A DNA stretch of 54,371 nucleotides from Clostridia bacterium. GTDB taxonomy: Bacteria; Bacillota; Clostridia; Christensenellales; Aristaeellaceae. Positions 1-54,371 of the stretch are shown here, in pieces. Below the pieces are notes generated by a model. It had not been told where the DNA came from. It searched no databases and worked only from the letters and a program-made list of their open reading frames with translations. A program made the position numbers and the translations under genes. Within the stretch, counting starts at the first letter, position 1. Each line of letters begins with the position of its first letter. The stretch covers positions 1-54,371 of the forward strand of contig JAFWQA010000034.1 in the NCBI GenBank assembly GCA_017509255.1, read 5' to 3'.

Positions 1-45
1 AAATGCGGTTGGGCCACAGTTGGGGCATTTTCGCACATATAAAAG

Positions 46-74
46 CTGAGACCGTTGATTTACAACGGTCTCAG
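46..74 (-). terminator. Terminator of the tRNA cluster
   Basis: A perfect 12-bp stem with a 5-nt loop lies just past the 3' end of tRNA-Leu. On the minus strand it is followed by CTTTT. Bases 32-38 and 75-81 (CGCACAT and ATGTGCG) are also complementary, so the stem can extend into the tRNA-Leu 3' end. Bases 1-31 hold nothing I can identify. Confidence 0.75.
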
Positions 75-77
75 ATG

Positions 78-161
78 TGCGGGAAACAGGACTTGAACCT
101 GCAAGTACGTACGTACACATGAACCTGAATCATGCGCGTCTGCCAATTCCGCCATTCCCGC
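78..161 (-). tRNA. tRNA-Leu (CAG)
   Basis: An 84-nt class II tRNA with a GCGGGAA/TTCCCGC acceptor stem, a long variable arm and a TTCAGGT anticodon loop, reading CUG codons. The GGTTCAAGTCC T-arm is intact. CCA is not encoded. It is the last gene of the seven-tRNA transcript. Confidence 0.93.
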
Positions 162-166
162 ATAGA

Positions 167-251
<85 letters not shown>

Positions 252-279
252 ATATTCAGTTCCCTCTTGACCCAAAGGG

Positions 280-355
280 TGGAGCTGGCGATGGGACTCG
301 AACCCGCAACCTGCTGATTACAAATCAGCTGCTCTGCCAATTGAGCTACGCCAGC
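280..355 (-). tRNA. tRNA-Thr (TGT)
   Basis: A 76-nt tRNA with GCTGGCG/CGCCAGC acceptor and anticodon loop TTTGTAA on a GCTGA/TCAGC stem. CCA is encoded. Confidence 0.95.
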
Positions 356-397
356 ACGAAGCTCTGCTTTTTCAGTCGCGGTTCCTTTTGCAAAAGG

Positions 398-474
398 TGG
401 CGACCCGGATGGGGCTCGAACCCACGACCTCCAGCGTGACAGGCTGGCGCTCTAACCAACTGAGCTACCGGGCC
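398..474 (-). tRNA. tRNA-Asp (GTC)
   Basis: A 77-nt tRNA with GGCCCGG/CCGGGTC acceptor, discriminator G as usual for tRNA-Asp, anticodon loop CTGTCAC and encoded CCA. Confidence 0.95.
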
Positions 475-487
475 AGGAAAAAGGCTG

Positions 488-561
488 TGGGCCTTCAGGG
501 ACTTGAACCCCGGACCAACCGGTTATGAGCCGGCCGCTCTGACCAACTGAGCTAAAGGCCC
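488..561 (-). tRNA. tRNA with CAT anticodon, probably elongator Met
   Basis: A 74-nt tRNA with GGGCCTT/AAGGCCC acceptor and anticodon loop CTCATAA. The acceptor begins with a normal G-C pair, so it is not initiator fMet. Elongator Met is the likely call. A tRNA-Ile2 whose C34 is modified to lysidine shares this anticodon and is not excluded. CCA is not encoded. Confidence 0.88.
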
Positions 562-584
562 AAACCGGAAAGGAAGAAAAGGAG

Positions 585-657
585 TGACTCCGCCGGGATT
601 CGAACCCGGGTAGCCGCCGTGAAAGGGCGGTGTCTTAGGCCTCTTGACCACGGAGCC
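585..657 (-). tRNA. tRNA-Glu (TTC)
   Basis: A 73-nt tRNA with GGCTCCG/CGGAGTC acceptor (one wobble), anticodon loop CTTTCAC on a CCGCC/GGCGG stem, and a GGTTCGAATCC T-arm. CCA is not encoded. Confidence 0.94.
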
Positions 658-678
658 ACGTAACTAGGGTGGAATGAG

Positions 679-753
679 TCGGGGTGAAGGGATTCGAACC
701 CCCGGCCCCATGCTCCCAAAGCACGTGCGCTAGCCAGACTGCGCTACACCCCG
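679..753 (-). tRNA. tRNA-Pro (TGG)
   Basis: A 75-nt tRNA with CGGGGTG/CACCCCG acceptor, anticodon loop TTTGGGA and a GGTTCGAATCC T-arm. It is the first gene of the tRNA transcript. CCA is not encoded. Confidence 0.94.
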
Positions 754-794
754 GTGCATCCTTCCTACGGTCTTCCCCGCAGGCGACATCAGTT

Positions 795-823
795 AATATA
801 CACGAAGAAAAAGGGTTTGTCAA
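795..823 (-). promoter_or_regulatory. Promoter of the tRNA operon
   Basis: On the minus strand TTGACA, a 17-nt spacer and TATATT lie about 42 nt upstream of tRNA-Pro: a near-consensus sigma-A promoter that can serve all seven tRNAs. Confidence 0.85.
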
Positions 824-847
824 TCGTTTTTTTGAAAAAAATCGGAT

Positions 848-879
848 AAAAAAGTGAGGCGTTTCCTGCCGGAAACGCC
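848..879 (-). terminator. Terminator after the DUF368 gene
   Basis: Stem GGCGTTTCC/GGAAACGCC with a 4-nt loop, followed on the minus strand by TCACTTTTTT. It separates the DUF368 transcript from the tRNA promoter. Confidence 0.85.
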
Positions 880-903
880 CCGTCTGTTTTTATCCTTTTC
901 CGC

Positions 904-1776
904 TTATTCCTTCGCGGTTTCCGGATCCCCGCCCAGCTTCATCGCGACGAATACGCCCAGGGCAAGCGCCGCAACGGCTGCAGCACAGATCCAGACGTTG
1001 AAGCCCTCATAGATGCTTTTATCCATCAGGATCACGACGGGAGAGGCCGCCACCATGCCGAGAATGCCGCAGTAGGTCCTTCCCTTCCATTTCTTCATCA
1101 GGAAGGCGATCAGCTTCGCGATCGCGAAAATACCGAAAACGATGCCCAGCAGGAAGGGCAGCAGGATCCCGATATTGTGCAGGATCACGTCGCCCGCTCC
1201 CTGAGTGATGCCGTGCAGCAGGTCCGGGATCGCGCCGGTCACGATGGGCTCATAGTAGCCCAGCGTCTTGAGGATCATGCTTCCGGATACGCCGGGGATC
1301 ACCATGGTCGCGGAGGAAACGGCGCCCAGGAGGAACAGCTTGATGACCTCGCCGACATTCAGGGAGATCGTCGTGCTGTTTTCCTTCTCGATCACCTTCA
1401 GCGCGACCACCAGCGCGAACAGGATAGCGAAAACCAGCGCGCCCTGCCAGCCGATCTTCTCGCCCTTCATTTCCTTCAGGATAAAGGGCAGGCTGCCCAG
1501 GATCAGGCCGATGAACAGCGCGTTGGTCGGCAGCGGGAAGTTCCCGAAGGCGGCCTTCAGCCCGATGGCGCCCAGCGCGATGGCCAGCACCATGCCCAGC
1601 AGGTAGGGCCAGAGCACCCGGATGCATTCCCTGAACTTTTTCAGCAGGTTATTGATGCTCCAGATGATCTTGTCGTAAATGCCCATGGAGACCATCATCG
1701 TACCGCCGGAAACGCCCGGGATCACGTTGGCCAGGCCGATCACCATGCCGCGCAGTATGTCAAGAAGCCATTTCAT
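904..1776 (-). CDS. popT: DUF368 membrane protein, PopT-type undecaprenyl-phosphate translocase
   Basis: A 290-residue polytopic membrane protein of the DUF368 family. Family knowledge: DUF368 (PopT) proteins, like DedA/UptA proteins, return the lipid carrier undecaprenyl phosphate across the cytoplasmic membrane for reuse in envelope synthesis. Seen: a duplicated signature, ANVIPGVSGGTM near residue 17 and MVIPGVSGSM near residue 162, with about eight hydrophobic segments, typical of the family's two inverted halves. The ATG overlaps the stop of the upstream zinc-ribbon gene as ATGA, with GGAGGATATG before it, so translation is coupled. A strong terminator follows. The substrate assignment is by family only. 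Confidence 0.88.
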   Translation of the reverse strand: MKWLLDILRGMVIGLANVIPGVSGGTMMVSMGIYDKIIWSINNLLKKFRECIRVLWPYLLGMVLAIALGAIGLKAAFGNFPLPTNALFIGLILGSLPFILKEMKGEKIGWQGALVFAILFALVVALKVIEKENSTTISLNVGEVIKLFLLGAVSSATMVIPGVSGSMILKTLGYYEPIVTGAIPDLLHGITQGAGDVILHNIGILLPFLLGIVFGIFAIAKLIAFLMKKWKGRTYCGILGMVAASPVVILMDKSIYEGFNVWICAAAVAALALGVFVAMKLGGDPETAKE

Positions 1777-2012
1777 CTTTCATATCCTCCGTCATCTTCC
1801 CATTGACCGTCGTCCGGTTCAAAATCCGCCGCCAGGCTTTCCGGAGAGAACCGCGGGTCAAAGGCCAGCGAAGCCAGCCTGTCCTTTGTGACCACGGTAT
1901 CCGTGCCGAGGCAGTCATTGCAGCGGTAGCCGCAGTCCGGACACACACAGCCCAGATGGTCGCTTTCCGCCTGTATCATATAGGTCCCGCATTCCTTGCA
2001 GCTGCAGCGCAT
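1773..2012 (-). CDS. Small zinc-ribbon protein coupled to the DUF368 gene
   Basis: A 79-residue protein of unknown function. Eight cysteines in the first 34 residues (CSCKEC, CVCPDC, CNDC) look like one or two zinc-binding knuckles. The C-terminal half is acidic with no recognised motif. The start has GGAGGGAAGG just upstream and a promoter about 30 nt away. The stop overlaps the DUF368 start by ATGA, so the two proteins are made together. Cys-rich proteins of this size can bind nucleic acid or other proteins; I do not assign a role. Confidence 0.75.
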   Translation of the reverse strand: MRCSCKECGTYMIQAESDHLGCVCPDCGYRCNDCLGTDTVVTKDRLASLAFDPRFSPESLAADFEPDDGQWEDDGGYER

Positions 2013-2042
2013 ACCCTTCCCTCCGTTTCAGACAGCCATCAG

Positions 2043-2071
2043 ATTATATCAGAGCTTCCGGCTTTCTTCAA
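2043..2071 (-). promoter_or_regulatory. Promoter of the zinc-ribbon/DUF368 operon
   Basis: On the minus strand TTGAAG, 17 nt, TATAAT. It directly abuts the T-tract of the hpf terminator. Confidence 0.7.
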
Positions 2072-2072
2072 C

Positions 2073-2100
2073 AAAAAAAGTGGGCCGCGTTCCGCGGCCC
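2073..2100 (-). terminator. Terminator after hpf
   Basis: Stem GGGCCGCG/CGCGGCCC with a 3-nt loop, followed on the minus strand by ACTTTTTTTG. Confidence 0.88.
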
Positions 2101-2117
2101 GGGGCGAGATTTCCGAT

Positions 2118-2651
2118 TTATGCTTCCGGCTCGAGCAGGCCCAGGTTCCCGTCCTTCCTCAGGTACAGGACGTTGGTCCGCTCGGTGTCGATGTTAACGA
2201 AGGCGAAGAAGCTGTGACCCAGCAGTTCCATTTCGATGATGGCGTCTTCCACGCTCATCGGGCGGACCGGGAAGGTTTTCCTCTTGACGACCTTCAGCTC
2301 CTCTTCTTCGGGTTCTTCTTCAATGTATTCGGGGGCCTCGGGGAATGCTTCCTCGCGCAGGCGCTTGCCCAGCTTAGTCCTGTGCTTGCGGATCATCCGC
2401 TCCATCTTGGCCAGGGAATGGTCGATCGCGATAAACAGGTTCTCATCGGAGGACTCGGTACGCAGGATCACGTTCTTCCCCATCGGTACGGTGATCTCAA
2501 CCACCCGCACATTGTCCTTTTCCTTGTGCATGCGGACCTGCATTTCCGTTTCCGGCCAGAGGTACTTGCCCATGGTGGCGGTCTTCTTTTCGATCCTGCT
2601 GGTAATGCCCGGGGTCACGACCATGTTGCGCGCGTTAATCGTCAGTTTCAT
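2118..2651 (-). CDS. hpf: Long-form ribosome hibernation promoting factor
   Basis: A 177-residue HPF. Family knowledge: it binds the decoding region of the 30S subunit in stationary phase, and its C-terminal domain dimerises ribosomes into inactive 100S particles. Seen: an S30AE/RaiA-like N-terminal domain (MKLTINARN start, RMHKEKDNVRVVEITV), an acidic linker near residue 120, and a C-terminal dimerisation domain with KTFPVRPMSVEDAIIEMELLGH. The ATG at 2651 is chosen because HPFs begin this way. The GGAG before it is about 13 nt away, longer than usual. An in-frame ATG 27 nt upstream has no ribosome-binding site. No confident promoter was seen in the 280-nt gap to metF. Confidence 0.93.
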   Translation of the reverse strand: MKLTINARNMVVTPGITSRIEKKTATMGKYLWPETEMQVRMHKEKDNVRVVEITVPMGKNVILRTESSDENLFIAIDHSLAKMERMIRKHRTKLGKRLREEAFPEAPEYIEEEPEEEELKVVKRKTFPVRPMSVEDAIIEMELLGHSFFAFVNIDTERTNVLYLRKDGNLGLLEPEA

Positions 2652-2931
2652 AAATCTGTTTGGGCTCCTTTCAATCATTTGGATGATACTGAAAGAGCGT
2701 GGACAAACCGGTTCATCCTCGTCCGGCCTTCCACGTCATTCTGTGTGCCATGGGCACCACATCCTTCCGCTTGTCTTTTTCTGTTTATATATTTCGCCGG
2801 TGTTTTTTCCGATTCCTTCTTTCTTTGCTCTTTTTCGCAAAAATTTCGACCATTTATCACAAACCGGACAAATACGTTCTTTTCCTTGATTTCCGCCGTC
2901 AGGTGATGCAAAATAACAGGGAGGTGATCGT

Positions 2932-3807
2932 ATGAAACTGACAGAACTGCTCCGGGGCGACAGGCTCCATCTGAGCTTTGAAGTCTTCCCGCCCAAGACC
3001 TCCACAGCATTTGAGGACGTCCGCGCCGCGGTGGAAGAAATCGCCGCGCTCAGGCCGTCCTTTGTTTCCGTCACCTACGGCGCCGGCGGCGGCACGAGCG
3101 AGTTTACCCTCAGCATCGCCGAGGATATCCTCCGCACGCAGCATGTGCCGACCCTGGCGCACCTCACCTGCGTTTCCTCAACGCGGGAGACCGTACGGGA
3201 GCGCATCGCCGCCATGAAGCAGGCCGGCATCGAGAACGTCATGGCCCTGCGCGGTGACCTGACGCCGGAGCTGATGAACACGGACCGGAGCAAATGGGAT
3301 TACCGTTATGCCATTGAGCTGGTCCGGGATCTGAAGGAAAGCGGCGCAGATTTCTGCATCGGCGGCGCCTGCTATCCGGAAAAGCATCCGGAAAGCGCCG
3401 ATTCCGTGGAGGATATCATCCACCTGAAGGAAAAAGTGGACGCAGGCTGCGAGTTCCTGACCACGCAGATGTTCTTTGACAACAACCTGCTCTACCGCTA
3501 TCTCTACCGCATCCGGGAAAAGGGCATCGAGGTGCCCGTGATCCCCGGCATCATGCCCATCACCAACGCGAAGCAGGTGGAACGGGCCATCCGCCTGAGC
3601 GGCAGCTTCATGCCCACGCGCTTCCGCTCCCTTGTGGACAAGTTCGGCTCCAGCCCCGCCGCCATGAAGCAGGCCGGCATCATCTACGCCACGGATCAGA
3701 TCATTGACCTGTACGCCAACGGCGTCAAAAACGTCCATGTATATACGATGAACAAGCCCGACGTGGCTGCAAGCATCCTGAAAAATCTCTCGGATATACT
3801 GGGATGA
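2932..3807 (+). CDS. metF: 5,10-methylenetetrahydrofolate reductase
   Basis: A 291-residue MetF, an FAD enzyme that reduces methylene-THF to methyl-THF, the methyl donor for MetH. Seen: the TIM-barrel signature starting LSFEVFPPKT, with VTYGAGG, a MALRGDL segment and a CIGGACYPEKHPES stretch; the length is normal for bacterial MetF. GGAGGTGATCGT precedes the ATG. Its stop region overlaps an upstream in-frame ATG of metH, and the true metH start is 21 nt downstream, so the two form an operon. No SAM riboswitch or T-box is visible in the roughly 280 nt upstream. A weak promoter candidate (TTGATT, 17 nt, CAAAAT) lies near 2890-2920. Confidence 0.95.
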   Translation: MKLTELLRGDRLHLSFEVFPPKTSTAFEDVRAAVEEIAALRPSFVSVTYGAGGGTSEFTLSIAEDILRTQHVPTLAHLTCVSSTRETVRERIAAMKQAGIENVMALRGDLTPELMNTDRSKWDYRYAIELVRDLKESGADFCIGGACYPEKHPESADSVEDIIHLKEKVDAGCEFLTTQMFFDNNLLYRYLYRIREKGIEVPVIPGIMPITNAKQVERAIRLSGSFMPTRFRSLVDKFGSSPAAMKQAGIIYATDQIIDLYANGVKNVHVYTMNKPDVAASILKNLSDILG

Positions 3808-3827
3808 ACGTTCCGGAGGAAAAAGCC

Positions 3828-6206
3828 ATGAATATACTGGAATATATGAAGGATCACTTCGTGCTGCTGGACGGCGGCACGGGGACCGTGCTGCAGGCCG
3901 CCGGGCTGAAGAGCGGGGAAAGGCCCGAAGCCTGGAGCCTGTCCCGCCCGGAGGAGATCGTGAAGCTGCACGCCTCCTACATGGCAGCCGGTTCCAACGT
4001 CGTGGTCACGAACACCTTCGGTGTCAATCCTCTGCACTACTCCCCGGAGGAAACGGAGACGCTGGTCGCCGCCGGCATCGCCCGCGCCCGGGAGGCGCAG
4101 AAGTCCTGCACGGACCATCCGACCTTTGTGGCGATGGACCTGGGGCCCACCGGCAAGCTGCTGGAGCCGCTGGGCTACCTTCCCTTTGAGGACGCGGTGG
4201 AATGCTATGCCCTGCTGGCCCGCCTCGGCGTGAAATACGGCGCGGATCTCTTTTTTATCGAGACCATGAACGATTCCATGGAGACGAAGGCCGCGCTGCT
4301 CGCGGTGAAGGAAAACAGCAGCCTGCCGGTCTTCGTATCCAATGCCTACAGCGAAAACGGCCGCCTGCTTTCCGGCGCTGAGCCGGCCGCCATGGTCGCC
4401 CTGCTGGAGGGCATGGGTGCGGACGCCATCGGCGTCAACTGCTCCATGGGGCCGGACGGCCTCGCGCCGATCGTCCGGGAATACCTGGCCCACGCCTCCG
4501 TCCCGGTGCTGATGAAGGCCAACGCCGGCCTTCCCCGGGTGGAAAACGGCACCACCGTCTATGACGTCGACCCGGATGCCTTCGCGGAGACCGAGGTTCA
4601 GCTTGCGCGCGAGGGCGCCCGCATCCTTGGCGGCTGCTGCGGCACAACGCCCGCGCATATCCGCGCCCTTTCCGAAAGGCTGAAGGGGCTTGCTCCCCTG
4701 CCTGTTGCGGAAAAGGAGGAGACCGTCGTTTCCTCCGGTACGCGGGCCGTCTTTTTCGGGGCAAAGCCGCTGCTGATCGGCGAGCGCATCAATCCCACCG
4801 GCAAAAAGCGCCTGAAGCAGGCGCTGCTGGAAAACGACTTCCCCTATGTGCTGGAGCAGGCCACCTCGCAGGAGGAAAAGGGCGTGCACCTGCTGGACGT
4901 CAACGCCGGCCTGCCCGGGATCGACGAGCCGGCCGTCCTGTCCTCCCTGGTCAAAGAGCTGCAGGCGGTCGTTTCCGTGCCTCTGCAGATCGACACCTCC
5001 GACCCTGCAGCCATGGAGCGCGCCCTGCGCGTTTACAACGGCAAAGCGCTGATCAACTCCGTCAACGGCAAGCAGGAGAGCATGGACGCCGTTTTCCCGC
5101 TGGTCAAAAAATACGGCGGTACCGTGATCGCCCTCACACTGGATGAGGATGGCATCCCGGAGACCGTGGAGGGCCGCGTCGCGGTGGCTGAAAGGATCAT
5201 CGCAGAAGCGGCAAAATACGGCATCGGGCGAAAGGACCTTGTTTTCGATACGCTGGCAATGACCGTTTCCGCCGCCCCGGAGGCAGCTCAGGTCACTCTG
5301 GCCTCCCTGGATCATATCCGCCATACCCTCGGCTGTCATACCAGTCTCGGCGTCAGCAACGTCTCCTTCGGCCTGCCCGCCCGGGACGGCATCAACGCCA
5401 CCTTCTTCGCCCTGGCGATGGAGCGCGGCCTGTCCGCCGCCATCATGAACCCGTTCTCGGACGCTGTAATGCGCTCCTACAGGGCCTTCCTGGCGCTTCA
5501 CGCGCTGGACCCGAACTGCGGCGGCTGGATCGCCGCAGCCGCGGCTCAGACGGAGCAGAAGCCCGCGGCGGCGCCCGCCGAGGAGGAAACGTCCCTGAAC
5601 CGCGCGGTGATCAAGGGCTTCCGCAAGCAGGCAGCCGAGCTGACCCGGAAGCTGATCGAAACCCTGGACCCGATGGAGATCATCCGCGGGGAGGTCATTC
5701 CCGCGCTGAATACCGTCGGCGAGGGCTTTGAAAAGAATACGGTCTTCCTTCCCCAGCTGCTGATGAGCGCCGAGGCGGCCTCCGCCGCCTTTGAGGTCGT
5801 CAGGGAGGATGCGCAGAGGAACCGGACCTGCCGGGAGGTCCGCGGCCGCATCGTGCTGGCCACCGTCAAGGGGGACGTGCACGACATCGGCAAGAACATC
5901 GTCCGCCTGCTGCTGGAGAACTACGGCTTTGAGGTGCTGGATTTGGGCAAGGACGTCCCGCCGGAAACCGTGCTGGAGACCGTACGGCGGGAAAACATCC
6001 GTCTGGTCGGCCTCAGCGCGCTGATGACCACCACCGTGCCCGCCATGGAGGAGACCATCCACCTGCTGAACCGGGAGGCGCCCGGGGTGAAGATCGTGGT
6101 CGGCGGCGCCGTGCTGACCCAGGATTATGCCGACCAGATCGGGGCGGATCACTACGCGCCGGACGCGATGGACACCGTCCGCTACGCGGAGGAGTTCTTC
6201 GCCTGA
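3828..6206 (+). CDS. metH: Cobalamin-dependent methionine synthase without activation domain
   Basis: A 792-residue MetH that transfers a methyl group from methyl-THF through B12 to homocysteine. Domains in order: homocysteine-binding barrel (about 1-290) with zinc cysteines in GVNCSMGP (near 205) and GGCCGTTP (near 268); pterin-binding barrel (about 310-570) starting LLIGERINPTGKK; B12 cap (about 590-670); B12-binding domain with GDVHDIGKNI, where His about 685 is the cobalt ligand. The C-terminal SAM-binding reactivation domain of E. coli MetH is absent, as in many Clostridia and Thermotoga, so reactivation needs a separate protein not seen here. The start at 3828 is preceded by GGAGGA; an upstream in-frame ATG at 3804 has no ribosome-binding site. 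Confidence 0.95.
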   Translation: MNILEYMKDHFVLLDGGTGTVLQAAGLKSGERPEAWSLSRPEEIVKLHASYMAAGSNVVVTNTFGVNPLHYSPEETETLVAAGIARAREAQKSCTDHPTFVAMDLGPTGKLLEPLGYLPFEDAVECYALLARLGVKYGADLFFIETMNDSMETKAALLAVKENSSLPVFVSNAYSENGRLLSGAEPAAMVALLEGMGADAIGVNCSMGPDGLAPIVREYLAHASVPVLMKANAGLPRVENGTTVYDVDPDAFAETEVQLAREGARILGGCCGTTPAHIRALSERLKGLAPLPVAEKEETVVSSGTRAVFFGAKPLLIGERINPTGKKRLKQALLENDFPYVLEQATSQEEKGVHLLDVNAGLPGIDEPAVLSSLVKELQAVVSVPLQIDTSDPAAMERALRVYNGKALINSVNGKQESMDAVFPLVKKYGGTVIALTLDEDGIPETVEGRVAVAERIIAEAAKYGIGRKDLVFDTLAMTVSAAPEAAQVTLASLDHIRHTLGCHTSLGVSNVSFGLPARDGINATFFALAMERGLSAAIMNPFSDAVMRSYRAFLALHALDPNCGGWIAAAAAQTEQKPAAAPAEEETSLNRAVIKGFRKQAAELTRKLIETLDPMEIIRGEVIPALNTVGEGFEKNTVFLPQLLMSAEAASAAFEVVREDAQRNRTCREVRGRIVLATVKGDVHDIGKNIVRLLLENYGFEVLDLGKDVPPETVLETVRRENIRLVGLSALMTTTVPAMEETIHLLNREAPGVKIVVGGAVLTQDYADQIGADHYAPDAMDTVRYAEEFFA

Positions 6207-6227
6207 GCTGTTTCAGAGCATATAAAA

Positions 6228-6262
6228 TGAGGAGGGAGCTTTCGCTCTCTCCCCATTTTTTT
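6228..6262. terminator. Bidirectional terminator between metH and the GH94 gene
   Basis: Stem GAGGGAGC/GCTCTCTC extended by flanking pairs, then CCATTTTTTT on the plus strand for metH. On the minus strand it is followed by CATTTTATA and can end the convergent GH94 transcript. Confidence 0.82.
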
Positions 6263-6269
6263 GCGGTCC

Positions 6270-8711
6270 TTATCCCAGAATGACCTTTACCTCGTGGGTC
6301 CCGTCGGCAAATGCGGGCACCACGTTTCCTTCGACGGCCTTGCCGTCCACGGTCACCTGCTTCACACCGCGGCACACATGCGCGGCGTTCACGATCTCCA
6401 CGTTGTACACGGCGCCGCGGAAGCGGCGGCTGACCTTGTAGCCGTCCCAGGTGTGCGGGATGCACGGATCGATCTTCAGGCCGTCCCAGTCGGGCTTGAT
6501 GCCGAGGATGTAATTGCTGATCACATAGAAGTTCCAGGCGGCCGTGCCGGTCAGCCAGCTGTTCTTGGCCTGGCCGAAGTGGGCGGCATCCTTGCCGGCG
6601 ATCATCTGGCTGTAGACGTAGGGCTCCATCTTGTGCAGGTCGGAGATCTCCTCGCGCCAGGCGGGAGCGATCCGGCTGTACAGGTCAAAGGCCCGGTCGC
6701 CGTGGCCGACCACAGTCTCCGCGGCAATGATCCACGGATTGTTGTGACAGAAAATGCCGGCGTTTTCCTTGTATCCCGGCGGATAGGAGCTGACCTCGCC
6801 CAGCTCGAGATGATATTCCTTATAGGCGGGCTGCAGCAGCACGATGCCGTGCTCCGTCTCCAGGTACTTATGCACGCTCTCCAGCGCCTTTTCGGCTTTT
6901 CCGTCCTCCACGCCCACGCCGGCCATCACGCAGTAGCCCTGACTCTCGATGAAGATCTTGCCGTCGTCGCATTCTTTGCTGCCGATCTTGCGGCCCATCG
7001 CGTCATAGGCGCGCACGAACCATTCGCCGTCCCAGCCGTCCTTCTCGATGGCGGCGGTCATTTCGTCGATATTCTTCTGATAGGCCTCCGCCTTCGCGGT
7101 ATGGCCCAGCCGCTTCTCGATCGCCACCAGCTCGGGAGCGATGGAAACGAACATGCCGGCGATCAGCACGCTCTCGGCGACCCGGTCGTCCGGGGCGTTG
7201 GGATTGGAGAAGGTCTGGAAGCTTTCGTCCGGCGTGTCGGAATAGCAGTTCAGGTTCAGACAGTCGTTCCAGTCCGCGCGGCCGATCAGCGGCAGGCCGT
7301 GCGGGCCGCGGTTGTTCACCACGTGCTCCAGGCTCACCTCCAGATGCTCCAGCAGCGTGCCGCAGTCATCCGGATTGCAGTCAAAGGGCGTCGGGGCATC
7401 CAGGATGCCGAAGTCGCCCGTTTCCTTGATATAGGCAGCCGTTCCGGCGATCAGCCACAGGGGGTCGTCCCCGAAGCCTCCGCCGATATCGTTGTTGCCC
7501 TTCTTGGTCAGGGGCTGGTACTGATGGTAGCAGCCGCCGTCGCGGAACTGGGTCGCCGCGATGTCCAGGATGCGCTCTCGCGCGCGTTCCGGGATCTGGT
7601 GCACGAAGCCCAGCAGATCCTGGCTGGAATCGCGGAAGCCCATGCCGCGGCCGATGCCGCTCTCGAACATGGAGGTGCTCCGGCTCATGTTGAAGGTCAC
7701 CATGCACTGATAGGGGTTCCAGATGTTGACCATCCGGCCCAGCTTCTCGTTGTCCGTGGTCAGTACATAGGCGCTGAGCAGGTTGTCCCAGTGTTTCTTC
7801 AGGGCGTTGAAGGCGTCTTCGATCTGCTCATCGGTCGTCAGGCGGCTGAGCAGCTCCTTCGCCGGCTTCTTGTTGATGACGCCGGGCTTTTCCCATTTTT
7901 CCTCAGCGGGGAGCTCAACATAGCCCAGCACGAAGTTGAACCTTTTGCTTTCACCCTTTTCCAGATGCACCCTGATCTGGTGGGAAGCCATGGGCTGCCA
8001 GCCGGAGGCGATGGAATTGCTCATCTTCCCGTTCATCACGGCCTGGGGATTCTCAAAGCCGTTGTACATGCCCAGGAAGCTCTCCATATCGGTGTCAAAG
8101 CCGTCGATAGGCGTGTTTACCGCGAAGAAGGAGTAGTGGTTCCGGCGCTCCCGGTATTCGGTCTTGTGGTAGACCACGCCGTCCTCCACCTCCACCTCGC
8201 CGGTGGAGAAATTGCGCTGGAAGTTCAGCATGTCATCCTGCGCGTTCCACAGGCAGAACTCCACAAAGCTGTTCAGGATGACATCCTTTGCCCCTTCGCT
8301 CTCGTTGGTCAGGGTGATCTGATGTACCTCGGCGTCAAAGCCCATGGGCACGAAGCTCAGCTGGCTCGCCTTCAGGCCGTTCTTTTTGCCGATGATCACG
8401 GTATAGCCCATGCCGTGGCGACAGGAATACTCATCCAGCTCGGTCTTCACGGGCTTCCAGCCGGGGTTCCACACGGTCCCGTTGTCATTGATGTAGAAAT
8501 AGCGCCCGCCGTTGTCCACGGGCATATTGTTGTAGCGGTAGCGGGTGATCCGGCGCAGCCGCGCGTCCCGGTAGAAGCAGTAGCCGCCGGCCGTGTTGCT
8601 GATGATCCCGAAAAACTTCTCGCAGCCGAGGTAGTTGATCCACGGATAAGGGGTACGGGGCGTTTCAATCACGTATTCCCGCGCTTTGTCATCAAAGTGA
8701 CCGTATTTCAT
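6270..8711 (-). CDS. GH94 glycoside phosphorylase, cellobiose phosphorylase type
   Basis: An 813-residue cytoplasmic enzyme of GH94. Family knowledge: these cleave beta-1,4-glucobiose or cellodextrins with phosphate to give glucose 1-phosphate, saving ATP. Seen: N-terminal beta-sandwich (KYGHFDD...YPWINYLG), an (alpha/alpha)6 barrel with [33 protein letters not shown] with D480 where the catalytic acid is expected, and [15 protein letters not shown] near the phosphate site. Length matches cellobiose phosphorylase (about 810); laminaribiose or cellodextrin specificity cannot be excluded. The start at 8711 follows GGAGGG; an ATG 30 nt upstream lacks one. The gene diverges from the opp operon. 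Confidence 0.9.
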
Positions 8712-8769
8712 GGAGCTATCCCTCCTGATTATATTGGGCATTCATTTTTTCACGCCCGCGATCGGATGA

Positions 8770-8804
8770 ATTATAGCATAATCCTTTGGTAAACGCAATC
8801 GTTT
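8770..8804 (-). promoter_or_regulatory. Promoter of the GH94 gene with an overlapping LacI-like operator candidate
   Basis: On the minus strand TTGCGT (8793-8798), 17 nt, TATAAT (8770-8775). The -35 is embedded in an imperfect palindrome, AAACG-N4-CGTTT (8791-8804), resembling the CG-containing operators of LacI-family sugar regulators. No LacI-type gene is in the window. The rest of 8805-8971 shows no gene or clear structure. Confidence 0.6.
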
Positions 8805-8971
8805 TCACGAAAGCCTTCCCTCTTTCCGTTTTCTCCGGTATTTCCCTGTTTTCAACGCTTCCGGGCTTTTCTCCGGAAGCCCCTTTCCCGCCCTTCCGGA
8901 CCGTATGATCGTTTTTTTCATCTGTTTGCCGTATGCTGTATACCAAATGCAAGAAGAATACAGCTGTTTCC

Positions 8972-9007
8972 TTGAAACGTTCGGTTATCCGTGTACAATA
9001 GTATTGT
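8972..9007 (+). promoter_or_regulatory. Promoter of the opp operon with a palindrome over the -10
   Basis: TTGAAA, 16 nt, TACAAT (8994-8999). A perfect 13-nt palindrome, ACAATA-G-TATTGT (8995-9007), covers the -10 and the likely start site, where a repressor could act. The regulator is unknown. Confidence 0.6.
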
Positions 9008-9089
9008 TACATCAGCGGTTTAATACATCATTTCCCGGCTGTCCGGCCTTGGTGTTTTTCACCCGCCTGAAGGAAGAGTGATTATTTAT

Positions 9090-10019
9090 ATGAATTCAAA
9101 GATGCTGCAGTACGTTCTGAAGCGTGTTTTGCTTGCACTGCTCACCATCTGGATCGTCATCACGGTTACCTTCTTTGTCATGCACGCCGTTCCCGGCGGT
9201 CCCTTTATCGGGGAAAAGGCGATCTCCAAGGAGGCGCAGGCCGCGCTGGAAGCCAAATACGGCCTGGACAAGCCCCTGATGGAGCAGTATACCACCTATC
9301 TGAAGGACATCGTCACACGCTTTGATTTCGGCCCCTCGCTGAAGCAGCGCGGCCGCATGGTCACGGATATCATTGCGGACGGCATGCGCACCTCGGCGAA
9401 GCTGGGCGTGATCGCGGCGTGCATTGCCGCCTTCATCGGCATCGTGCTCGGCGCGGTCGCCGCGCTGAGGCGGAACACGGTGCTGGACAAGACCATCATG
9501 GTCATCACCACGGCATTCGTTTCGATGCCATCCTTTATTATGGGGTCGCTGCTGCTTGTCCTGTTTTCGGTCACCCTGAAATGGGTGCCCGCCAACGGCG
9601 CCAGCGCGGGCGGCCTGATCCTGCCCGTCATTACGCTGGCGCTCTATCCCATGGCCTATATTACGCGCCTGACCCGCTCCTCCATGCTGGACGTGCTCGG
9701 GCAGGATTACATCCGCACAGCCCGGGCCAAGGGCGTTTCCCGCCGCCGGATCATCTTCGGCCATGCGCTGAAAAACTCCCTGATCCCCGTCATCACCTAC
9801 TTCGGCCCGATGCTGGCCTACATCACCACGGGTTCCATGGTGGTGGAGCAGATCTTTGCCGTACCGGGCATCGGCCGCCAGTTCGTTTCCAGCATCACCA
9901 ACCGGGATTACACCATGATCATGGGCACCACGATCTTCCTGGCTACAATGATCGTGATCATGAACCTGGTCAGCGACCTGCTGTACAAGGTCGTGGATCC
10001 CCGGATCGAATTTGAATGA
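9090..10019 (+). CDS. oppB: Oligopeptide ABC transporter permease OppB
   Basis: A 309-residue inner-membrane permease forming half of the channel of a peptide/nickel-family importer. Seen: an N-terminal VLKRVLLALLTIWIVITVTFFV segment, about six membrane helices, a large external loop with KYGLDKPLMEQY, and the permease EAA-type loop DYIRTARAKGVSRRRIIFGHALKNSL that docks on the ATPases. The ATG at 9090 is taken as start, with AGGAAG about 13 nt upstream; a GTG at 9078 in frame is the alternative. It leads the oppBCDFA operon. Confidence 0.93.
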   Translation: MNSKMLQYVLKRVLLALLTIWIVITVTFFVMHAVPGGPFIGEKAISKEAQAALEAKYGLDKPLMEQYTTYLKDIVTRFDFGPSLKQRGRMVTDIIADGMRTSAKLGVIAACIAAFIGIVLGAVAALRRNTVLDKTIMVITTAFVSMPSFIMGSLLLVLFSVTLKWVPANGASAGGLILPVITLALYPMAYITRLTRSSMLDVLGQDYIRTARAKGVSRRRIIFGHALKNSLIPVITYFGPMLAYITTGSMVVEQIFAVPGIGRQFVSSITNRDYTMIMGTTIFLATMIVIMNLVSDLLYKVVDPRIEFE

Positions 10020-10036
10020 GAAAGGAGCGGAAGAAG

Positions 10037-11095
10037 ATGATCAATATGAAAAAGCCCTTCAGCCTTCAGCTGGATCCGGATGCCTTCCGCCCCGCCACCG
10101 CGGAGGAAAAAGAATATATCTCCCGCATGCGTCCCTCCAGCACCTTTTTCCGGGACGGCTGGAAGCGCCTGATGAAGAACAAGGTGGCCACCGTCAGCAT
10201 GATCCTGATCATTGTGATCACGCTGTCCTGCATCCTGATCCCCCTCTTCTGGCCCTATTCCTACGATGCCATGCTGGGCGTCCGTCCGGGCAAGCCCGTG
10301 GACAGTTCTTTCAACAACCTGGCTCCCTTCACCTACGGCAAAACGGAGCTGAAGCGCATCGAAGAAGGCGAAAGCGTATTCCCGCATATTTTCGGCACGG
10401 ATGCCCACGGACGTGACTATTTCATCCGGATCGTCTTCGGCACCCGGATCTCCCTCGCGGTCGGTTTCTTCGCCAGTATCATCGTCCTGCTCATCGGTCT
10501 GATCATCGGGTCCATCGCCGGCTACGCGGGCGGGAAAGTGGACCTGTTCATCATGCGCATCGTGGATATCATCTATTCTCTCCCGGACATGCTGGTCATC
10601 ATCCTGCTGGCCGTCGTCCTCGGACGGGTGCTGAACTTGGAGGGAACGATCCTGGAAAAGATCGGTTCCAACATCATCAGCATGTTCATCGTTTTCGGCC
10701 TGCTCTACTGGGTCAGCATGGCCCGGCTGATCCGCGGCCAGATCCTTTCCCTGCGGGAGCAGGAATACGTGCTTTCCGCCCGGGCCACCGGGGCCAAAGG
10801 CAGCTGGATCATCCGCAAGCACCTGCTGCCCAACTGCATCAGCGTGATCATCATCTCCACAGCGCTGCAGATCCCGAACGCCATTTTCACGGAGAGCTTC
10901 CTTTCCTTCCTGGGTCTGGGCGTCAACGCTCCCATGCCCTCACTGGGATCCCTGGCCTCCGATGCTCTGAACGGGCTGAATACCTATACCTACCGGCTGA
11001 TCATCCCCGCCGCGGTCATCTGCCTGATCGTTCTGAGCCTGAACCTTTTCGGCGACGGGCTCCGCGACGCGTTTGACCCCAAGCTGAACGCGTAA
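10037..11095 (+). CDS. oppC: Oligopeptide ABC transporter permease OppC
   Basis: A 352-residue partner permease of OppB. Seen: an OppC-type N-terminal extension before the first helix (SSTFFRDGWKRLMKNKVATVSM), an external segment containing HIFGTDAHGRDYFIRIVFG, and the coupling-loop motif EQEYVLSARATGAKGSWIIRKH. The start at 10037 has AAAGGAG about 10 nt upstream; an in-frame ATG at 10016 overlapping the oppB stop lacks a ribosome-binding site. Confidence 0.93.
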   Translation: MINMKKPFSLQLDPDAFRPATAEEKEYISRMRPSSTFFRDGWKRLMKNKVATVSMILIIVITLSCILIPLFWPYSYDAMLGVRPGKPVDSSFNNLAPFTYGKTELKRIEEGESVFPHIFGTDAHGRDYFIRIVFGTRISLAVGFFASIIVLLIGLIIGSIAGYAGGKVDLFIMRIVDIIYSLPDMLVIILLAVVLGRVLNLEGTILEKIGSNIISMFIVFGLLYWVSMARLIRGQILSLREQEYVLSARATGAKGSWIIRKHLLPNCISVIIISTALQIPNAIFTESFLSFLGLGVNAPMPSLGSLASDALNGLNTYTYRLIIPAAVICLIVLSLNLFGDGLRDAFDPKLNA

Positions 11096-11113
11096 GGAAA
11101 GGAGGAACGTGAC

Positions 11114-12124
11114 ATGGCTTTATTGGAAGTAAAAGACCTGCGGACCTCCTTCTTCACGGATGCGGGAGAGGTCAGGGCGGTGGACGGCGTATCCTTTTCC
11201 CTGGACAGGGGCAAGGTGCTGGGCATCGTCGGTGAATCCGGCTCCGGCAAATCCGTGACCGCTTATTCCATCATGCAGATCCTGGCTCCCACCGGCAAAA
11301 TCGTGGGAGGCAGCGTCAAGCTGGACGGTCAGGAGTTGGTCGGCGCGGACGAGAAGACCATCCGCACGGTCCGCGGAAACAGGATCTCGATCATTTTCCA
11401 GGACCCGATGACTTCCCTGAACCCGACCTATACGATCGGCACCCAGCTGATGGAAGCCATCCGCCTGCACACCAACCGGAACCGTAAAGAGGCGCGGGAG
11501 CGCGCGGTGGAAATGCTGCGCCTCGTCAACGTCAACGAACCGGAAAAGCGCATGAAGCAGTATCCCTTTGAGCTTTCCGGCGGCATGCGGCAGCGCGTGA
11601 TGATCGCCATGGCGCTGGCCTGCGAGCCCGATATCCTGATCGCCGATGAACCGACCACCGCGCTGGACGTGACCATCCAGGCCCAGATCCTGGAGCTGAT
11701 GCAGGACCTGCAGCGCAAGCTCGGTATGGCCATCATCATGATCACCCATGACCTGGGCGTCGTTGCCCAGCTGTGCGACGAGATCATCGTCATGTACGCC
11801 GGCGCCATCTGTGAGAAGGGCACCGCGGATGACATCTTCTACGATCCGCAGCATGAATACACCAAGGGCCTCATGCGTTCCATCCCCCGGGACGAGAATA
11901 ACGGCCAGCGGCTGAAGCCGATCACCGGCACGCCGATCGACCTGCTGAACATGCCCAGGGGCTGCCCCTTCGCTCCCCGCTGCGACGCGGCCATGAAGGT
12001 CTGCCTGACTGAGCATGCCCCCGTGCTGGAGGTCTCGGAGGGTCATTCCTCCTCCTGCTGGGTCACCTGTCAGAAGGCGCTGGAAGCGGAAAAGAACGCT
12101 GCGAAAGGCGGTGACGCGCAGTGA
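11114..12124 (+). CDS. oppD: Oligopeptide ABC transporter ATPase OppD
   Basis: A 336-residue ATPase that powers the OppBC channel. Seen: Walker [10 protein letters not shown]-loop [12 protein letters not shown], signature LSGGMRQR, Walker [13 protein letters not shown] and switch histidine in MITHDLG. The C-terminal region carries the cysteine-rich oligopeptide-transporter extension ([15 protein letters not shown]...SSCW), which in related proteins can bind an iron-sulfur cluster. GGAGG lies upstream, and its stop overlaps the GTG start of oppF. Confidence 0.95.
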
Positions 12125-13110
12125 GTGAGAATAAAAACGATATCCTGCTGGACGTCCGCGGGCTGAAGCAGTATTTCCCGATCAACACCGGCTTCCTGAA
12201 GACCCGTCCCCTGAAGGCGGTCGACGACGTTTCCTTCACCATCCGGCGCGGGGAAACGCTGGGCCTGGTCGGTGAGTCCGGCTGCGGCAAGACCACCGTC
12301 GGGCGCACGATCCTGCACCTGTATCAGCCCACCGCCGGCGAGATCCGTTATGACGGGCAGCTGATCGAAAGCAAACAGTCCATCCGCGAGTTCAGAAAGA
12401 AAGCCACCATGGTTTTCCAGGATCCCTATTCCTCTCTGAATCCCCGCATGACCGTATCCGATATCGTCGCTGAGCCGCTGGACGTGCATGAGCTCTGCAG
12501 GACAAAGCAGGAACGCGAGGAACGCGTGCTGGAGCTGCTGGGCTATGTCGGTCTGAACAGCGAGCACGCCAGCCGCTACGCGCATGAGTTTTCCGGCGGC
12601 CAGCGGCAGCGTATCGGCATCGCCCGGGCGCTAGCGGTCAATCCGGAATTCATCGTCTGTGACGAACCGGTCTCCGCGCTGGACGTATCCATTCAGGCGC
12701 AGGTCATCAATATGTTTGACGACCTTCAGGACCGCCTCGGCCTCACCTATCTTTTCATCGCGCACGATTTGCTGGTCGTCCGGCATATTTCCGACCGGAT
12801 CGCCGTCATGTATCTGGGCAAGCTGGTGGAGCTGGCGGACGCGGACGAGATCTACCGGCATCCGCTGCATCCCTATTCCCGTTCCCTGCTCTCGGCTGTA
12901 CCGCTGCCGGATCCGAAAAAGGCCCGCGCCAATAAACGCATCGTGCTCAGCGGAGACATCCCAAGCCCGCTGAACGCGCCCTCCGGCTGCCCGTTCCGCA
13001 CCCGCTGCCGCTATGCCACGGAGCAGTGCGCGCAGTCCATGCCCGAGCTGAAGGATGAGGGCGCCGGGCACCTGGTCGCCTGCCACCGGCTGAAGGAGAT
13101 CGGTGACTGA
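12121..13110 (+). CDS. oppF: Oligopeptide ABC transporter ATPase OppF
   Basis: A 329-residue second ATPase of the importer. Seen: Walker [25 protein letters not shown]-type signature [15 protein letters not shown], Walker [21 protein letters not shown], and a C-terminal cysteine cluster ([15 protein letters not shown]...CH). It starts with GTG at 12121, overlapping the oppD stop by GTGA, so the two ATPases are translationally coupled. Confidence 0.95.
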
Positions 13111-13166
13111 TCATGATTCAATAACGCCAAGCGCGTTTTTGAAAATATTTCTGGGAGGATTTCATT

Positions 13167-14924
13167 ATGAAGAAACTGCTTTCTCTGGTTCTGGCTCTGT
13201 CTATGGTGCTGTCCTGCGCCGCGCTGAGCTATGCCGAGGGCGAGGAAACCTCCATCGCTGTCAGTATCGCTTCCGAGCCTGACACGCTGGATCCCGCTCT
13301 GAACTCCGCCGTTGACGGCGCGACCCTGATCGCTCACCTGTTCTCCGGCCTTTCCACCTGGGCGCAGGATGAGAACGGCAACCTGGTCATCGTTCCCGAT
13401 CAGGCTGTTGAGCTGCCCGCTGCCGTCATCAATGAAGACGGCACCGCGACCTACACCTACACCCTGGCTGACGGGCTGACCTGGTCCGACGGCAAGCCGC
13501 TGACCGCCGCTGACTATGTCTTCGCGTGGAAGCGTGCCGCCTCCGAAGCTCTGGCCGCCGACTATGGCTATATGTTCGAGGTCGTCAAGGGCTATCCGGA
13601 TGACCTGGCCGTGGAAGCCACCGATGACAAGACCCTCGTGGTCACCCTGAACAATGACGTCAGCTACTGGAATGAGCTGCTGGCCTTCCCGACCTATCTG
13701 CCGGTCCGTGAAGACGTCGTTGCCAACGAAGCCTGGGCTACCGATCCGGCGACCTACATCTGCAACGGCCCCTACATCATGTCCGAGTGGGCCCACAACA
13801 GCAAGATCGTCCTGACCAAAAACCCCGCCTATGCAAAGGCTGACGGCATCAAGATGGATAAGATCGAGTTCTATCTCTCCGATGACGCCAACAACATGCT
13901 GTCCAACTTCAAGAACGGCGACTGGCTGCTGATCGACGATGTTCCCACCGCCGAGATCGCGACCCTGAAGGCCGAGTATCCCACCGAGTTCGTCGTTGCC
14001 GGCCAGATCGGCACCTACTACGTCTGCTGGAACGTCAACGCTGACATCCTGCCCGCTGACACCACCCTGACCGGCGTGGAAGCCGAGAATGCCCGCGCTG
14101 AGATCCGCAACGCCATCGCGCTGCTGTTTGACCGCAACTACATCGTCCGCGAGATCGGCCAGGCCGGCCAGGTCCCCGCTTCCAGCTTCGTCGCCATGGG
14201 CATGACGGACGCTGACGGCTCCGAGTTCTACAAGAATGCCGGCTCCGCCGACTTCACCGGCTACTATGACGTATCCGAAGAAGCTTACGAGAGCAACTGG
14301 GCTTCCGCCGTCGAGACCCTGAAGAAGTATTACGCCTTCGATGAAGCGACCCAGCAGTTCACCAACTTCCCGACCATGGAGTATCTGTACAACACCAGCG
14401 AAGGCCACAAGGCCATCGGTGAATACCTGGCGAGCGCTCTGGCCGGCATCGGCATCACCATGAACCTGACCAACCAGGAGTGGGCCACCTTCCTGAACAC
14501 CCGTAAGGACGGCGATTACACCATCGCCCGCAACGGCTGGCTGGCTGACTACAATGATCCCATCTCCTTCCTGGATATGTGGGTCTCCGCTTCCGGCAAC
14601 AACGACGTGCAGTTCGGCAAGGATGCCCACAAGGACATCGCCGCCTACAGCATCGACCTGACCGATCTGGGCATCGATGTCAAGGTGGAAAACGGCACCT
14701 GGGCGCAGACCTATGACGTGATCATTAACCTGGTCAAGAAGTGCACCGACAAGGATACCCGGTATAAGCTCATGCACCGTGCAGAGGACCTGCTCATGAG
14801 CACCGGCGCCATCGTCCCGCTGTACTTCTACACCGATATCTACATGATCGATGACAGCGTGGAAGGCTTCTTCTCCAACCCGCTGGGCTACAAGTACTTC
14901 ATGTACTGCACCGTCAACAAGTAA
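13167..14924 (+). CDS. oppA: Peptide-binding protein OppA (family 5 solute-binding protein)
   Basis: A 585-residue extracytoplasmic binding protein that hands ligand to OppBC. The signal peptide is MKKLLSLVLALSMVLS, with C17 as a possible but imperfect lipobox (VLSC), or signal peptidase I cleavage after SYA at residue 23. SBP_bac_5 features: EPDTLDPALNS, LADGLTWSDGKPLTAADYVFAWKRA, YICNGPYIMSEW, and NGWLADYNDP near the C-terminus. The domain family covers peptides, nickel and some oligosaccharides. OppA-like features favour peptides, but the neighbouring GH94 leaves cello-oligosaccharides open. It is last in the operon, after a 56-nt gap with a GGGAGGATTTCATT ribosome-binding site. Confidence 0.92.
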   Translation: MKKLLSLVLALSMVLSCAALSYAEGEETSIAVSIASEPDTLDPALNSAVDGATLIAHLFSGLSTWAQDENGNLVIVPDQAVELPAAVINEDGTATYTYTLADGLTWSDGKPLTAADYVFAWKRAASEALAADYGYMFEVVKGYPDDLAVEATDDKTLVVTLNNDVSYWNELLAFPTYLPVREDVVANEAWATDPATYICNGPYIMSEWAHNSKIVLTKNPAYAKADGIKMDKIEFYLSDDANNMLSNFKNGDWLLIDDVPTAEIATLKAEYPTEFVVAGQIGTYYVCWNVNADILPADTTLTGVEAENARAEIRNAIALLFDRNYIVREIGQAGQVPASSFVAMGMTDADGSEFYKNAGSADFTGYYDVSEEAYESNWASAVETLKKYYAFDEATQQFTNFPTMEYLYNTSEGHKAIGEYLASALAGIGITMNLTNQEWATFLNTRKDGDYTIARNGWLADYNDPISFLDMWVSASGNNDVQFGKDAHKDIAAYSIDLTDLGIDVKVENGTWAQTYDVIINLVKKCTDKDTRYKLMHRAEDLLMSTGAIVPLYFYTDIYMIDDSVEGFFSNPLGYKYFMYCTVNK

Positions 14925-14942
14925 TCTGTTTCCGGTTTCCTG

Positions 14943-14971
14943 CCGGCCGTCCCACGGGACGGCCGGTTTTT
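14943..14971 (+). terminator. Terminator of the opp operon
   Basis: A perfect 10-bp GC-rich stem (CCGGCCGTCC/GGACGGCCGG) with a 4-nt loop, then TTTTT. Confidence 0.92.
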
Positions 14972-15009
14972 CTGTCAGTTTTTGTCCGGTCTCAGGCCGT
15001 CCTTCCTGG

Positions 15010-15038
15010 TTGAATTTATCCTTTTTGTCTGTTACAAT
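15010..15038 (+). promoter_or_regulatory. Promoter of the GPH symporter gene
   Basis: TTGAAT, 17 nt, TACAAT, about 35 nt before the start codon. Confidence 0.7.
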
Positions 15039-15072
15039 ACAGACATCATAAAACCAAACAGAGGTGTTATTC

Positions 15073-16539
15073 TTGGAAGATCCCAAAGTCACCAGGCGGA
15101 ATCTGATCATGTTCCCTTTGGGCACTGTCGGCCGGGACATGATGTACTCCCTCGTTACCAGCTACCTGCTCACCTTCGTGCTCTTCACGCACAAGCTGAC
15201 GCCCGCGCAGCTCAGCGCCATCACCGTCATTATGGTGGCGGCGCGCGTATTCGACGCCCTGAACGACCCGATCATGGGCAACATTATTGAGCGCACGCGT
15301 ACCCGCTGGGGCAAGTTCAAGCCCTGGATGGCCATCGGTATCCTGACGACCTCCGTGGTCATCTACCTGGCCTTCAACGTTCAGCTTCAGGGCTGGGGCT
15401 TTGTGGTTTTCTTCGGGATCATCTATTTCCTTTACAGCATTACCTACACCATGCACGACATTTCCTACTGGGGCATGGTCCCGTCGCTGAGCTCCGACGC
15501 GCCCACCCGGGATAAATACACCTCCCGCGCCACGCTTTTTGCCGGGATCGGCGGCGTGCTGGCTGGCTCCTTCATCCCGATGTTCACAGCCGGGGAAAAC
15601 GCGATCGGCGGAAACGCGGTCACCGCCTACGGCGCCGTCGCGCTGATCATCGCCCTGCTCGGACCCGCCTTTATGGCCTTCACGGTCTTCGGCGTCAAAG
15701 AGCAGCGGAACTACAACGATGAGCCCGTACCTCCCTTCAGTATAAAAAAGGTCATATCCACGATTACCGGGAACGATCAGCTGCTCTGGATCTCCCTGGT
15801 CTTCCTGCTCCAGCAGATCGGCAACGGCATCATTTCCGCCGGTGTCGGACAGACCTACATCTATGTGGAGTTCGGCTATGAGGGCGGCCTCTTCACGGTT
15901 TTCCATATGCTCGGAATGATCGTGACCGCCTTCCTGATGATCTTCTATCCGATGATCTCAAAGCGGATGCACCGCAAACCGCTGATGAATATCCTGATGG
16001 CCGTTTCAACGGTCGGCTACGCGGTCATGCTGCTGGCGGGGCTCCTCTTCCCCTCCGGCACGCCGAAATTCGCCGCGGTAACGGCAGGATATATGCTCGC
16101 CAACTTCGGTCAGTACGGCTTCTACCTCGTCATGATGATCTCCATCATGAATACCGTGGAATACAACGAGCTGAAGCACGGCACGCGGGATGAGGGGATC
16201 ATCGCCTCCCTCCGCCCCTTCCTGACGAAGCTCGCCTCCGCGCTGACGATCGCCATAGCGAATATCACTTACATTGTCTTCAGTATCATCAATTACACGA
16301 ACGGCATCGCCGATACGGAGCAGCTGGCGAATCTCGGTGAGATCACGGCAGAGGAGAAAACAGCGCGGATCACGGAACTGCTCTCGGGCGTGCAGGGCTA
16401 TCAGTCCCTGGGCCTCCTGCTGGTCATGACGGTCCTCCCCTTTATCCTGATGCTGGTCTCCTGGATCCTTTACAAAAAACACTATAACCTGGATGAGGAA
16501 AAATATGACCGCATCTGTTCCGAGCTTGCGAAAAAATAA
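15073..16539 (+). CDS. GPH-family sugar:cation symporter
   Basis: A 488-residue, 12-helix transporter of the glycoside-pentoside-hexuronide family, which includes MelB and XylP. Seen: N-terminal FPLGTVGRDMMYSLVTSYLL, VFDALNDPIMGNIIERTRTRWGKFKPWM (the family cation/sugar segment with Asp and Arg residues), DISYWGMVPSL after helix 4, and an LRPFLTKLASALTIAI segment near helix 9. The start is taken as TTG at 15073, six bases after GAGGTG; a GTG at 15064 overlaps that ribosome-binding site. The sugar cannot be read from the sequence. Proximity to GH94 suggests a beta-glucoside or other plant oligosaccharide. Confidence 0.88.
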   Translation: MEDPKVTRRNLIMFPLGTVGRDMMYSLVTSYLLTFVLFTHKLTPAQLSAITVIMVAARVFDALNDPIMGNIIERTRTRWGKFKPWMAIGILTTSVVIYLAFNVQLQGWGFVVFFGIIYFLYSITYTMHDISYWGMVPSLSSDAPTRDKYTSRATLFAGIGGVLAGSFIPMFTAGENAIGGNAVTAYGAVALIIALLGPAFMAFTVFGVKEQRNYNDEPVPPFSIKKVISTITGNDQLLWISLVFLLQQIGNGIISAGVGQTYIYVEFGYEGGLFTVFHMLGMIVTAFLMIFYPMISKRMHRKPLMNILMAVSTVGYAVMLLAGLLFPSGTPKFAAVTAGYMLANFGQYGFYLVMMISIMNTVEYNELKHGTRDEGIIASLRPFLTKLASALTIAIANITYIVFSIINYTNGIADTEQLANLGEITAEEKTARITELLSGVQGYQSLGLLLVMTVLPFILMLVSWILYKKHYNLDEEKYDRICSELAKK

Positions 16540-16556
16540 TCCCCGGAAACAGCGCG

Positions 16557-16590
16557 GCGGGGCAGGCCATCCGGCCTGCCCCGCTGTTTT
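16557..16590. terminator. Terminator between convergent GPH and ABC-F genes
   Basis: A perfect 12-bp stem (16557-16568 with 16573-16584) and a 4-nt loop, then TGTTTTCTT on the plus strand. The minus-strand tail is poor, so it mainly serves the GPH gene. Confidence 0.82.
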
Positions 16591-16596
16591 CTTGAT

Positions 16597-18186
16597 TTAC
16601 GCTTTGGTCTTTTCCAGATATTCCTCATAGCTGCACAGATAATCCGCGATCGTGCCGTCCTGCCGGATCTCAATGATCCTGTCCGCCACGGTGGAGATGA
16701 ACTGGTGGTCCTGACTGGTGAAGATCACGTTGCCGGGGAAGTTGATCAGCCCGTTGTTCACCGCGGTGATGGACTCCAGATCCAGGTGGTTCGTCGGCTG
16801 GTCCAACATCAGGAAGTTCGCTCCGGAGAGCATCATCCGGCTGAGCATGCAGCGCACGCGCTCACCGCCGGACAGAACGCTCACGGGCTTGTACACGTCG
16901 TCGCCGCTGAACAGCATCCGGCCGAGAAAGCCGCGCATATAGGTCTCCAGCTGCTCGGGCGAGTACTGGGCGAACCACTGCATCATCGTCAGGTCGCAGC
17001 CGTCAAAGAAGGAGCTGTTGTCCTTCGGGAAATAGCTGGTGGAGATCGTCACACCCCATTTGATGGTACCGCTGTCCGGCTGGATCTCCTCCGCCAGGAT
17101 GCGGAAAAGCGCGGTCTCTGCCTGTTCATTGCCCACCAGGGCGATCTTCTGCCCCTTGGTGACCAGGAAGCTCACGTCCTTCAGCAGCTGTACGCCGTCC
17201 TGCGTATAATTCAGCCCGCTCACCTGCAGGATGTCCTTCCCGGCCTCCCGGTCCGGCGTAAAGCTGACCCAGGGATAGCGCCTGCTGGATACGGGCATCT
17301 GCTCAATGGTCAGCTGGTCCAGCAGCTTCCGGCGGCTGGTGGCCTGCCGGGCCTTGCTCTTGTTGCTGGAGAAGCGCTGTATAAAGGCCTGCAGCTCGCG
17401 GATCTTGTCCTCCCGGCGCTTCTTCTGGTCGCTCATCAGGGCCTGCATCATCTTGCTGGATTCATACCAGAAGTCATAGTTGCCCACGTAGAGCTTGACC
17501 TGGTTATAGTCGATATCCACGATATGGGTGCAGATATTGTTCAGGAACCAGCGGTCATGGCTGACAACGATCAGCGTGCCCGGGAACTCCATCAGGAAAT
17601 CCTCCAGCCAGGCCACGGAGCGGTTGTCCAGGTTGTTGGTCGGCTCGTCCAGCAGCAGGATGTCCGGATTACCGAACAGCGCCTGCGCCAGCAGCACCTT
17701 GAACTTGTCGCCGGCCTTCAGCTCGGCCATCATCATATAATGATCCTCAGCCGGAATGCCCAGGCCCGTCAGCAGGGCAGCCGCGTCGCTCTCGGCGTTC
17801 CAGCCGTCCATCTCGGCAAACTCGCCCTCCAGCTCAGCGGCCTTTTCCCCGTCCGCTTCGCTGAAGTCGGGCTTGGCATACAGCGCGTCCTTTTCCTTCA
17901 TGATGTCGTACAGGCGCTGATTGCCCATGATCACCGTGTCCAGCACGGGATAGGCGTCATACATGAACTGGTCCTGCTTCAGCGTGCTCATGCGCTCGTT
18001 CGGAGGAATGACGACCGACCCGGTGGTCGGCTCCAGCTCCCCGCTCAGGATCCTCAGAAAAGTGGATTTGCCGGCGCCGTTGGCTCCGATAATACCGTAG
18101 CAGTTACCGGGCAGGAATTTCAGGTCCGCGCCGGAAAAAAGCTTCTGACCGCCGAAGGTCAGGGAAACGTTGCTGACTGTGATCAT
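16597..18186 (-). CDS. ABC-F protein, YbiT/YkpA-like, with a degenerate second ATPase half
   Basis: A 529-residue soluble ABC-F protein. Family knowledge: these bind the ribosomal E site and modulate translation. NBD1 is intact: Walker A GANGAGKST, LLLDEPTNNLD, SHDRWF. NBD2 keeps signature LSGGERVRC, but its Walker A region reads GNEQAETAL (Glu357 in place of Lys), Walker B ends LMLDQPTNHLD (Gln463 for the catalytic Glu) and the switch reads TSQDHQF (Gln492 for His). NBD1's own signature is also non-canonical (AELKAGDKFKV), as in YbiT. All substitutions were checked in the DNA. Only the site made by NBD1 Walker motifs and the NBD2 signature should hydrolyse ATP. GGAG precedes the ATG; it probably shares a transcript with pepV. 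Confidence 0.88.
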   Translation of the reverse strand: MITVSNVSLTFGGQKLFSGADLKFLPGNCYGIIGANGAGKSTFLRILSGELEPTTGSVVIPPNERMSTLKQDQFMYDAYPVLDTVIMGNQRLYDIMKEKDALYAKPDFSEADGEKAAELEGEFAEMDGWNAESDAAALLTGLGIPAEDHYMMMAELKAGDKFKVLLAQALFGNPDILLLDEPTNNLDNRSVAWLEDFLMEFPGTLIVVSHDRWFLNNICTHIVDIDYNQVKLYVGNYDFWYESSKMMQALMSDQKKRREDKIRELQAFIQRFSSNKSKARQATSRRKLLDQLTIEQMPVSSRRYPWVSFTPDREAGKDILQVSGLNYTQDGVQLLKDVSFLVTKGQKIALVGNEQAETALFRILAEEIQPDSGTIKWGVTISTSYFPKDNSSFFDGCDLTMMQWFAQYSPEQLETYMRGFLGRMLFSGDDVYKPVSVLSGGERVRCMLSRMMLSGANFLMLDQPTNHLDLESITAVNNGLINFPGNVIFTSQDHQFISTVADRIIEIRQDGTIADYLCSYEEYLEKTKA

Positions 18187-18234
18187 TCTTTTTCTCCTCG
18201 TATCTCGTGCGTATTCTGTACTTCGCGGAAAGCC

Positions 18235-19599
18235 TTATTCCGCCGCCAGCCGGATCAGCGCGTTCGCGTAGATCTTCATGGCCAGCATCAGGCTGTCGAT
18301 GCTTTCGTATTCATCCGCCAGATGGGCCAGCTCCTCTTCCCCGGGGAATACGGCCCCGAAGGCGACCCCCTGCTTCAGCACCTTGGCATAGGTCCCGCCG
18401 CCCGTGGAAAGGGCCTCTCCCTTCATGCCGGACTCTTCCTCATAAGCCGCGAGCAGGCTGCTGACCAGTTCGCTGTCCGCGGGTACATGGTGCGGCGCCT
18501 TGCAGGCCGTCACCGTCACTCCGATCCCGGGCAGATGCGCCGCCGCCTTTTCCTGCAGGGCCTTCTGGTCCGCCGTCACCGGGCAGCGGAGGTCCAGCGT
18601 GGCATACCACATGCCGTCCTCCAGCCTCAGGATGCCCATATTGTTTGTCAGCGGGCCGGACACTTCATCGCTGCAGGCGCAGCCGAGGCCCGCCCCGTCG
18701 CTTTCCATGCCCACCGCGTCGGCCAGCACGGCGATGCCGCCCTTCGCGCCAAGCGCCTTCAGCAGCTTCAGCATCATCCCGACAGCGCTGCGCTTGCCCT
18801 CCGGATAGGCGCTGTGGCCGGGGATCCCGACAGCTGTGACCCATACGCCTTCCTCAGTCACCTCAGTGCTGTAATCCAGGCCGGTTTCCCGGGCATACGC
18901 GGCGACCTTTTCCGCCAGCTCCGCGCCGCCCTCCAGGAGGGCTTTGCTCTCCCCGGCGATCACGTTGACACGCTCTCCGACCGACAGCTTCAGGATCCTC
19001 AGGCCTTCCTCCGCCGCGGGAAAGCGCAGCTCCAGTCCGAGCATCCCTTTTTCCGTATTGATCAGCGGGAAGCACGCGTCCGGGCTGAAGCCGATCTCCG
19101 GCATCTGCTCGTGCGCTGTATAGTATTCCATGCACTTCCAGTCGCATTCCTCATCGCAGCCGAGGATCAGGCGGATGCTCCGCTTCAGGGGAATGCCGGC
19201 GTCCCGGATCGCCTTCATAGCGAAGAGGGCGGCCAGCGCGGGGCCCTTGTCGTCGTTCGTCCCCCGCCCGTAGATCCTTCCGTCCTCGATCACCGCGCCG
19301 AAGGGCGGCTTCGTCCAGCCGTCGCCCGTGGGCACCACGTCCAGATGCCCCAGGACGCCGACGGTCTCCGGACAGCTTCCCAGCGTCAGGTCGCAGGCAT
19401 AGCCGTCAAAATCCCTCGGCTCAAAGCCCATTTCCCTCGCGGTATCCATCGCCATGTCCAGCATGCGGCGGATATCCCTGCCGAAGGGCGCGCCCGCCTC
19501 CGCCTCCGTCCTGACGGAGGGCGTCCTGACCCATTCCTGCAGGGTCCTGACATATTCGTCCCGGTAGCTGTCGATCAGTTCGGAAATCCTTTTATCCAT
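18235..19599 (-). CDS. pepV: PepV-like dipeptidase (peptidase M20)
   Basis: A 454-residue cytoplasmic M20A metallopeptidase that would cleave dipeptides, including those arriving through Opp. Seen: zinc ligand motif GHLDVVP (near 84), GRGTNDDKGP with the bridging Asp, GCDEECDWKCM with the catalytic Glu pair, FSPDACFPLINTEKG, and GGGTYAK near the C-terminus. The length fits PepV (about 460-470). The start follows GGAAGAAGAGAGT. Its neighbours, uvrC and a small protein upstream and the ABC-F gene downstream, are spaced as one transcript. Confidence 0.9.
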   Translation of the reverse strand: MDKRISELIDSYRDEYVRTLQEWVRTPSVRTEAEAGAPFGRDIRRMLDMAMDTAREMGFEPRDFDGYACDLTLGSCPETVGVLGHLDVVPTGDGWTKPPFGAVIEDGRIYGRGTNDDKGPALAALFAMKAIRDAGIPLKRSIRLILGCDEECDWKCMEYYTAHEQMPEIGFSPDACFPLINTEKGMLGLELRFPAAEEGLRILKLSVGERVNVIAGESKALLEGGAELAEKVAAYARETGLDYSTEVTEEGVWVTAVGIPGHSAYPEGKRSAVGMMLKLLKALGAKGGIAVLADAVGMESDGAGLGCACSDEVSGPLTNNMGILRLEDGMWYATLDLRCPVTADQKALQEKAAAHLPGIGVTVTACKAPHHVPADSELVSSLLAAYEEESGMKGEALSTGGGTYAKVLKQGVAFGAVFPGEEELAHLADEYESIDSLMLAMKIYANALIRLAAE

Positions 19600-19616
19600 A
19601 CTCTCTTCTTCCTTCT

Positions 19617-19973
19617 TTAAAACGCGTTCCGCGGATCCGTGCTCTTCTTTTTCGGCGCGTCCGGATCGATGTACTCGATATCCATACGCTGGAATACGAC
19701 TCCTTCAAAAAAGGCATCCGGCTGGAACCGCGTCATGCCGAATTCCTCCCACTCCCGCTGGTTCTTGTCCAGCCAGAGCGGTTCGGGAAGGTCCAGCTCA
19801 TGGCATGCCGCGAGCAGGGCATCCCGCGGGTCGTCCCTGCCGCATGGCACGGTCGCCTGCCTGTCGATCCGGTGGTTCCGGATCGTTCTGACCCATAAAG
19901 CGCTTGCCGTAAGCCTTCTCCCCTTTCGAACTGCCGTATGTTTTATTATCTCATGATTCCCGGTCCGGCGCAA
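19617..19973 (-). CDS. Small conserved protein of unknown function, start uncertain
   Basis: Up to 118 residues. The core from ALWVRTIRNHRIDRQATVPC to the C-terminus YIDPDAPKKKSTDPRNAF is compact and looks like a conserved family I cannot name; there are no membrane segments or known motifs. No ATG, GTG or TTG lies next to the GGGGAGAAGG at about 19918-19927. The only canonical start in frame is TTG at 19973, which has AGGAAAG six bases upstream and overlaps the end of uvrC by 23 bases. A non-standard start nearer the core is possible. It lies between uvrC and pepV on the same strand. Confidence 0.6.
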   Translation of the reverse strand: MRRTGNHEIIKHTAVRKGRRLTASALWVRTIRNHRIDRQATVPCGRDDPRDALLAACHELDLPEPLWLDKNQREWEEFGMTRFQPDAFFEGVVFQRMDIEYIDPDAPKKKSTDPRNAF

Positions 19974-21813
19974 GAGCTTTCCTGACCGCTTTCGCTGCCG
20001 CGGCGTTCATTCCCTTCACCGCCGCGATCGCGTCCTCGTCCGCTTCCTGAATGCCCTTCAGACTCCCGAAGGCCTTCAGCAGCGCCTTTCTCCTGGCCGG
20101 GCCGATCCCGGGGATATCCTCCAGCCGGGAATGCAGGGAGGCCTTCCCGCGCAGCGTCCGGTGATGGATAATACCGAAGCGGTGCGCCTCGTCGCGCACG
20201 CGCTGCACCAGCTGCAGCTCCGGCGTATGATAGTCCAGCACGATCGGCGTTTCCGCGTCCGGCAGCCAGATCTCCTCCAGCTTTTCCGCCAGGCCGAACA
20301 TGGCAGGGGGCGTCAGCCCCAGGTCCAGGATCGCCTGCCGGGCAAACCGCAGCTGCTGCGGGCCGCCGTCGATCAGGATCAGGTCTGGCAGGTCGGAAAA
20401 CTTCGCGTTCTCCGTCCCCTCCTCCTTTTCGCGCGTCGCGTGCGCGTAGCGCCGCCCGAGCACCTCCTTCAGGGACTCGAAATCGTTGGCCCCCTCCACG
20501 GTTTTAATGCGGAAATGGCGGTACTCCTTTTTGGCGGGCATCCCGTCAATAAAAACGACCATCGAGGCAACGCTCTGCGCGCCCTGCGTGTTGGAGATAT
20601 CGTAGCCCTCGATGCGCCGCGGGTATTCCTCCATTCCGAGGATCCTGCCCAGGTTGGCCGCCGCGCCGACCGTTCTTTCCTCCTGCACGGTCCGGCGGGC
20701 ATTCCGCTTCTTCAGGGCGTCCGCGGCGTTCTTGGAAGCCAGCAGCACCAGCTCATGCTTTTCTCCCCGCTTCGGCGTCGTCAGGGTCACGGCGCTGCCC
20801 TTTATTCCGCGCAGCCAGGTCTCCAGCTGCTCCGTCATTCCTTCCGGCAGCACCTCGCACAGCACGTTCCGCGGAATCATGGCCGCTTCCTCATAGTACT
20901 GCGTCATAAAGCCGGCTATCACCTCGCCGGGCTCCTCGCCGCCCTCCCGCGCCAGCAGGAAATGGTCTCCGCCGATCATTCTCCCGCCGCGTACGTACAG
21001 GATCTGGATCATAGCGTCCAGTCCGTCCTGCGCCACGGCGATCAGGTCCTGCTCGCTGCGGTCCGTGCGGATGGCGATCTGGCGCTCCATCAGTCCGCGG
21101 ACGTCTTTGATCTTGTCACGCAGCTGTGCTGCCCGCTCATAGCGCATGGCAGCCGCGGCCGCGTTCATTTCGCCTGTCAGCCGCTCGATCACCCGTTCGT
21201 AGTCGCCCTCCAGGAAATGGAGCACGCCGCCGATCATTTCCCGGTAGGCCTCCTCCGTGCATTTTCCGGCGCACGGCGCGAGGCATTTCCCGATATCGTA
21301 ATTCACGCAGGGACGCTTCGGCGATTTGGGCGGCAGCGTCTGCCGGCAGGTGCGCAGCGGAAAAACGTCCCTCACCGCTTCGATCACCTGCCGTACTGCG
21401 TTGGCGCCGATGTACGGGCCGAAATACCTCGCTCCGTCCTTTTCCAGACGCCGGCAGATCTCCAGGCGCGGAAACGGCTCCTTCAGGTTGATCTTCAGGT
21501 ACGGATAATGCTTGTCGTCCTTCAGCAGAATATTATAGTAGGGCTTATGCAGCTTGATCAGATTGCATTCCAGGATCAGGGCTTCCAGGTTCGTCTCGCA
21601 CAGCAGGATCTCAAAATCGTCGATATGGCTGATCATTGCCGCTACCTTGGGCGTATGATATGTATCCCTGAAATAGCTGCGCACACGGTTTTTCAGGTTT
21701 ACCGCCTTCCCGACGTAAATGATCGTCCCGCCGGCGTCCTTCATCATGTAGCATCCCGGTGAATCCGGAAGCATCCGGATCTTCTCCTCCAGCTTTTCTC
21801 CCCAGCGGATCAT
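19951..21813 (-). CDS. uvrC: Excinuclease ABC subunit C
   Basis: A 620-residue nuclease of nucleotide excision repair, which cuts on both sides of a lesion with UvrB. Seen in order: GIY-YIG domain (SPGCYMMKDAGGTIIYVGKAVNL), a central Cys cluster (RTCRQTLPPKSPKRPCVNYDIGKCLAPC), UVR motif for UvrB contact (about 200-235), RNase H-like nuclease (EGYDISNTQGAQSVASMVVF, ILIDGGPQQL), and a C-terminal helix-hairpin-helix pair (IPGIGPARRKALLKAFGSL). GGAGG precedes the ATG. It begins only 33 bases after the T-tract of the upstream gene's terminator, so readthrough or a promoter overlapping that hairpin must supply it. Confidence 0.96.
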   Translation of the reverse strand: MIRWGEKLEEKIRMLPDSPGCYMMKDAGGTIIYVGKAVNLKNRVRSYFRDTYHTPKVAAMISHIDDFEILLCETNLEALILECNLIKLHKPYYNILLKDDKHYPYLKINLKEPFPRLEICRRLEKDGARYFGPYIGANAVRQVIEAVRDVFPLRTCRQTLPPKSPKRPCVNYDIGKCLAPCAGKCTEEAYREMIGGVLHFLEGDYERVIERLTGEMNAAAAAMRYERAAQLRDKIKDVRGLMERQIAIRTDRSEQDLIAVAQDGLDAMIQILYVRGGRMIGGDHFLLAREGGEEPGEVIAGFMTQYYEEAAMIPRNVLCEVLPEGMTEQLETWLRGIKGSAVTLTTPKRGEKHELVLLASKNAADALKKRNARRTVQEERTVGAAANLGRILGMEEYPRRIEGYDISNTQGAQSVASMVVFIDGMPAKKEYRHFRIKTVEGANDFESLKEVLGRRYAHATREKEEGTENAKFSDLPDLILIDGGPQQLRFARQAILDLGLTPPAMFGLAEKLEEIWLPDAETPIVLDYHTPELQLVQRVRDEAHRFGIIHHRTLRGKASLHSRLEDIPGIGPARRKALLKAFGSLKGIQEADEDAIAAVKGMNAAAAKAVRKALAPDRES

Positions 21814-21845
21814 CCTGATGCCTCCTTTCGCTTTTCCGCCGTTTC

Positions 21846-21881
21846 AAAAAAAGAAGCGGAAGCGCGCCTCTCCGGCTTCCG
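21846..21881 (-). terminator. Terminator between the membrane protein gene and uvrC
   Basis: A CGGAAGC/GCTTCCG stem with an 11-nt loop followed on the minus strand by CTTCTTTTTTT. Confidence 0.7.
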
Positions 21882-21899
21882 TTTCATGATCCCGGTATG

Positions 21900-22388
21900 T
21901 CAGTTGATGGAATTGAGCCTTTCCTGCAGCGTGTAAAGCGTATTCTGCAGATTGGTCTGATATTCGCCCGTATCCATCCCGGTCGTCAGGAAGGACAGGT
22001 ACTGATCGATCGTGGAAGTGATCGCCTGGATCTCCTCCTCATTGATCAGCCGGCCGGACGGACCGTCCTGCCCGATGCTCAGCTCGTTGATCAGGCTGAT
22101 ATCGCTGATATTGCTGCGGATCCGGGACAGGATCAGCGCCGAGTCGGCGCCGGCGTTCCTGCTCAGCACGGTAGCCTGCCGGACCGCTTCGGAGCATTCT
22201 GTCTGCATTCTGGATATATAAAGGTTCCGGGCTCCGTTCTTGCTCTGCAGAGCAGGAATGCCGATCACGCAGAGCGCGATCACGGCTGCTGTCAGAAGAA
22301 GAATGATCACATTTTTGATCCGGTTCCGGGTTTTCTGGCCGTCGGGCACATAGTCCTCGTTCACCTGCGAGTACCGTCTGTACATCAT
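21900..22388 (-). CDS. Single-pass membrane protein of unknown function
   Basis: A 162-residue protein with a cytoplasmic basic N-terminus (about 25 residues), one membrane helix (VIILLLTAAVIALCVIGIPAL, cut here into IILLLTAAVIALCVIGI for the core) and an outside domain of about 115 residues that looks all-helical (ISRMQTECSEAVRQATVLSR, TSTIDQYLSFLTTG, NTLYTLQERLNSIN). No enzyme motif is visible. A structural or envelope role is possible but unproven. GGGAGGGTGA precedes tandem ATGs at 22388 and 22385. Confidence 0.7.
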   Translation of the reverse strand: MMYRRYSQVNEDYVPDGQKTRNRIKNVIILLLTAAVIALCVIGIPALQSKNGARNLYISRMQTECSEAVRQATVLSRNAGADSALILSRIRSNISDISLINELSIGQDGPSGRLINEEEIQAITSTIDQYLSFLTTGMDTGEYQTNLQNTLYTLQERLNSIN

Positions 22389-22409
22389 TCACCCTCCCTT
22401 TCCTGAAGT

Positions 22410-22438
22410 ATTTTATCATATCCTGCGTTTTCCGTAAA
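22410..22438 (-). promoter_or_regulatory. Promoter of the single-pass membrane protein gene
   Basis: On the minus strand TTTACG, 17 nt, TAAAAT, about 22 nt before the start codon. Confidence 0.5.
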
Positions 22439-22485
22439 GCAGGCACCGGTTTCCTGCCTTTATTGGCTCCTTTCCGCCGTAACGG

Positions 22486-22510
22486 AAAAAGCACCGCCTC
22501 AGGCGGTGCT
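22486..22510 (-). terminator. Terminator closing the S10-spc operon
   Basis: A perfect 9-bp stem AGCACCGCC/GGCGGTGCT with a 3-nt loop followed on the minus strand by TTTTCC, 17 nt after the rpmJ stop. Confidence 0.88.
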
Positions 22511-22526
22511 TTTGCTTCAGGGATCA

Positions 22527-22885
<359 letters not shown>

Positions 22886-22887
22886 TA

Positions 22888-23190
22888 TCAGCCCTCCTTG
22901 CACAGCGAGCGTTCTACCGCGAATCCGTTGTTCTCCAGCGCCCTTCTCAGGTCGCTGTCCTGCAGCTTCCCGCCTTCCGGCCTCGCGGTCTTCAGGTCAA
23001 TCAGCACCGGCTTCGCGCGCAAATGTTTTGTCTTCTTTTTCTTGGGCCGGTCAAGCCTGTGATTCAGACCGTCAGCCATCATCACATAACCGTCCCCGGA
23101 GCTTTCCAGGACGATAAAATATCCGCCCCTGTCCCGCCCCTGAGTGCTCTGGACAACGCGTCCTTCTTCAAAGGAAAAAGGTTCCTTCAT
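22888..23190 (-). CDS. KOW-domain RNA-binding protein
   Basis: A 100-residue basic protein. The N-terminal 40 residues fit a KOW motif ([20 protein letters not shown]), followed by a lysine-rich [14 protein letters not shown] segment and a short helical tail. Family knowledge: Clostridia and relatives commonly carry an L14e-like KOW protein between map and infA. Its function is not established, but a ribosome- or RNA-binding role is likely. It ends two bases before the infA TTG, so the pair is closely coupled. Confidence 0.88.
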
Positions 23191-23208
23191 CGTTTCATCC
23201 CCAATTCT

Positions 23209-23991
23209 TTACACGTCTTCGACCTTGTTCCAGTCGAACCCGGGCAAAGTCAGGATCTCCGGATATCCGGCTTCCGTAATGGCAATGGTGTGTTCGTAGT
23301 GGGATGTCAGTGAATGATCCACGGTCCGGGCGCACCAGCCGTCTTCATCGATCTGCAGGTGCCAGTCGCCGGCTGCGATCATGGGCTCCACCGCGATGGT
23401 CATTCCTCTGCGCAGCCTCAGGCCTCTGCCCGGCTCGCCGAAGTTGAACACCGACGGGTCCTCATGCATTTCCCGCCCGATCCCGTGGCCTGTAAACTCA
23501 CGGATGGGCTGGAAGCCGTTCTCCCTGGCGTGCTTTTCAATGGCGTGGCCGATATCTCCGAGACGGTTCCCGACGATCGCCTGCCTGACTCCCAGCCAGA
23601 AGCATTCCTCCGTGACCCGGATCAGCTTCGCGGCTTCGTCGCTGATCTGACCGACGCCGACGGTAAACGCGGAATCGCTCTGCCAGCCGTCCAGCAGCAG
23701 CGTACAGTCCACAGTCAGGATATCTCCTTCCTTCAGGACGCGCGTGTCGCTGGGAATGCCGTGAACCACTTCATCGTTGATGCTTGCGCAGATGCTGCAG
23801 GGATAGCCTTCATAGCCTTTCTCGGAAGGGATCGCGTGATTCTTCCGGATCAGCTGCTCCGCCAGCACGTCCAGATCCATGGTCGTGACGCCGGGTTTGA
23901 CAGCTTCCCTCACCTGCTGCTCGACCTCGTAAAGGATCTTCCCCGCGTCCCTCATCTTGGCGATTTGGGACGGGTTCTTCAAACTGATCAT
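23209..23991 (-). CDS. map: Methionine aminopeptidase type I
   Basis: A 260-residue enzyme removing the initiator methionine from new proteins. Metal-binding residues are visible: Asp in LTVDCT and WQSDSAF, His in FTGHGIGREMHEDP, Glu in IAVEPMI and YEHTIAIT. The length is slightly over the usual 250. The ATG overlaps the adk stop by ATGA. Confidence 0.96.
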   Translation of the reverse strand: MISLKNPSQIAKMRDAGKILYEVEQQVREAVKPGVTTMDLDVLAEQLIRKNHAIPSEKGYEGYPCSICASINDEVVHGIPSDTRVLKEGDILTVDCTLLLDGWQSDSAFTVGVGQISDEAAKLIRVTEECFWLGVRQAIVGNRLGDIGHAIEKHARENGFQPIREFTGHGIGREMHEDPSVFNFGEPGRGLRLRRGMTIAVEPMIAAGDWHLQIDEDGWCARTVDHSLTSHYEHTIAITEAGYPEILTLPGFDWNKVEDV

Positions 23992-24617
23992 GCCTGAACT
24001 CCCAAAGCATTCAGGATAGCCGCGTACGTGTTATCCATTCCCTGCGCGCCGTCGATCCGTTGCAGCAGGCCTTTTTTCTCGTAATAGCCGATCAGCGGGG
24101 CTGTCTGGGCGTGATAGACCTCCAGACGGGCCAGCACGGTCTCGGCGCTGTCATCCTTGCGCTGGATCAGCTCCTCGCCGCACACGGCGCAGTTCGTCTT
24201 TCCGCCGAGCATGCTCAGATGATAGGTCGCGCCGCACTTGACGCAGACCCTTCTCCCGCTCAGGCGTTCCACCAGTACCTGGTCGTCCACCGCCAGCTCG
24301 ATCACATGATCGATCTTCGCGATGGTGTCCAGGGCTTCCGCCTGCGGCACGGTCCGGGGGAATCCATCCAGAATGTAGCCGTTCCGGCAGTCATCCATGG
24401 CCAGGCGTTCCTTGACGATATCGATGATGACTTCGTCAGGCACCAGCTTGCCGGCCTCGATATAGCTCTTGGCCTTCAGCCCGGTCTCCGTTCCGTCCTT
24501 CATCGCGCGGCGAAGAATGTCGCCTGTGGAGATCTGCGGAATGTTCAGCGCCGCGCAGATCTTCTGCGCCTGCGTGCCTTTTCCTGCTCCGGGAGGTCCC
24601 AGAAAGATGATGTTCAT
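23988..24617 (-). CDS. adk: Adenylate kinase with zinc-type LID
   Basis: A 209-residue kinase interconverting AMP, ADP and ATP. Seen: P-loop GPPGAGKGTQ, DGFPRTVPQAEAL, and a LID domain with four cysteines (CVKCGATYH...CAVC) that bind a structural zinc, typical of Gram-positives. The start at 24617 follows AAAGGAGAG; the further in-frame ATG at 24650 has no ribosome-binding site. It overlaps map by four bases. Confidence 0.96.
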   Translation of the reverse strand: MNIIFLGPPGAGKGTQAQKICAALNIPQISTGDILRRAMKDGTETGLKAKSYIEAGKLVPDEVIIDIVKERLAMDDCRNGYILDGFPRTVPQAEALDTIAKIDHVIELAVDDQVLVERLSGRRVCVKCGATYHLSMLGGKTNCAVCGEELIQRKDDSAETVLARLEVYHAQTAPLIGYYEKKGLLQRIDGAQGMDNTYAAILNALGVQA

Positions 24618-24654
24618 CGATGGCTCTCCTTTCCGTTCATCAGGAAACACGTGC

Positions 24655-24739
24655 CGGAGCGGACGGAACCGCCCGCTCCGATACGCTTCTGTTCTGACTT
24701 GATCTCCCCTCAGGGAGAACGGGACGTGCGAACCGTCCC
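24655..24739 (-). promoter_or_regulatory. Three hairpins between secY and adk
   Basis: The 129-nt gap, unusually long for this operon, can form three consecutive stems: CGGAGCGG/CCGCTCCG (24655-24680), TCTCCC/GGGAGA (24703-24718) and GGGACG/CGTCCC (24721-24739). None is followed by a T-tract, so they look like RNA processing or stability elements rather than terminators. No promoter is evident. Confidence 0.5.
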
Positions 24740-24746
24740 TGCCGGA

Positions 24747-26027
24747 TTACATGAATCCGACGTTGTCCATATCCATATCGATGCCGCGGATGCTCATCTC
24801 GCCTTGGATGGTGCGGATGGTTTCCAGTGATACGCTGACAGCGATCAGGATGGAGCTTGCCGCGAAGGGCACCTGCACACCCGCCAGGCGGAGCAGCAGG
24901 GTCGGAACCGCGGCCAGAATGGCCAGGAACAGCGCGGCGAACAGGTTCAGCCGGCTGACGGTATTCTGCAGATACTGGCGGATGTTCTTTCCGCGCTGTC
25001 CGGGGATCACGGCACCCTGCTGCTGCAGCTGCTCAGCCTGCTGTTTGGGATCAAAGCTGATGCTGGAGTAGAAGAAGGTGAACGCGATGATCAGCAGAGC
25101 GGAAATGATCATATACCAGACGCTGCCGGTATACATGTTCATTTTCCACCAATAGGTGAAGGCGCCTTCCGTCTTGGGATCCACCAGCTGCGCGATCGTT
25201 CCCGGGAAAGCCAGGAAGGAATACGCGAAGATCAGGGGAAGCACGCCGACGGAAACGACCTTCAGGCTCATGTGGGTGTTCTGTCCGCCGTAGACGCGGC
25301 GGCCCTTTACCTGCTTGGCGATCTGCAGCGGGATGCGCCGCTCGCCCAGCTCGACAAAGGTCACGATCACGGTCATCAGGATACAGGTCACAACGATCAC
25401 GATCAGGTTGACCCAGCCGCTGGTGGTGCCGGTCGTGCTGGCGGTAGTGAAGCCGCTCACGATGCTGTTGAACAGGTTGGAGATGATGCCGACAAAGATC
25501 AGCAGGCTGACGCCGTTGCCGATTCCCTTCTCGGTGATCCTCTCGCCGATCCACATCGCCAGAGCGGTACCGCCGGCCATGCTCACACCGACCAGGACGT
25601 AGTTCAGCCAGCCGCTCTTGATGAAGCCCAGACCGCGGACCAGGCCGATAGCCTGCAGGGCAGCCAGGGCGACCGTCACATAGCGGGTGATCCGGTTGAT
25701 CTTGGTACGGCCGTCCTCTTCCTTGCTCAGCCGTTCCAGCGCGGGGATCGCGATGGTCAGCAGCTGCATGATAATGCTGGCGTTGATGTAGGGTGTGATA
25801 CCCATCGCCATGATCGTCATCTCGCTGAATTTGTTGCCGGTCATCATGTTGACCAGCTCCAGCAAAGGAAGATTGTTCGAGTTGTTGCTGTTCATCACGC
25901 GGATTGCGTCAACGCCGGGGGCCGGGATAACGCCGACCAGGCGGTAGATCACGAGCATGACGAACGTGAAAATGATCTTCTTGCGGAGATCAGGGATCCT
26001 CCAGATTTTACGGATATTCTCGAGCAT
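24747..26027 (-). CDS. secY: Protein translocase subunit SecY
   Basis: A 426-residue ten-helix channel of the Sec translocon. Seen: N-terminal IRKIWRIPDLRKKIIFTFVM, plug-region PYINASIIMQLL, KGIGNGVSLLIFVGI and the cytoplasmic loop GERRIPLQIAKQVKGRR that docks SecA and ribosomes. It begins one base past the rplO stop; the AGGTGATC inside the last rplO codons is the ribosome-binding site. Confidence 0.97.
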   Translation of the reverse strand: MLENIRKIWRIPDLRKKIIFTFVMLVIYRLVGVIPAPGVDAIRVMNSNNSNNLPLLELVNMMTGNKFSEMTIMAMGITPYINASIIMQLLTIAIPALERLSKEEDGRTKINRITRYVTVALAALQAIGLVRGLGFIKSGWLNYVLVGVSMAGGTALAMWIGERITEKGIGNGVSLLIFVGIISNLFNSIVSGFTTASTTGTTSGWVNLIVIVVTCILMTVIVTFVELGERRIPLQIAKQVKGRRVYGGQNTHMSLKVVSVGVLPLIFAYSFLAFPGTIAQLVDPKTEGAFTYWWKMNMYTGSVWYMIISALLIIAFTFFYSSISFDPKQQAEQLQQQGAVIPGQRGKNIRQYLQNTVSRLNLFAALFLAILAAVPTLLLRLAGVQVPFAASSILIAVSVSLETIRTIQGEMSIRGIDMDMDNVGFM

Positions 26028-26028
26028 C

Positions 26029-26469
26029 TCAGATCACCTCGGCTTTCCCGCCGACGGCCTCGATCTTCTCTTTCGCGCCCTCGGTGAACTTGTTCGCCTG
26101 CACGGTCAGCTTCTTGGTCAGCTCGCCGTTGCCGAGGATCTTCACACCGTCCAGGGTCTTCCGGATGATTCTCTTGTCCAGAAGGTCCTGAACCGTCACG
26201 GTATCACCGTCATTGAAGATTTCGAGGCTCTCTACGTTCACTACGGCGTAATCCGTACCGAAAATGTTGGTGAAGCCGCGCTTCGGAACGCGGCGGTACA
26301 GGGGCATCTGGCCGCCTTCAAATCCGGGCCGCTTGCCGCCGCCGCTGCGGGCTTTGGCACCCTTGTGGCCCTTACCGGAGGTCTTGCCCAGACCGGAACC
26401 GGTACCGCGGCCCAGCCGCTTCTGAGCGGTGGTGGACCCTTCAGCGGGATGCAGTTCATGCAGTTTCAT
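26029..26469 (-). CDS. rplO: Ribosomal protein L15 (uL15)
   Basis: A 146-residue 50S protein with the typical [12 protein letters not shown] start, a glycine-rich basic N-terminal extension ([21 protein letters not shown]) and C-terminal globular domain. The ribosome-binding site AAAGGAGGAATT precedes the ATG. It is directly followed by secY, the conserved order. Confidence 0.97.
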
Positions 26470-26483
26470 GGGTAATTCCTCCT

Positions 26484-26666
26484 TTATTCGTTAACTTCTT
26501 CCACCTTCACCATGTGCTTCACGGCGAAGATCTGTCCGCGGATCGCGGCGTTGTCGGGCTGGACCACAGTCTGGCCGACCTTCCTGAGACCCAGTGCGGC
26601 AACGTTGGCCTTGTGATTGGGCATTGAGGCGATCGGAGACTTGATCAGCGTAATCTTCAGCTTCAT
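26484..26666 (-). CDS. rpmD: Ribosomal protein L30 (uL30)
   Basis: A 60-residue short bacterial-type L30 starting [14 protein letters not shown], ending VKVEEVNE. It sits between rpsE and rplO as usual, with AAGGAGGATAAAG upstream. Confidence 0.96.
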
Positions 26667-26679
26667 CTCTTTATCCTCC

Positions 26680-27177
26680 TTAACCCAGCACTTCTTCCAC
26701 GGTCTTGCCGCGCATCTTGGCGACCTGCTCGGCGCTGCGCATCTTCTTGAGCGCTTCCAGCGTGGCCTTGACCATGTTGATCGGATTGTTGGTTCCGTAG
26801 CTCTTGGTGCGGATATCCTTGATACCGGCCATTTCGAGCACAGCGCGGGCAGCGCCGCCGGCGATCACGCCGGTGCCTTCGGGAGCGGGCATGAGCACGC
26901 TCTTGGCAGTGGAATAATATCCGGTCATTTCATGAGGAATGGTGGTGCCGTCGATCGGCACGTTCACCAGATGCTTTTTGGCGTCTTCATTGGCCTTGCG
27001 GATGGCTTCCGGAATTTCGGCAGCCTTTCCCATGCCGGCGCCGACGCGGCCGTTTTCATCGCCCACGACGACCAGGGCGCTGAACCGCATGTTGCGGCCG
27101 CCCTTGACGGTCTTGGAAACGCGGTTCACGGCAACCAGACGCTCTTTGAACTCGCTCACCTGTTCAAACCGTTGCAT
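26680..27177 (-). CDS. rpsE: Ribosomal protein S5 (uS5)
   Basis: A 165-residue 30S protein near the decoding centre and mRNA entry. Seen: dsRBD-like N-terminal domain ([25 protein letters not shown], in two parts) and [16 protein letters not shown], then the S5 C-terminal domain with [23 protein letters not shown] lies upstream. Confidence 0.97.
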
Positions 27178-27194
27178 TTGCGTTGTCCTCCTTA

Positions 27195-27563
27195 TCAGAA
27201 TTCAAGTCCGGCTTCACGGGCGCCTTCGGCGACACTCGCCACACGGCCGGTATACACATACCCGCCGCGGTCGAACACCACGCTCTTGATGCCGGCCTGG
27301 ACAGCGCGCTCGGCGATGAGCTTGCCCACCAGTTTGGCAGCACCCTTCTTGTCGACATCGGCCAGCTGATCCTTGATCGCGGCGTCCAGCGTGCTGGCGC
27401 TCACCAGGGTGATTCCCTTGGTATCGTCAATGATCTGAGCCTGAATGTGCTTGTTGCTGCGGTAGACAGACAGGCGCGGCATTTCGGGGGTGCCGCTGAT
27501 CTTTTTACGGACCCGGGCGTGACGGATCACGCGCACTTCGTTGCGGTCACGTTTCTTGAACAT
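27195..27563 (-). CDS. rplR: Ribosomal protein L18 (uL18)
   Basis: A 122-residue 5S rRNA-binding protein. Seen: basic N-terminus with [22 protein letters not shown], and the C-terminal [26 protein letters not shown] (two adjoining blocks) typical of the family. Confidence 0.97.
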
Positions 27564-27581
27564 TTGCAGTCACTCCCTCTC

Positions 27582-28124
27582 TTACTTCTTACCGGCCTTG
27601 CCTTCCTTGCGGCGGATGTGTTCGGTCTGGTACTTGATGCCCTTGCCCAGATAGGGTTCAGGCTTCCGGATCGCACGGATGTCCGCGGCAAGGTTGCCGA
27701 CCTGCTGTTTGTTGCTTCCCTTGACCACGATGGTGGTCTGGTTGGGGGTTTCATAGGTGATTCCTTCAGGAGCCTCCAGGATCACGGGATGGCTGAAGCC
27801 GATGTTGATGGTCAGCTTCTTGCCTTCCACGCTGGCGCGGTAACCGGTACCGACCAGTTCCAGAGTCTTGCTGAAGCCGTCGGTCACGCCGACGACCATG
27901 TTGTGGACCAGCGCACGGTACAGTCCGTGCATAGCCTTGTGGGGCTTCGCGTCCGTGGGGCGTTCAAGGGTCAGCACATTGCCCTCCTGCTTGAGGGTGA
28001 TCACGGGATTCACCTGCTGGCTCAGCGTGCCCTTGGGGCCCTTGACCGTCACCAGGTTATCTTCGCTGACCGTTACCGTCACGCCCGCGGGGACAGTGAT
28101 CGGAAGCTTTCCGATTCGAGACAT
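27582..28124 (-). CDS. rplF: Ribosomal protein L6 (uL6)
   Basis: A 180-residue 50S protein with two related alpha/beta domains, near the factor-binding site. The start is set at MSRIGKLPITVPAG with TAGGAGGTGCGAC upstream; a longer in-frame opening to 28187 lacks a ribosome-binding site. The C-terminal KPEPYLGKGIKYQTEHIRRKEGKA region is canonical. Confidence 0.97.
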   Translation of the reverse strand: MSRIGKLPITVPAGVTVTVSEDNLVTVKGPKGTLSQQVNPVITLKQEGNVLTLERPTDAKPHKAMHGLYRALVHNMVVGVTDGFSKTLELVGTGYRASVEGKKLTINIGFSHPVILEAPEGITYETPNQTTIVVKGSNKQQVGNLAADIRAIRKPEPYLGKGIKYQTEHIRRKEGKAGKK

Positions 28125-28155
28125 TTTGTCGCACCTCCTATAGCGTGTCGGTTCA

Positions 28156-28557
28156 TTACCAGATATAGGCGAGCACTTCGCCGCCAATATCGTTCTTCCG
28201 GGCTTCCTTGTCGGTCATCAGACCCTTGCTGGTGCTGATGATGGCAACGCCCAGGCCGCCCAGGACCTTCGGCAGCTCCTCGCACCGCGCGTAAACGCGC
28301 AGGCCGGGCTTGCTGATCCTTTTCAGACCCGCGATAACGGGGGTCTGCTTACCGTTCAGATACTTAAGAGTAATTTTGATTTCGCCCTGAACACCGTCAT
28401 CAATGTAATCCACTGCTTTCACGAAGCCTTCGTTCAGAAGGATTTTGGCGATGGCCTTCTTCGTGTTGCTGGCGGGCATGGTCACGAAATCGTGACGCGC
28501 GACCTGTCCGTTGCGGATGCGGGTGAGCATATCGGCGATGGGATCGTTCACTACCAT
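28156..28557 (-). CDS. rpsH: Ribosomal protein S8 (uS8)
   Basis: A 133-residue primary 16S-binding protein. Seen: [16 protein letters not shown] start and C-terminal [20 protein letters not shown] (GGEVLAYIW end). GGAGG lies upstream. In other bacteria S8 is the translational repressor of the spc operon by binding near rplE; I see no specific mimic site here. Confidence 0.97.
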
Positions 28558-28590
28558 GAGATATAAACCTCCTTCCGTTTCTTACCCGCT

Positions 28591-28776
28591 TTACCAGCTG
28601 GATTTCTTTACGCCGGGGATCTGTCCCTTGTAGGCCAGCTCCCGGAAGCAGATACGGCAGACCCCGTACTTGCGCAGTACGCTGTGGGGCCGTCCGCAGA
28701 TGCGGCAACGGGTGTAAGCGCGAGTGGAGAACTTCGGTTCTCTGGACTGCTTGAGTTTCATGCTCAGCTTAGCCAC
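28591..28776 (-). CDS. rpsN: Ribosomal protein S14 type Z (uS14)
   Basis: A 61-residue zinc-binding S14 with [20 protein letters not shown], the C-x2-C-x12-C-x2-C ligand set. This short form is typical of Gram-positives. No zinc-independent paralogue is in the window. Confidence 0.97.
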
Positions 28777-28795
28777 TTTTTTCTTCCTCCTTCAA

Positions 28796-29341
28796 TTACG
28801 CCTGCGCGAAGGGCATGCCCAACAGCTTCAGCAGTTCCATGCATTCCTCGTCGGTCTTGGCGGTGGTCACGAAGATCATTTCCATACCGCGGATCTTCTC
28901 GACCTTGTCGTACTCGATTTCAGGGAACAGCAGCTGTTCGCGGATGCCCAGGGCATAATTGCCGCGGCCGTCAAAGGCCTTGGTGCTCACGCCGCGGAAG
29001 TCGCGTACGCGGGGCAGCGCGACTGATACGAGCTTATCCATGAACTCTTCCATCCGGGCGCCGCGCAGGGTGACCTTGGCACCGACGTTCATCCCCTCGC
29101 GGACCTTGAAGTTCGCGATGGACTTCTTCGCCTTGGTGACCATGGGCTTCTGGCCGGCGATGGTGGTAAGTTCATTCACGGCCATTTCCATGGCCTTGGC
29201 GTTGTCTTTGCAATCGCCCAGTCCCATGTTGATCACGATCTTTTCCAGCTTCGGGATCTCCATGACGTTTTTGTAGCCGAACTTCTGCTGCAGGGCAGGA
29301 ACAGCCTCGGCCAGATACTTTTCTTTGATCCGTGTTGCCAT
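28796..29341 (-). CDS. rplE: Ribosomal protein L5 (uL5)
   Basis: A 181-residue 5S rRNA-binding protein of the central protuberance, with [16 protein letters not shown] and [20 protein letters not shown]. The start MATRIKEKY at 29341 is chosen because AAGGAGG lies just upstream and it matches family length. Confidence 0.97.
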
Positions 29342-29358
29342 TTTGGCGTTCCTCCTTA

Positions 29359-29694
29359 TCAGTCGATTTCGGCTCCGCACTTCTTGCAGATGCGGATGAT
29401 CTTCTTGACGCTCTTTCCGTTTTCACCCTGGACCTTTTCGATCTTCCGGCTTACACGGGTGGGCTTGCCGCACTTGGGGCACACCAGCATAACGTTGCTG
29501 GCGTCGATCGGCATTTCCTTATGGATGATACCGCCGGGCTGTGCCTGGTTGCGGGCTTTCTGATGCTTGGTCACTACGTTGACGCCTTCCACCGTTACGC
29601 GGTTCAGCTTCGGGAAAGCGGCAGCGATCTTGCCCTTCTTGCCCTTGTCCTTACCGGTGATGACGATGACGGTATCTTTGGATTTTACATGCAT
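29359..29694 (-). CDS. rplX: Ribosomal protein L24 (uL24)
   Basis: A 111-residue 50S assembly-initiator protein with an N-terminal KOW motif ([18 protein letters not shown]). Its C-terminal half carries [12 protein letters not shown] and CKKCGAEID, a four-cysteine zinc-ribbon found in many but not all bacterial L24 proteins. Confidence 0.97.
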
Positions 29695-29709
29695 AACCGT
29701 TCCGCCTCC

Positions 29710-30078
29710 TTACAGTACTTCGGGAGCCAGAGAGACGATCTTCATGAAGTCCTTCTCACGCAGCTCGCGAGCCACAGGCCCAAAGATACGGGTCCCGCGG
29801 GGCATTTTCTGATCATTGATGATAACGGCGGCATTGTCATCAAACTTGATGTAGCTGCCGTCGGGGCGGCGCCTGTTCTTGCGCATCCGGACGATCACGG
29901 CCTTCACGACCTCGCCCTTCTTCACGGTACCGCCGGGGGTTGCAGTCTTGACGCTGGCCACGATGACATCACCGATGCTGCCGTCACGCCGGAAAGAACC
30001 GCCCAGCACACGGATGCACATGATTTCCTTGGCGCCGGAATTATCGGCCACCTTAAGCCGGGTTTGCGGCTGAATCAT
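29710..30078 (-). CDS. rplN: Ribosomal protein L14 (uL14)
   Basis: A 122-residue 50S protein at the subunit interface and a docking site for silencing factor Rsf[22 protein letters not shown] start and [16 protein letters not shown] end are canonical. GGAGG lies upstream. Confidence 0.98.
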
Positions 30079-30096
30079 AGGGGTATTCCTCCTTTA

Positions 30097-30354
30097 TTAC
30101 TTGGCTTTCTCGATGATCTCGACAAGACGCCAGCGCTTGTCCTTGCTCAGCGGGCGGGTCTCCATCACGCGGATGGTATCACCGATGCCGCATTCGTTAT
30201 TCTCGTCATGAACCTTCAGCTTGCTGGTCTGATTCATGATTTTTCCGTACAGGGGATGACGGACGCGGGTCTTGATCTGAATGACGCAGGTCTTGTCCAT
30301 CTTGTCACTCACCACGACGCCGATCCTTGTTTTACGCAGTCCTCTTTCTTCCAT
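30097..30354 (-). CDS. rpsQ: Ribosomal protein S17 (uS17)
   Basis: An 85-residue OB-fold 16S-binding protein. Seen: [20 protein letters not shown] and [15 protein letters not shown]-type C-terminus ([13 protein letters not shown] here). AAGGAGG lies upstream. Confidence 0.97.
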
Positions 30355-30380
30355 GTTTCCAGCTGCCTCCTTTCCCTATC

Positions 30381-30572
30381 TCAGGCCTGTTCCTTCTGAC
30401 GAAGGATGGTCTTGCACCGTGCGATATCGCGTTTGGTTTCGCTGATCTGCATGGTGTTCTGCAGCTGGCCTGTGGCAAGCTGGAAGCGAAGGCCAAACAG
30501 TTCGCTCTTCAGTTCCTTGACCTTTTCTTCAAGCTGTTCCGCGGTCATCGCGTTCAATTCGTTCGCTTTCAT
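30381..30572 (-). CDS. rpmC: Ribosomal protein L29 (uL29)
   Basis: A 63-residue two-helix protein near the exit tunnel, in reach of SRP and trigger factor. [20 protein letters not shown] and [15 protein letters not shown] are typical. Its ATG overlaps the rplP stop by ATGA, giving coupling. Confidence 0.96.
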
Positions 30573-31015
30573 GCTTGTTCACCACCCGCTTCTGTCTTTG
30601 CCTCATTGTTCTCGCGAATAATGAGCTTGGTCTTCAGGGGAAGCTTGTGACTGGCCAGACGGAGCGCCTCACGGGCGGTCTCTTCCGGCACGCCGGCGAT
30701 CTCAAACAGGACACGGCCGGGCTTCACAACGGCTACCCAGTACTCCGGAGCGCCTTTACCGGAACCCATGCGGGTCTCGGCGGGCTTTGCGGTGACGGGC
30801 TTATCAGGGAAGATCTTGATCCAGACCTGGCCGCCACGCTTGGTATAACGGGTCAGGGCGATACGGGCAGCTTCGATCTGCTGGGAAGTGACCCAGCAGG
30901 GCTCTGTAGCCTGCAGGCCGTAATCTCCGTAAGCCAGGAAATTACCGCGCTGGGCCTTGCCCTTCATGCGTCCGCGGAAAACCTTGCGGCGCTTTACTCT
31001 CTTCGGCATCAGCAT
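30569..31015 (-). CDS. rplP: Ribosomal protein L16 (uL16)
   Basis: A 148-residue 50S protein contacting A-site tRNA. Seen: [20 protein letters not shown] and KVFPD-type core ([20 protein letters not shown]), [20 protein letters not shown]. The start MLMPKR at 31015 has GGAGGG about ten bases upstream; a second ATG at 31009 is possible. Confidence 0.97.
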
Positions 31016-31018
31016 AGG

Positions 31019-31699
31019 TTACTTTCCCTCCTTCGCGACAGGGGCCTTGTCATTGGTCTTCTTGGCCTTGGGCAGGATCTGTCCCTTGTAGATCCAAACC
31101 TTGACGCCCAGGCGGCCGTAGGTGGTCTTCGCTTCGGCGAAGCCGTAGTCGATGTTGGCGCGCAGCGTCTGCAGCGGGGTGGAACCCTCGTGATAGCGCT
31201 CGGTCCGGGCGATGTCAGCGCCGCCGAGACGGCCGCCGACCGCGGTCTTGACGCCCTTCACGCCGGGAACCTTCATGGCGCGCTGCTGGCTCTGCTTCAT
31301 GGCGCGGCGGAAGCTGATGCGCTTCTCCAACTGCTGGGCGATGTTCTCGGCCACCAGCTGAGCGTCCGCGTCGGGCTGCTTGATCTCCATCACGTTGATG
31401 TGGCAGGGACGGCCCAGGAACTCGGTAATGTTCTTCTTGAGCTCCTCGATGCCGGCGCCGCCGCGCCCGATGATCATGCCGGGCTTCGCGGTGAAGATGT
31501 TCACGGTCATGGTCTGAGCCGTGCGTTCAATGTCGATATGGGAAATCCCTGTTGCGAAGTACTTTTCCTTCAGCATCTTGCGAAGCTTGTAGTCCTCCAC
31601 CAGGTTATTCGCGAAATCTTTCTTGCCGGCATACCAGCGGGTGCTCCAGTCATAGATGACACCAACGCGAGCGCCGTGCGGGTTTACTTTATGACCCAT
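31019..31699 (-). CDS. rpsC: Ribosomal protein S3 (uS3)
   Basis: A 226-residue 30S protein at the mRNA entry channel, with [15 protein letters not shown] start, KH-type domain ([20 protein letters not shown], here in two adjoining blocks) and the C-terminal S3 domain ending in a basic tail. GAAGGAGG precedes the ATG. Confidence 0.97.
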
Positions 31700-31717
31700 G
31701 TTGAATCCTCCTTCGCC

Positions 31718-32101
31718 TTACTTCTGGTCAAGCACCACGCTGATATGGCTGGTGCGCTTGAGCATGGGGGATGCGCTGCCGCGGCTGCGGGCAACGTAGC
31801 GCTTCAGTGTGGGGCCGGGGTTGGCGTACACTTCTGCGACGTAAAGGTTCTGGCGGTTCAACTCCTGGTTGTTCACCGCGTTGGCGATCGCGCTGTTGAG
31901 CACCTTCGCCACAACGGGGGAAGCAGCCTTGGGGGTGTACTGCAGAATGGCCAGGGCTTCGTCCACATTCTTTCCGCGGATCAGATCGATCACGATCTTC
32001 ACCTTCCGGGGAGAGATGCGAATGTATCTGGCGTGAGCCTGCGGCCGCTTGTCGGCGTTGGCCTTACGGGCGGCAGCTTTTTCCTTGGTGCGGGTTGCCA
32101 T
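31718..32101 (-). CDS. rplV: Ribosomal protein L22 (uL22)
   Basis: A 127-residue tunnel-lining protein. The core begins at [21 protein letters not shown]. It has about 20 extra basic residues at the N-terminus ([20 protein letters not shown]) compared with typical 110-residue L22. The tunnel hairpin with [15 protein letters not shown] is intact. Confidence 0.96.
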
Positions 32102-32122
32102 TTCACTTCATCTCCTCTCGGT

Positions 32123-32401
32123 TTATTTCCGCGCGCTGTTCTTGTCGCCGGCATGGCCGCGGAACGTGCGGGTCGGGGCGAATTCGCCCAGCTTGTGGCC
32201 TACCATATCCTCCGTGACGTAAACCGGAACGTGCTTCCGTCCGTCATGAACGGCGATCGTGTGGCCGACGAAATCCGGGAAGATGGTGCTGGAACGGCTC
32301 CAGGTCTTGACGACCGCCTTCTTTCCGGAGGTGTTCATATCAGTAATGCGCTTCATCAGCGCGCCCTCGACATAAGGGCCTTTTTTAATGGAACGACTCA
32401 T
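32123..32401 (-). CDS. rpsS: Ribosomal protein S19 (uS19)
   Basis: A 92-residue protein of the 30S head: [40 protein letters not shown] and [16 protein letters not shown] are canonical. AAGGAGG lies upstream. Confidence 0.98.
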
Positions 32402-32434
32402 TCTTCGTTATGCCTCCTTCCGATTAGGATGCGC

Positions 32435-33268
32435 TTACTTGCTGTTCGCGCGCTTGACGATCATCTTGTTGGAGTACTTCTTGTGCTTCCTGGTCTTGTA
32501 ACCCAGAGCGGGCTTGCCCCACGGGGTCACAGGAGCCGGCATACCGACGGGGCTCTTGCCCTCGCCGCCGCCATGCGGGTGATCGTTCGGGTTCATAACC
32601 ACGCCGCGGACGGTGGGACGGATGCCCATGTGGCGGACGCGGCCGGCCTTGCCCAGACGAACATTCTCATGGTCAGTGTTGCCGACGGTACCGATGGTCG
32701 CCTTGGCGTTCAGGGGCAGCTTGCGCATTTCCCCGCTGGGAAGACGAACCTGAGCGTAGCCGTTCTCTTTGGCCATCAGCTGAGCGCTCATTCCGGCGCT
32801 GCGGACCAGCTGGCCGCCGCGGCCGGGCTTGATCTCCAGATTGTGGATCAGCGTGCCGACCGGGATGTTGTTGATCGGCAGGGCGTTGCCGGGCTTGATG
32901 TCGGCGGTGTCGCTGCTGATCACGGTGTCGCCGACGTTCAGTCCGAGAGGAGCCAGGATGTAGCGCTTCTCGCCGTCGGCGTAGAACAGCAGGGCGATGA
33001 AGGCGCTGCGGTTCGGGTCGTATTCGATCGCGTTCACTTTCGCCGGGATGTCGATCTTGTCCCGCTTGAAATCGATCTTACGGTACTTGACTTTGTTTCC
33101 GCCGCCCTGATGACGGACGGTGATCTTGCCCTGATTGTTGCGGCCGGCGTTCTTCTTGAGATATTCACACAGGCTCTTTTCGGGGGCCTTCTTGGTGATC
33201 TCTTCGTAGGTCAGAACCGACATGAAGCGCCGGGCGGGCGAAGTCGGCTTGTATACTCGAATAGCCAT
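32435..33268 (-). CDS. rplB: Ribosomal protein L2 (uL2)
   Basis: A 277-residue 50S protein near the peptidyl-transferase centre. Seen: [38 protein letters not shown], the loop with the key histidine, and the usual basic C-terminus. GGGAGGAG lies upstream. Confidence 0.98.
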
Positions 33269-33289
33269 TGTTTCGTCTCCTCCCTGCTT

Positions 33290-33595
33290 TTACTGGGCCA
33301 TGCCTTCGAAGAACTTGATGGGCTTGGAGTCCTTCTTCAGCGTTACATAGGCCTTCTTGGTTTCGGGCGTCATGCCCTGGGTGCGTCCCTGACGCTTCAT
33401 CTTTCCGATGGTACGCAGCGTGTTGACCTTGGCGACCTTCACGCCGTCATCGGCAAAAACGGCTTCCACGGCGCTCTTGATCTCCGCCTTGTTGGCACGG
33501 ATGTCAACTTCGAAGACGTAGCGCTTTTCCTCGATGCCCTCGTAAGCTTTTTCAGTGAGGATGGGCCGCTTGATAATATCATGAGGATTCTTCAT
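33290..33595 (-). CDS. rplW: Ribosomal protein L23 (uL23)
   Basis: A 101-residue tunnel-exit protein and docking site of trigger factor. [32 protein letters not shown] and [17 protein letters not shown] are typical. Its start overlaps the rplD stop by one base (TAATG). Confidence 0.96.
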
Positions 33596-34215
33596 TACGC
33601 GTACACCTCCTCGACGGATTCCTTGGCAGCCTTGGTCAGCACGACCTTGCCGGCATTCAGGATGTCATACACATTCAGTGTGTTCACATAGGTGGTCTTG
33701 GCGCTGGCCAGGTTGGCGGTGGCGCGGACCACATTCTCGTCTCTCTCGGGCAGGACCACCAGGGCCTTGTCGGCGTTGAGCTTCTTCAGCGCTTCGGCCA
33801 TCAGGCGGGTCTTGCCTTCCTTCAGCTCCAGGGCGTCCACCACAACGATCTCACCGGCGTTGAACTTGCTGGTCAGCGCGCTCTTGAAGGCAAGGCGGCG
33901 AACCTTCTTGTTCACGGCGATCTCGTAATCGCGGGGCTTGGGAGCGAATACCACGCCGCCGTGCTTGAACTGCGGAGCGCGGTTGCCATGGTGCCGGGCA
34001 TTACCGGTTCCCTTCTGGCGGTAGATCTTCCGGCCGCCCCCGCGGACTTCGCCGCGGGTCAGAGCGCTCTGGGTGCCCTGACGCTGAGCCGCCAGGTAGG
34101 CGCGCACGACCAGGTGCATGGCGGATTCGTTGATCTCAGCGGCAAACAGCTCGTCGCTCAGTTCGATCTCGCCGACGGAAGCGCCTTCCATATTATAAAG
34201 AGTAGTCTTCGGCAT
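33595..34215 (-). CDS. rplD: Ribosomal protein L4 (uL4)
   Basis: A 206-residue protein lining the exit tunnel; in enterobacteria it also represses the S10 operon. Seen: tunnel loop with [20 protein letters not shown] and [20 protein letters not shown]. The start [11 protein letters not shown] follows AAGGAGG; an in-frame opening further upstream into rplC is discarded. Confidence 0.97.
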
Positions 34216-34228
34216 CGTTTCTTCCTCC

Positions 34229-34870
34229 TTACGCCTTGCAGGTGTCACGGATGATCAGCAGACCCTCGTTGGCGCCGGGCACAGCGCCCTTCACCAGCAG
34301 CAGGTTGCGTTCCGCGTCCACCTGGACGACTTCCAGATTCTGTACGGTCACGCGGTCAACACCGTAGTGGCCCGCCATGTGCTTGTTCTTGAACACGCGG
34401 CTCGGATCGGAGTTCGCGCTCAGAGAACCGACGCCACGGTGATACTTGGAACCGTGGGCCATGGGACCGGTGTGCTGATTCCAGCGCTGGATGGCGCCGG
34501 TGTAGCCGTGGCCCTTGCTGGTGCCGGTGATGTCGATCTTGTCGCCGCTGGCGAACTGATCGCACTTGAGCACATCGCCGACCTTGTAGGGGGTGCAGTC
34601 GTCAAACCGCAGCTCACGCAGCACGCGCTTGGCGTCAACGCCGGCCTTCTTGTAGTGGCCGAGCTCCGGCTTGGTCAGCAGCTTCTTGGCGCGGTTTTCG
34701 GTCATTTCGCCGAAACCGACCTGGATGGCGTCGTAGCCGTCGCTTTCCTTGTTCTTGGTCTGCACCACGGTGCAGGGACCCGCTTCAATTACGGTAACCG
34801 GTACGAGACGGCCGTCTTCAGTGAAGACTTGCGTCATGCCGATTTTCTTTCCGACAATCGCTTTCTTCAT
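34229..34870 (-). CDS. rplC: Ribosomal protein L3 (uL3)
   Basis: A 213-residue early 50S assembly protein. [16 protein letters not shown] start with GGAGGACGATAATA upstream; the central loop [20 protein letters not shown] reaches toward the peptidyl-transferase centre. Confidence 0.98.
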
Positions 34871-34887
34871 TATTATCGTCCTCCGGC

Positions 34888-35196
34888 TCACAGTTTCATT
34901 TCGATTTCGACACCAGCGGGAAGATCAAGCTTCATCATGGCGTCCACCGTCTTGGGGTTGGGGTTGTTGATGTCGATCAGCCGCTTGTGAGTACGGCGTT
35001 CGAACTGCTCGCGGCTGTCCTTGTACTTATGCACAGCGCGAAGAATGGTTACGACTTCCCTCTCGGTGGGAAGCGGGATGGGGCCGGAGACACGGGCACC
35101 GGTGCGCTTGGCGGTTTCAACGATACGCTCTGCGCTCTGATCGATCAGTTTGTGCTCGTAGCTCTTCAGCTTGATACGGATTTTCTGGTTGGCCAT
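34888..35196 (-). CDS. rpsJ: Ribosomal protein S10 (uS10)
   Basis: A 102-residue 30S protein and partner of NusB in antitermination. [20 protein letters not shown] start, [16 protein letters not shown] and the loop [14 protein letters not shown] are canonical. GAGGAGGTTAAAGGT precedes the ATG at 35196; the longer opening into the leader is not coding. It is first gene of the S10-spc operon; no tuf or fusA gene precedes it. Confidence 0.98.
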
Positions 35197-35358
35197 ACCT
35201 TTAACCTCCTCAATTCGTTCTCGTTTTCGCCCGGGGATCCACTGCAGGTGCAGATCCAATTGGCGTTTTTCGAGTCCGTCGCCCGATTGACGGGCTGGTC
35301 CGTGATAATTACCCGCCTGGCCTGGCGGCAACTTACCACTTCATCCCTACACAGACAA
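35197..35358 (-). promoter_or_regulatory. Structured leader of the S10-spc operon
   Basis: About 160 nt separate the inferred start site from rpsJ. On the minus strand several stems can form: GCCGCC...GGCGG-type pairing near 35322-35335, CCCG-TCAAT-CGGG near 35282-35296, and GGATC...GATCC enclosing TGCA repeats near 35234-35258. This is long for an ordinary 5' UTR and suggests ribosomal-protein autoregulation. The regulator, perhaps L4, is inferred only. Confidence 0.45.
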
Positions 35359-35365
35359 CAGTCGT

Positions 35366-35394
35366 ATTATACACATCCGCCGGGTCCTTTTCAA
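35366..35394 (-). promoter_or_regulatory. Promoter of the S10-spc operon
   Basis: On the minus strand TTGAAA, 17 nt, TATAAT. An A/T-rich stretch at about 35395-35440 directly upstream of the -35 could act as an UP element. Bases 35440-35560 show no supported gene: two short minus-strand openings lack ribosome-binding sites. Confidence 0.88.
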
Positions 35395-35559
35395 GGGGTT
35401 TTTGAAAGAAAATTCAATTTTTTTATTTTTCTTTTTTCCTCTCAGGCCCGTTTTTCACAGCTTTCAGCGTGTTCTCCGTTCAAATCTCTGTACACGTTAT
35501 CGGGTGTGTCCTGTTTTTCTTCCGTTTCCCGTTTTTTGCCCGTCGAATTTCTGACAATC

Positions 35560-35596
35560 AAAAAAAGGCAGCCGGAAATGCTGTAAAATCCTGCCT
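35560..35596 (-). terminator. Possible second terminator before the S10 promoter region
   Basis: AGGCAG/CTGCCT stem with a 19-nt loop followed on the minus strand by TTTTTT. It lies behind the strong terminator at 35648-35676. The large loop makes this weak. Confidence 0.35.
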
Positions 35597-35647
35597 TCAT
35601 CCCGTGGATCAATGTACACTCTTTCGAGAGTATCCATACCGGGGGAG

Positions 35648-35676
35648 AAAAAAACGCCCGCGTTTTCACGCGGGCG
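35648..35676 (-). terminator. Terminator after the secreted repeat protein gene
   Basis: Perfect stem CGCCCGCG/CGCGGGCG with a 6-nt loop followed on the minus strand by TTTTTTT. Confidence 0.92.
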
Positions 35677-35693
35677 CATACGGGCTTTGGGGA

Positions 35694-36260
35694 TTAATAA
35701 CCTTCGGTGGCGGCAAAGATATAGGTCATGCCGTCCTGCACTTCGATGGAGCTGACACCGACCTCGGAAGCAGCGGGCTCCGCCGTGCCGTCCGTGCAGA
35801 GCACTTTCCACCACATGGGGGATTCTTCCGTCCACTCCAGCGCGATGCCCATGACTTCCGTCACATACAGGCCGTACTCGCTTTCGGAGCCGTCGATCAG
35901 GCCGTAGGCCAGCAGCGCCTTGTCCAGGAACTGCTCGTCGGTCTTGACTACGAAGAAAACGGAGTCTTCGTCAGCGATGACCACGAAGCCGAAGGTCTTT
36001 TCGCCTTCGCCGATCAGATAGGGATCTTCCTGTGTCCCGCTTCCGGTAACATTCTCAAGGGCTTGCAGCTGGGCAAGAGCCTTGTCCAGCTCGGCGGAAG
36101 CCGCTTCCAGTTCAGCGTAAGCCGCTTCCAGCTCAGCGGAAGCCGCGTCCAGATCGGCAATGGCTTCTTCCGTCTCATCCGCGAAAACGGAGGTGGCGGC
36201 AAAAGCCATCGTCAGGCACAGGATCAGGGCCAGCAGGGATTTCAGAGCGTTCTTTTTCAT
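35694..36260 (-). CDS. Secreted protein with heptad repeats and a DUF4430-like C-terminus
   Basis: A 188-residue exported protein of unknown function. Signal peptide MKKNALKSLLALILCLTMAF ending FAATSVFA|DE. Residues about 35-68 form near-perfect heptads (AASAELE, AAYAELE, AASAELD, KALAQLQ), which predict a short coiled coil for oligomerisation. The C-terminal domain (GSGTQEDPYLI..., PMWWKVLCTDG, VGVSSIEVQDGMTYIF) resembles DUF4430/transcobalamin-C-like domains of Firmicute surface proteins; this match is by eye. GGAAGGAG precedes the ATG. It is a single-gene unit with a terminator. Confidence 0.78.
   Translation of the reverse strand: MKKNALKSLLALILCLTMAFAATSVFADETEEAIADLDAASAELEAAYAELEAASAELDKALAQLQALENVTGSGTQEDPYLIGEGEKTFGFVVIADEDSVFFVVKTDEQFLDKALLAYGLIDGSESEYGLYVTEVMGIALEWTEESPMWWKVLCTDGTAEPAASEVGVSSIEVQDGMTYIFAATEGY
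36090..36152 (-). repeat. Three 21-bp tandem repeats encoding the heptads
   Basis: Units 36090-36110, 36111-36131 and 36132-36152 differ at a few bases each; each encodes one heptad of the secreted protein, so recent internal duplication is likely. Confidence 0.8.
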
Positions 36261-36302
36261 GGTTTTTCTCCTTCCTTTTATATAACCGGTTGTTATCAGC
36301 TA

Positions 36303-36332
36303 ATTATATTAGCACTTTTTCTTCCCTGTTAC
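36303..36332 (-). promoter_or_regulatory. Possible promoter of the secreted repeat protein gene
   Basis: TATAAT (36303-36308, minus strand) is perfect, but the -35 at 17-18 nt (TAACAG or GTAACA) is poor. Between it and the gene is a dyad, ATAAC-N5-GTTAT, near 36282-36297. Confidence 0.4.
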
Positions 36333-36369
36333 AAGATTCACAATGTTTTTGAGGATCTTTTTTCCCTGT

Positions 36370-36428
36370 TTTCCATTTTTTGCGGGATGTGGTATAATGA
36401 CCGGGATCCCGGAGCCGGCCGCGGCTCC
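36370..36428 (+). promoter_or_regulatory. Promoter and leader hairpin of the flippase gene
   Basis: TTTCCA, 17 nt, TATAAT (36393-36398). The short leader has the palindrome CCGGGATCCCGG and a stem GGAGCCG/CGGCTCC (36411-36428) ahead of the ribosome-binding site. Confidence 0.6.
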
Positions 36429-36445
36429 GTATGAAAGGAAACGTT

Positions 36446-38044
36446 ATGACGGAAAAACAGCGCAGCCTGATCGGCGGCATTTCGGTCCTCGGTATCACAG
36501 GACTCATCTGCAAGGTGGTCGGCGTCCTGTACCGGATCCCGCTGAACAATTCCATTTCCCTGCTGGGAATGAACCTGTACCAGAAGGTTTTCGCGCCGTA
36601 CAATCTGTTGCTGGCCGTTACGTCCGCCGGCATCCCGGTCGCCATCTCCCGTATGGTGTCCCACTATATCACCCTCGGCGAGCCGGGCAACGCGCGCAAG
36701 GTCTTCCGCACCGCGCTGAAGCTTCTGTCCGTCCTGGGCATAATCGTCACGGTCCTGCTCCTGCTTCTTGCCCGTCCGATCGCCTCCGCGCAGGGCGTAC
36801 CGGAGGGCTGGTTCAGCTACATCTGCATCGCCCCGTCCCTGTTCTTCGTCTGCGCCATGAGCGCCTACCGCGGATATATGCAGGGCATGCGCAATATGCT
36901 GCCGACGGCTGTCAGCCAGCTGATCGAGCAGGTCGGCAAGGTCGCTGTCGCCCTTCCCTTCGCCTCCGTCGGCTTTTCCCGCGGCGGCTGGATCGAGGGC
37001 AGCGCCGGCGCGCTGCTGGGGACCTCCCTGGCGGAATGCGTCGCCATGCTGTATATGATCATCCGCTGCCGGTTCATCAAACCGATGCCGGCAGCTGCCG
37101 ATGAAAAGATCGCGTCCGGCCGGTCTCTGGCCAAACGGATCGTCCTGATCTCGATCCCGATCACCCTCGGCGCCTGCATCGTTCCGCTGGCCTCCGTCAT
37201 TGACTCCTTCATGCTGACCCGCCTGATGGAAAACGCCGGCATGCTTCAGGAGGAATCCCGCATCCGCTATTCCATGTACAGCAGCATGGTCATCACCATG
37301 ATCAACGTTCCGACGGCGCTGGCCATGGCCATGTCCACCAACCTGGTACCCTCCATTGCCTCTGGCCTGGCCCGGAAGGACAAAGCCTATGTGGCGAAGG
37401 AAGCCGGCACCGGGCTCCGGATCGCGGCGGTTGTCGGCTTTCCCTGCTCCATCGGCATGAGCCTGCTGAGCAAGCCGATCCTGTTCCTGTGCTACGGGGA
37501 CAGCCATCCTTTCGACCATGTGCTGCTGGCCGGGAACCTGCTGGAATTTTCCGCCATGACCATCATTCTTTTCACCATGGTCCAGGCTACCTCCGGCATC
37601 CTTCAGGGGGCGGGCAGACAGAAGATCCCCATGTTCACCCTGGCAGCCGGCATGATCATCAAGGTCATTCTGAACCTGCTTCTGGTCAGCCGGCCGGAGA
37701 TCAACATTCACGGCGCCCCGATCTCCTCGCTGGTCTGCTACACGGTCTCTATGGTGCCGAATCTGTATTTCTCCTGCAAGTATACCGGCTGCCGTTTCTC
37801 CGTCAGCGACGTGATCCTGCGTCCCCTGGGCGCGTCCGCGCTTATGGGCGCGGCCGTCTGGGCTGTCTACCGCTTCATTTTCGGGGGAGATCGGTGCCTG
37901 CAGGTCAGCGGCTTTGCCGCCCGCCTGCTCCCGGTCGTGGTCTGCATGGCCGTCGGCATCACGGTCTATCTGGTCTCCGCCGTCCTGCTGAAGGCGGTCC
38001 GGGCCGAGGATCTGCCCGCCCGCTTCTGCAGGAAAGCGAAATAA
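36446..38044 (+). CDS. MOP-superfamily lipid-linked polysaccharide flippase (SpoVB/MurJ-like)
   Basis: A 532-residue protein with about 14 membrane helices. Family knowledge: SpoVB, YtgP/MurJ and related flippases export undecaprenyl-linked cell-wall or polysaccharide precursors. Seen: N-terminal LIGGISVLGITGLICKVVG, VLYRIPLNNSISLLGMNLYQ, SRMVSHYITLGE with the conserved Arg, YRGYMQGMRNMLPTAVSQ, and SGILQGAGRQKIPM. These resemble SpoVB/YtgP-type proteins more than Wzx. The start at 36446 has AAAGGA upstream; an ATG at 36431 would include that site. The gene stands alone. Sporulation use cannot be inferred from this window. Confidence 0.85.
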   Translation: MTEKQRSLIGGISVLGITGLICKVVGVLYRIPLNNSISLLGMNLYQKVFAPYNLLLAVTSAGIPVAISRMVSHYITLGEPGNARKVFRTALKLLSVLGIIVTVLLLLLARPIASAQGVPEGWFSYICIAPSLFFVCAMSAYRGYMQGMRNMLPTAVSQLIEQVGKVAVALPFASVGFSRGGWIEGSAGALLGTSLAECVAMLYMIIRCRFIKPMPAAADEKIASGRSLAKRIVLISIPITLGACIVPLASVIDSFMLTRLMENAGMLQEESRIRYSMYSSMVITMINVPTALAMAMSTNLVPSIASGLARKDKAYVAKEAGTGLRIAAVVGFPCSIGMSLLSKPILFLCYGDSHPFDHVLLAGNLLEFSAMTIILFTMVQATSGILQGAGRQKIPMFTLAAGMIIKVILNLLLVSRPEINIHGAPISSLVCYTVSMVPNLYFSCKYTGCRFSVSDVILRPLGASALMGAAVWAVYRFIFGGDRCLQVSGFAARLLPVVVCMAVGITVYLVSAVLLKAVRAEDLPARFCRKAK

Positions 38045-38063
38045 CCTTCCTGTAAGTATTTTA

Positions 38064-38093
38064 GCGGGACTGCCTTCCGGCAGTCCCGCTTTT
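38064..38093. terminator. Terminator between flippase gene and the convergent small zinc protein gene
   Basis: Perfect 11-bp stem GCGGGACTGCC/GGCAGTCCCGC with a 4-nt loop, then TTTT on the plus strand. The opposite side reads TAAAAT, so it can also serve the minus strand weakly. Confidence 0.85.
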
Positions 38094-38106
38094 GATCTGT
38101 TCTTTT

Positions 38107-38322
38107 TTATTCCGCCGTCCGGTCAAACAGCGTGCATCCCGCCTCCCGGAACTCCGCGATCTTTCGGACCAGTGTTTCCCGGCTGACCTCAAAATGCTCC
38201 GCCAGGCACCCGATGCACAGGAATTCCACGGCGCCGCGGTTGATCAGCTTTTTCGTCAGTGCGATCTCGTCCTTTTCCAGTTCCCGCCCGCACAGGCGGC
38301 ATTTCTCCTCCGTCTTAATCAC
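38107..38322 (-). CDS. Small zinc-binding protein of unknown function
   Basis: A 71-residue protein with CRLCG and CIGC at residues about 8-12 and 36-39, a likely four-cysteine zinc site, followed by a helix (EVSRETLVRKIAEFREAGC). The start is GTG at 38322, with AAGGA very close upstream. It overlaps the end of the alpha-galactosidase gene by eight bases, so it is made from the same transcript. Its role is not known to me. Confidence 0.68.
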   Translation of the reverse strand: MIKTEEKCRLCGRELEKDEIALTKKLINRGAVEFLCIGCLAEHFEVSRETLVRKIAEFREAGCTLFDRTAE

Positions 38323-39505
38323 TTTCCTTCACCAGGCGGCAGAGGTACAGCTTCATGTCGTGCCCGGGCACCGTCGGATTGAAGCAGTCCTTTTTCGCGC
38401 CGATGTTCTCCCCGGTGAACACGTCCTTCATCTCCAGCAGGTATCCGCTGTGCGCGGGCAGGCCGAGGTCCGCCAGCTCGCAGTGCACGGAGGCCTCCGC
38501 GGGAGCCAGGTTGATAAAGGCAAGCGCGTACTCCCCGCCGGACAGATGGCGGAAGACGGTGTACGCGGTATCCGGCAGCGTTTTCCAGGGAAACTCCCCT
38601 TCCTTCGGCTCCGGATTGCTGATCGTTACGCCTCCCCTGCGGATCAGATAGGGCGGACGGCATTCCTCATCCTGATCGATCCGTAGCAGATCTTTGTCCT
38701 TCAGCAGCTTCTGATATTCCGGCGCCAGCTTTCTCAGGTCCGCGCCCATCATCAGCGGCACGCCGCACAGGCACCAGAGCGCGAACTGCATCCGGTACTC
38801 CTCATAGGTGCACACCTTCCCCAGCCCGACGTTCCCGCTGCCGCACATGCCGACAGTCAGCATATCCATGTCGTTGAAGCAGCCGGCCCCGCTCATGCAG
38901 AAATTGTCCAGCTGGCTCTTGAAGATCTCCGTAAAGGAGCGGTAATTGTCCATGATATCCCCGGTGGAGCGGTACATATGCGCGCCGACGCTCGCCATCC
39001 ATTTCCAGGGCTCCTTCTGTCCCCAGTTGCAGCCGGAGAAAAGGATCTCCCTGCCGGTCGCCTTCAGCGCCAGGGACATGGTCTCATACCGCGCCCGGCA
39101 GTCCCCGGAATCCGGGAAATTGCAGTAGTCGTATTTCAGGAAATCCACGCCCCAGGAGGCGAAGGTCGCGGCGTCCGTGAACTCATGGTCGTAGCTGGAG
39201 GGATAGCCCGCGCAGGTCTGCACGCCGGCGCAGGAATACATGCCGAACTTCAGCCCTCTGCTGTGTACATAGTCGGCCAGCGCCTTCATCCCGTAAGGGA
39301 ATTTCGCGGGATCGGGCACCAGCAGGCCGTTCCTGTCCCGCTCCTTCAGCGACCAGCAGTCGTCAATGACCAGATACTCGTATCCGGCCTCCAGATATCC
39401 GTCGGAAACCATCCGGTCCGCCATCTCGCGGATCAGAGCGTCACTGATATGCTCCCCAAAGGTATTCCATGAATTCCAGCCCAGCGGCGGTCTCTTTGCC
39501 AGCAT
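38315..39505 (-). CDS. GH27 alpha-galactosidase
   Basis: A 396-residue enzyme without a signal peptide, so probably cytoplasmic; it releases terminal alpha-1,6-galactose from sugars such as raffinose or melibiose. Seen: PPLGWNSWNTFGE start, YEYLVIDDCW, RGLKFGMYSC, the nucleophile motif FLKYDYC (D126), GCNWG, and the acid/base motif FNDMDML (D214; family usually WNDPDML). The C-terminal beta domain is present. GGAGG lies upstream of the ATG. An alpha-N-acetylgalactosaminidase specificity cannot be excluded from sequence alone. Confidence 0.92.
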   Translation of the reverse strand: MLAKRPPLGWNSWNTFGEHISDALIREMADRMVSDGYLEAGYEYLVIDDCWSLKERDRNGLLVPDPAKFPYGMKALADYVHSRGLKFGMYSCAGVQTCAGYPSSYDHEFTDAATFASWGVDFLKYDYCNFPDSGDCRARYETMSLALKATGREILFSGCNWGQKEPWKWMASVGAHMYRSTGDIMDNYRSFTEIFKSQLDNFCMSGAGCFNDMDMLTVGMCGSGNVGLGKVCTYEEYRMQFALWCLCGVPLMMGADLRKLAPEYQKLLKDKDLLRIDQDEECRPPYLIRRGGVTISNPEPKEGEFPWKTLPDTAYTVFRHLSGGEYALAFINLAPAEASVHCELADLGLPAHSGYLLEMKDVFTGENIGAKKDCFNPTVPGHDMKLYLCRLVKESD

Positions 39506-39539
39506 ATATTATTCATCCTCCGTTTTGTTTTTCGGCTCC

Positions 39540-39568
39540 AGTATAAAAAAACATTCCCCGTCCGTCAA
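39540..39568 (-). promoter_or_regulatory. Promoter of the alpha-galactosidase gene
   Basis: On the minus strand TTGACG, 17 nt, TATACT. Confidence 0.8.
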
Positions 39569-39613
39569 CGGAAGAAAAGGGAAATTTCCGGCTTTTCCTG
39601 TCCCTGCGTAAGG

Positions 39614-39645
39614 AAAAGAGCCCGGGCCTTTCACAGCCCGGGCTC
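39614..39645 (-). terminator. Terminator after thrS
   Basis: Perfect 10-bp stem GAGCCCGGGC/GCCCGGGCTC with an 8-nt loop followed on the minus strand by TTTTCC. Confidence 0.85.
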
Positions 39646-39661
39646 CCTCTGCCGTTCTTTT

Positions 39662-41446
39662 TTACTTTCTGGCGGCGATCTCACCGAGGACCTTCTGCGC
39701 GAAGTCCTTCAGCTCAAAGGTGTCTGTCTCGTCCGTCGCGCGGTCGCGCACAGAGATATTGCCCTCCGCGATCTCCTTTTCGCCGAGGATGATCATGTAG
39801 GGCACATGGTCCACCTGGCGGGCGTAGCGGATCTTGTAGCCGATCTTTTCGTTGCGGTCATCCAGCTCCACGCGGATGCCTGTCTGCCTCAGCTCCTCAT
39901 ATACCTTCTCCGCGTAGTCCATGCTCTTGTCGGACACGGGCAGCACCTTCACCTGCACCGGGCTCAGCCACAGCGGGAAAATGCCCTTCGTCTCCTCGAT
40001 CAGGTAAGCCATGAAACGGTCCAGAGATCCGAGGATCGCGCGGTGCAGCACGACGGGGGTCTTTTCGGAACCGTCCTTGTCCGTGTACTTCAGGTCAAAC
40101 TTGGCCGGCAGGCAGAAGTCCAGCTGGCAGGTGGACAGGGTATATTCGGCGCCCACCGCGGGCTTCACGTTCACGTCCAGCTTCGGACCGTAGAAGGCGG
40201 CTTCGCCGATCTCCTCGGTGAAGTCGATCCCCAGCTCGGTCAGCACCTCGCGCAGGGCGGACTCTGCCTTCTCCCACATCTCGTCGTCCTGATGGTACTT
40301 CACCTTGTCCTCGGGATCGCGCAGGCTCAGCACGCAGCGGTAGTCGGTGATGTTGAAGTCCTTGTATACGTTGAAGATCAGGTCGACCACTTTGCCGACC
40401 TCATCCTTGATCTGCTCGGGCGTCACGAACAGGTGGGCGTCGTTCTGGCAGAAGTGGCGTCCGCGCTCGATGCCCTTCAGCGTCCCGCTGCGCTCGAAGC
40501 GGAAGTCATGTGCGATCTCGCCGATGCGGATCGGCAGGTCCCGGTAGGAATGGTGCCGGTTGGCGTAGATCATCATGTGGTGCGGGCAGTTCATGGGCCG
40601 CAGGACGAAGTTCTCACCCTCGACCTCCATGGCCGGGAACATGTTTTCCTTGTAATGATCCCAGTGGCCGCTGGTACGGTACAGGTCCACCGTGCCCACG
40701 CAGGGCGTCATCACGTGCTGATAGCCCAGCATGCGCTCCTTTTCCTTGATGTAGTTCTCCAGCTCCTGCCAGATCGTATAGCCCTTGGGCAGGAACATGG
40801 GCAGGCCCTTGCCGATCAGGTCGTCCGTCATGAACAGCATCATGTCGCGGCCGATCCTGCGGTGGTCGCGGGCGCGCGCTTCCTCCAGCTGGCGCTCGTA
40901 TTCCTTCAGCTCATCCTGGCTGGCGAAGGCCACGCCGCTGATGCGGGTCAGCATCTTGTTCTTCTGATCGTTCTTCCAGTAGGCGCCGGAAACGCCGGTC
41001 AGCTTGAAGGCCTTCAGGGCCTTGGTATAGGTGATGTGCGGTCCGACGCACATGTCGATGTACTCGCCCTGCTGATAGAATGTGATCCGCGCGTCCTGAT
41101 CCAGGTCGCCGATATGCTCTTCCTTGTAGTTTTCTCCGCGTTCAGCCATCAGCTTCACGGAATCGTCCCGGCTCAGCTCGAAGGTTTTGAAGGGCAGATT
41201 CTCCTTCACGATCTTCTGCATTTCCTTTTCAATGGCGGGCAGGTCCTCGTCGGAAAGCTTCACGCTGCCCAGGTCCACGTCATAATGGAAGCCCTTTTCC
41301 GTCGCGGGGCCGTAGGCGAAATGAGCGTCGGGATACAGGCGTTTGATCGCCTGCGCCATGATGTGGGCCGCGGAATGGCGCAGTACGTGCGCTTCCTCCT
41401 CCGCGGGGCAGTCTGCTGTGTGGCCGTCGTTGTAAATGATCTTCAT
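39662..41446 (-). CDS. thrS: Threonyl-tRNA synthetase without TGS domain
   Basis: A 594-residue class II synthetase charging tRNA-Thr. The usual N-terminal TGS domain (about 60 residues) is missing: the editing domain starts at once (HSAAHIMAQAIKRLYPDAHF). Catalytic core: motif 2 region GEIAHDFRFERSGTLKG, zinc ligands in RPMNCPHHMM and VVLHRAILGS, QNDAHLF. The stretch ERGRHFCQNDAHLF departs from the common RVRGFTQ form. A C-terminal anticodon-binding domain is present. The start at 41446 follows GGGAGAAGAGG; upstream in-frame codons lie inside the T-box leader and are non-coding. Expression is controlled by the T-box. Confidence 0.94.
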   Translation of the reverse strand: MKIIYNDGHTADCPAEEEAHVLRHSAAHIMAQAIKRLYPDAHFAYGPATEKGFHYDVDLGSVKLSDEDLPAIEKEMQKIVKENLPFKTFELSRDDSVKLMAERGENYKEEHIGDLDQDARITFYQQGEYIDMCVGPHITYTKALKAFKLTGVSGAYWKNDQKNKMLTRISGVAFASQDELKEYERQLEEARARDHRRIGRDMMLFMTDDLIGKGLPMFLPKGYTIWQELENYIKEKERMLGYQHVMTPCVGTVDLYRTSGHWDHYKENMFPAMEVEGENFVLRPMNCPHHMMIYANRHHSYRDLPIRIGEIAHDFRFERSGTLKGIERGRHFCQNDAHLFVTPEQIKDEVGKVVDLIFNVYKDFNITDYRCVLSLRDPEDKVKYHQDDEMWEKAESALREVLTELGIDFTEEIGEAAFYGPKLDVNVKPAVGAEYTLSTCQLDFCLPAKFDLKYTDKDGSEKTPVVLHRAILGSLDRFMAYLIEETKGIFPLWLSPVQVKVLPVSDKSMDYAEKVYEELRQTGIRVELDDRNEKIGYKIRYARQVDHVPYMIILGEKEIAEGNISVRDRATDETDTFELKDFAQKVLGEIAARK

Positions 41447-41480
41447 CCTCTTCTCCCTCTCTTTCTCGTTCTCCGGGAAT

Positions 41481-41700
41481 AAAAAAAGCGCCCGTCCCTT
41501 GCCGGGACGGATGCTGTGCATCCGCGGTTCCACCCTGCTTGCCTGTTCAAGGCGCTTTGGCATGCGGTAACGGGCATGGGCCGACCCCGTCTCGGAGCGG
41601 TATCCGTTCTTCTCCTGCGGCGCGGGCTTTCAGCCTGGACCCGCGCTCTCTTTGCGTGGTGGTAAGACGGCATGTTTCCGGTCATCCGGGTGATGTGTGC
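41481..41700 (-). promoter_or_regulatory. T-box riboswitch of thrS (specifier ACC, threonine)
   Basis: The minus strand carries the T-box core AGGGTGGAACCGCG (41523-41536), followed by a terminator stem CCGTCCC/GGGACGG (41492-41510) and TTTTTTT (41481-41487). Upstream, stem I includes AAAGAGAG and GGCTGAAAGCC, and an ACC codon (41599-41601) sits where the specifier is expected. Family knowledge: uncharged tRNA-Thr pairs with the specifier and the T-box and prevents termination, raising thrS expression when threonyl-tRNA is scarce. Confidence 0.95.
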
Positions 41701-41728
41701 ATTATAGCATGATTGTGCCGCTTGTCAA
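41701..41728 (-). promoter_or_regulatory. Promoter of the thrS T-box transcript
   Basis: On the minus strand TTGACA, 16 nt, TATAAT. Confidence 0.85.
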
Positions 41729-41770
41729 GGCTGATTCCGCGGGATTCCGGAGAAAAGTTTTTTCCTGTCC

Positions 41771-41878
41771 CAGCTGGGCACCCATGAGGAGCTGATGGCT
41801 CAGGACGGGATCTACAAAAACTTTATCCGGGACCGCAGAAAAGCGGTCTCCTGGAAGCTCGCCCGCAGAGAAGCGTAA
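41771..41878 (+). pseudogene. Relic of an ABC exporter gene (3' end only)
   Basis: The plus strand encodes QLGTHEELMAQDGIYKNF...SWKLARREA and a stop, 35 residues. This matches the extreme C-terminus of fused ABC exporters, just after the switch histidine (the usual GTHEELM...G.Y.......A..W motif). No ATPase or membrane sequence precedes it: the upstream region is the thrS promoter on the other strand, and there is no start codon with a ribosome-binding site. It is best read as the remains of a deleted exporter gene. Confidence 0.75.
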
Positions 41879-41896
41879 GCACTGGAATGAAAGCGG

Positions 41897-41918
41897 CCCG
41901 GAGGCATTCGCCTCCGGG
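41897..41918. terminator. Terminator between the ABC relic and the aldo/keto reductase gene
   Basis: Perfect 9-bp stem CCCGGAGGC/GCCTCCGGG, loop ATTC. The plus side is followed by CTTTCTTCGTTT, the minus side by CCGCTTTC. It may be the old terminator of the exporter gene and now serves the convergent operon. Confidence 0.65.
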
Positions 41919-41933
41919 CTTTCTTCGTTTCCC

Positions 41934-42965
41934 TCACACGGTGATCTCTCCGGCCAGCACCCGGCGGTAGTCCGCCAGGTTTTTCCGCAGCAGGTTGGGC
42001 GTATCCAGGCTGTAGGGGCACTTGCTTACACAGCGCCGGCAGTTCAGGCAGGAATCGATCCTTGCCATCTCTCCCTGCCAGTATTCGTTCAGCCAGGAGG
42101 CGGAAGGAGCGCGCCGGATCATCTGGGACATGCGCGCGCAGTTGTTGATCTGGATGCCCGCCGGGCAGGGCATGCAGTAGCCGCAGCCCCGGCAGAACTC
42201 TCCGGAAAGCTCCGTCCGTTCCTTTTCAATAAAGGCTGTGATCTTCTCCGTCATTTCCGGGGTCTTTTCCATGAAGGTGAGCCATTCCTCCAGCTCGCTC
42301 ATCCGCTGGATCCCCCAGATGGGAAGCACGTTGTCAAACCGGATCATGAAGGCCATGGCGGCGTCCGCGCGGTTGATCAGCCCGCCGGCCAGCCCCTTCA
42401 TGGCGATCAGTCCCATATTCTGCTTTTTGCAGTTTTCCGCCAGCTTCAGCTCCCGCTCGTCCGCCAGATAGGAAAAGGGAAACTGCAGCGTCTCGTACAG
42501 GCCGCTTTCGACGATCTCCTCCGCCACGGCGATCCGGTGCGCCGTAATGCCGATATGCCGGATCTTTCCCTGCTCCTTTGCCTCCAGCATGCATTCGTAC
42601 ATGCCGGTCCCGTCCCCGGGCCGGTAGCACTGCGTTGCCTGGTGGAACTGGTAAATATCCACGTGGTCCGTTTTCAGCAGCCGCAGGGAGGTTTCCAGAT
42701 CCTTCCGGAAATTCTCCGGCGTTTTGGAATGTGTTTTTGTCGCGATGTACAGCGTGTCCCGCATGCCGTTATCCCCGAAGGCAAGCCCCAGCTTTTCCTC
42801 GCTGTCGGTGTAGCCGCGCGCCGTGTCAAAGAAGGTCATTCCGCCCTCCCTTGCCCGCCGGAGGATCCTGACGGCCTCCTCCTTGCTCACGCGCTGTATG
42901 GGCAGAGCCCCGAAGGCGTTCTGCGGTACGGTGATCCCGGTGGTTCCCAGCGTGATCTGTTTCAT
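41934..42965 (-). CDS. Aldo/keto reductase with C-terminal 4Fe-4S ferredoxin domain
   Basis: A 343-residue protein. The aldo/keto reductase barrel (about 1-255) has the catalytic Asp/Tyr segment FFDTARGYTDSEEKLG, Lys in ATKTHSK and His in DIYQFHQ. The C-terminal part has two clusters, CRGCGYCMPCPAG and CLNCRRCVSKCPY, each able to hold a 4Fe-4S centre. Family knowledge: such fusions are common in anaerobes and act as oxidoreductases of unknown substrate, linking NAD(P)H or substrate oxidation to ferredoxin-type electron transfer. It is the last gene of a three-gene minus-strand run. Confidence 0.9.
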   Translation of the reverse strand: MKQITLGTTGITVPQNAFGALPIQRVSKEEAVRILRRAREGGMTFFDTARGYTDSEEKLGLAFGDNGMRDTLYIATKTHSKTPENFRKDLETSLRLLKTDHVDIYQFHQATQCYRPGDGTGMYECMLEAKEQGKIRHIGITAHRIAVAEEIVESGLYETLQFPFSYLADERELKLAENCKKQNMGLIAMKGLAGGLINRADAAMAFMIRFDNVLPIWGIQRMSELEEWLTFMEKTPEMTEKITAFIEKERTELSGEFCRGCGYCMPCPAGIQINNCARMSQMIRRAPSASWLNEYWQGEMARIDSCLNCRRCVSKCPYSLDTPNLLRKNLADYRRVLAGEITV

Positions 42966-43037
42966 GGCTTCTACCTCCCGTTTTCCGGTCGTTCAGGATC
43001 GTCCGGAGGACGAGCTTCCGGCCTTCCGGCGAAGGCC

Positions 43038-43964
43038 TCAGGGTTCTCCGGGCAGGAGACTGGGTACGTTCATGTTTTTCGGATCGGATACGTCCAGCCC
43101 GCTGAGATAGGAGCGGCTGCCGAACACCGCGGCAAGCTGCTCCGCCTCTCCCCGGCCGATCCGCTCCCACGCTTCCGTGATCATCTTCACGGCGCTGATC
43201 CGCGCCTTTTCCCGGAGCTCCGCGAAGCTCTCGTCGGACACGGTCTCCGGATCGTACGGATTCCTCCACGTTCTCTTCTCCGTGTTGGCGGGATCCGCGT
43301 CCTTCATGTAGGATTCGGAATATACCAGCGAACGGAGCAGGTCGCTGTTTTTCTTTTTCGTCAGCCACACGAAAAAGCCCTTCGGCTTTTCCATCAGACG
43401 GTACAGGCAGCGGTACAGCGCGTAGCAGCGGTTGATGCTGCGCAGGCAGTGTTCCCAGCCGTATACCTCCCGGTAGGCGCTGTCCAGCGCTTCGCGCATC
43501 ACGGCCGGCAGCTTCATTCCCGGCAGATAGTTGTCCGTCAGCGCGTGAAGTCCGCCCCAGACGCCATCCTTTTCCATCTGCAGCACATCCAGGCTGTGCT
43601 CCAGCGCCCGGTGGGCCGCCTTCCGGCTACAGACCTCCGTAGTCTCCCAGATGATATAGGGATGCGCGGTGGAATCCAGCGCGTAATGGCAAAGGAAGCC
43701 GGCGAGGTAGGAGAACATTTCCTTCCCGCCCTTTCCGGAGCCGGCGCGCTTCGCGAGGGCTGTCAGGAAAGCGCCGGTCCTTGCGGTATGCATCCTGCGC
43801 CCGCGGCGCCAGCGCTTTTCCCCTCTGGGCCTGTACATGAACCACGGGTCCGGTCCGTACAGGGCCACGGTATAGGGTTCCCGGATCAGCTCCTTCTGTA
43901 TTTCCTGCGGCAGCGAGTCGTATACCTCCCTGCCAAACGCGTAATGTACACCCGCATCCGGCAT
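43038..43964 (-). CDS. Zinc-dependent phospholipase C-like protein
   Basis: A 308-residue protein of the zinc-dependent phospholipase C/S1-P1-like fold. Seen: PDAGVHYAFGREV start, LYGPDPWFM with a metal-binding Asp, MHTARTGAFL, and YLAGFLCHYALDSTAHPYI with the His and Asp ligands expected of the family. There is no signal peptide, so the protein is probably cytoplasmic and its real substrate is unknown. The start at 43964 follows GGAGGAAACAG; the longer opening to 44150 overlaps the upstream gene. It is 72 nt upstream of the reductase gene and 64 nt after the permease gene. Confidence 0.82.
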   Translation of the reverse strand: MPDAGVHYAFGREVYDSLPQEIQKELIREPYTVALYGPDPWFMYRPRGEKRWRRGRRMHTARTGAFLTALAKRAGSGKGGKEMFSYLAGFLCHYALDSTAHPYIIWETTEVCSRKAAHRALEHSLDVLQMEKDGVWGGLHALTDNYLPGMKLPAVMREALDSAYREVYGWEHCLRSINRCYALYRCLYRLMEKPKGFFVWLTKKKNSDLLRSLVYSESYMKDADPANTEKRTWRNPYDPETVSDESFAELREKARISAVKMITEAWERIGRGEAEQLAAVFGSRSYLSGLDVSDPKNMNVPSLLPGEP

Positions 43965-44028
43965 TCTGTTTCCTCCGTTGTTGCTTCTCTTCCCTGCCTT
44001 ATCGGGCAGTTCTGCTTTCAGGCGGCCG

Positions 44029-45201
44029 TCAGGCCTTTTCCTGCTCCCCTGTGCCGTCATCCGGCACGCCGGTTTTTTCTGCGGTCCCCGCCTTCTCCCC
44101 GGCCTGCGCTTCCCTCGCCCGCACGGTTTCCTGCAGCCACCGGTAGCCAAACGCCGTCAGCGGAACGCCCAGCATGATGCCCGTAATACCCAGCATACCG
44201 GAGCCGATGGTCACCGCGGCCAGCGTCAGGAACGCCGGCAGCCCGAGGGACCTGCCGATCAGCCGGGGGAATACGAACGTCCCGATCACGTTCTGCAGCA
44301 CGATGATGAAGATCAGGAAGAATATCGCCATGTTCGGCGCGTCAGCCAGGATCATCAGGGTGCCCAGGATGGCGCCGATGTATCCGCCGACGATCGGGAT
44401 CAGCGCGCAGAAGCCGTTCAGCGTACCGATCATCGTGGCATACGGGAAGCGGAAGACCAGCATCAGCGCCGTGGCGGAAACGCCGATGATCAGCGCCTGC
44501 GTAGCCTGGCAGACGATAAAATCATGGAAGCATTCGCTCAGCAGCCCGGTATAGTGAAAGAACCTCTTCTCCTGCTTTTCCGGCAGGAAAGCCTTGACCA
44601 CGCGCACCATCTGGCCGTGTCTCTTTTCCCGCCCGGCCAGGAAGTACCCGGCGAACATCAGGCCGAAAAGCGTGGTGCTGATGATGGAGAGAGCGGAGGT
44701 GGCCGTGTTGGTCATGCTCTGGAAAATATCGTCGGGATTCACCAGGGACACCAGGTGATTGATCCAGTTGGACCAGTCTACCTGTTTCAGCTGCTCCATC
44801 GTGTCCGCCGGGATCAGCTGGATCACGATCGGTCTCCCCAGCAGATACCGTATGCCGGAGGGCACTTTCTCAAGCAGCGCGACGAAGCAGGCTGTCAGCT
44901 GCGGGCCCATGTATGCCAGGATAAAGGCGGCGCATACCAGCAGCAGGATCAGCGCCATCACCGTGCACAGCGCCCGGTGCAGCTTTTCGCTCTTCAGCAC
45001 GCCGCGGTTGTACAGGATGTCGTGCCGTTCAAACCAGCGGATCATGATGGACAGCAGATAGGACACCGCGATTCCGATGAAAAGCGGCCAGCACGCGTTG
45101 ATCAGCTTTTCCCCGGAAAAACAGTAAAAATATATCAGCAGGAACAGCACAAAGCCTCCCAGAATCAGGTTCCGTATTCCTTTCCGGTCTGTACGGATCA
45201 T
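44029..45201 (-). CDS. AI-2E family permease
   Basis: A 390-residue membrane protein of the AI-2E (YdiK/TqsA/PerM) family. Seen: N-terminal helix pair (NLILGGFVLFLLIYFYC, WPLFIGIAVSYLLSIMI), a long amphipathic middle (residues about 100-200), and the conserved C-terminal block with GVSATALMLVFRFPYA, LIPIVGGYIGAILG and IMLGVPLTAFGYRWL. Family members include autoinducer-2 exporters and sodium/proton antiporters, so the substrate is open. The start at 45201 follows AAAGGGGG. The tail after residue 360 is polar and repetitive. It heads the permease-phospholipase-reductase transcript. Confidence 0.87.
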   Translation of the reverse strand: MIRTDRKGIRNLILGGFVLFLLIYFYCFSGEKLINACWPLFIGIAVSYLLSIMIRWFERHDILYNRGVLKSEKLHRALCTVMALILLLVCAAFILAYMGPQLTACFVALLEKVPSGIRYLLGRPIVIQLIPADTMEQLKQVDWSNWINHLVSLVNPDDIFQSMTNTATSALSIISTTLFGLMFAGYFLAGREKRHGQMVRVVKAFLPEKQEKRFFHYTGLLSECFHDFIVCQATQALIIGVSATALMLVFRFPYATMIGTLNGFCALIPIVGGYIGAILGTLMILADAPNMAIFFLIFIIVLQNVIGTFVFPRLIGRSLGLPAFLTLAAVTIGSGMLGITGIMLGVPLTAFGYRWLQETVRAREAQAGEKAGTAEKTGVPDDGTGEQEKA

Positions 45202-45239
45202 CCTGTTCAGCCCCCTTTGCCTGTTTTTTCGTAAATATG

Positions 45240-45268
45240 ATTTTATCACTCACCGGGCCGTTTATCAA
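45240..45268 (-). promoter_or_regulatory. Promoter of the AI-2E permease operon
   Basis: On the minus strand TTGATA, 17 nt, TAAAAT. Confidence 0.78.
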
Positions 45269-45328
45269 GCGCCGGCGCCCGGCCTGTTTCACGTCCGTGT
45301 TTCTTTTCAGGGCCAAACAAAGTTTATA

Positions 45329-45357
45329 TTGACACGTTCGTGAAAATCCGCTACAAT
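45329..45357 (+). promoter_or_regulatory. Promoter of the XRE/polymerase cassette
   Basis: TTGACA, 17 nt, TACAAT. The spacer holds a 10-nt dyad, CACG-TT-CGTG (45333-45342), a possible operator of the XRE protein itself. No LexA box (GAAC-N4-GTTC or similar) was seen. Confidence 0.8.
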
Positions 45358-45403
45358 GTCCCTGAAAAGAAACCGCTTAAATACAGCAGCAGGAGGCCAT
45401 CCC

Positions 45404-45847
45404 ATGACTTCATCCCCTGAAACCCCTTACGAAGCGTTCGGGCAGAAGCTCACCGCCCTGCGGAAGGCCGCGGGCATGAGCCGCCAGCAGCTGGGCGATC
45501 TCTGCGGCATCGCCCAGAGCACCGTCGTCAACTATGAGCGCGGCCTGCGCGTTCCCTATGCCGACACCGCCGTCCGGATGGCGCGGGCCTTCGGTCTTTC
45601 GGTGGAAGAGCTTCTCAGCACGGAAGAAGACGCCGTCACGCCCTCCGTCCGCGGGGCGGAAAGGCTCCGCTTCCATCTTTCCGAGGCCGGCAGCGCCCTT
45701 TCCGGCGGAGAACTGAGTGAAGACCAGTTGGAAGAATACGTTCTGGAGATCCAGAAAATGGCCATGGCCGCCCAGCAGCGCCTCCGCGAAATGCACGCCG
45801 GGAAACAGCGTCCCGCCGGCGGTCCCTCCGGGGGTGACCGGCCGTGA
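45404..45847 (+). CDS. XRE-family transcriptional regulator
   Basis: A 147-residue protein. The N-terminal HTH_3 domain (about 8-65) reads FGQKLTALRKAAGMSRQQLG, GIAQSTVVNYERGLRVP, ARAFGLSVEELL. The C-terminal half is helical (SEDQLEEYVLEIQKMAMAAQQRLRE, two blocks) and may dimerise or bind a partner. The start at 45404 has AGGAGG upstream; an ATG at 45356 lies inside the promoter. Its stop overlaps the next start, so it is coupled to the small protein and the Y-family polymerase and probably regulates them. Confidence 0.85.
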   Translation: MTSSPETPYEAFGQKLTALRKAAGMSRQQLGDLCGIAQSTVVNYERGLRVPYADTAVRMARAFGLSVEELLSTEEDAVTPSVRGAERLRFHLSEAGSALSGGELSEDQLEEYVLEIQKMAMAAQQRLREMHAGKQRPAGGPSGGDRP

Positions 45848-46134
45848 TGCCGCGCAGGCACCTGGAAAAGATCTACGTTTCCGTCAATTCCGATTTCGAC
45901 CCCACCGGCTATATGCAGCCGAGATCGATCACCTGGAAGGACGGCCGCACCTTTCCCATTGAGGAGGTCCGCGATTTCCGCCCCGGTTCGACGCTCGGCC
46001 AGGACTGCACCGCGGATGCCTGCTTCACCGTGCTGATCCACGGGGAGGAAAAGCATCTTTATTTCGAGCGCGCCCGCTCCTCCTTTTCCAGCATCTTCGG
46101 CCGCTGGTTTGTGGAGGCTGTCACCACCGTCTGA
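45847..46134 (+). CDS. Small conserved protein beside a Y-family polymerase
   Basis: A 95-residue protein with no named domain. The pattern KIYVSVNSDFDPTGYMQPRS, ITWKDGRTFPIEEVRDFRPG, HGEEKHLYFE and GRWFVEA suggests a small beta-rich fold; similar proteins sit beside UmuC-like polymerases in many Clostridia as far as I recall. Start at ATG 45847 or GTG 45844, overlapping the XRE stop, with GGGGGTGACC upstream. A role as polymerase accessory or regulator is inference from context. Confidence 0.72.
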   Translation: MPRRHLEKIYVSVNSDFDPTGYMQPRSITWKDGRTFPIEEVRDFRPGSTLGQDCTADACFTVLIHGEEKHLYFERARSSFSSIFGRWFVEAVTTV

Positions 46135-46176
46135 TTTTTTCCCGTCCCGTGACCCGCGGAGGAAAGGAGGATTTCC

Positions 46177-47706
46177 GTGCCGGACAAAATTTACGTCGCC
46201 ATTGACCTGAAATCCTTCTATGCGTCCGTGGAATGCGCGGAGCGCAAGCTCGACCCGCTGACGACCAACCTGGTCGTGGCGGACCGTTCCCGTACGGAAA
46301 AAACCATCTGCCTGGCGGTATCACCCTCGCTCAAGGCCCACGGCATCTCCGGCCGGGCCCGCCTTTTTGAGGTCATTCAGCGGGTGGACGAGGTCAACCG
46401 GGAGCGCCTGAAGGAAGCTGTCCGTCTCGGGCTGGCCGGGAAGGATGAAAACGGCAGGCCCCGCCTTGCCTCCCCCTCCTTTGACGCGCTGGCGCTGAAG
46501 GCGAACCCCGCCCTGGAGCTCGGCTATATCACCGCTCCGCCGCGCATGCGCCTTTATGAGGAATACAGCACACGCGTCTTCTCCATCTATCTGAAATATG
46601 TCTCCTCCGAGGACATCCATGTCTACAGCATCGACGAATGCTTCATCGACGTCACCGGCTACCTTCAGACCTACGGGCAGACCGCGCGCGAGCTGGCCAT
46701 GTCCATGATCCGGGAGGTCCTTTTCACCACCGGCATCACCGCCACCGCCGGCATCGGCACAAACCTGTATCTGGCCAAGGTCGCCATGGATATCGTGGCC
46801 AAGCACACCGTGCCGGATAAGGACGGCGTCCGCATCGCCGAGCTGGATGAGATCTCCTACCGGGATATCCTGTGGACCCACCGCCCGCTGACCGACTTCT
46901 GGCGGATCGGCTTCGGCTATGCCTCCCGGCTGGAATCCATGGGGCTCTATACCATGGGCGACGTTGCCCGCGCCTCCCTGAACCGCACGGCGGAGGATCA
47001 GCTGTACAAAGCCTTCGGCATCAACGCGGAGCTGCTGATCGATCACGCCTGGGGCTGGGAGCCGACCGAGATCAGCATGATCAAGGCGTACCGGCCCTCC
47101 ACCGCCAGCCTGTCCTCGGGGCAGGTGCTCCATGAGCCCTACAGTATTCCCAAATGCCGGATCATCATTCAGGAAATGACGGAGGAGCTCGTGCTGGACC
47201 TGGTCCGGAAACGCCTTGTCACAAAGCAGCTTGTTCTGAACATCAATTATGACCGCACCAGTCTGGACAGCGGGCGGTACCGCGGCCCGGTCGTCAGGGA
47301 TCACTACGGCCGCCTGATCCCCCGCCACGCCCACGGCACGGCGAACCTGGACCGCTTCACCAGCTCCACAAAAGCCGTCATGAAGGCGGTGACCGACCTG
47401 TACGACCGCATCGCCGATCCGGACCTGTTCATCCGCCGGGTCAATATTGCCGCCGTCGGCCTCATCCGGGAGGAGGACATTCCCGAAGAGGCGCCCGTGC
47501 AGCTGGACCTCTTTACCGATTACGCCGCGGCTGAAAAGGAAAAGGAGGAGCTGAAGCTGCGGGAGGGCAAGGAAAAGCGGCTTCAGCAGGCCATGCTGGA
47601 TATCCGGGACAGATTCGGCAAAAACGCGCTCCTGAAGGGGACCAACTATCAGGAGGGCGCCACGATGATCGAACGTAACCAGCAGATCGGCGGCCACAAG
47701 GCCTGA
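46177..47706 (+). CDS. Y-family DNA polymerase (UmuC/UvrX-like)
   Basis: A 509-residue translesion polymerase. Seen: palm catalytic residues in YVAIDLKSFYASVE (D10) and YSIDECFIDVT, the finger region between them with SPSLKAHGI, thumb with ATAGIGTNLYLAKVAMDI, and little-finger domain. QLDLF near residue 445 is a beta-clamp binding motif. The length and the C-terminal coiled tail match the UmuC/UvrX group rather than DinB (about 350-410). The start is GTG at 46177 after AAAGGAGG. Lesion bypass is expected to be error-prone. The cassette lacks a UmuD-like gene. Confidence 0.92.
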   Translation: MPDKIYVAIDLKSFYASVECAERKLDPLTTNLVVADRSRTEKTICLAVSPSLKAHGISGRARLFEVIQRVDEVNRERLKEAVRLGLAGKDENGRPRLASPSFDALALKANPALELGYITAPPRMRLYEEYSTRVFSIYLKYVSSEDIHVYSIDECFIDVTGYLQTYGQTARELAMSMIREVLFTTGITATAGIGTNLYLAKVAMDIVAKHTVPDKDGVRIAELDEISYRDILWTHRPLTDFWRIGFGYASRLESMGLYTMGDVARASLNRTAEDQLYKAFGINAELLIDHAWGWEPTEISMIKAYRPSTASLSSGQVLHEPYSIPKCRIIIQEMTEELVLDLVRKRLVTKQLVLNINYDRTSLDSGRYRGPVVRDHYGRLIPRHAHGTANLDRFTSSTKAVMKAVTDLYDRIADPDLFIRRVNIAAVGLIREEDIPEEAPVQLDLFTDYAAAEKEKEELKLREGKEKRLQQAMLDIRDRFGKNALLKGTNYQEGATMIERNQQIGGHKA

Positions 47707-47719
47707 AAGGACGGCTTTT

Positions 47720-47959
47720 ATGTCAGAAAAGGATCCCTACGCGGATATCCGCCTGCTTCCGCACCATCAGTCGGACACGCGTCCCCACATGAGCCTGTAT
47801 GACCGCGCCGCCCAGTTCGCGCCCTTCGCCGCGCTCACCGGCTATGAGGAGATGGTCAGCGAGACCGCCGAGGAAAACGACCGGGATCCGGAGCCTGCCG
47901 GGGACGATGAGCTGGAGTGGTATCTGGAATCCCTGAAGAACGACCCGGATCATATCTGA
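47720..47959 (+). CDS. YolD-like protein
   Basis: A 79-residue protein with DIRLLPHHQSDTRPHMSLYDRAAQFAPFAALTGYE, given here in two blocks DIRLLPHHQSDTRPHMS and LYDRAAQFAPFAALTGY. This is the YolD-like signature. Family knowledge: YolD-like proteins regularly flank UvrX/UmuC-type polymerases in Firmicutes, with a proposed UmuD-like partner role that is not settled. The acidic C-terminus may mimic DNA or contact the polymerase. It lies 13 nt after the polymerase stop. Confidence 0.85.
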   Translation: MSEKDPYADIRLLPHHQSDTRPHMSLYDRAAQFAPFAALTGYEEMVSETAEENDRDPEPAGDDELEWYLESLKNDPDHI

Positions 47960-47961
47960 AG

Positions 47962-47995
47962 AAAAAGCGCGGGGCAGCCTTCCGCTGCCCCGCGC
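47962..47995. terminator. Terminator between the polymerase cassette and the rhomboid gene
   Basis: Perfect 12-bp stem GCGCGGGGCAGC/GCTGCCCCGCGC, 5-nt loop. On the minus strand it is followed by TTTTTC; on the plus strand by TGTCTGT. Confidence 0.85.
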
Positions 47996-48010
47996 TGTCT
48001 GTCCGGATCA

Positions 48011-48601
48011 TCAGTACCTTTTTTTGCCCTGCTGCTTGTTCAGGATCCAGCCGAGCACCGCGCCCACGGCTCCGCCGATGATATGCGCGGCATAGCCGAT
48101 GTTCCCGCCGACCGTGACCATGTTGTAGATCTGCTGGCCGAGATAGAGCACCGCCACCAGGATGAAGGTCAGCGGCACGGTCCCCTGACGGAATTCCGTG
48201 AAGGAGCTCATCAGGATCATGGCAAATACGATCCCGCTGGCGCCGTAGGAAATGGTCCCCGGCATGGTCAGGAAAGCGAAAAGCCCCGTCACCAGTGCCG
48301 TCACGCCCATCAGGAAGAGCACGGTGGAGCTCCCGTGCTTTTCCTCCAGCATCGGGCCCAGCAGCAGAATGTACAGCATATTCCCCACCAGGTGGTCCCA
48401 GCCGCCGTGGCCGAACACATGGCCGATAAAGCGGAAATAGGTCAGCGGATCGCTCCAGGAAGAACGGTATACGCTGAAAAAGCGCATGCGCAGCGTACTG
48501 TTTGTCAGCAGGTCGATCAGAAAAATAACAAAGCATGCGATCACAAAGCCCAGTGTCGCCGGAGCGTTGAAAACCACCCGGCGTTTTTTGCTTTCAGACA
48601 C
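48011..48601 (-). CDS. Rhomboid-family intramembrane serine protease
   Basis: A 196-residue protein with about six membrane helices that would cleave membrane-embedded substrates. Seen: FGHGGWDHLVGNMLYIL (the L1/helix 2 His-Asn segment), SYGASGIVFA with the catalytic serine of GxSx, and AAHIIGGAVGAVLGW with the catalytic histidine. The start is set at GTG 48601, seven bases after GGAGGC; a longer opening to 48676 has no ribosome-binding site. Substrates are unknown. Confidence 0.9.
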   Translation of the reverse strand: MSESKKRRVVFNAPATLGFVIACFVIFLIDLLTNSTLRMRFFSVYRSSWSDPLTYFRFIGHVFGHGGWDHLVGNMLYILLLGPMLEEKHGSSTVLFLMGVTALVTGLFAFLTMPGTISYGASGIVFAMILMSSFTEFRQGTVPLTFILVAVLYLGQQIYNMVTVGGNIGYAAHIIGGAVGAVLGWILNKQQGKKRY

Positions 48602-48676
48602 GCGTCTCGCCTCCGTCTTTTTGCTTCCCTGCCAGTATAGCACAGCGCGCGGCCTTTTGCCAGCGCGGCCGTACAC

Positions 48677-48707
48677 AAAAAGCGCCTTCCCTCAACGGAA
48701 AGGCGCT
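48677..48707 (-). terminator. Terminator after the first surface protein gene
   Basis: AGCGCCTTTCC/GGAAGGCGCT stem with one bulge, followed on the minus strand by TTTTTG. Confidence 0.75.
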
Positions 48708-48720
48708 GATATCACCCGGT

Positions 48721-50034
48721 TCAGATCTCGTCCTCATCCTCTTCCCGGTTGTAGAACCGGAAGAAAATCAGGATCAGAATGGCAAAGACCGCCATGACGC
48801 CGAAGGGCAGGAAGCGGATCACATAGCCCGTCGGGGAGACCATGGCAATGGTATTCGTTACGGTCACCTGGGTGTTTTCCGTGCCCTTTTCTGTCAGGGT
48901 CGCTGTGTTGTCGGCGCTGTCAAAGGCCTTGGAGGCCTCTCCCGCGGAAACAGTGTCTGTACCGTAGATCACTTCCGTCTTCTGCCCGCCGGTCGCCTTC
49001 ATTTCCACAAAGTAATTGTCATAGGAATTGTTGTATTCCGTGACCCTGACGGTCGACCCTGCCGGAATACCGCAGATCAGCGTGCTGCTTCCCGCGGAAA
49101 GCATAATGGATTTCTGATGCTCGCCGCCGATCGTGTTCAGTCCGTCCGGATTGGCGCCGTCATTCAGGTGAGCCGTTGTTTCACCGGAGATGCCGTAGTC
49201 CACAGTCACCCGGCTGCCCACAGCGTTCCTGAACTCCGCCTTCATCGGGAACGCGTGGTTCGTATCCGCCAGCGGCCCGTCCGTCATTTTCATGATCTTC
49301 AGATTGTACGTGTTGTAATAATCCACGTCTGTCGGCTCATAAGGCTCGTTCCGGTTTCCGGCGGATGCCACAAACCCGTTGCTCTTGATGACGTCCGCGT
49401 TTTCGCTCCCGTCCAGGTCAAAGCCGGGCTCATCGCTTTCCAGCAGCACAAAGCCGTAGATCACAAACCGGCCCGTTTCCTGGCCGACCGCCCTGCGCAG
49501 ATACAGATCAAGATAGCGTGTACTGCGATAATCGCCGGGCCTTGCCACACCGGCGGACGCGCGGCCTGCGTCGGCAGCTTCCGTTTCCGTGATCAGGTAG
49601 CGGTAAATGCCCGCGTGTTCAAAGGCTTCATCGTTCGGGTTGACCGTCACCGTCACCGGGCGTGATGCCACGGCGCCGTTCACGGAAGAGAGCACGGTAT
49701 CCTCATCGCTGAAATCCACCCGCTCCGTAACGGTCACGGCAGTCCCGGCGCCGACACCGTTATAGATCCTCCCCGTAACCTCCTTTGAGTCGGTCACGGT
49801 CGGGGCAGCGTCCTCCATGTTCGCGCCGGCGATCGAGTATACGTATGAAACGTTCGGATAATGGACCGCTACCGGCGCGCCGGCCGGAGCCGTATTAAAG
49901 ACCAGGATCTCCTTGCGGAAAACCATGGTGTTTTCCTTCGACAATGCATCGGACGCGGAAGCTGCGGGCGCATGCACAAGAAGAAGCAGCTGCAGCGCGG
50001 CGGCGGCAGCGACGATCCTTCTCAGCGTCCTCAT
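48721..50034 (-). CDS. Pilin-like surface protein with SPTGY tail (paralogue 1)
   Basis: A 437-residue exported protein. A signal peptide ends APAASA|SD. Two beta-rich modules follow. The first resembles Spy0128-type isopeptide domains (VFRKEILVFN with a candidate Lys, and HAGIYRYLITETE with a candidate Glu). The second, from YNTYNLKIMKMTDG through AGSTVRVTEYNNSYD, resembles DUF7601/Cna-B-like modules. The C-terminus reads MVSPTGYVIRFLPF, one hydrophobic helix and NREEDEDEI. SPTG-type motifs before a helix suggest a sortase-like signal, but the tail is acidic, not basic, and no sortase is in the window. The start at 50034 is preferred to 50043 because of ribosome-binding spacing. Confidence 0.75.
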   Translation of the reverse strand: MRTLRRIVAAAAALQLLLLVHAPAASASDALSKENTMVFRKEILVFNTAPAGAPVAVHYPNVSYVYSIAGANMEDAAPTVTDSKEVTGRIYNGVGAGTAVTVTERVDFSDEDTVLSSVNGAVASRPVTVTVNPNDEAFEHAGIYRYLITETEAADAGRASAGVARPGDYRSTRYLDLYLRRAVGQETGRFVIYGFVLLESDEPGFDLDGSENADVIKSNGFVASAGNRNEPYEPTDVDYYNTYNLKIMKMTDGPLADTNHAFPMKAEFRNAVGSRVTVDYGISGETTAHLNDGANPDGLNTIGGEHQKSIMLSAGSSTLICGIPAGSTVRVTEYNNSYDNYFVEMKATGGQKTEVIYGTDTVSAGEASKAFDSADNTATLTEKGTENTQVTVTNTIAMVSPTGYVIRFLPFGVMAVFAILILIFFRFYNREEDEDEI

Positions 50035-50088
50035 CTTCCTCATCCCTTTTCACGAGCTCGGGTCAGTTTTAGAATATTTCACCCGCTT

Positions 50089-50116
50089 CTTATACAATAT
50101 ACACGATTTTGTCCAA
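50089..50116 (-). promoter_or_regulatory. Possible promoter of surface protein gene 1
   Basis: On the minus strand TTGGAC, 16 nt, TATAAG, about 55 nt before the start. Confidence 0.5.
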
Positions 50117-50162
50117 CCTGACAAGCCATTTTTCCTGTCGCCCGTGATTTTAAACTTTCAGC

Positions 50163-50196
50163 AAAAAAACTCCGGCTTTTTTTGCAAAAGTCGGAG
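50163..50196 (-). terminator. Terminator after the second surface protein gene
   Basis: CTCCG-A-CTTTT pairing with AAAAA-A-GC-CGGAG, followed on the minus strand by TTTTTTTGC. It separates the two paralogues into independent transcripts. Confidence 0.75.
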
Positions 50197-50213
50197 CAAT
50201 AATTGAGGATATA

Positions 50214-51539
50214 TCAGATCTCGTCCGATTGCTCTCCTTCTTTTCTCTTTCTGTGGAAGAAGAAGACCAGCAGCAGGACGCCGAACGCCGCGATCAGCAT
50301 AAAGGGCAGGATGCGCACCACATAGCCGGTCGGAGAGATGACCTTGAGCTCGTTAACAAACTGTACAGCCGAGTTGGCCGTACCGGGAGTCTGCACGGTC
50401 GTCGCGTTATCCACATTTTCAACTGCCGCGGATGCCGTCTTGGACTGCATCAGGCTGATCCTGGGTTCCGCGGCGGTCATGGCCTGCACCGTCGTTTCGG
50501 ATTCATATACGTCAAACGTGTTGTTGTATTCCCGTACGCTCGCCGTCGTTCCGGCAGGCAGTCCGACGACCGTCAGCGTATCCCGGTCGCGGATGGAGAA
50601 TTCCGCGTTCCTGTCCGTCAGGACGCCAAGGACCAGCCTGCCGTTTTCGAAGGAGGCCCTCTTCATTTCACCGCTATTCTTCCGCCAGCCGATCTGCGCG
50701 GCCAGTCCCGGCAGCTCGCTGTTCGTCAGCACTGCTTCCACGGGGAAGTCGTTGGTCGTGTCCGCCAGGTCGCCCCGGACCGTCTTGCTGATGGTCAGGT
50801 TGAAGGTGTTGTACCGGTCTGCGCCGGTTTCTCCGGTAAAGCCGCTTGTCTTGACGGTGTTGTTTCCCACGCCGTTGGCGGTGATCCTTTCCTGCGCCTC
50901 GTCCCGATCCTTTTCAAACAGCACATAGCCGTATACCACGTGGCCGGCCGCCGTGCGTACGGCGTCATCCGTACCGCCGGCCCGCCTTACATAGATGTCC
51001 AGATATCTTTCGCTGCTGTACATGCCTGCGTTCAGCGCATCCGTCCCCGCGGCGGCGCGCCCGGTGGAAGCTTCCGTGATCATATAGCGGTAAATGCCGG
51101 GATGCTCGAAAGCGGAGGCATTGATTCCCACCGTAAACCCGCCGTACCAGGACGTTCCGTCCCGATCCGCCTTCAGCGGCTGCGCGGCCGTCTTCAGCGA
51201 GCCGTCCCTGTCGTACAGAAGAGTCAGGTCCGGCGAGAATTCAACAGTATAGGAGGACGCGGTCAGCGCTTCGTCCACGCCGGAATAAACGCGGCTCCCG
51301 GTCCCGGCGCTGTCGGTCACGGTATTTCCGCTGTCCGCCATCTGCACGCCGGCCACAGTGTAGGTATAGCTGACCTTCGGCAGGAAAATATCCTCTCCCG
51401 CCGTATTGTAGATCCTGAGCTCCTTGAGGATCAGTACGTTTTCATCCGCCGTGCCGGCACTGTCGGCAAAGGAACAGCAAACACAGGCCGCCAGGGCCAG
51501 TGCCATCAGAAAGGATATGATTTTTCTCATCTTTACCAT
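50214..51539 (-). CDS. Pilin-like surface protein with SPTGY tail (paralogue 2)
   Basis: A 441-residue paralogue of the preceding protein, colinear along its whole length. Signal peptide MVKMRKIISFLMALALAACV ending SFA|DS. Shared blocks: LKELRIYN / RKEILVFN; PKVSYTYTVAGVQMADSG / PNVSYVYSIAGANMEDAA; FEHPGIYRYMITE / FEHAGIYRYLITE; RYLDIYVRRA / RYLDLYLRRA; VREYNN / VTEYNN; and the C-terminal VISPTGYVVRILPF. The membrane helix is followed by HRKRKEGEQSDEI, a basic stop-transfer tail better matched to sorting signals. GAAGGAGACAGC precedes the ATG. It lies divergent to the kinase gene. Confidence 0.78.
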   Translation of the reverse strand: MVKMRKIISFLMALALAACVCCSFADSAGTADENVLILKELRIYNTAGEDIFLPKVSYTYTVAGVQMADSGNTVTDSAGTGSRVYSGVDEALTASSYTVEFSPDLTLLYDRDGSLKTAAQPLKADRDGTSWYGGFTVGINASAFEHPGIYRYMITEASTGRAAAGTDALNAGMYSSERYLDIYVRRAGGTDDAVRTAAGHVVYGYVLFEKDRDEAQERITANGVGNNTVKTSGFTGETGADRYNTFNLTISKTVRGDLADTTNDFPVEAVLTNSELPGLAAQIGWRKNSGEMKRASFENGRLVLGVLTDRNAEFSIRDRDTLTVVGLPAGTTASVREYNNTFDVYESETTVQAMTAAEPRISLMQSKTASAAVENVDNATTVQTPGTANSAVQFVNELKVISPTGYVVRILPFMLIAAFGVLLLVFFFHRKRKEGEQSDEI

Positions 51540-51652
51540 GCTGTCTCCTTCGCAAACGATTGCATTACGATGTGCCGCTCAAATGCCTTCCGCGGTCCCG
51601 GTCGATTCCTGATTCTGTCCGGAGAACGTTTTGTATTTCTCCTTCTGTACAT

Positions 51653-51681
51653 ATTCTATCTGAATCTCTGCGAAAGGTCAA
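51653..51681 (-). promoter_or_regulatory. Promoter of surface protein gene 2
   Basis: On the minus strand TTGACC, 17 nt, TAGAAT. About 110 nt of leader lies between it and the start. Bases 51682-51850 show no gene or clear structure. Confidence 0.7.
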
Positions 51682-51850
51682 TAGAACTGACAAAATTTGT
51701 CTGCTTTGTTTCATACTTAACAAAACAGATTCATCGGAATCAATCACATGTAAAATTATACAGAAAAGGCCGGCCTGTGAAAACCGGACAAAACCTGACA
51801 AATATCCTTCCCTTTTTTCCCTCGGACGGAGCTGTCCGCGCCCCTTTCCA

Positions 51851-51879
51851 TTGACGCCCCCCTGTAAATGCATTACAAT
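51851..51879 (+). promoter_or_regulatory. Promoter of the histidine kinase/regulator operon
   Basis: TTGACG, 17 nt, TACAAT. Just downstream lies a direct repeat, ATATTG-CTG-ATATTG (51878-51892). Confidence 0.75.
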
Positions 51880-51935
51880 ATTGCTGATATTGACAGTTCC
51901 AGGCCGGGGTACAGACCGTTCACGGAGGAAAGCAG

Positions 51936-53372
51936 ATGTCCGCGCAGAGCAGCAGTCAACGTTATTCCTGGGTGTATAAACATCAGCGTTTAATGAACGC
52001 CTGCTTTCTGTCCGTCATGATAGGCGGTTTCCTGTTCCTGATGGCCCTGATCCCGTATCTCCGGATCTGGGATAATCCGGAAACGCTGATGAACGTCACG
52101 GTTTATCAGATTTGTATGCTGCTGGACCTGATTCTCGGCATTTGCTACGGTATCGGCCGTTTTGATGCCAGCATCGACCGCAAGCGCCTCTTCCTGACGA
52201 TCCTGATCGACGTCTATTTTACCTCCCTCTTCGGCGCTGTCATCTACATCCTGCGCGGCAGGCCCGAATTCCAGGTCCATCTGCGGGTAGTCAACAGCTT
52301 CCAGATGGTACTCACCGTGCTGGGCGTCGGCTTTTACCACGCCTATGTGCAGACCTTCTTCAACCTTTCCCGGGAGGACGATGCCCGGCTCCGTATGATC
52401 AACCGGGTTTTTGCCGCCATCCCGCTGCTGATCATTCTCTTCAACCTGCCCACACAGCTGCTCTTCACGGTGAATGAGAGCGGTTACGTCCGTTATGGGA
52501 GCCTTTATTCCGTCTATAATACGTTCAACGGGATCTGGTATATCTTTTATGTGATCATGATCTTCCGGAAAGTCCGCAACCGGCGTATCCTTGTATCCCT
52601 GCTGAGTTATTCGATCCCCGTTATGATCATCGTCCTGGTGGACCTGGTCCTGGTGTCCTTCGGCGGGACCTTCCATTTTGACTCTCTGATCGCCTTCACT
52701 GCGTTCCTCTCCCTGTTCATGATCTTCTGCTTCGTGTTTGTCGATCACAGCCGCGAAGCACTGCGCGTCAAGGAGCAGCTCGCGCAGAGCGAGCTGAACA
52801 CAGTCATGCTGCAGATCAATCCGCACCTGATCTACAATACGCTGGCCACCATCGCCGGTCTCTGTACGGAAAACCCGAAGGCCGCGGAGGAAATGACCTA
52901 CCGTTTTTCCGATTATCTGCGGGATAACATCAACGGCGCCTCCTCCCACCCGATGATCTCTTTCCGGCAGGAGCTGAACCATCTGCAGCGCTACCTGTCC
53001 ATTGAGCAGATCCGCTTCCCGAACATTCATGTATACTACGATCTGGAAACGGAAGATTTCAACATCCCGAACATGACGCTGCAGCCGCTGGTGGAGAATG
53101 CCATCAAGCACGGCATCAACAAAAGTGACCGGGAGGAAGGCACTGTCAACATTTCCACCCAGGAAACGGAGGACGCCTGGATCGTCCGCGTCACAGATGA
53201 CGGCGCCGGCTTCACCGAACTGCCGGAAAGCAAGGGCGGCCAGCATCTGGGAGTCCACAACGTCCGGTTCCGTCTGAAGGCCCTGTGTGAAGGCAGCCTG
53301 AAGCTGACCGGCGTACCCGGTGAAGGGACCGTATGCGAGATCACATTGCCGAAGGGGGCAAACAAGAAATGA
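51936..53372 (+). CDS. LytS/AgrC-like sensor histidine kinase
   Basis: A 478-residue membrane kinase. About seven hydrophobic helices fill residues 20-270 (for example NACFLSVMIGGFLFLMALI, IWYIFYVIMIF, LVDLVLVSF), resembling 7TM-type sensory modules. The His_kinase domain has MLQINPHLIYNTLATIAGL with phospho-acceptor H297; the ATPase part has ENAIKHGINK (N box), DDGAGF (G1) and GQHLGVHNVRFRL (G2). GGAGGAAAGCAG precedes the ATG. The stop overlaps the response regulator start by ATGA. The signal is unknown. Confidence 0.92.
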   Translation: MSAQSSSQRYSWVYKHQRLMNACFLSVMIGGFLFLMALIPYLRIWDNPETLMNVTVYQICMLLDLILGICYGIGRFDASIDRKRLFLTILIDVYFTSLFGAVIYILRGRPEFQVHLRVVNSFQMVLTVLGVGFYHAYVQTFFNLSREDDARLRMINRVFAAIPLLIILFNLPTQLLFTVNESGYVRYGSLYSVYNTFNGIWYIFYVIMIFRKVRNRRILVSLLSYSIPVMIIVLVDLVLVSFGGTFHFDSLIAFTAFLSLFMIFCFVFVDHSREALRVKEQLAQSELNTVMLQINPHLIYNTLATIAGLCTENPKAAEEMTYRFSDYLRDNINGASSHPMISFRQELNHLQRYLSIEQIRFPNIHVYYDLETEDFNIPNMTLQPLVENAIKHGINKSDREEGTVNISTQETEDAWIVRVTDDGAGFTELPESKGGQHLGVHNVRFRLKALCEGSLKLTGVPGEGTVCEITLPKGANKK

Positions 53373-54121
53373 TAGCTCTGTGTGTTGATGATGAAAAGGT
53401 TCTTCTGAATACGCTGACGCGCGCGGTGGAAGCTTCTCCGGATATCACGGAAGTCGTTTCCTTCCGTCAGGAGAAGGAAGCCCTGGAGTGGGCCCAGACC
53501 AACACGCCCGATATCGCTTTCCTGGACATTGAGCTCCATCGGATGACCGGCATTGACCTGGCCGAGCAGCTTCTTGCCCTCCATCCGGATATGGGCGTTG
53601 TCTTCTGCACAGGGTACGATAACTATGCGATCGACGTCATCAACCGCCGTATACATGCTTACGGCTACCTGACCAAGCCGATCCGTCCCGACAAGGTGCA
53701 GGAGACCGTGCAGCGTTTCCTGGAAGCCCGTTCCGGGACCAAGCCGCTGATCACCGTGCGCCGCTACGGCGGCTTCGCCGTTTATGACACAAACGGCAAT
53801 CCCGTCATTTTCCAGCGCAAGCGCTCCGAGGAACTGCTGGCCCTGCTTATTCATCTGAAGGGCAAGCCCGTCCCCGTTACCACGATCTGCGATTACCTGT
53901 GGCAGGATAACACCACCATGTTCGAAAACAACCGGAACTATGTCTGGAAGCTCTTCAGCAGCCTGAAGACCACGTTGCAGGCGGTTGACGCGGTCGATGC
54001 CGTCAAGCGCAGCCCCGAAGGGCATTACGCGGATCTGTCCGTGATCCGTCTGGATGATTCCGGCTCCGATATCCTTCCCTACCTTCCGGCTTACATCTGG
54101 TCCAAACGACCGCCGGAATAA
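53369..54121 (+). CDS. Response regulator with winged-helix (SARP/Trans_reg_C-like) output domain
   Basis: A 250-residue protein. Receiver domain (1-120): acidic pair D7/D8, phospho-acceptor D53 in IAFLDIELHRMTG, switch residue in VVFCTGYDNYA, Lys in YLTKPIRP. The C-terminal domain (about 125-230) reads VRRYGGFAVYD, FQRKRSEELLALLIHLKGKPV, ICDYLWQD and NNRNYVWKLFSSLKTTL, as in the DNA-binding part of SARP/OmpR-type regulators, rather than LytTR which usually partners LytS-type kinases. Start at 53369 overlaps the kinase stop. Targets could include the divergent surface protein gene. Confidence 0.9.
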   Translation: MIALCVDDEKVLLNTLTRAVEASPDITEVVSFRQEKEALEWAQTNTPDIAFLDIELHRMTGIDLAEQLLALHPDMGVVFCTGYDNYAIDVINRRIHAYGYLTKPIRPDKVQETVQRFLEARSGTKPLITVRRYGGFAVYDTNGNPVIFQRKRSEELLALLIHLKGKPVPVTTICDYLWQDNTTMFENNRNYVWKLFSSLKTTLQAVDAVDAVKRSPEGHYADLSVIRLDDSGSDILPYLPAYIWSKRPPE

Positions 54122-54145
54122 TTGTTATTCTCCGTCTTCTCTTCG

Positions 54146-54174
54146 TTGACAAATTCCCGGTTTCCCGATATAAT
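54146..54174 (+). promoter_or_regulatory. Consensus promoter of the interrupted tRNA-Arg gene
   Basis: TTGACA, exactly 17 nt, TATAAT: a perfect sigma-A consensus promoter 27 nt before the tRNA-like sequence. Confidence 0.88.
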
Positions 54175-54201
54175 CAGCCCGTTGCCATCAAGGCAGCTCA
54201 T

Positions 54202-54240
54202 GCACCCGTAGCTCAGTAGGATAGAGCGGCCGCCTCCTAA
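54202..54240 (+). tRNA. 5' half of tRNA-Arg (CCT), interrupted after the anticodon loop
   Basis: GCACCCG acceptor strand, TA, a normal D-arm (GCTC...GAGC), the 5' anticodon stem GCCGC and loop CTCCTAA with anticodon CCT (54236-54238) match tRNA-Arg(CCT). After 54240 the sequence no longer gives the 3' anticodon stem (expected GCGG-like, found GAAG), and neither a TTC-type T-arm nor CGGGTGC is found in the remaining 130 nt. The gene is either split by an intron or insert whose end lies beyond the window, or broken. Confidence 0.72.
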
Positions 54241-54371
54241 GAAGTAGGCCGACTACCGTCTTTCCGGAAACTGAAAACGGGAACAGCGTTCGGAAGTGAC
54301 CCGGTTTCCCAGTTGCTCCGACGCCCTTACCAAGCAAGGTCGAAATCAGCATGTGGGAAAATGTCCTACCG
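54241..54371 (+). other. Structured sequence interrupting tRNA-Arg, runs off the window
   Basis: No open reading frame of note. Stems seen: GCCTCCT (54232-54238) with AGTAGGC (54243-54249), six of seven pairs and a 4-nt loop; GTAG/CTAC (54244-54256); GCG-T-TCGGA (54286-54294) with TCCGACGC (54317-54324). The end, GTCGAAATCAGC then GTGGGAAAA and TCCTAC (54340-54369), is loosely like the P3-P4 region of group I introns. This would be the intron's first half; the catalytic core cannot be checked here. Confidence 0.4.

What the first reader, a model, noticed from the sequence alone, without database searches (positions are those of the whole stretch)
54146..54371. tRNA-Arg(CCT) split after its anticodon loop by structured non-coding sequence
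A perfect consensus promoter drives a clean 5' tRNA half ending at the anticodon loop. The next 130 nt contain no tRNA 3' half but do contain several stems. The last six exon bases plus the anticodon U can pair with AGTAGGC just inside the insert, as the P1 helix of a group I intron would do, although the splice-site U would face A rather than the usual G. Group I introns in tRNA-Arg(CCU) are known from Agrobacterium (established knowledge); one in a Clostridia genome would be notable. The alternative is an integrated element using the tRNA as its attachment site without restoring it.
Basis: partly seen in the sequence, partly recalled or inferred. Interest (0 to 1): 0.75.

Follow-up and report, generated by a model that had tools for sequence, protein, structure and literature searches.

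The report
Mobile elements carrying a replacement tRNA
The cut-off tRNA gene at the end of this contig is most likely the left junction of an integrated mobile element that breaks tRNA-Arg(CCT) in its anticodon loop; in relatives such elements bring a complete spare copy of the tRNA just inside the junction, and that copy can be hit again by the next element.

Summary
The window ends inside a split tRNA-Arg(CCT): perfect promoter, 5' half, anticodon loop CTCCTAA (54234-54240), then 131 bases of foreign DNA to the contig end. Rfam finds no group I core in window or genome. The same 131 bases occur letter for letter in another genome behind a different tRNA-Arg(CCT), and there lead within 0.3 kb to a complete tRNA-Arg(CCT). 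A truncated scan gave 119 such stretches, in Clostridia by their titles; 74 of 117 parsed junctions are followed directly by an intact tRNA-Arg(CCT). In four genomes with both ends on one contig the missing 3' half lies 12-50 kb away and pairs fully with the outermost 5' half; in two others it does not. A tyrosine integrase lies within 1 kb of a junction in 12 of 17 genomes that have it. Attachment sites share CTCCTAA, usually plus one G. So ICE/IME-type elements integrate at the anticodon loop, rebuild neither half, and carry a whole spare tRNA, which is a new target; hence stacked arrays. This works like 'tRNA-dependent lysogeny' of actinophages, here in conjugative elements. For the window itself the spare tRNA, right end and integrase lie beyond the contig or are unidentified.

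The parts
54146..54174 (+). Host promoter of the disrupted tRNA-Arg(CCT): TTGACA 54146-54151, 17-nt spacer, TATAAT 54169-54174
   Evidence: (12 of 12 consensus positions)
54202..54233 (+). 5' half of the native tRNA-Arg(CCT), acceptor GCACCCG through anticodon stem GCCGC (left half of attB)
   Evidence: similar halves found in relatives
54234..54240 (+). CTCCTAA, the 7-nt anticodon loop; shared by left and right junctions, inferred strand-exchange (overlap) region
   Evidence: the next base is G in 111, T in 5, A in 1 of 117 left junctions, so the shared stretch is 7 bp strictly and 8 bp in most types
54241..54371 (+). Start of the element's P' arm (A-type), cut by the contig end
   Evidence: 131 of 131 identical to L167, 97% to G021, 76-95% to further relatives; not a significant RNA fold

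Best explanation
The feature is attL of an integrated mobile element. A tyrosine integrase exchanges strands within the 7-bp anticodon loop CTCCTAA of tRNA-Arg(CCT). attP carries neither tRNA half, so the host gene is cut in two: promoter and 5' half stay at the left end, the 3' half ends up at the far right end. tRNA-Arg(CCT) function is kept by a complete spare tRNA-Arg(CCT) lying between the crossover and the element's genes. In the A-type, to which the window belongs, I see no promoter of the spare's own, so it would be transcribed from the captured host promoter through the P' arm and cut out by normal tRNA processing; the commonest 84-bp type has its own promoter. Because the spare contains the same anticodon loop it is a fresh attB, and later elements insert into it, giving arrays of 5' halves. 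Shown in relatives: junction anatomy, P' plus spare tRNA recurring as one unit in different hosts and loci, outer halves that match, a linked integrase in other Clostridia. Inferred: the recombination chemistry, expression, and that the window's own element follows this plan beyond the contig end.
For: Same insert, other host: L167 has the 131 nt unchanged after a different 5' half, with no upstream similarity except tRNA, then an intact tRNA-Arg(CCT), a NADAR gene, SpaA pilin and a DUF3801 gene. Units move: in the 84-bp cluster (n=12) spare tRNAs are identical (median 1.00), outer 5' halves are of 11 kinds, upstream 150 bp 0.59 identical (0.57 against shuffled sequence); the A cluster (n=12) has 7 outer kinds. 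Right ends: at 9 of 22 sites in 41 genomes of the genus the 3' half is preceded by non-tRNA DNA. Matching: of 13 genomes with a left array and an orphan right end in hand, outermost 5' half and right 3' half pair fully (7/7, 5/5) in 7, 7/7 and 4/5 in the own genome, less in 5; 0 of 100000 random re-pairings score as high. Host flanks joined in a script are called tRNA-Arg(CCT) by ARAGORN in 3 of 3 genomes. Integrase: 17 of 23 genomes reached through junction loci have a homologue at E<=1e-15, in 12 within 1 kb of a junction; R, K, H, R, H, Y invariant in the three aligned (catalytic roles recalled). P-arm|CTCCTAA|P' junctions without tRNA halves are seen at L061 and L205.
Against: In the window's genus only 2 of 25 genomes have a hit to this integrase, at 26-28% identity and not at a junction, and PF00589 hits in 19 genomes (own and 18 congeners) were not near arrays, though contig ends limit this; the A-type integrase is unidentified. 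The own right end was not closed: C29 carries another P-arm type than G012's A-type element and an imperfect 3' half, and C1 holds a second, degenerate candidate. Outer halves do not match fully in G006, G011, G019, G087 and G088; in G087 and G088 both ends are on one contig. In G012 apparent housekeeping genes (named by recall) lie between the ends. Arm-site repeats: two elements reach counts that 14 of 200 and 6 of 200 shuffles reach, a third shows none (196 of 200). No excised circle: four viral-contig scans gave 0. No empty site for the window's locus: 1 of 45 genomes, its own, has the upstream flank. In G018 and G019 the following tRNA is deleted.
Confidence: 0.87

Rival explanations
1. 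A group I intron interrupts tRNA-Arg(CCT) at the anticodon and is spliced out.
For: Position fits known tRNA introns (recalled); a 6-of-7 P1-like pairing exists.
Against: No Intron_gpI match in window or genome; relatives carry a spare whole tRNA or another 5' half, not a 3' exon, behind the insert; P1-like pairing in 19 of 117 junctions, 8% in shuffles; 0 of 53 pairs covary in 10 inserts; fold z -0.91.
Confidence: 0.01
2. Ordinary tRNA island: attP carries a tRNA half and the gene is rebuilt at one junction.
For: A tyrosine integrase, tRNA target and far-away 3' fragment are the usual signature (Islander, PMC4383910, passages seen).
Against: Left junctions have a 5' half plus non-tRNA DNA; right junctions a 3' half plus non-tRNA DNA; the shared stretch is CTCCTAA, usually plus G. 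The intact tRNA is a separate whole copy.
Confidence: 0.03
3. A dying tRNA gene or a chimaeric assembly end with no mobile element behind it.
For: The contig ends here, and several relatives' contigs also end at these arrays; G018 and G019 have lost the tRNA.
Against: 131 of 131 identity with another assembly at another locus, and 76-97% in further ones, is not expected of independent chimaeras.
Confidence: 0.05
4. The insert is a conserved structured RNA made from tRNA-derived tandem units.
For: P' arms are conserved (A cluster median 0.87) and would be transcribed if the host promoter reads through.
Against: No covariation, ordinary folding energy, many unrelated P' types in the same place (61 clusters from 117 junctions), integrase linkage.
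Confidence: 0.04

Closest known systems
tRNA-dependent lysogeny of actinobacteriophages (Guerrero-Bustamante and Hatfull 2024, PMC10865867; abstract, discussion section and passages read)
   Same: Tyrosine integrase; [quoted passage not shown] host tRNA not rebuilt; [quoted passage not shown]
   Different: Here conjugative or mobilizable elements of Clostridia rather than phages; one target, tRNA-Arg(CCT); spare tRNA lies 41-277 nt from the crossover and, in the A-type, seems to depend on the captured host promoter (a fragment upstream of Fionnbharth's tRNA is a strong promoter); the spare is re-used as target and arrays build up. Need of the spare for survival was tested there, not here.
tRNA-integrated genomic islands (Islander, PMC4383910; passages read)
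   Same: Tyrosine integrase, tRNA target; an anticodon-centred crossover class is described.
   Different: Those restore the gene from a fragment in attP; here a whole second gene is brought and both native halves are lost.
Clostridial ICEs with CD1110/CD1115-family transfer genes (annotation of NZ_OY725736.1; likeness to Tn1549 is recalled)
   Same: Relaxase, MobC, VirD4-like CD1115 and VirB4-like CD1110 proteins, class B sortase, SpaA.
   Different: The integration site and spare tRNA are not part of that family's usual description as I recall it.

Membership tests
Group I intron | Catalytic core matching the covariance model | tested here: not met
   No RF00028 match in window, permissive scan of 54000-54371 or own genome (control rang in 4 of 14 genomes); the insert is cut at 131 nt, but the full A-type region in L022 and L024 also gave no match
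Group I intron | 3' exon directly behind the insert | tested here: not met
   Relatives have a whole spare tRNA or another split half next
tRNA-dependent integration (type: tRNA-dependent lysogeny) | Short common core that does not rebuild the host tRNA | tested here: met
   CTCCTAA, usually plus G
tRNA-dependent integration (type: tRNA-dependent lysogeny) | Element-encoded tRNA of the same isotype | tested here: met
   Met in relatives: 74 of 117 junctions directly followed by intact tRNA-Arg(CCT); the window itself is cut before it
tRNA-dependent integration (type: tRNA-dependent lysogeny) | Element-encoded tyrosine integrase | tested here: inconclusive
   Within 1 kb of a junction in 12 genomes of other Clostridia; not found for the A-type in the window's genus
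tRNA-dependent integration (type: tRNA-dependent lysogeny) | Spare tRNA needed for survival of integrants | not testable with these tools
   -
tRNA-dependent integration (type: tRNA-dependent lysogeny) | The element is a temperate phage | tested here: not met
   Conjugation genes in the Monoglobus element; relaxase, ParB and CD1107-like domains in G065 and pilin, sortase, Toprim in P7; four viral-contig scans 0. Against: a few unverified 'Bacteriophage sp.' records carry the integrase with a right end
Classical tRNA island | attP fragment restores the gene | tested here: not met
   The junctions read carry no restoring fragment
ICE | Relaxase plus coupling protein and T4SS ATPase between the junctions | tested here: inconclusive
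   Met for the Monoglobus element; the A-type element in L167 shows SpaA and DUF3801 before the contig ends; window not testable

The most novel reading that the evidence does not exclude
tRNA-Arg(CCT) is a general, self-renewing docking site of Clostridia: several unrelated attP types, borne by conjugative and mobilizable elements, have arrived at the same bargain of breaking the gene and paying with a whole spare copy placed beside attP's core, so that each arrival rebuilds the site for the next, and some types live off the promoter of the gene they broke. Chains of dead 5' halves then record successive integrations.
Probability: 0.6. Interest if true: 0.7.

Novelty: new variant of a known kind. 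Interest (0 to 1): 0.6.

Why it matters
It extends tRNA-dependent integration, which the paper I read describes for phages, to conjugative elements and to a large range of Clostridia. It makes the evolutionary question raised in PMC10865867 (how spare-tRNA integration relates to half-gene restoration) testable, because many attP types with one target can be compared. It also explains a class of annotation oddities: orphan tRNA halves, contigs that break at tRNA-Arg(CCT), and defence genes (BREX, Qat, restriction) sitting behind this tRNA.

Tried and rejected
Group I intron. Tiny cassettes of about 250-295 bp as complete mobile units (my first reading of the arrays): dropped when the far 3' halves were found. 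PF00589 near arrays in 19 genomes (own and 18 congeners): none adjacent. Viral origin: 0 hits in four scans; a few 'Bacteriophage sp.' records carry the integrase with a right end, but are titled unverified clones from faecal samples. An extrachromosomal attP in the Subdoligranulum 'plasmid' record: it shows a left junction with a 5' half instead. An automated search for P-arm|core|P' junctions returned 0, apparently because its filter excluded them; the two junctions were read by eye and confirmed by exact search; the one at L061 keeps only about 35 bp of recognisable P arm. Empty site for the window: none. A first matching test used seven genomes; on recheck I added the six left out (G006, G008, G011, G019, G077, G087), of which two match fully and four do not.

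Papers: no search of the nine made listed a paper that by title or abstract start treats tRNA-Arg(CCT) elements of Clostridia carrying a spare tRNA; the library holds open-licence papers only, so this is not proof of absence. PMC10865867 was read in abstract, discussion and passages; PMC4383910 in passages; all others only as search listings.

Full report
1. What is in the window. The last 226 bases hold a 12-of-12 promoter, the 5' half of tRNA-Arg(CCT) and 131 bases that are not tRNA; the contig (G000:C23) ends there. At gathering scores Rfam has no family for the insert, group I introns included; the permissive scan gave one weak unrelated hit; there is no group I match in the own genome.

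2. Relatives. A DNA search of 61 genomes found the tRNA half plus insert in congeners, at 78-98% identity over nearly the whole query in the best seven, and showed repeated 5' halves at single loci. In the window's genus 18 genomes have at least one split 5' half (23 loci of 21 genomes given, out of 37 same-genus genomes; G001, G002, G023 and G036 show one intact tRNA and no array in the stretch opened). Arrays read: promoter, 5' half, P' arm, 5' half, P' arm..., complete tRNA-Arg(CCT), terminator-like hairpin, then genes.

3. The other half. A pattern search for CTCCTAA plus 3' half in 41 genomes of the genus gave 22 sites; 9 lack a 5' half and are preceded by other DNA, in several cases with TTAGAA-like repeats. 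In G012 such an orphan lies 24.6 kb from the array and pairs fully with its outermost 5' half. I read these as right junctions. The own genome has two candidates: C29:98870 and C1:384-678, whose 3' half is degenerate and is followed by a large serine recombinase gene.

4. Breadth. In these loci plus the window, 117 left junctions with a following half within 400 nt were parsed: 87 first in their array, 74 directly followed by an intact tRNA-Arg(CCT), P' length 41-277, median 84.

5. Whole elements. Ruminococcaceae bacterium P7: outer left junction at C34:55228, right at 43475, 11.75 kb, with integrase, pilin, sortase and Toprim proteins. P. phocaeensis An858: C5:16713 to 52024, 35 kb, with relaxase, ParB/CD1107-like protein and the integrase beside the right end. 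Monoglobus record: left junction near 418.7 kb, right near 468.9 kb, with MobC, relaxase, VirD4- and VirB4-like proteins between. Its native halves are unlike the spare tRNA and pair 7/7 and 5/5 with each other, while the spare's 5' half pairs 5/7 and 3/5 with the right end.

6. Do the halves match? In 13 genomes I had both a left array and an orphan right end. Full match (7/7 acceptor, 5/5 anticodon): G008, G012, G065, G067, G077, G081, Monoglobus. Own genome (C29 candidate): 7/7 and 4/5. Less: G006 3/7, 5/5; G011 5/7, 4/5; G019 5/7, 5/5; G087 5/7, 5/5; G088 4/7, 2/5. No one of 100000 random re-pairings scores as high as the observed pairing. Both ends lie on one contig in G012, G065, G081, G087 (contig lengths agree), G088 and Monoglobus: four of these six match. 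Mismatches may be nested elements or decay of dead halves; I did not resolve them.

7. Integrase. The P7 protein has PF00589, SAM-like domains and a sub-threshold arm-binding match. Of 48 genomes searched, 19 have a homologue at E<=1e-15: 17 of 23 reached through junction loci and 2 of 25 of the window's genus. Within 1 kb of a junction: G065, G066, G067, G069, G077, G079, G080, G081, G087, G088, G090, G091.

8. Same unit, different hosts. Searches show that P' plus spare tRNA is conserved while the native half and flank are not; the window's 131 nt are identical in L167. This is the direct evidence that the insert is mobile, and L167 is the best guess at what follows the contig end: A-type P' arm, tRNA-Arg(CCT), NADAR, SpaA pilin, DUF3801.

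9. Expression. Native leaders reach 10 of 12 promoter positions in 45 of 86 cases (2 of 86 shuffled); P' arms in 21 of 112 (1 of 112 shuffled). The A-type P' of L122 has none (best 7 of 12), the 84-bp type of L137 has TTGACA-17-TAAAAT. So dependence on the captured promoter is likely for the window's type and not for all.

10. Cargo. Behind left junctions of A-type elements: NADAR (G012; L167), Vsr, PLD and DUF6998 (G012), QatA-D, BrxL, PglZ and PglX (G083); in other arrays PglZ and HNH (G021) and a Mrr-type nuclease (G029).

11. Limits. The window's own element is not closed; its integrase is unknown; five of 13 outer pairs do not match; arm repeats are supported in part; the named-genome scan was truncated, so frequencies are lower bounds. 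Conservation of the unit could partly reflect shared ancestry of related MAGs, but 11 kinds of outer half among 12 loci speak against that.

12. Verdict. An ordinary-looking half gene is one end of a widespread integration strategy. It works like tRNA-dependent lysogeny but in conjugative elements and with the spare tRNA beside the attachment core; hence new variant of a known kind.

Noticed in passing
L028 (G024:C10) and L036 (G008:C20), native 5' half: Roughly 140-200 nt of another repeat sits in the D-loop of the native 5' half; by eye a related repeat lies with tRNA 3'-end pieces downstream of tRNA-Arg(CCT) in L030, L031, L033 and behind right ends L080, L083.
   Followed up: no
G000:C1:384-678 and L114 757-2457: Right-end-like P arm, CTCCTAA and a degenerate 3' half followed directly by a large serine recombinase gene in the window's own genome.
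   Followed up: partly
L023 (G018:C2) and L039 (G019:C15): The following tRNA is deleted, in both cases from just after the CTCAG of the D-arm; transposase-like genes (by eye) follow in L039.
   Followed up: no
L058/L088 (G026:C9), L060/L089 (G010:C39): Intact tRNA-Arg(CCT) without upstream P' but with sequence downstream that resembles the own C29 P arm (83-84% over 70 bp), as if recombination between 5' halves had removed the P' arm.
   Followed up: no
G000:C27:272658-285107: A tRNA and a 23-bp copy of its T-arm region 12.4 kb apart, a possible island at a tRNA 3' end.
   Followed up: no
window 77-753: Cluster of seven tRNA genes on the minus strand at the other contig end.
   Followed up: no
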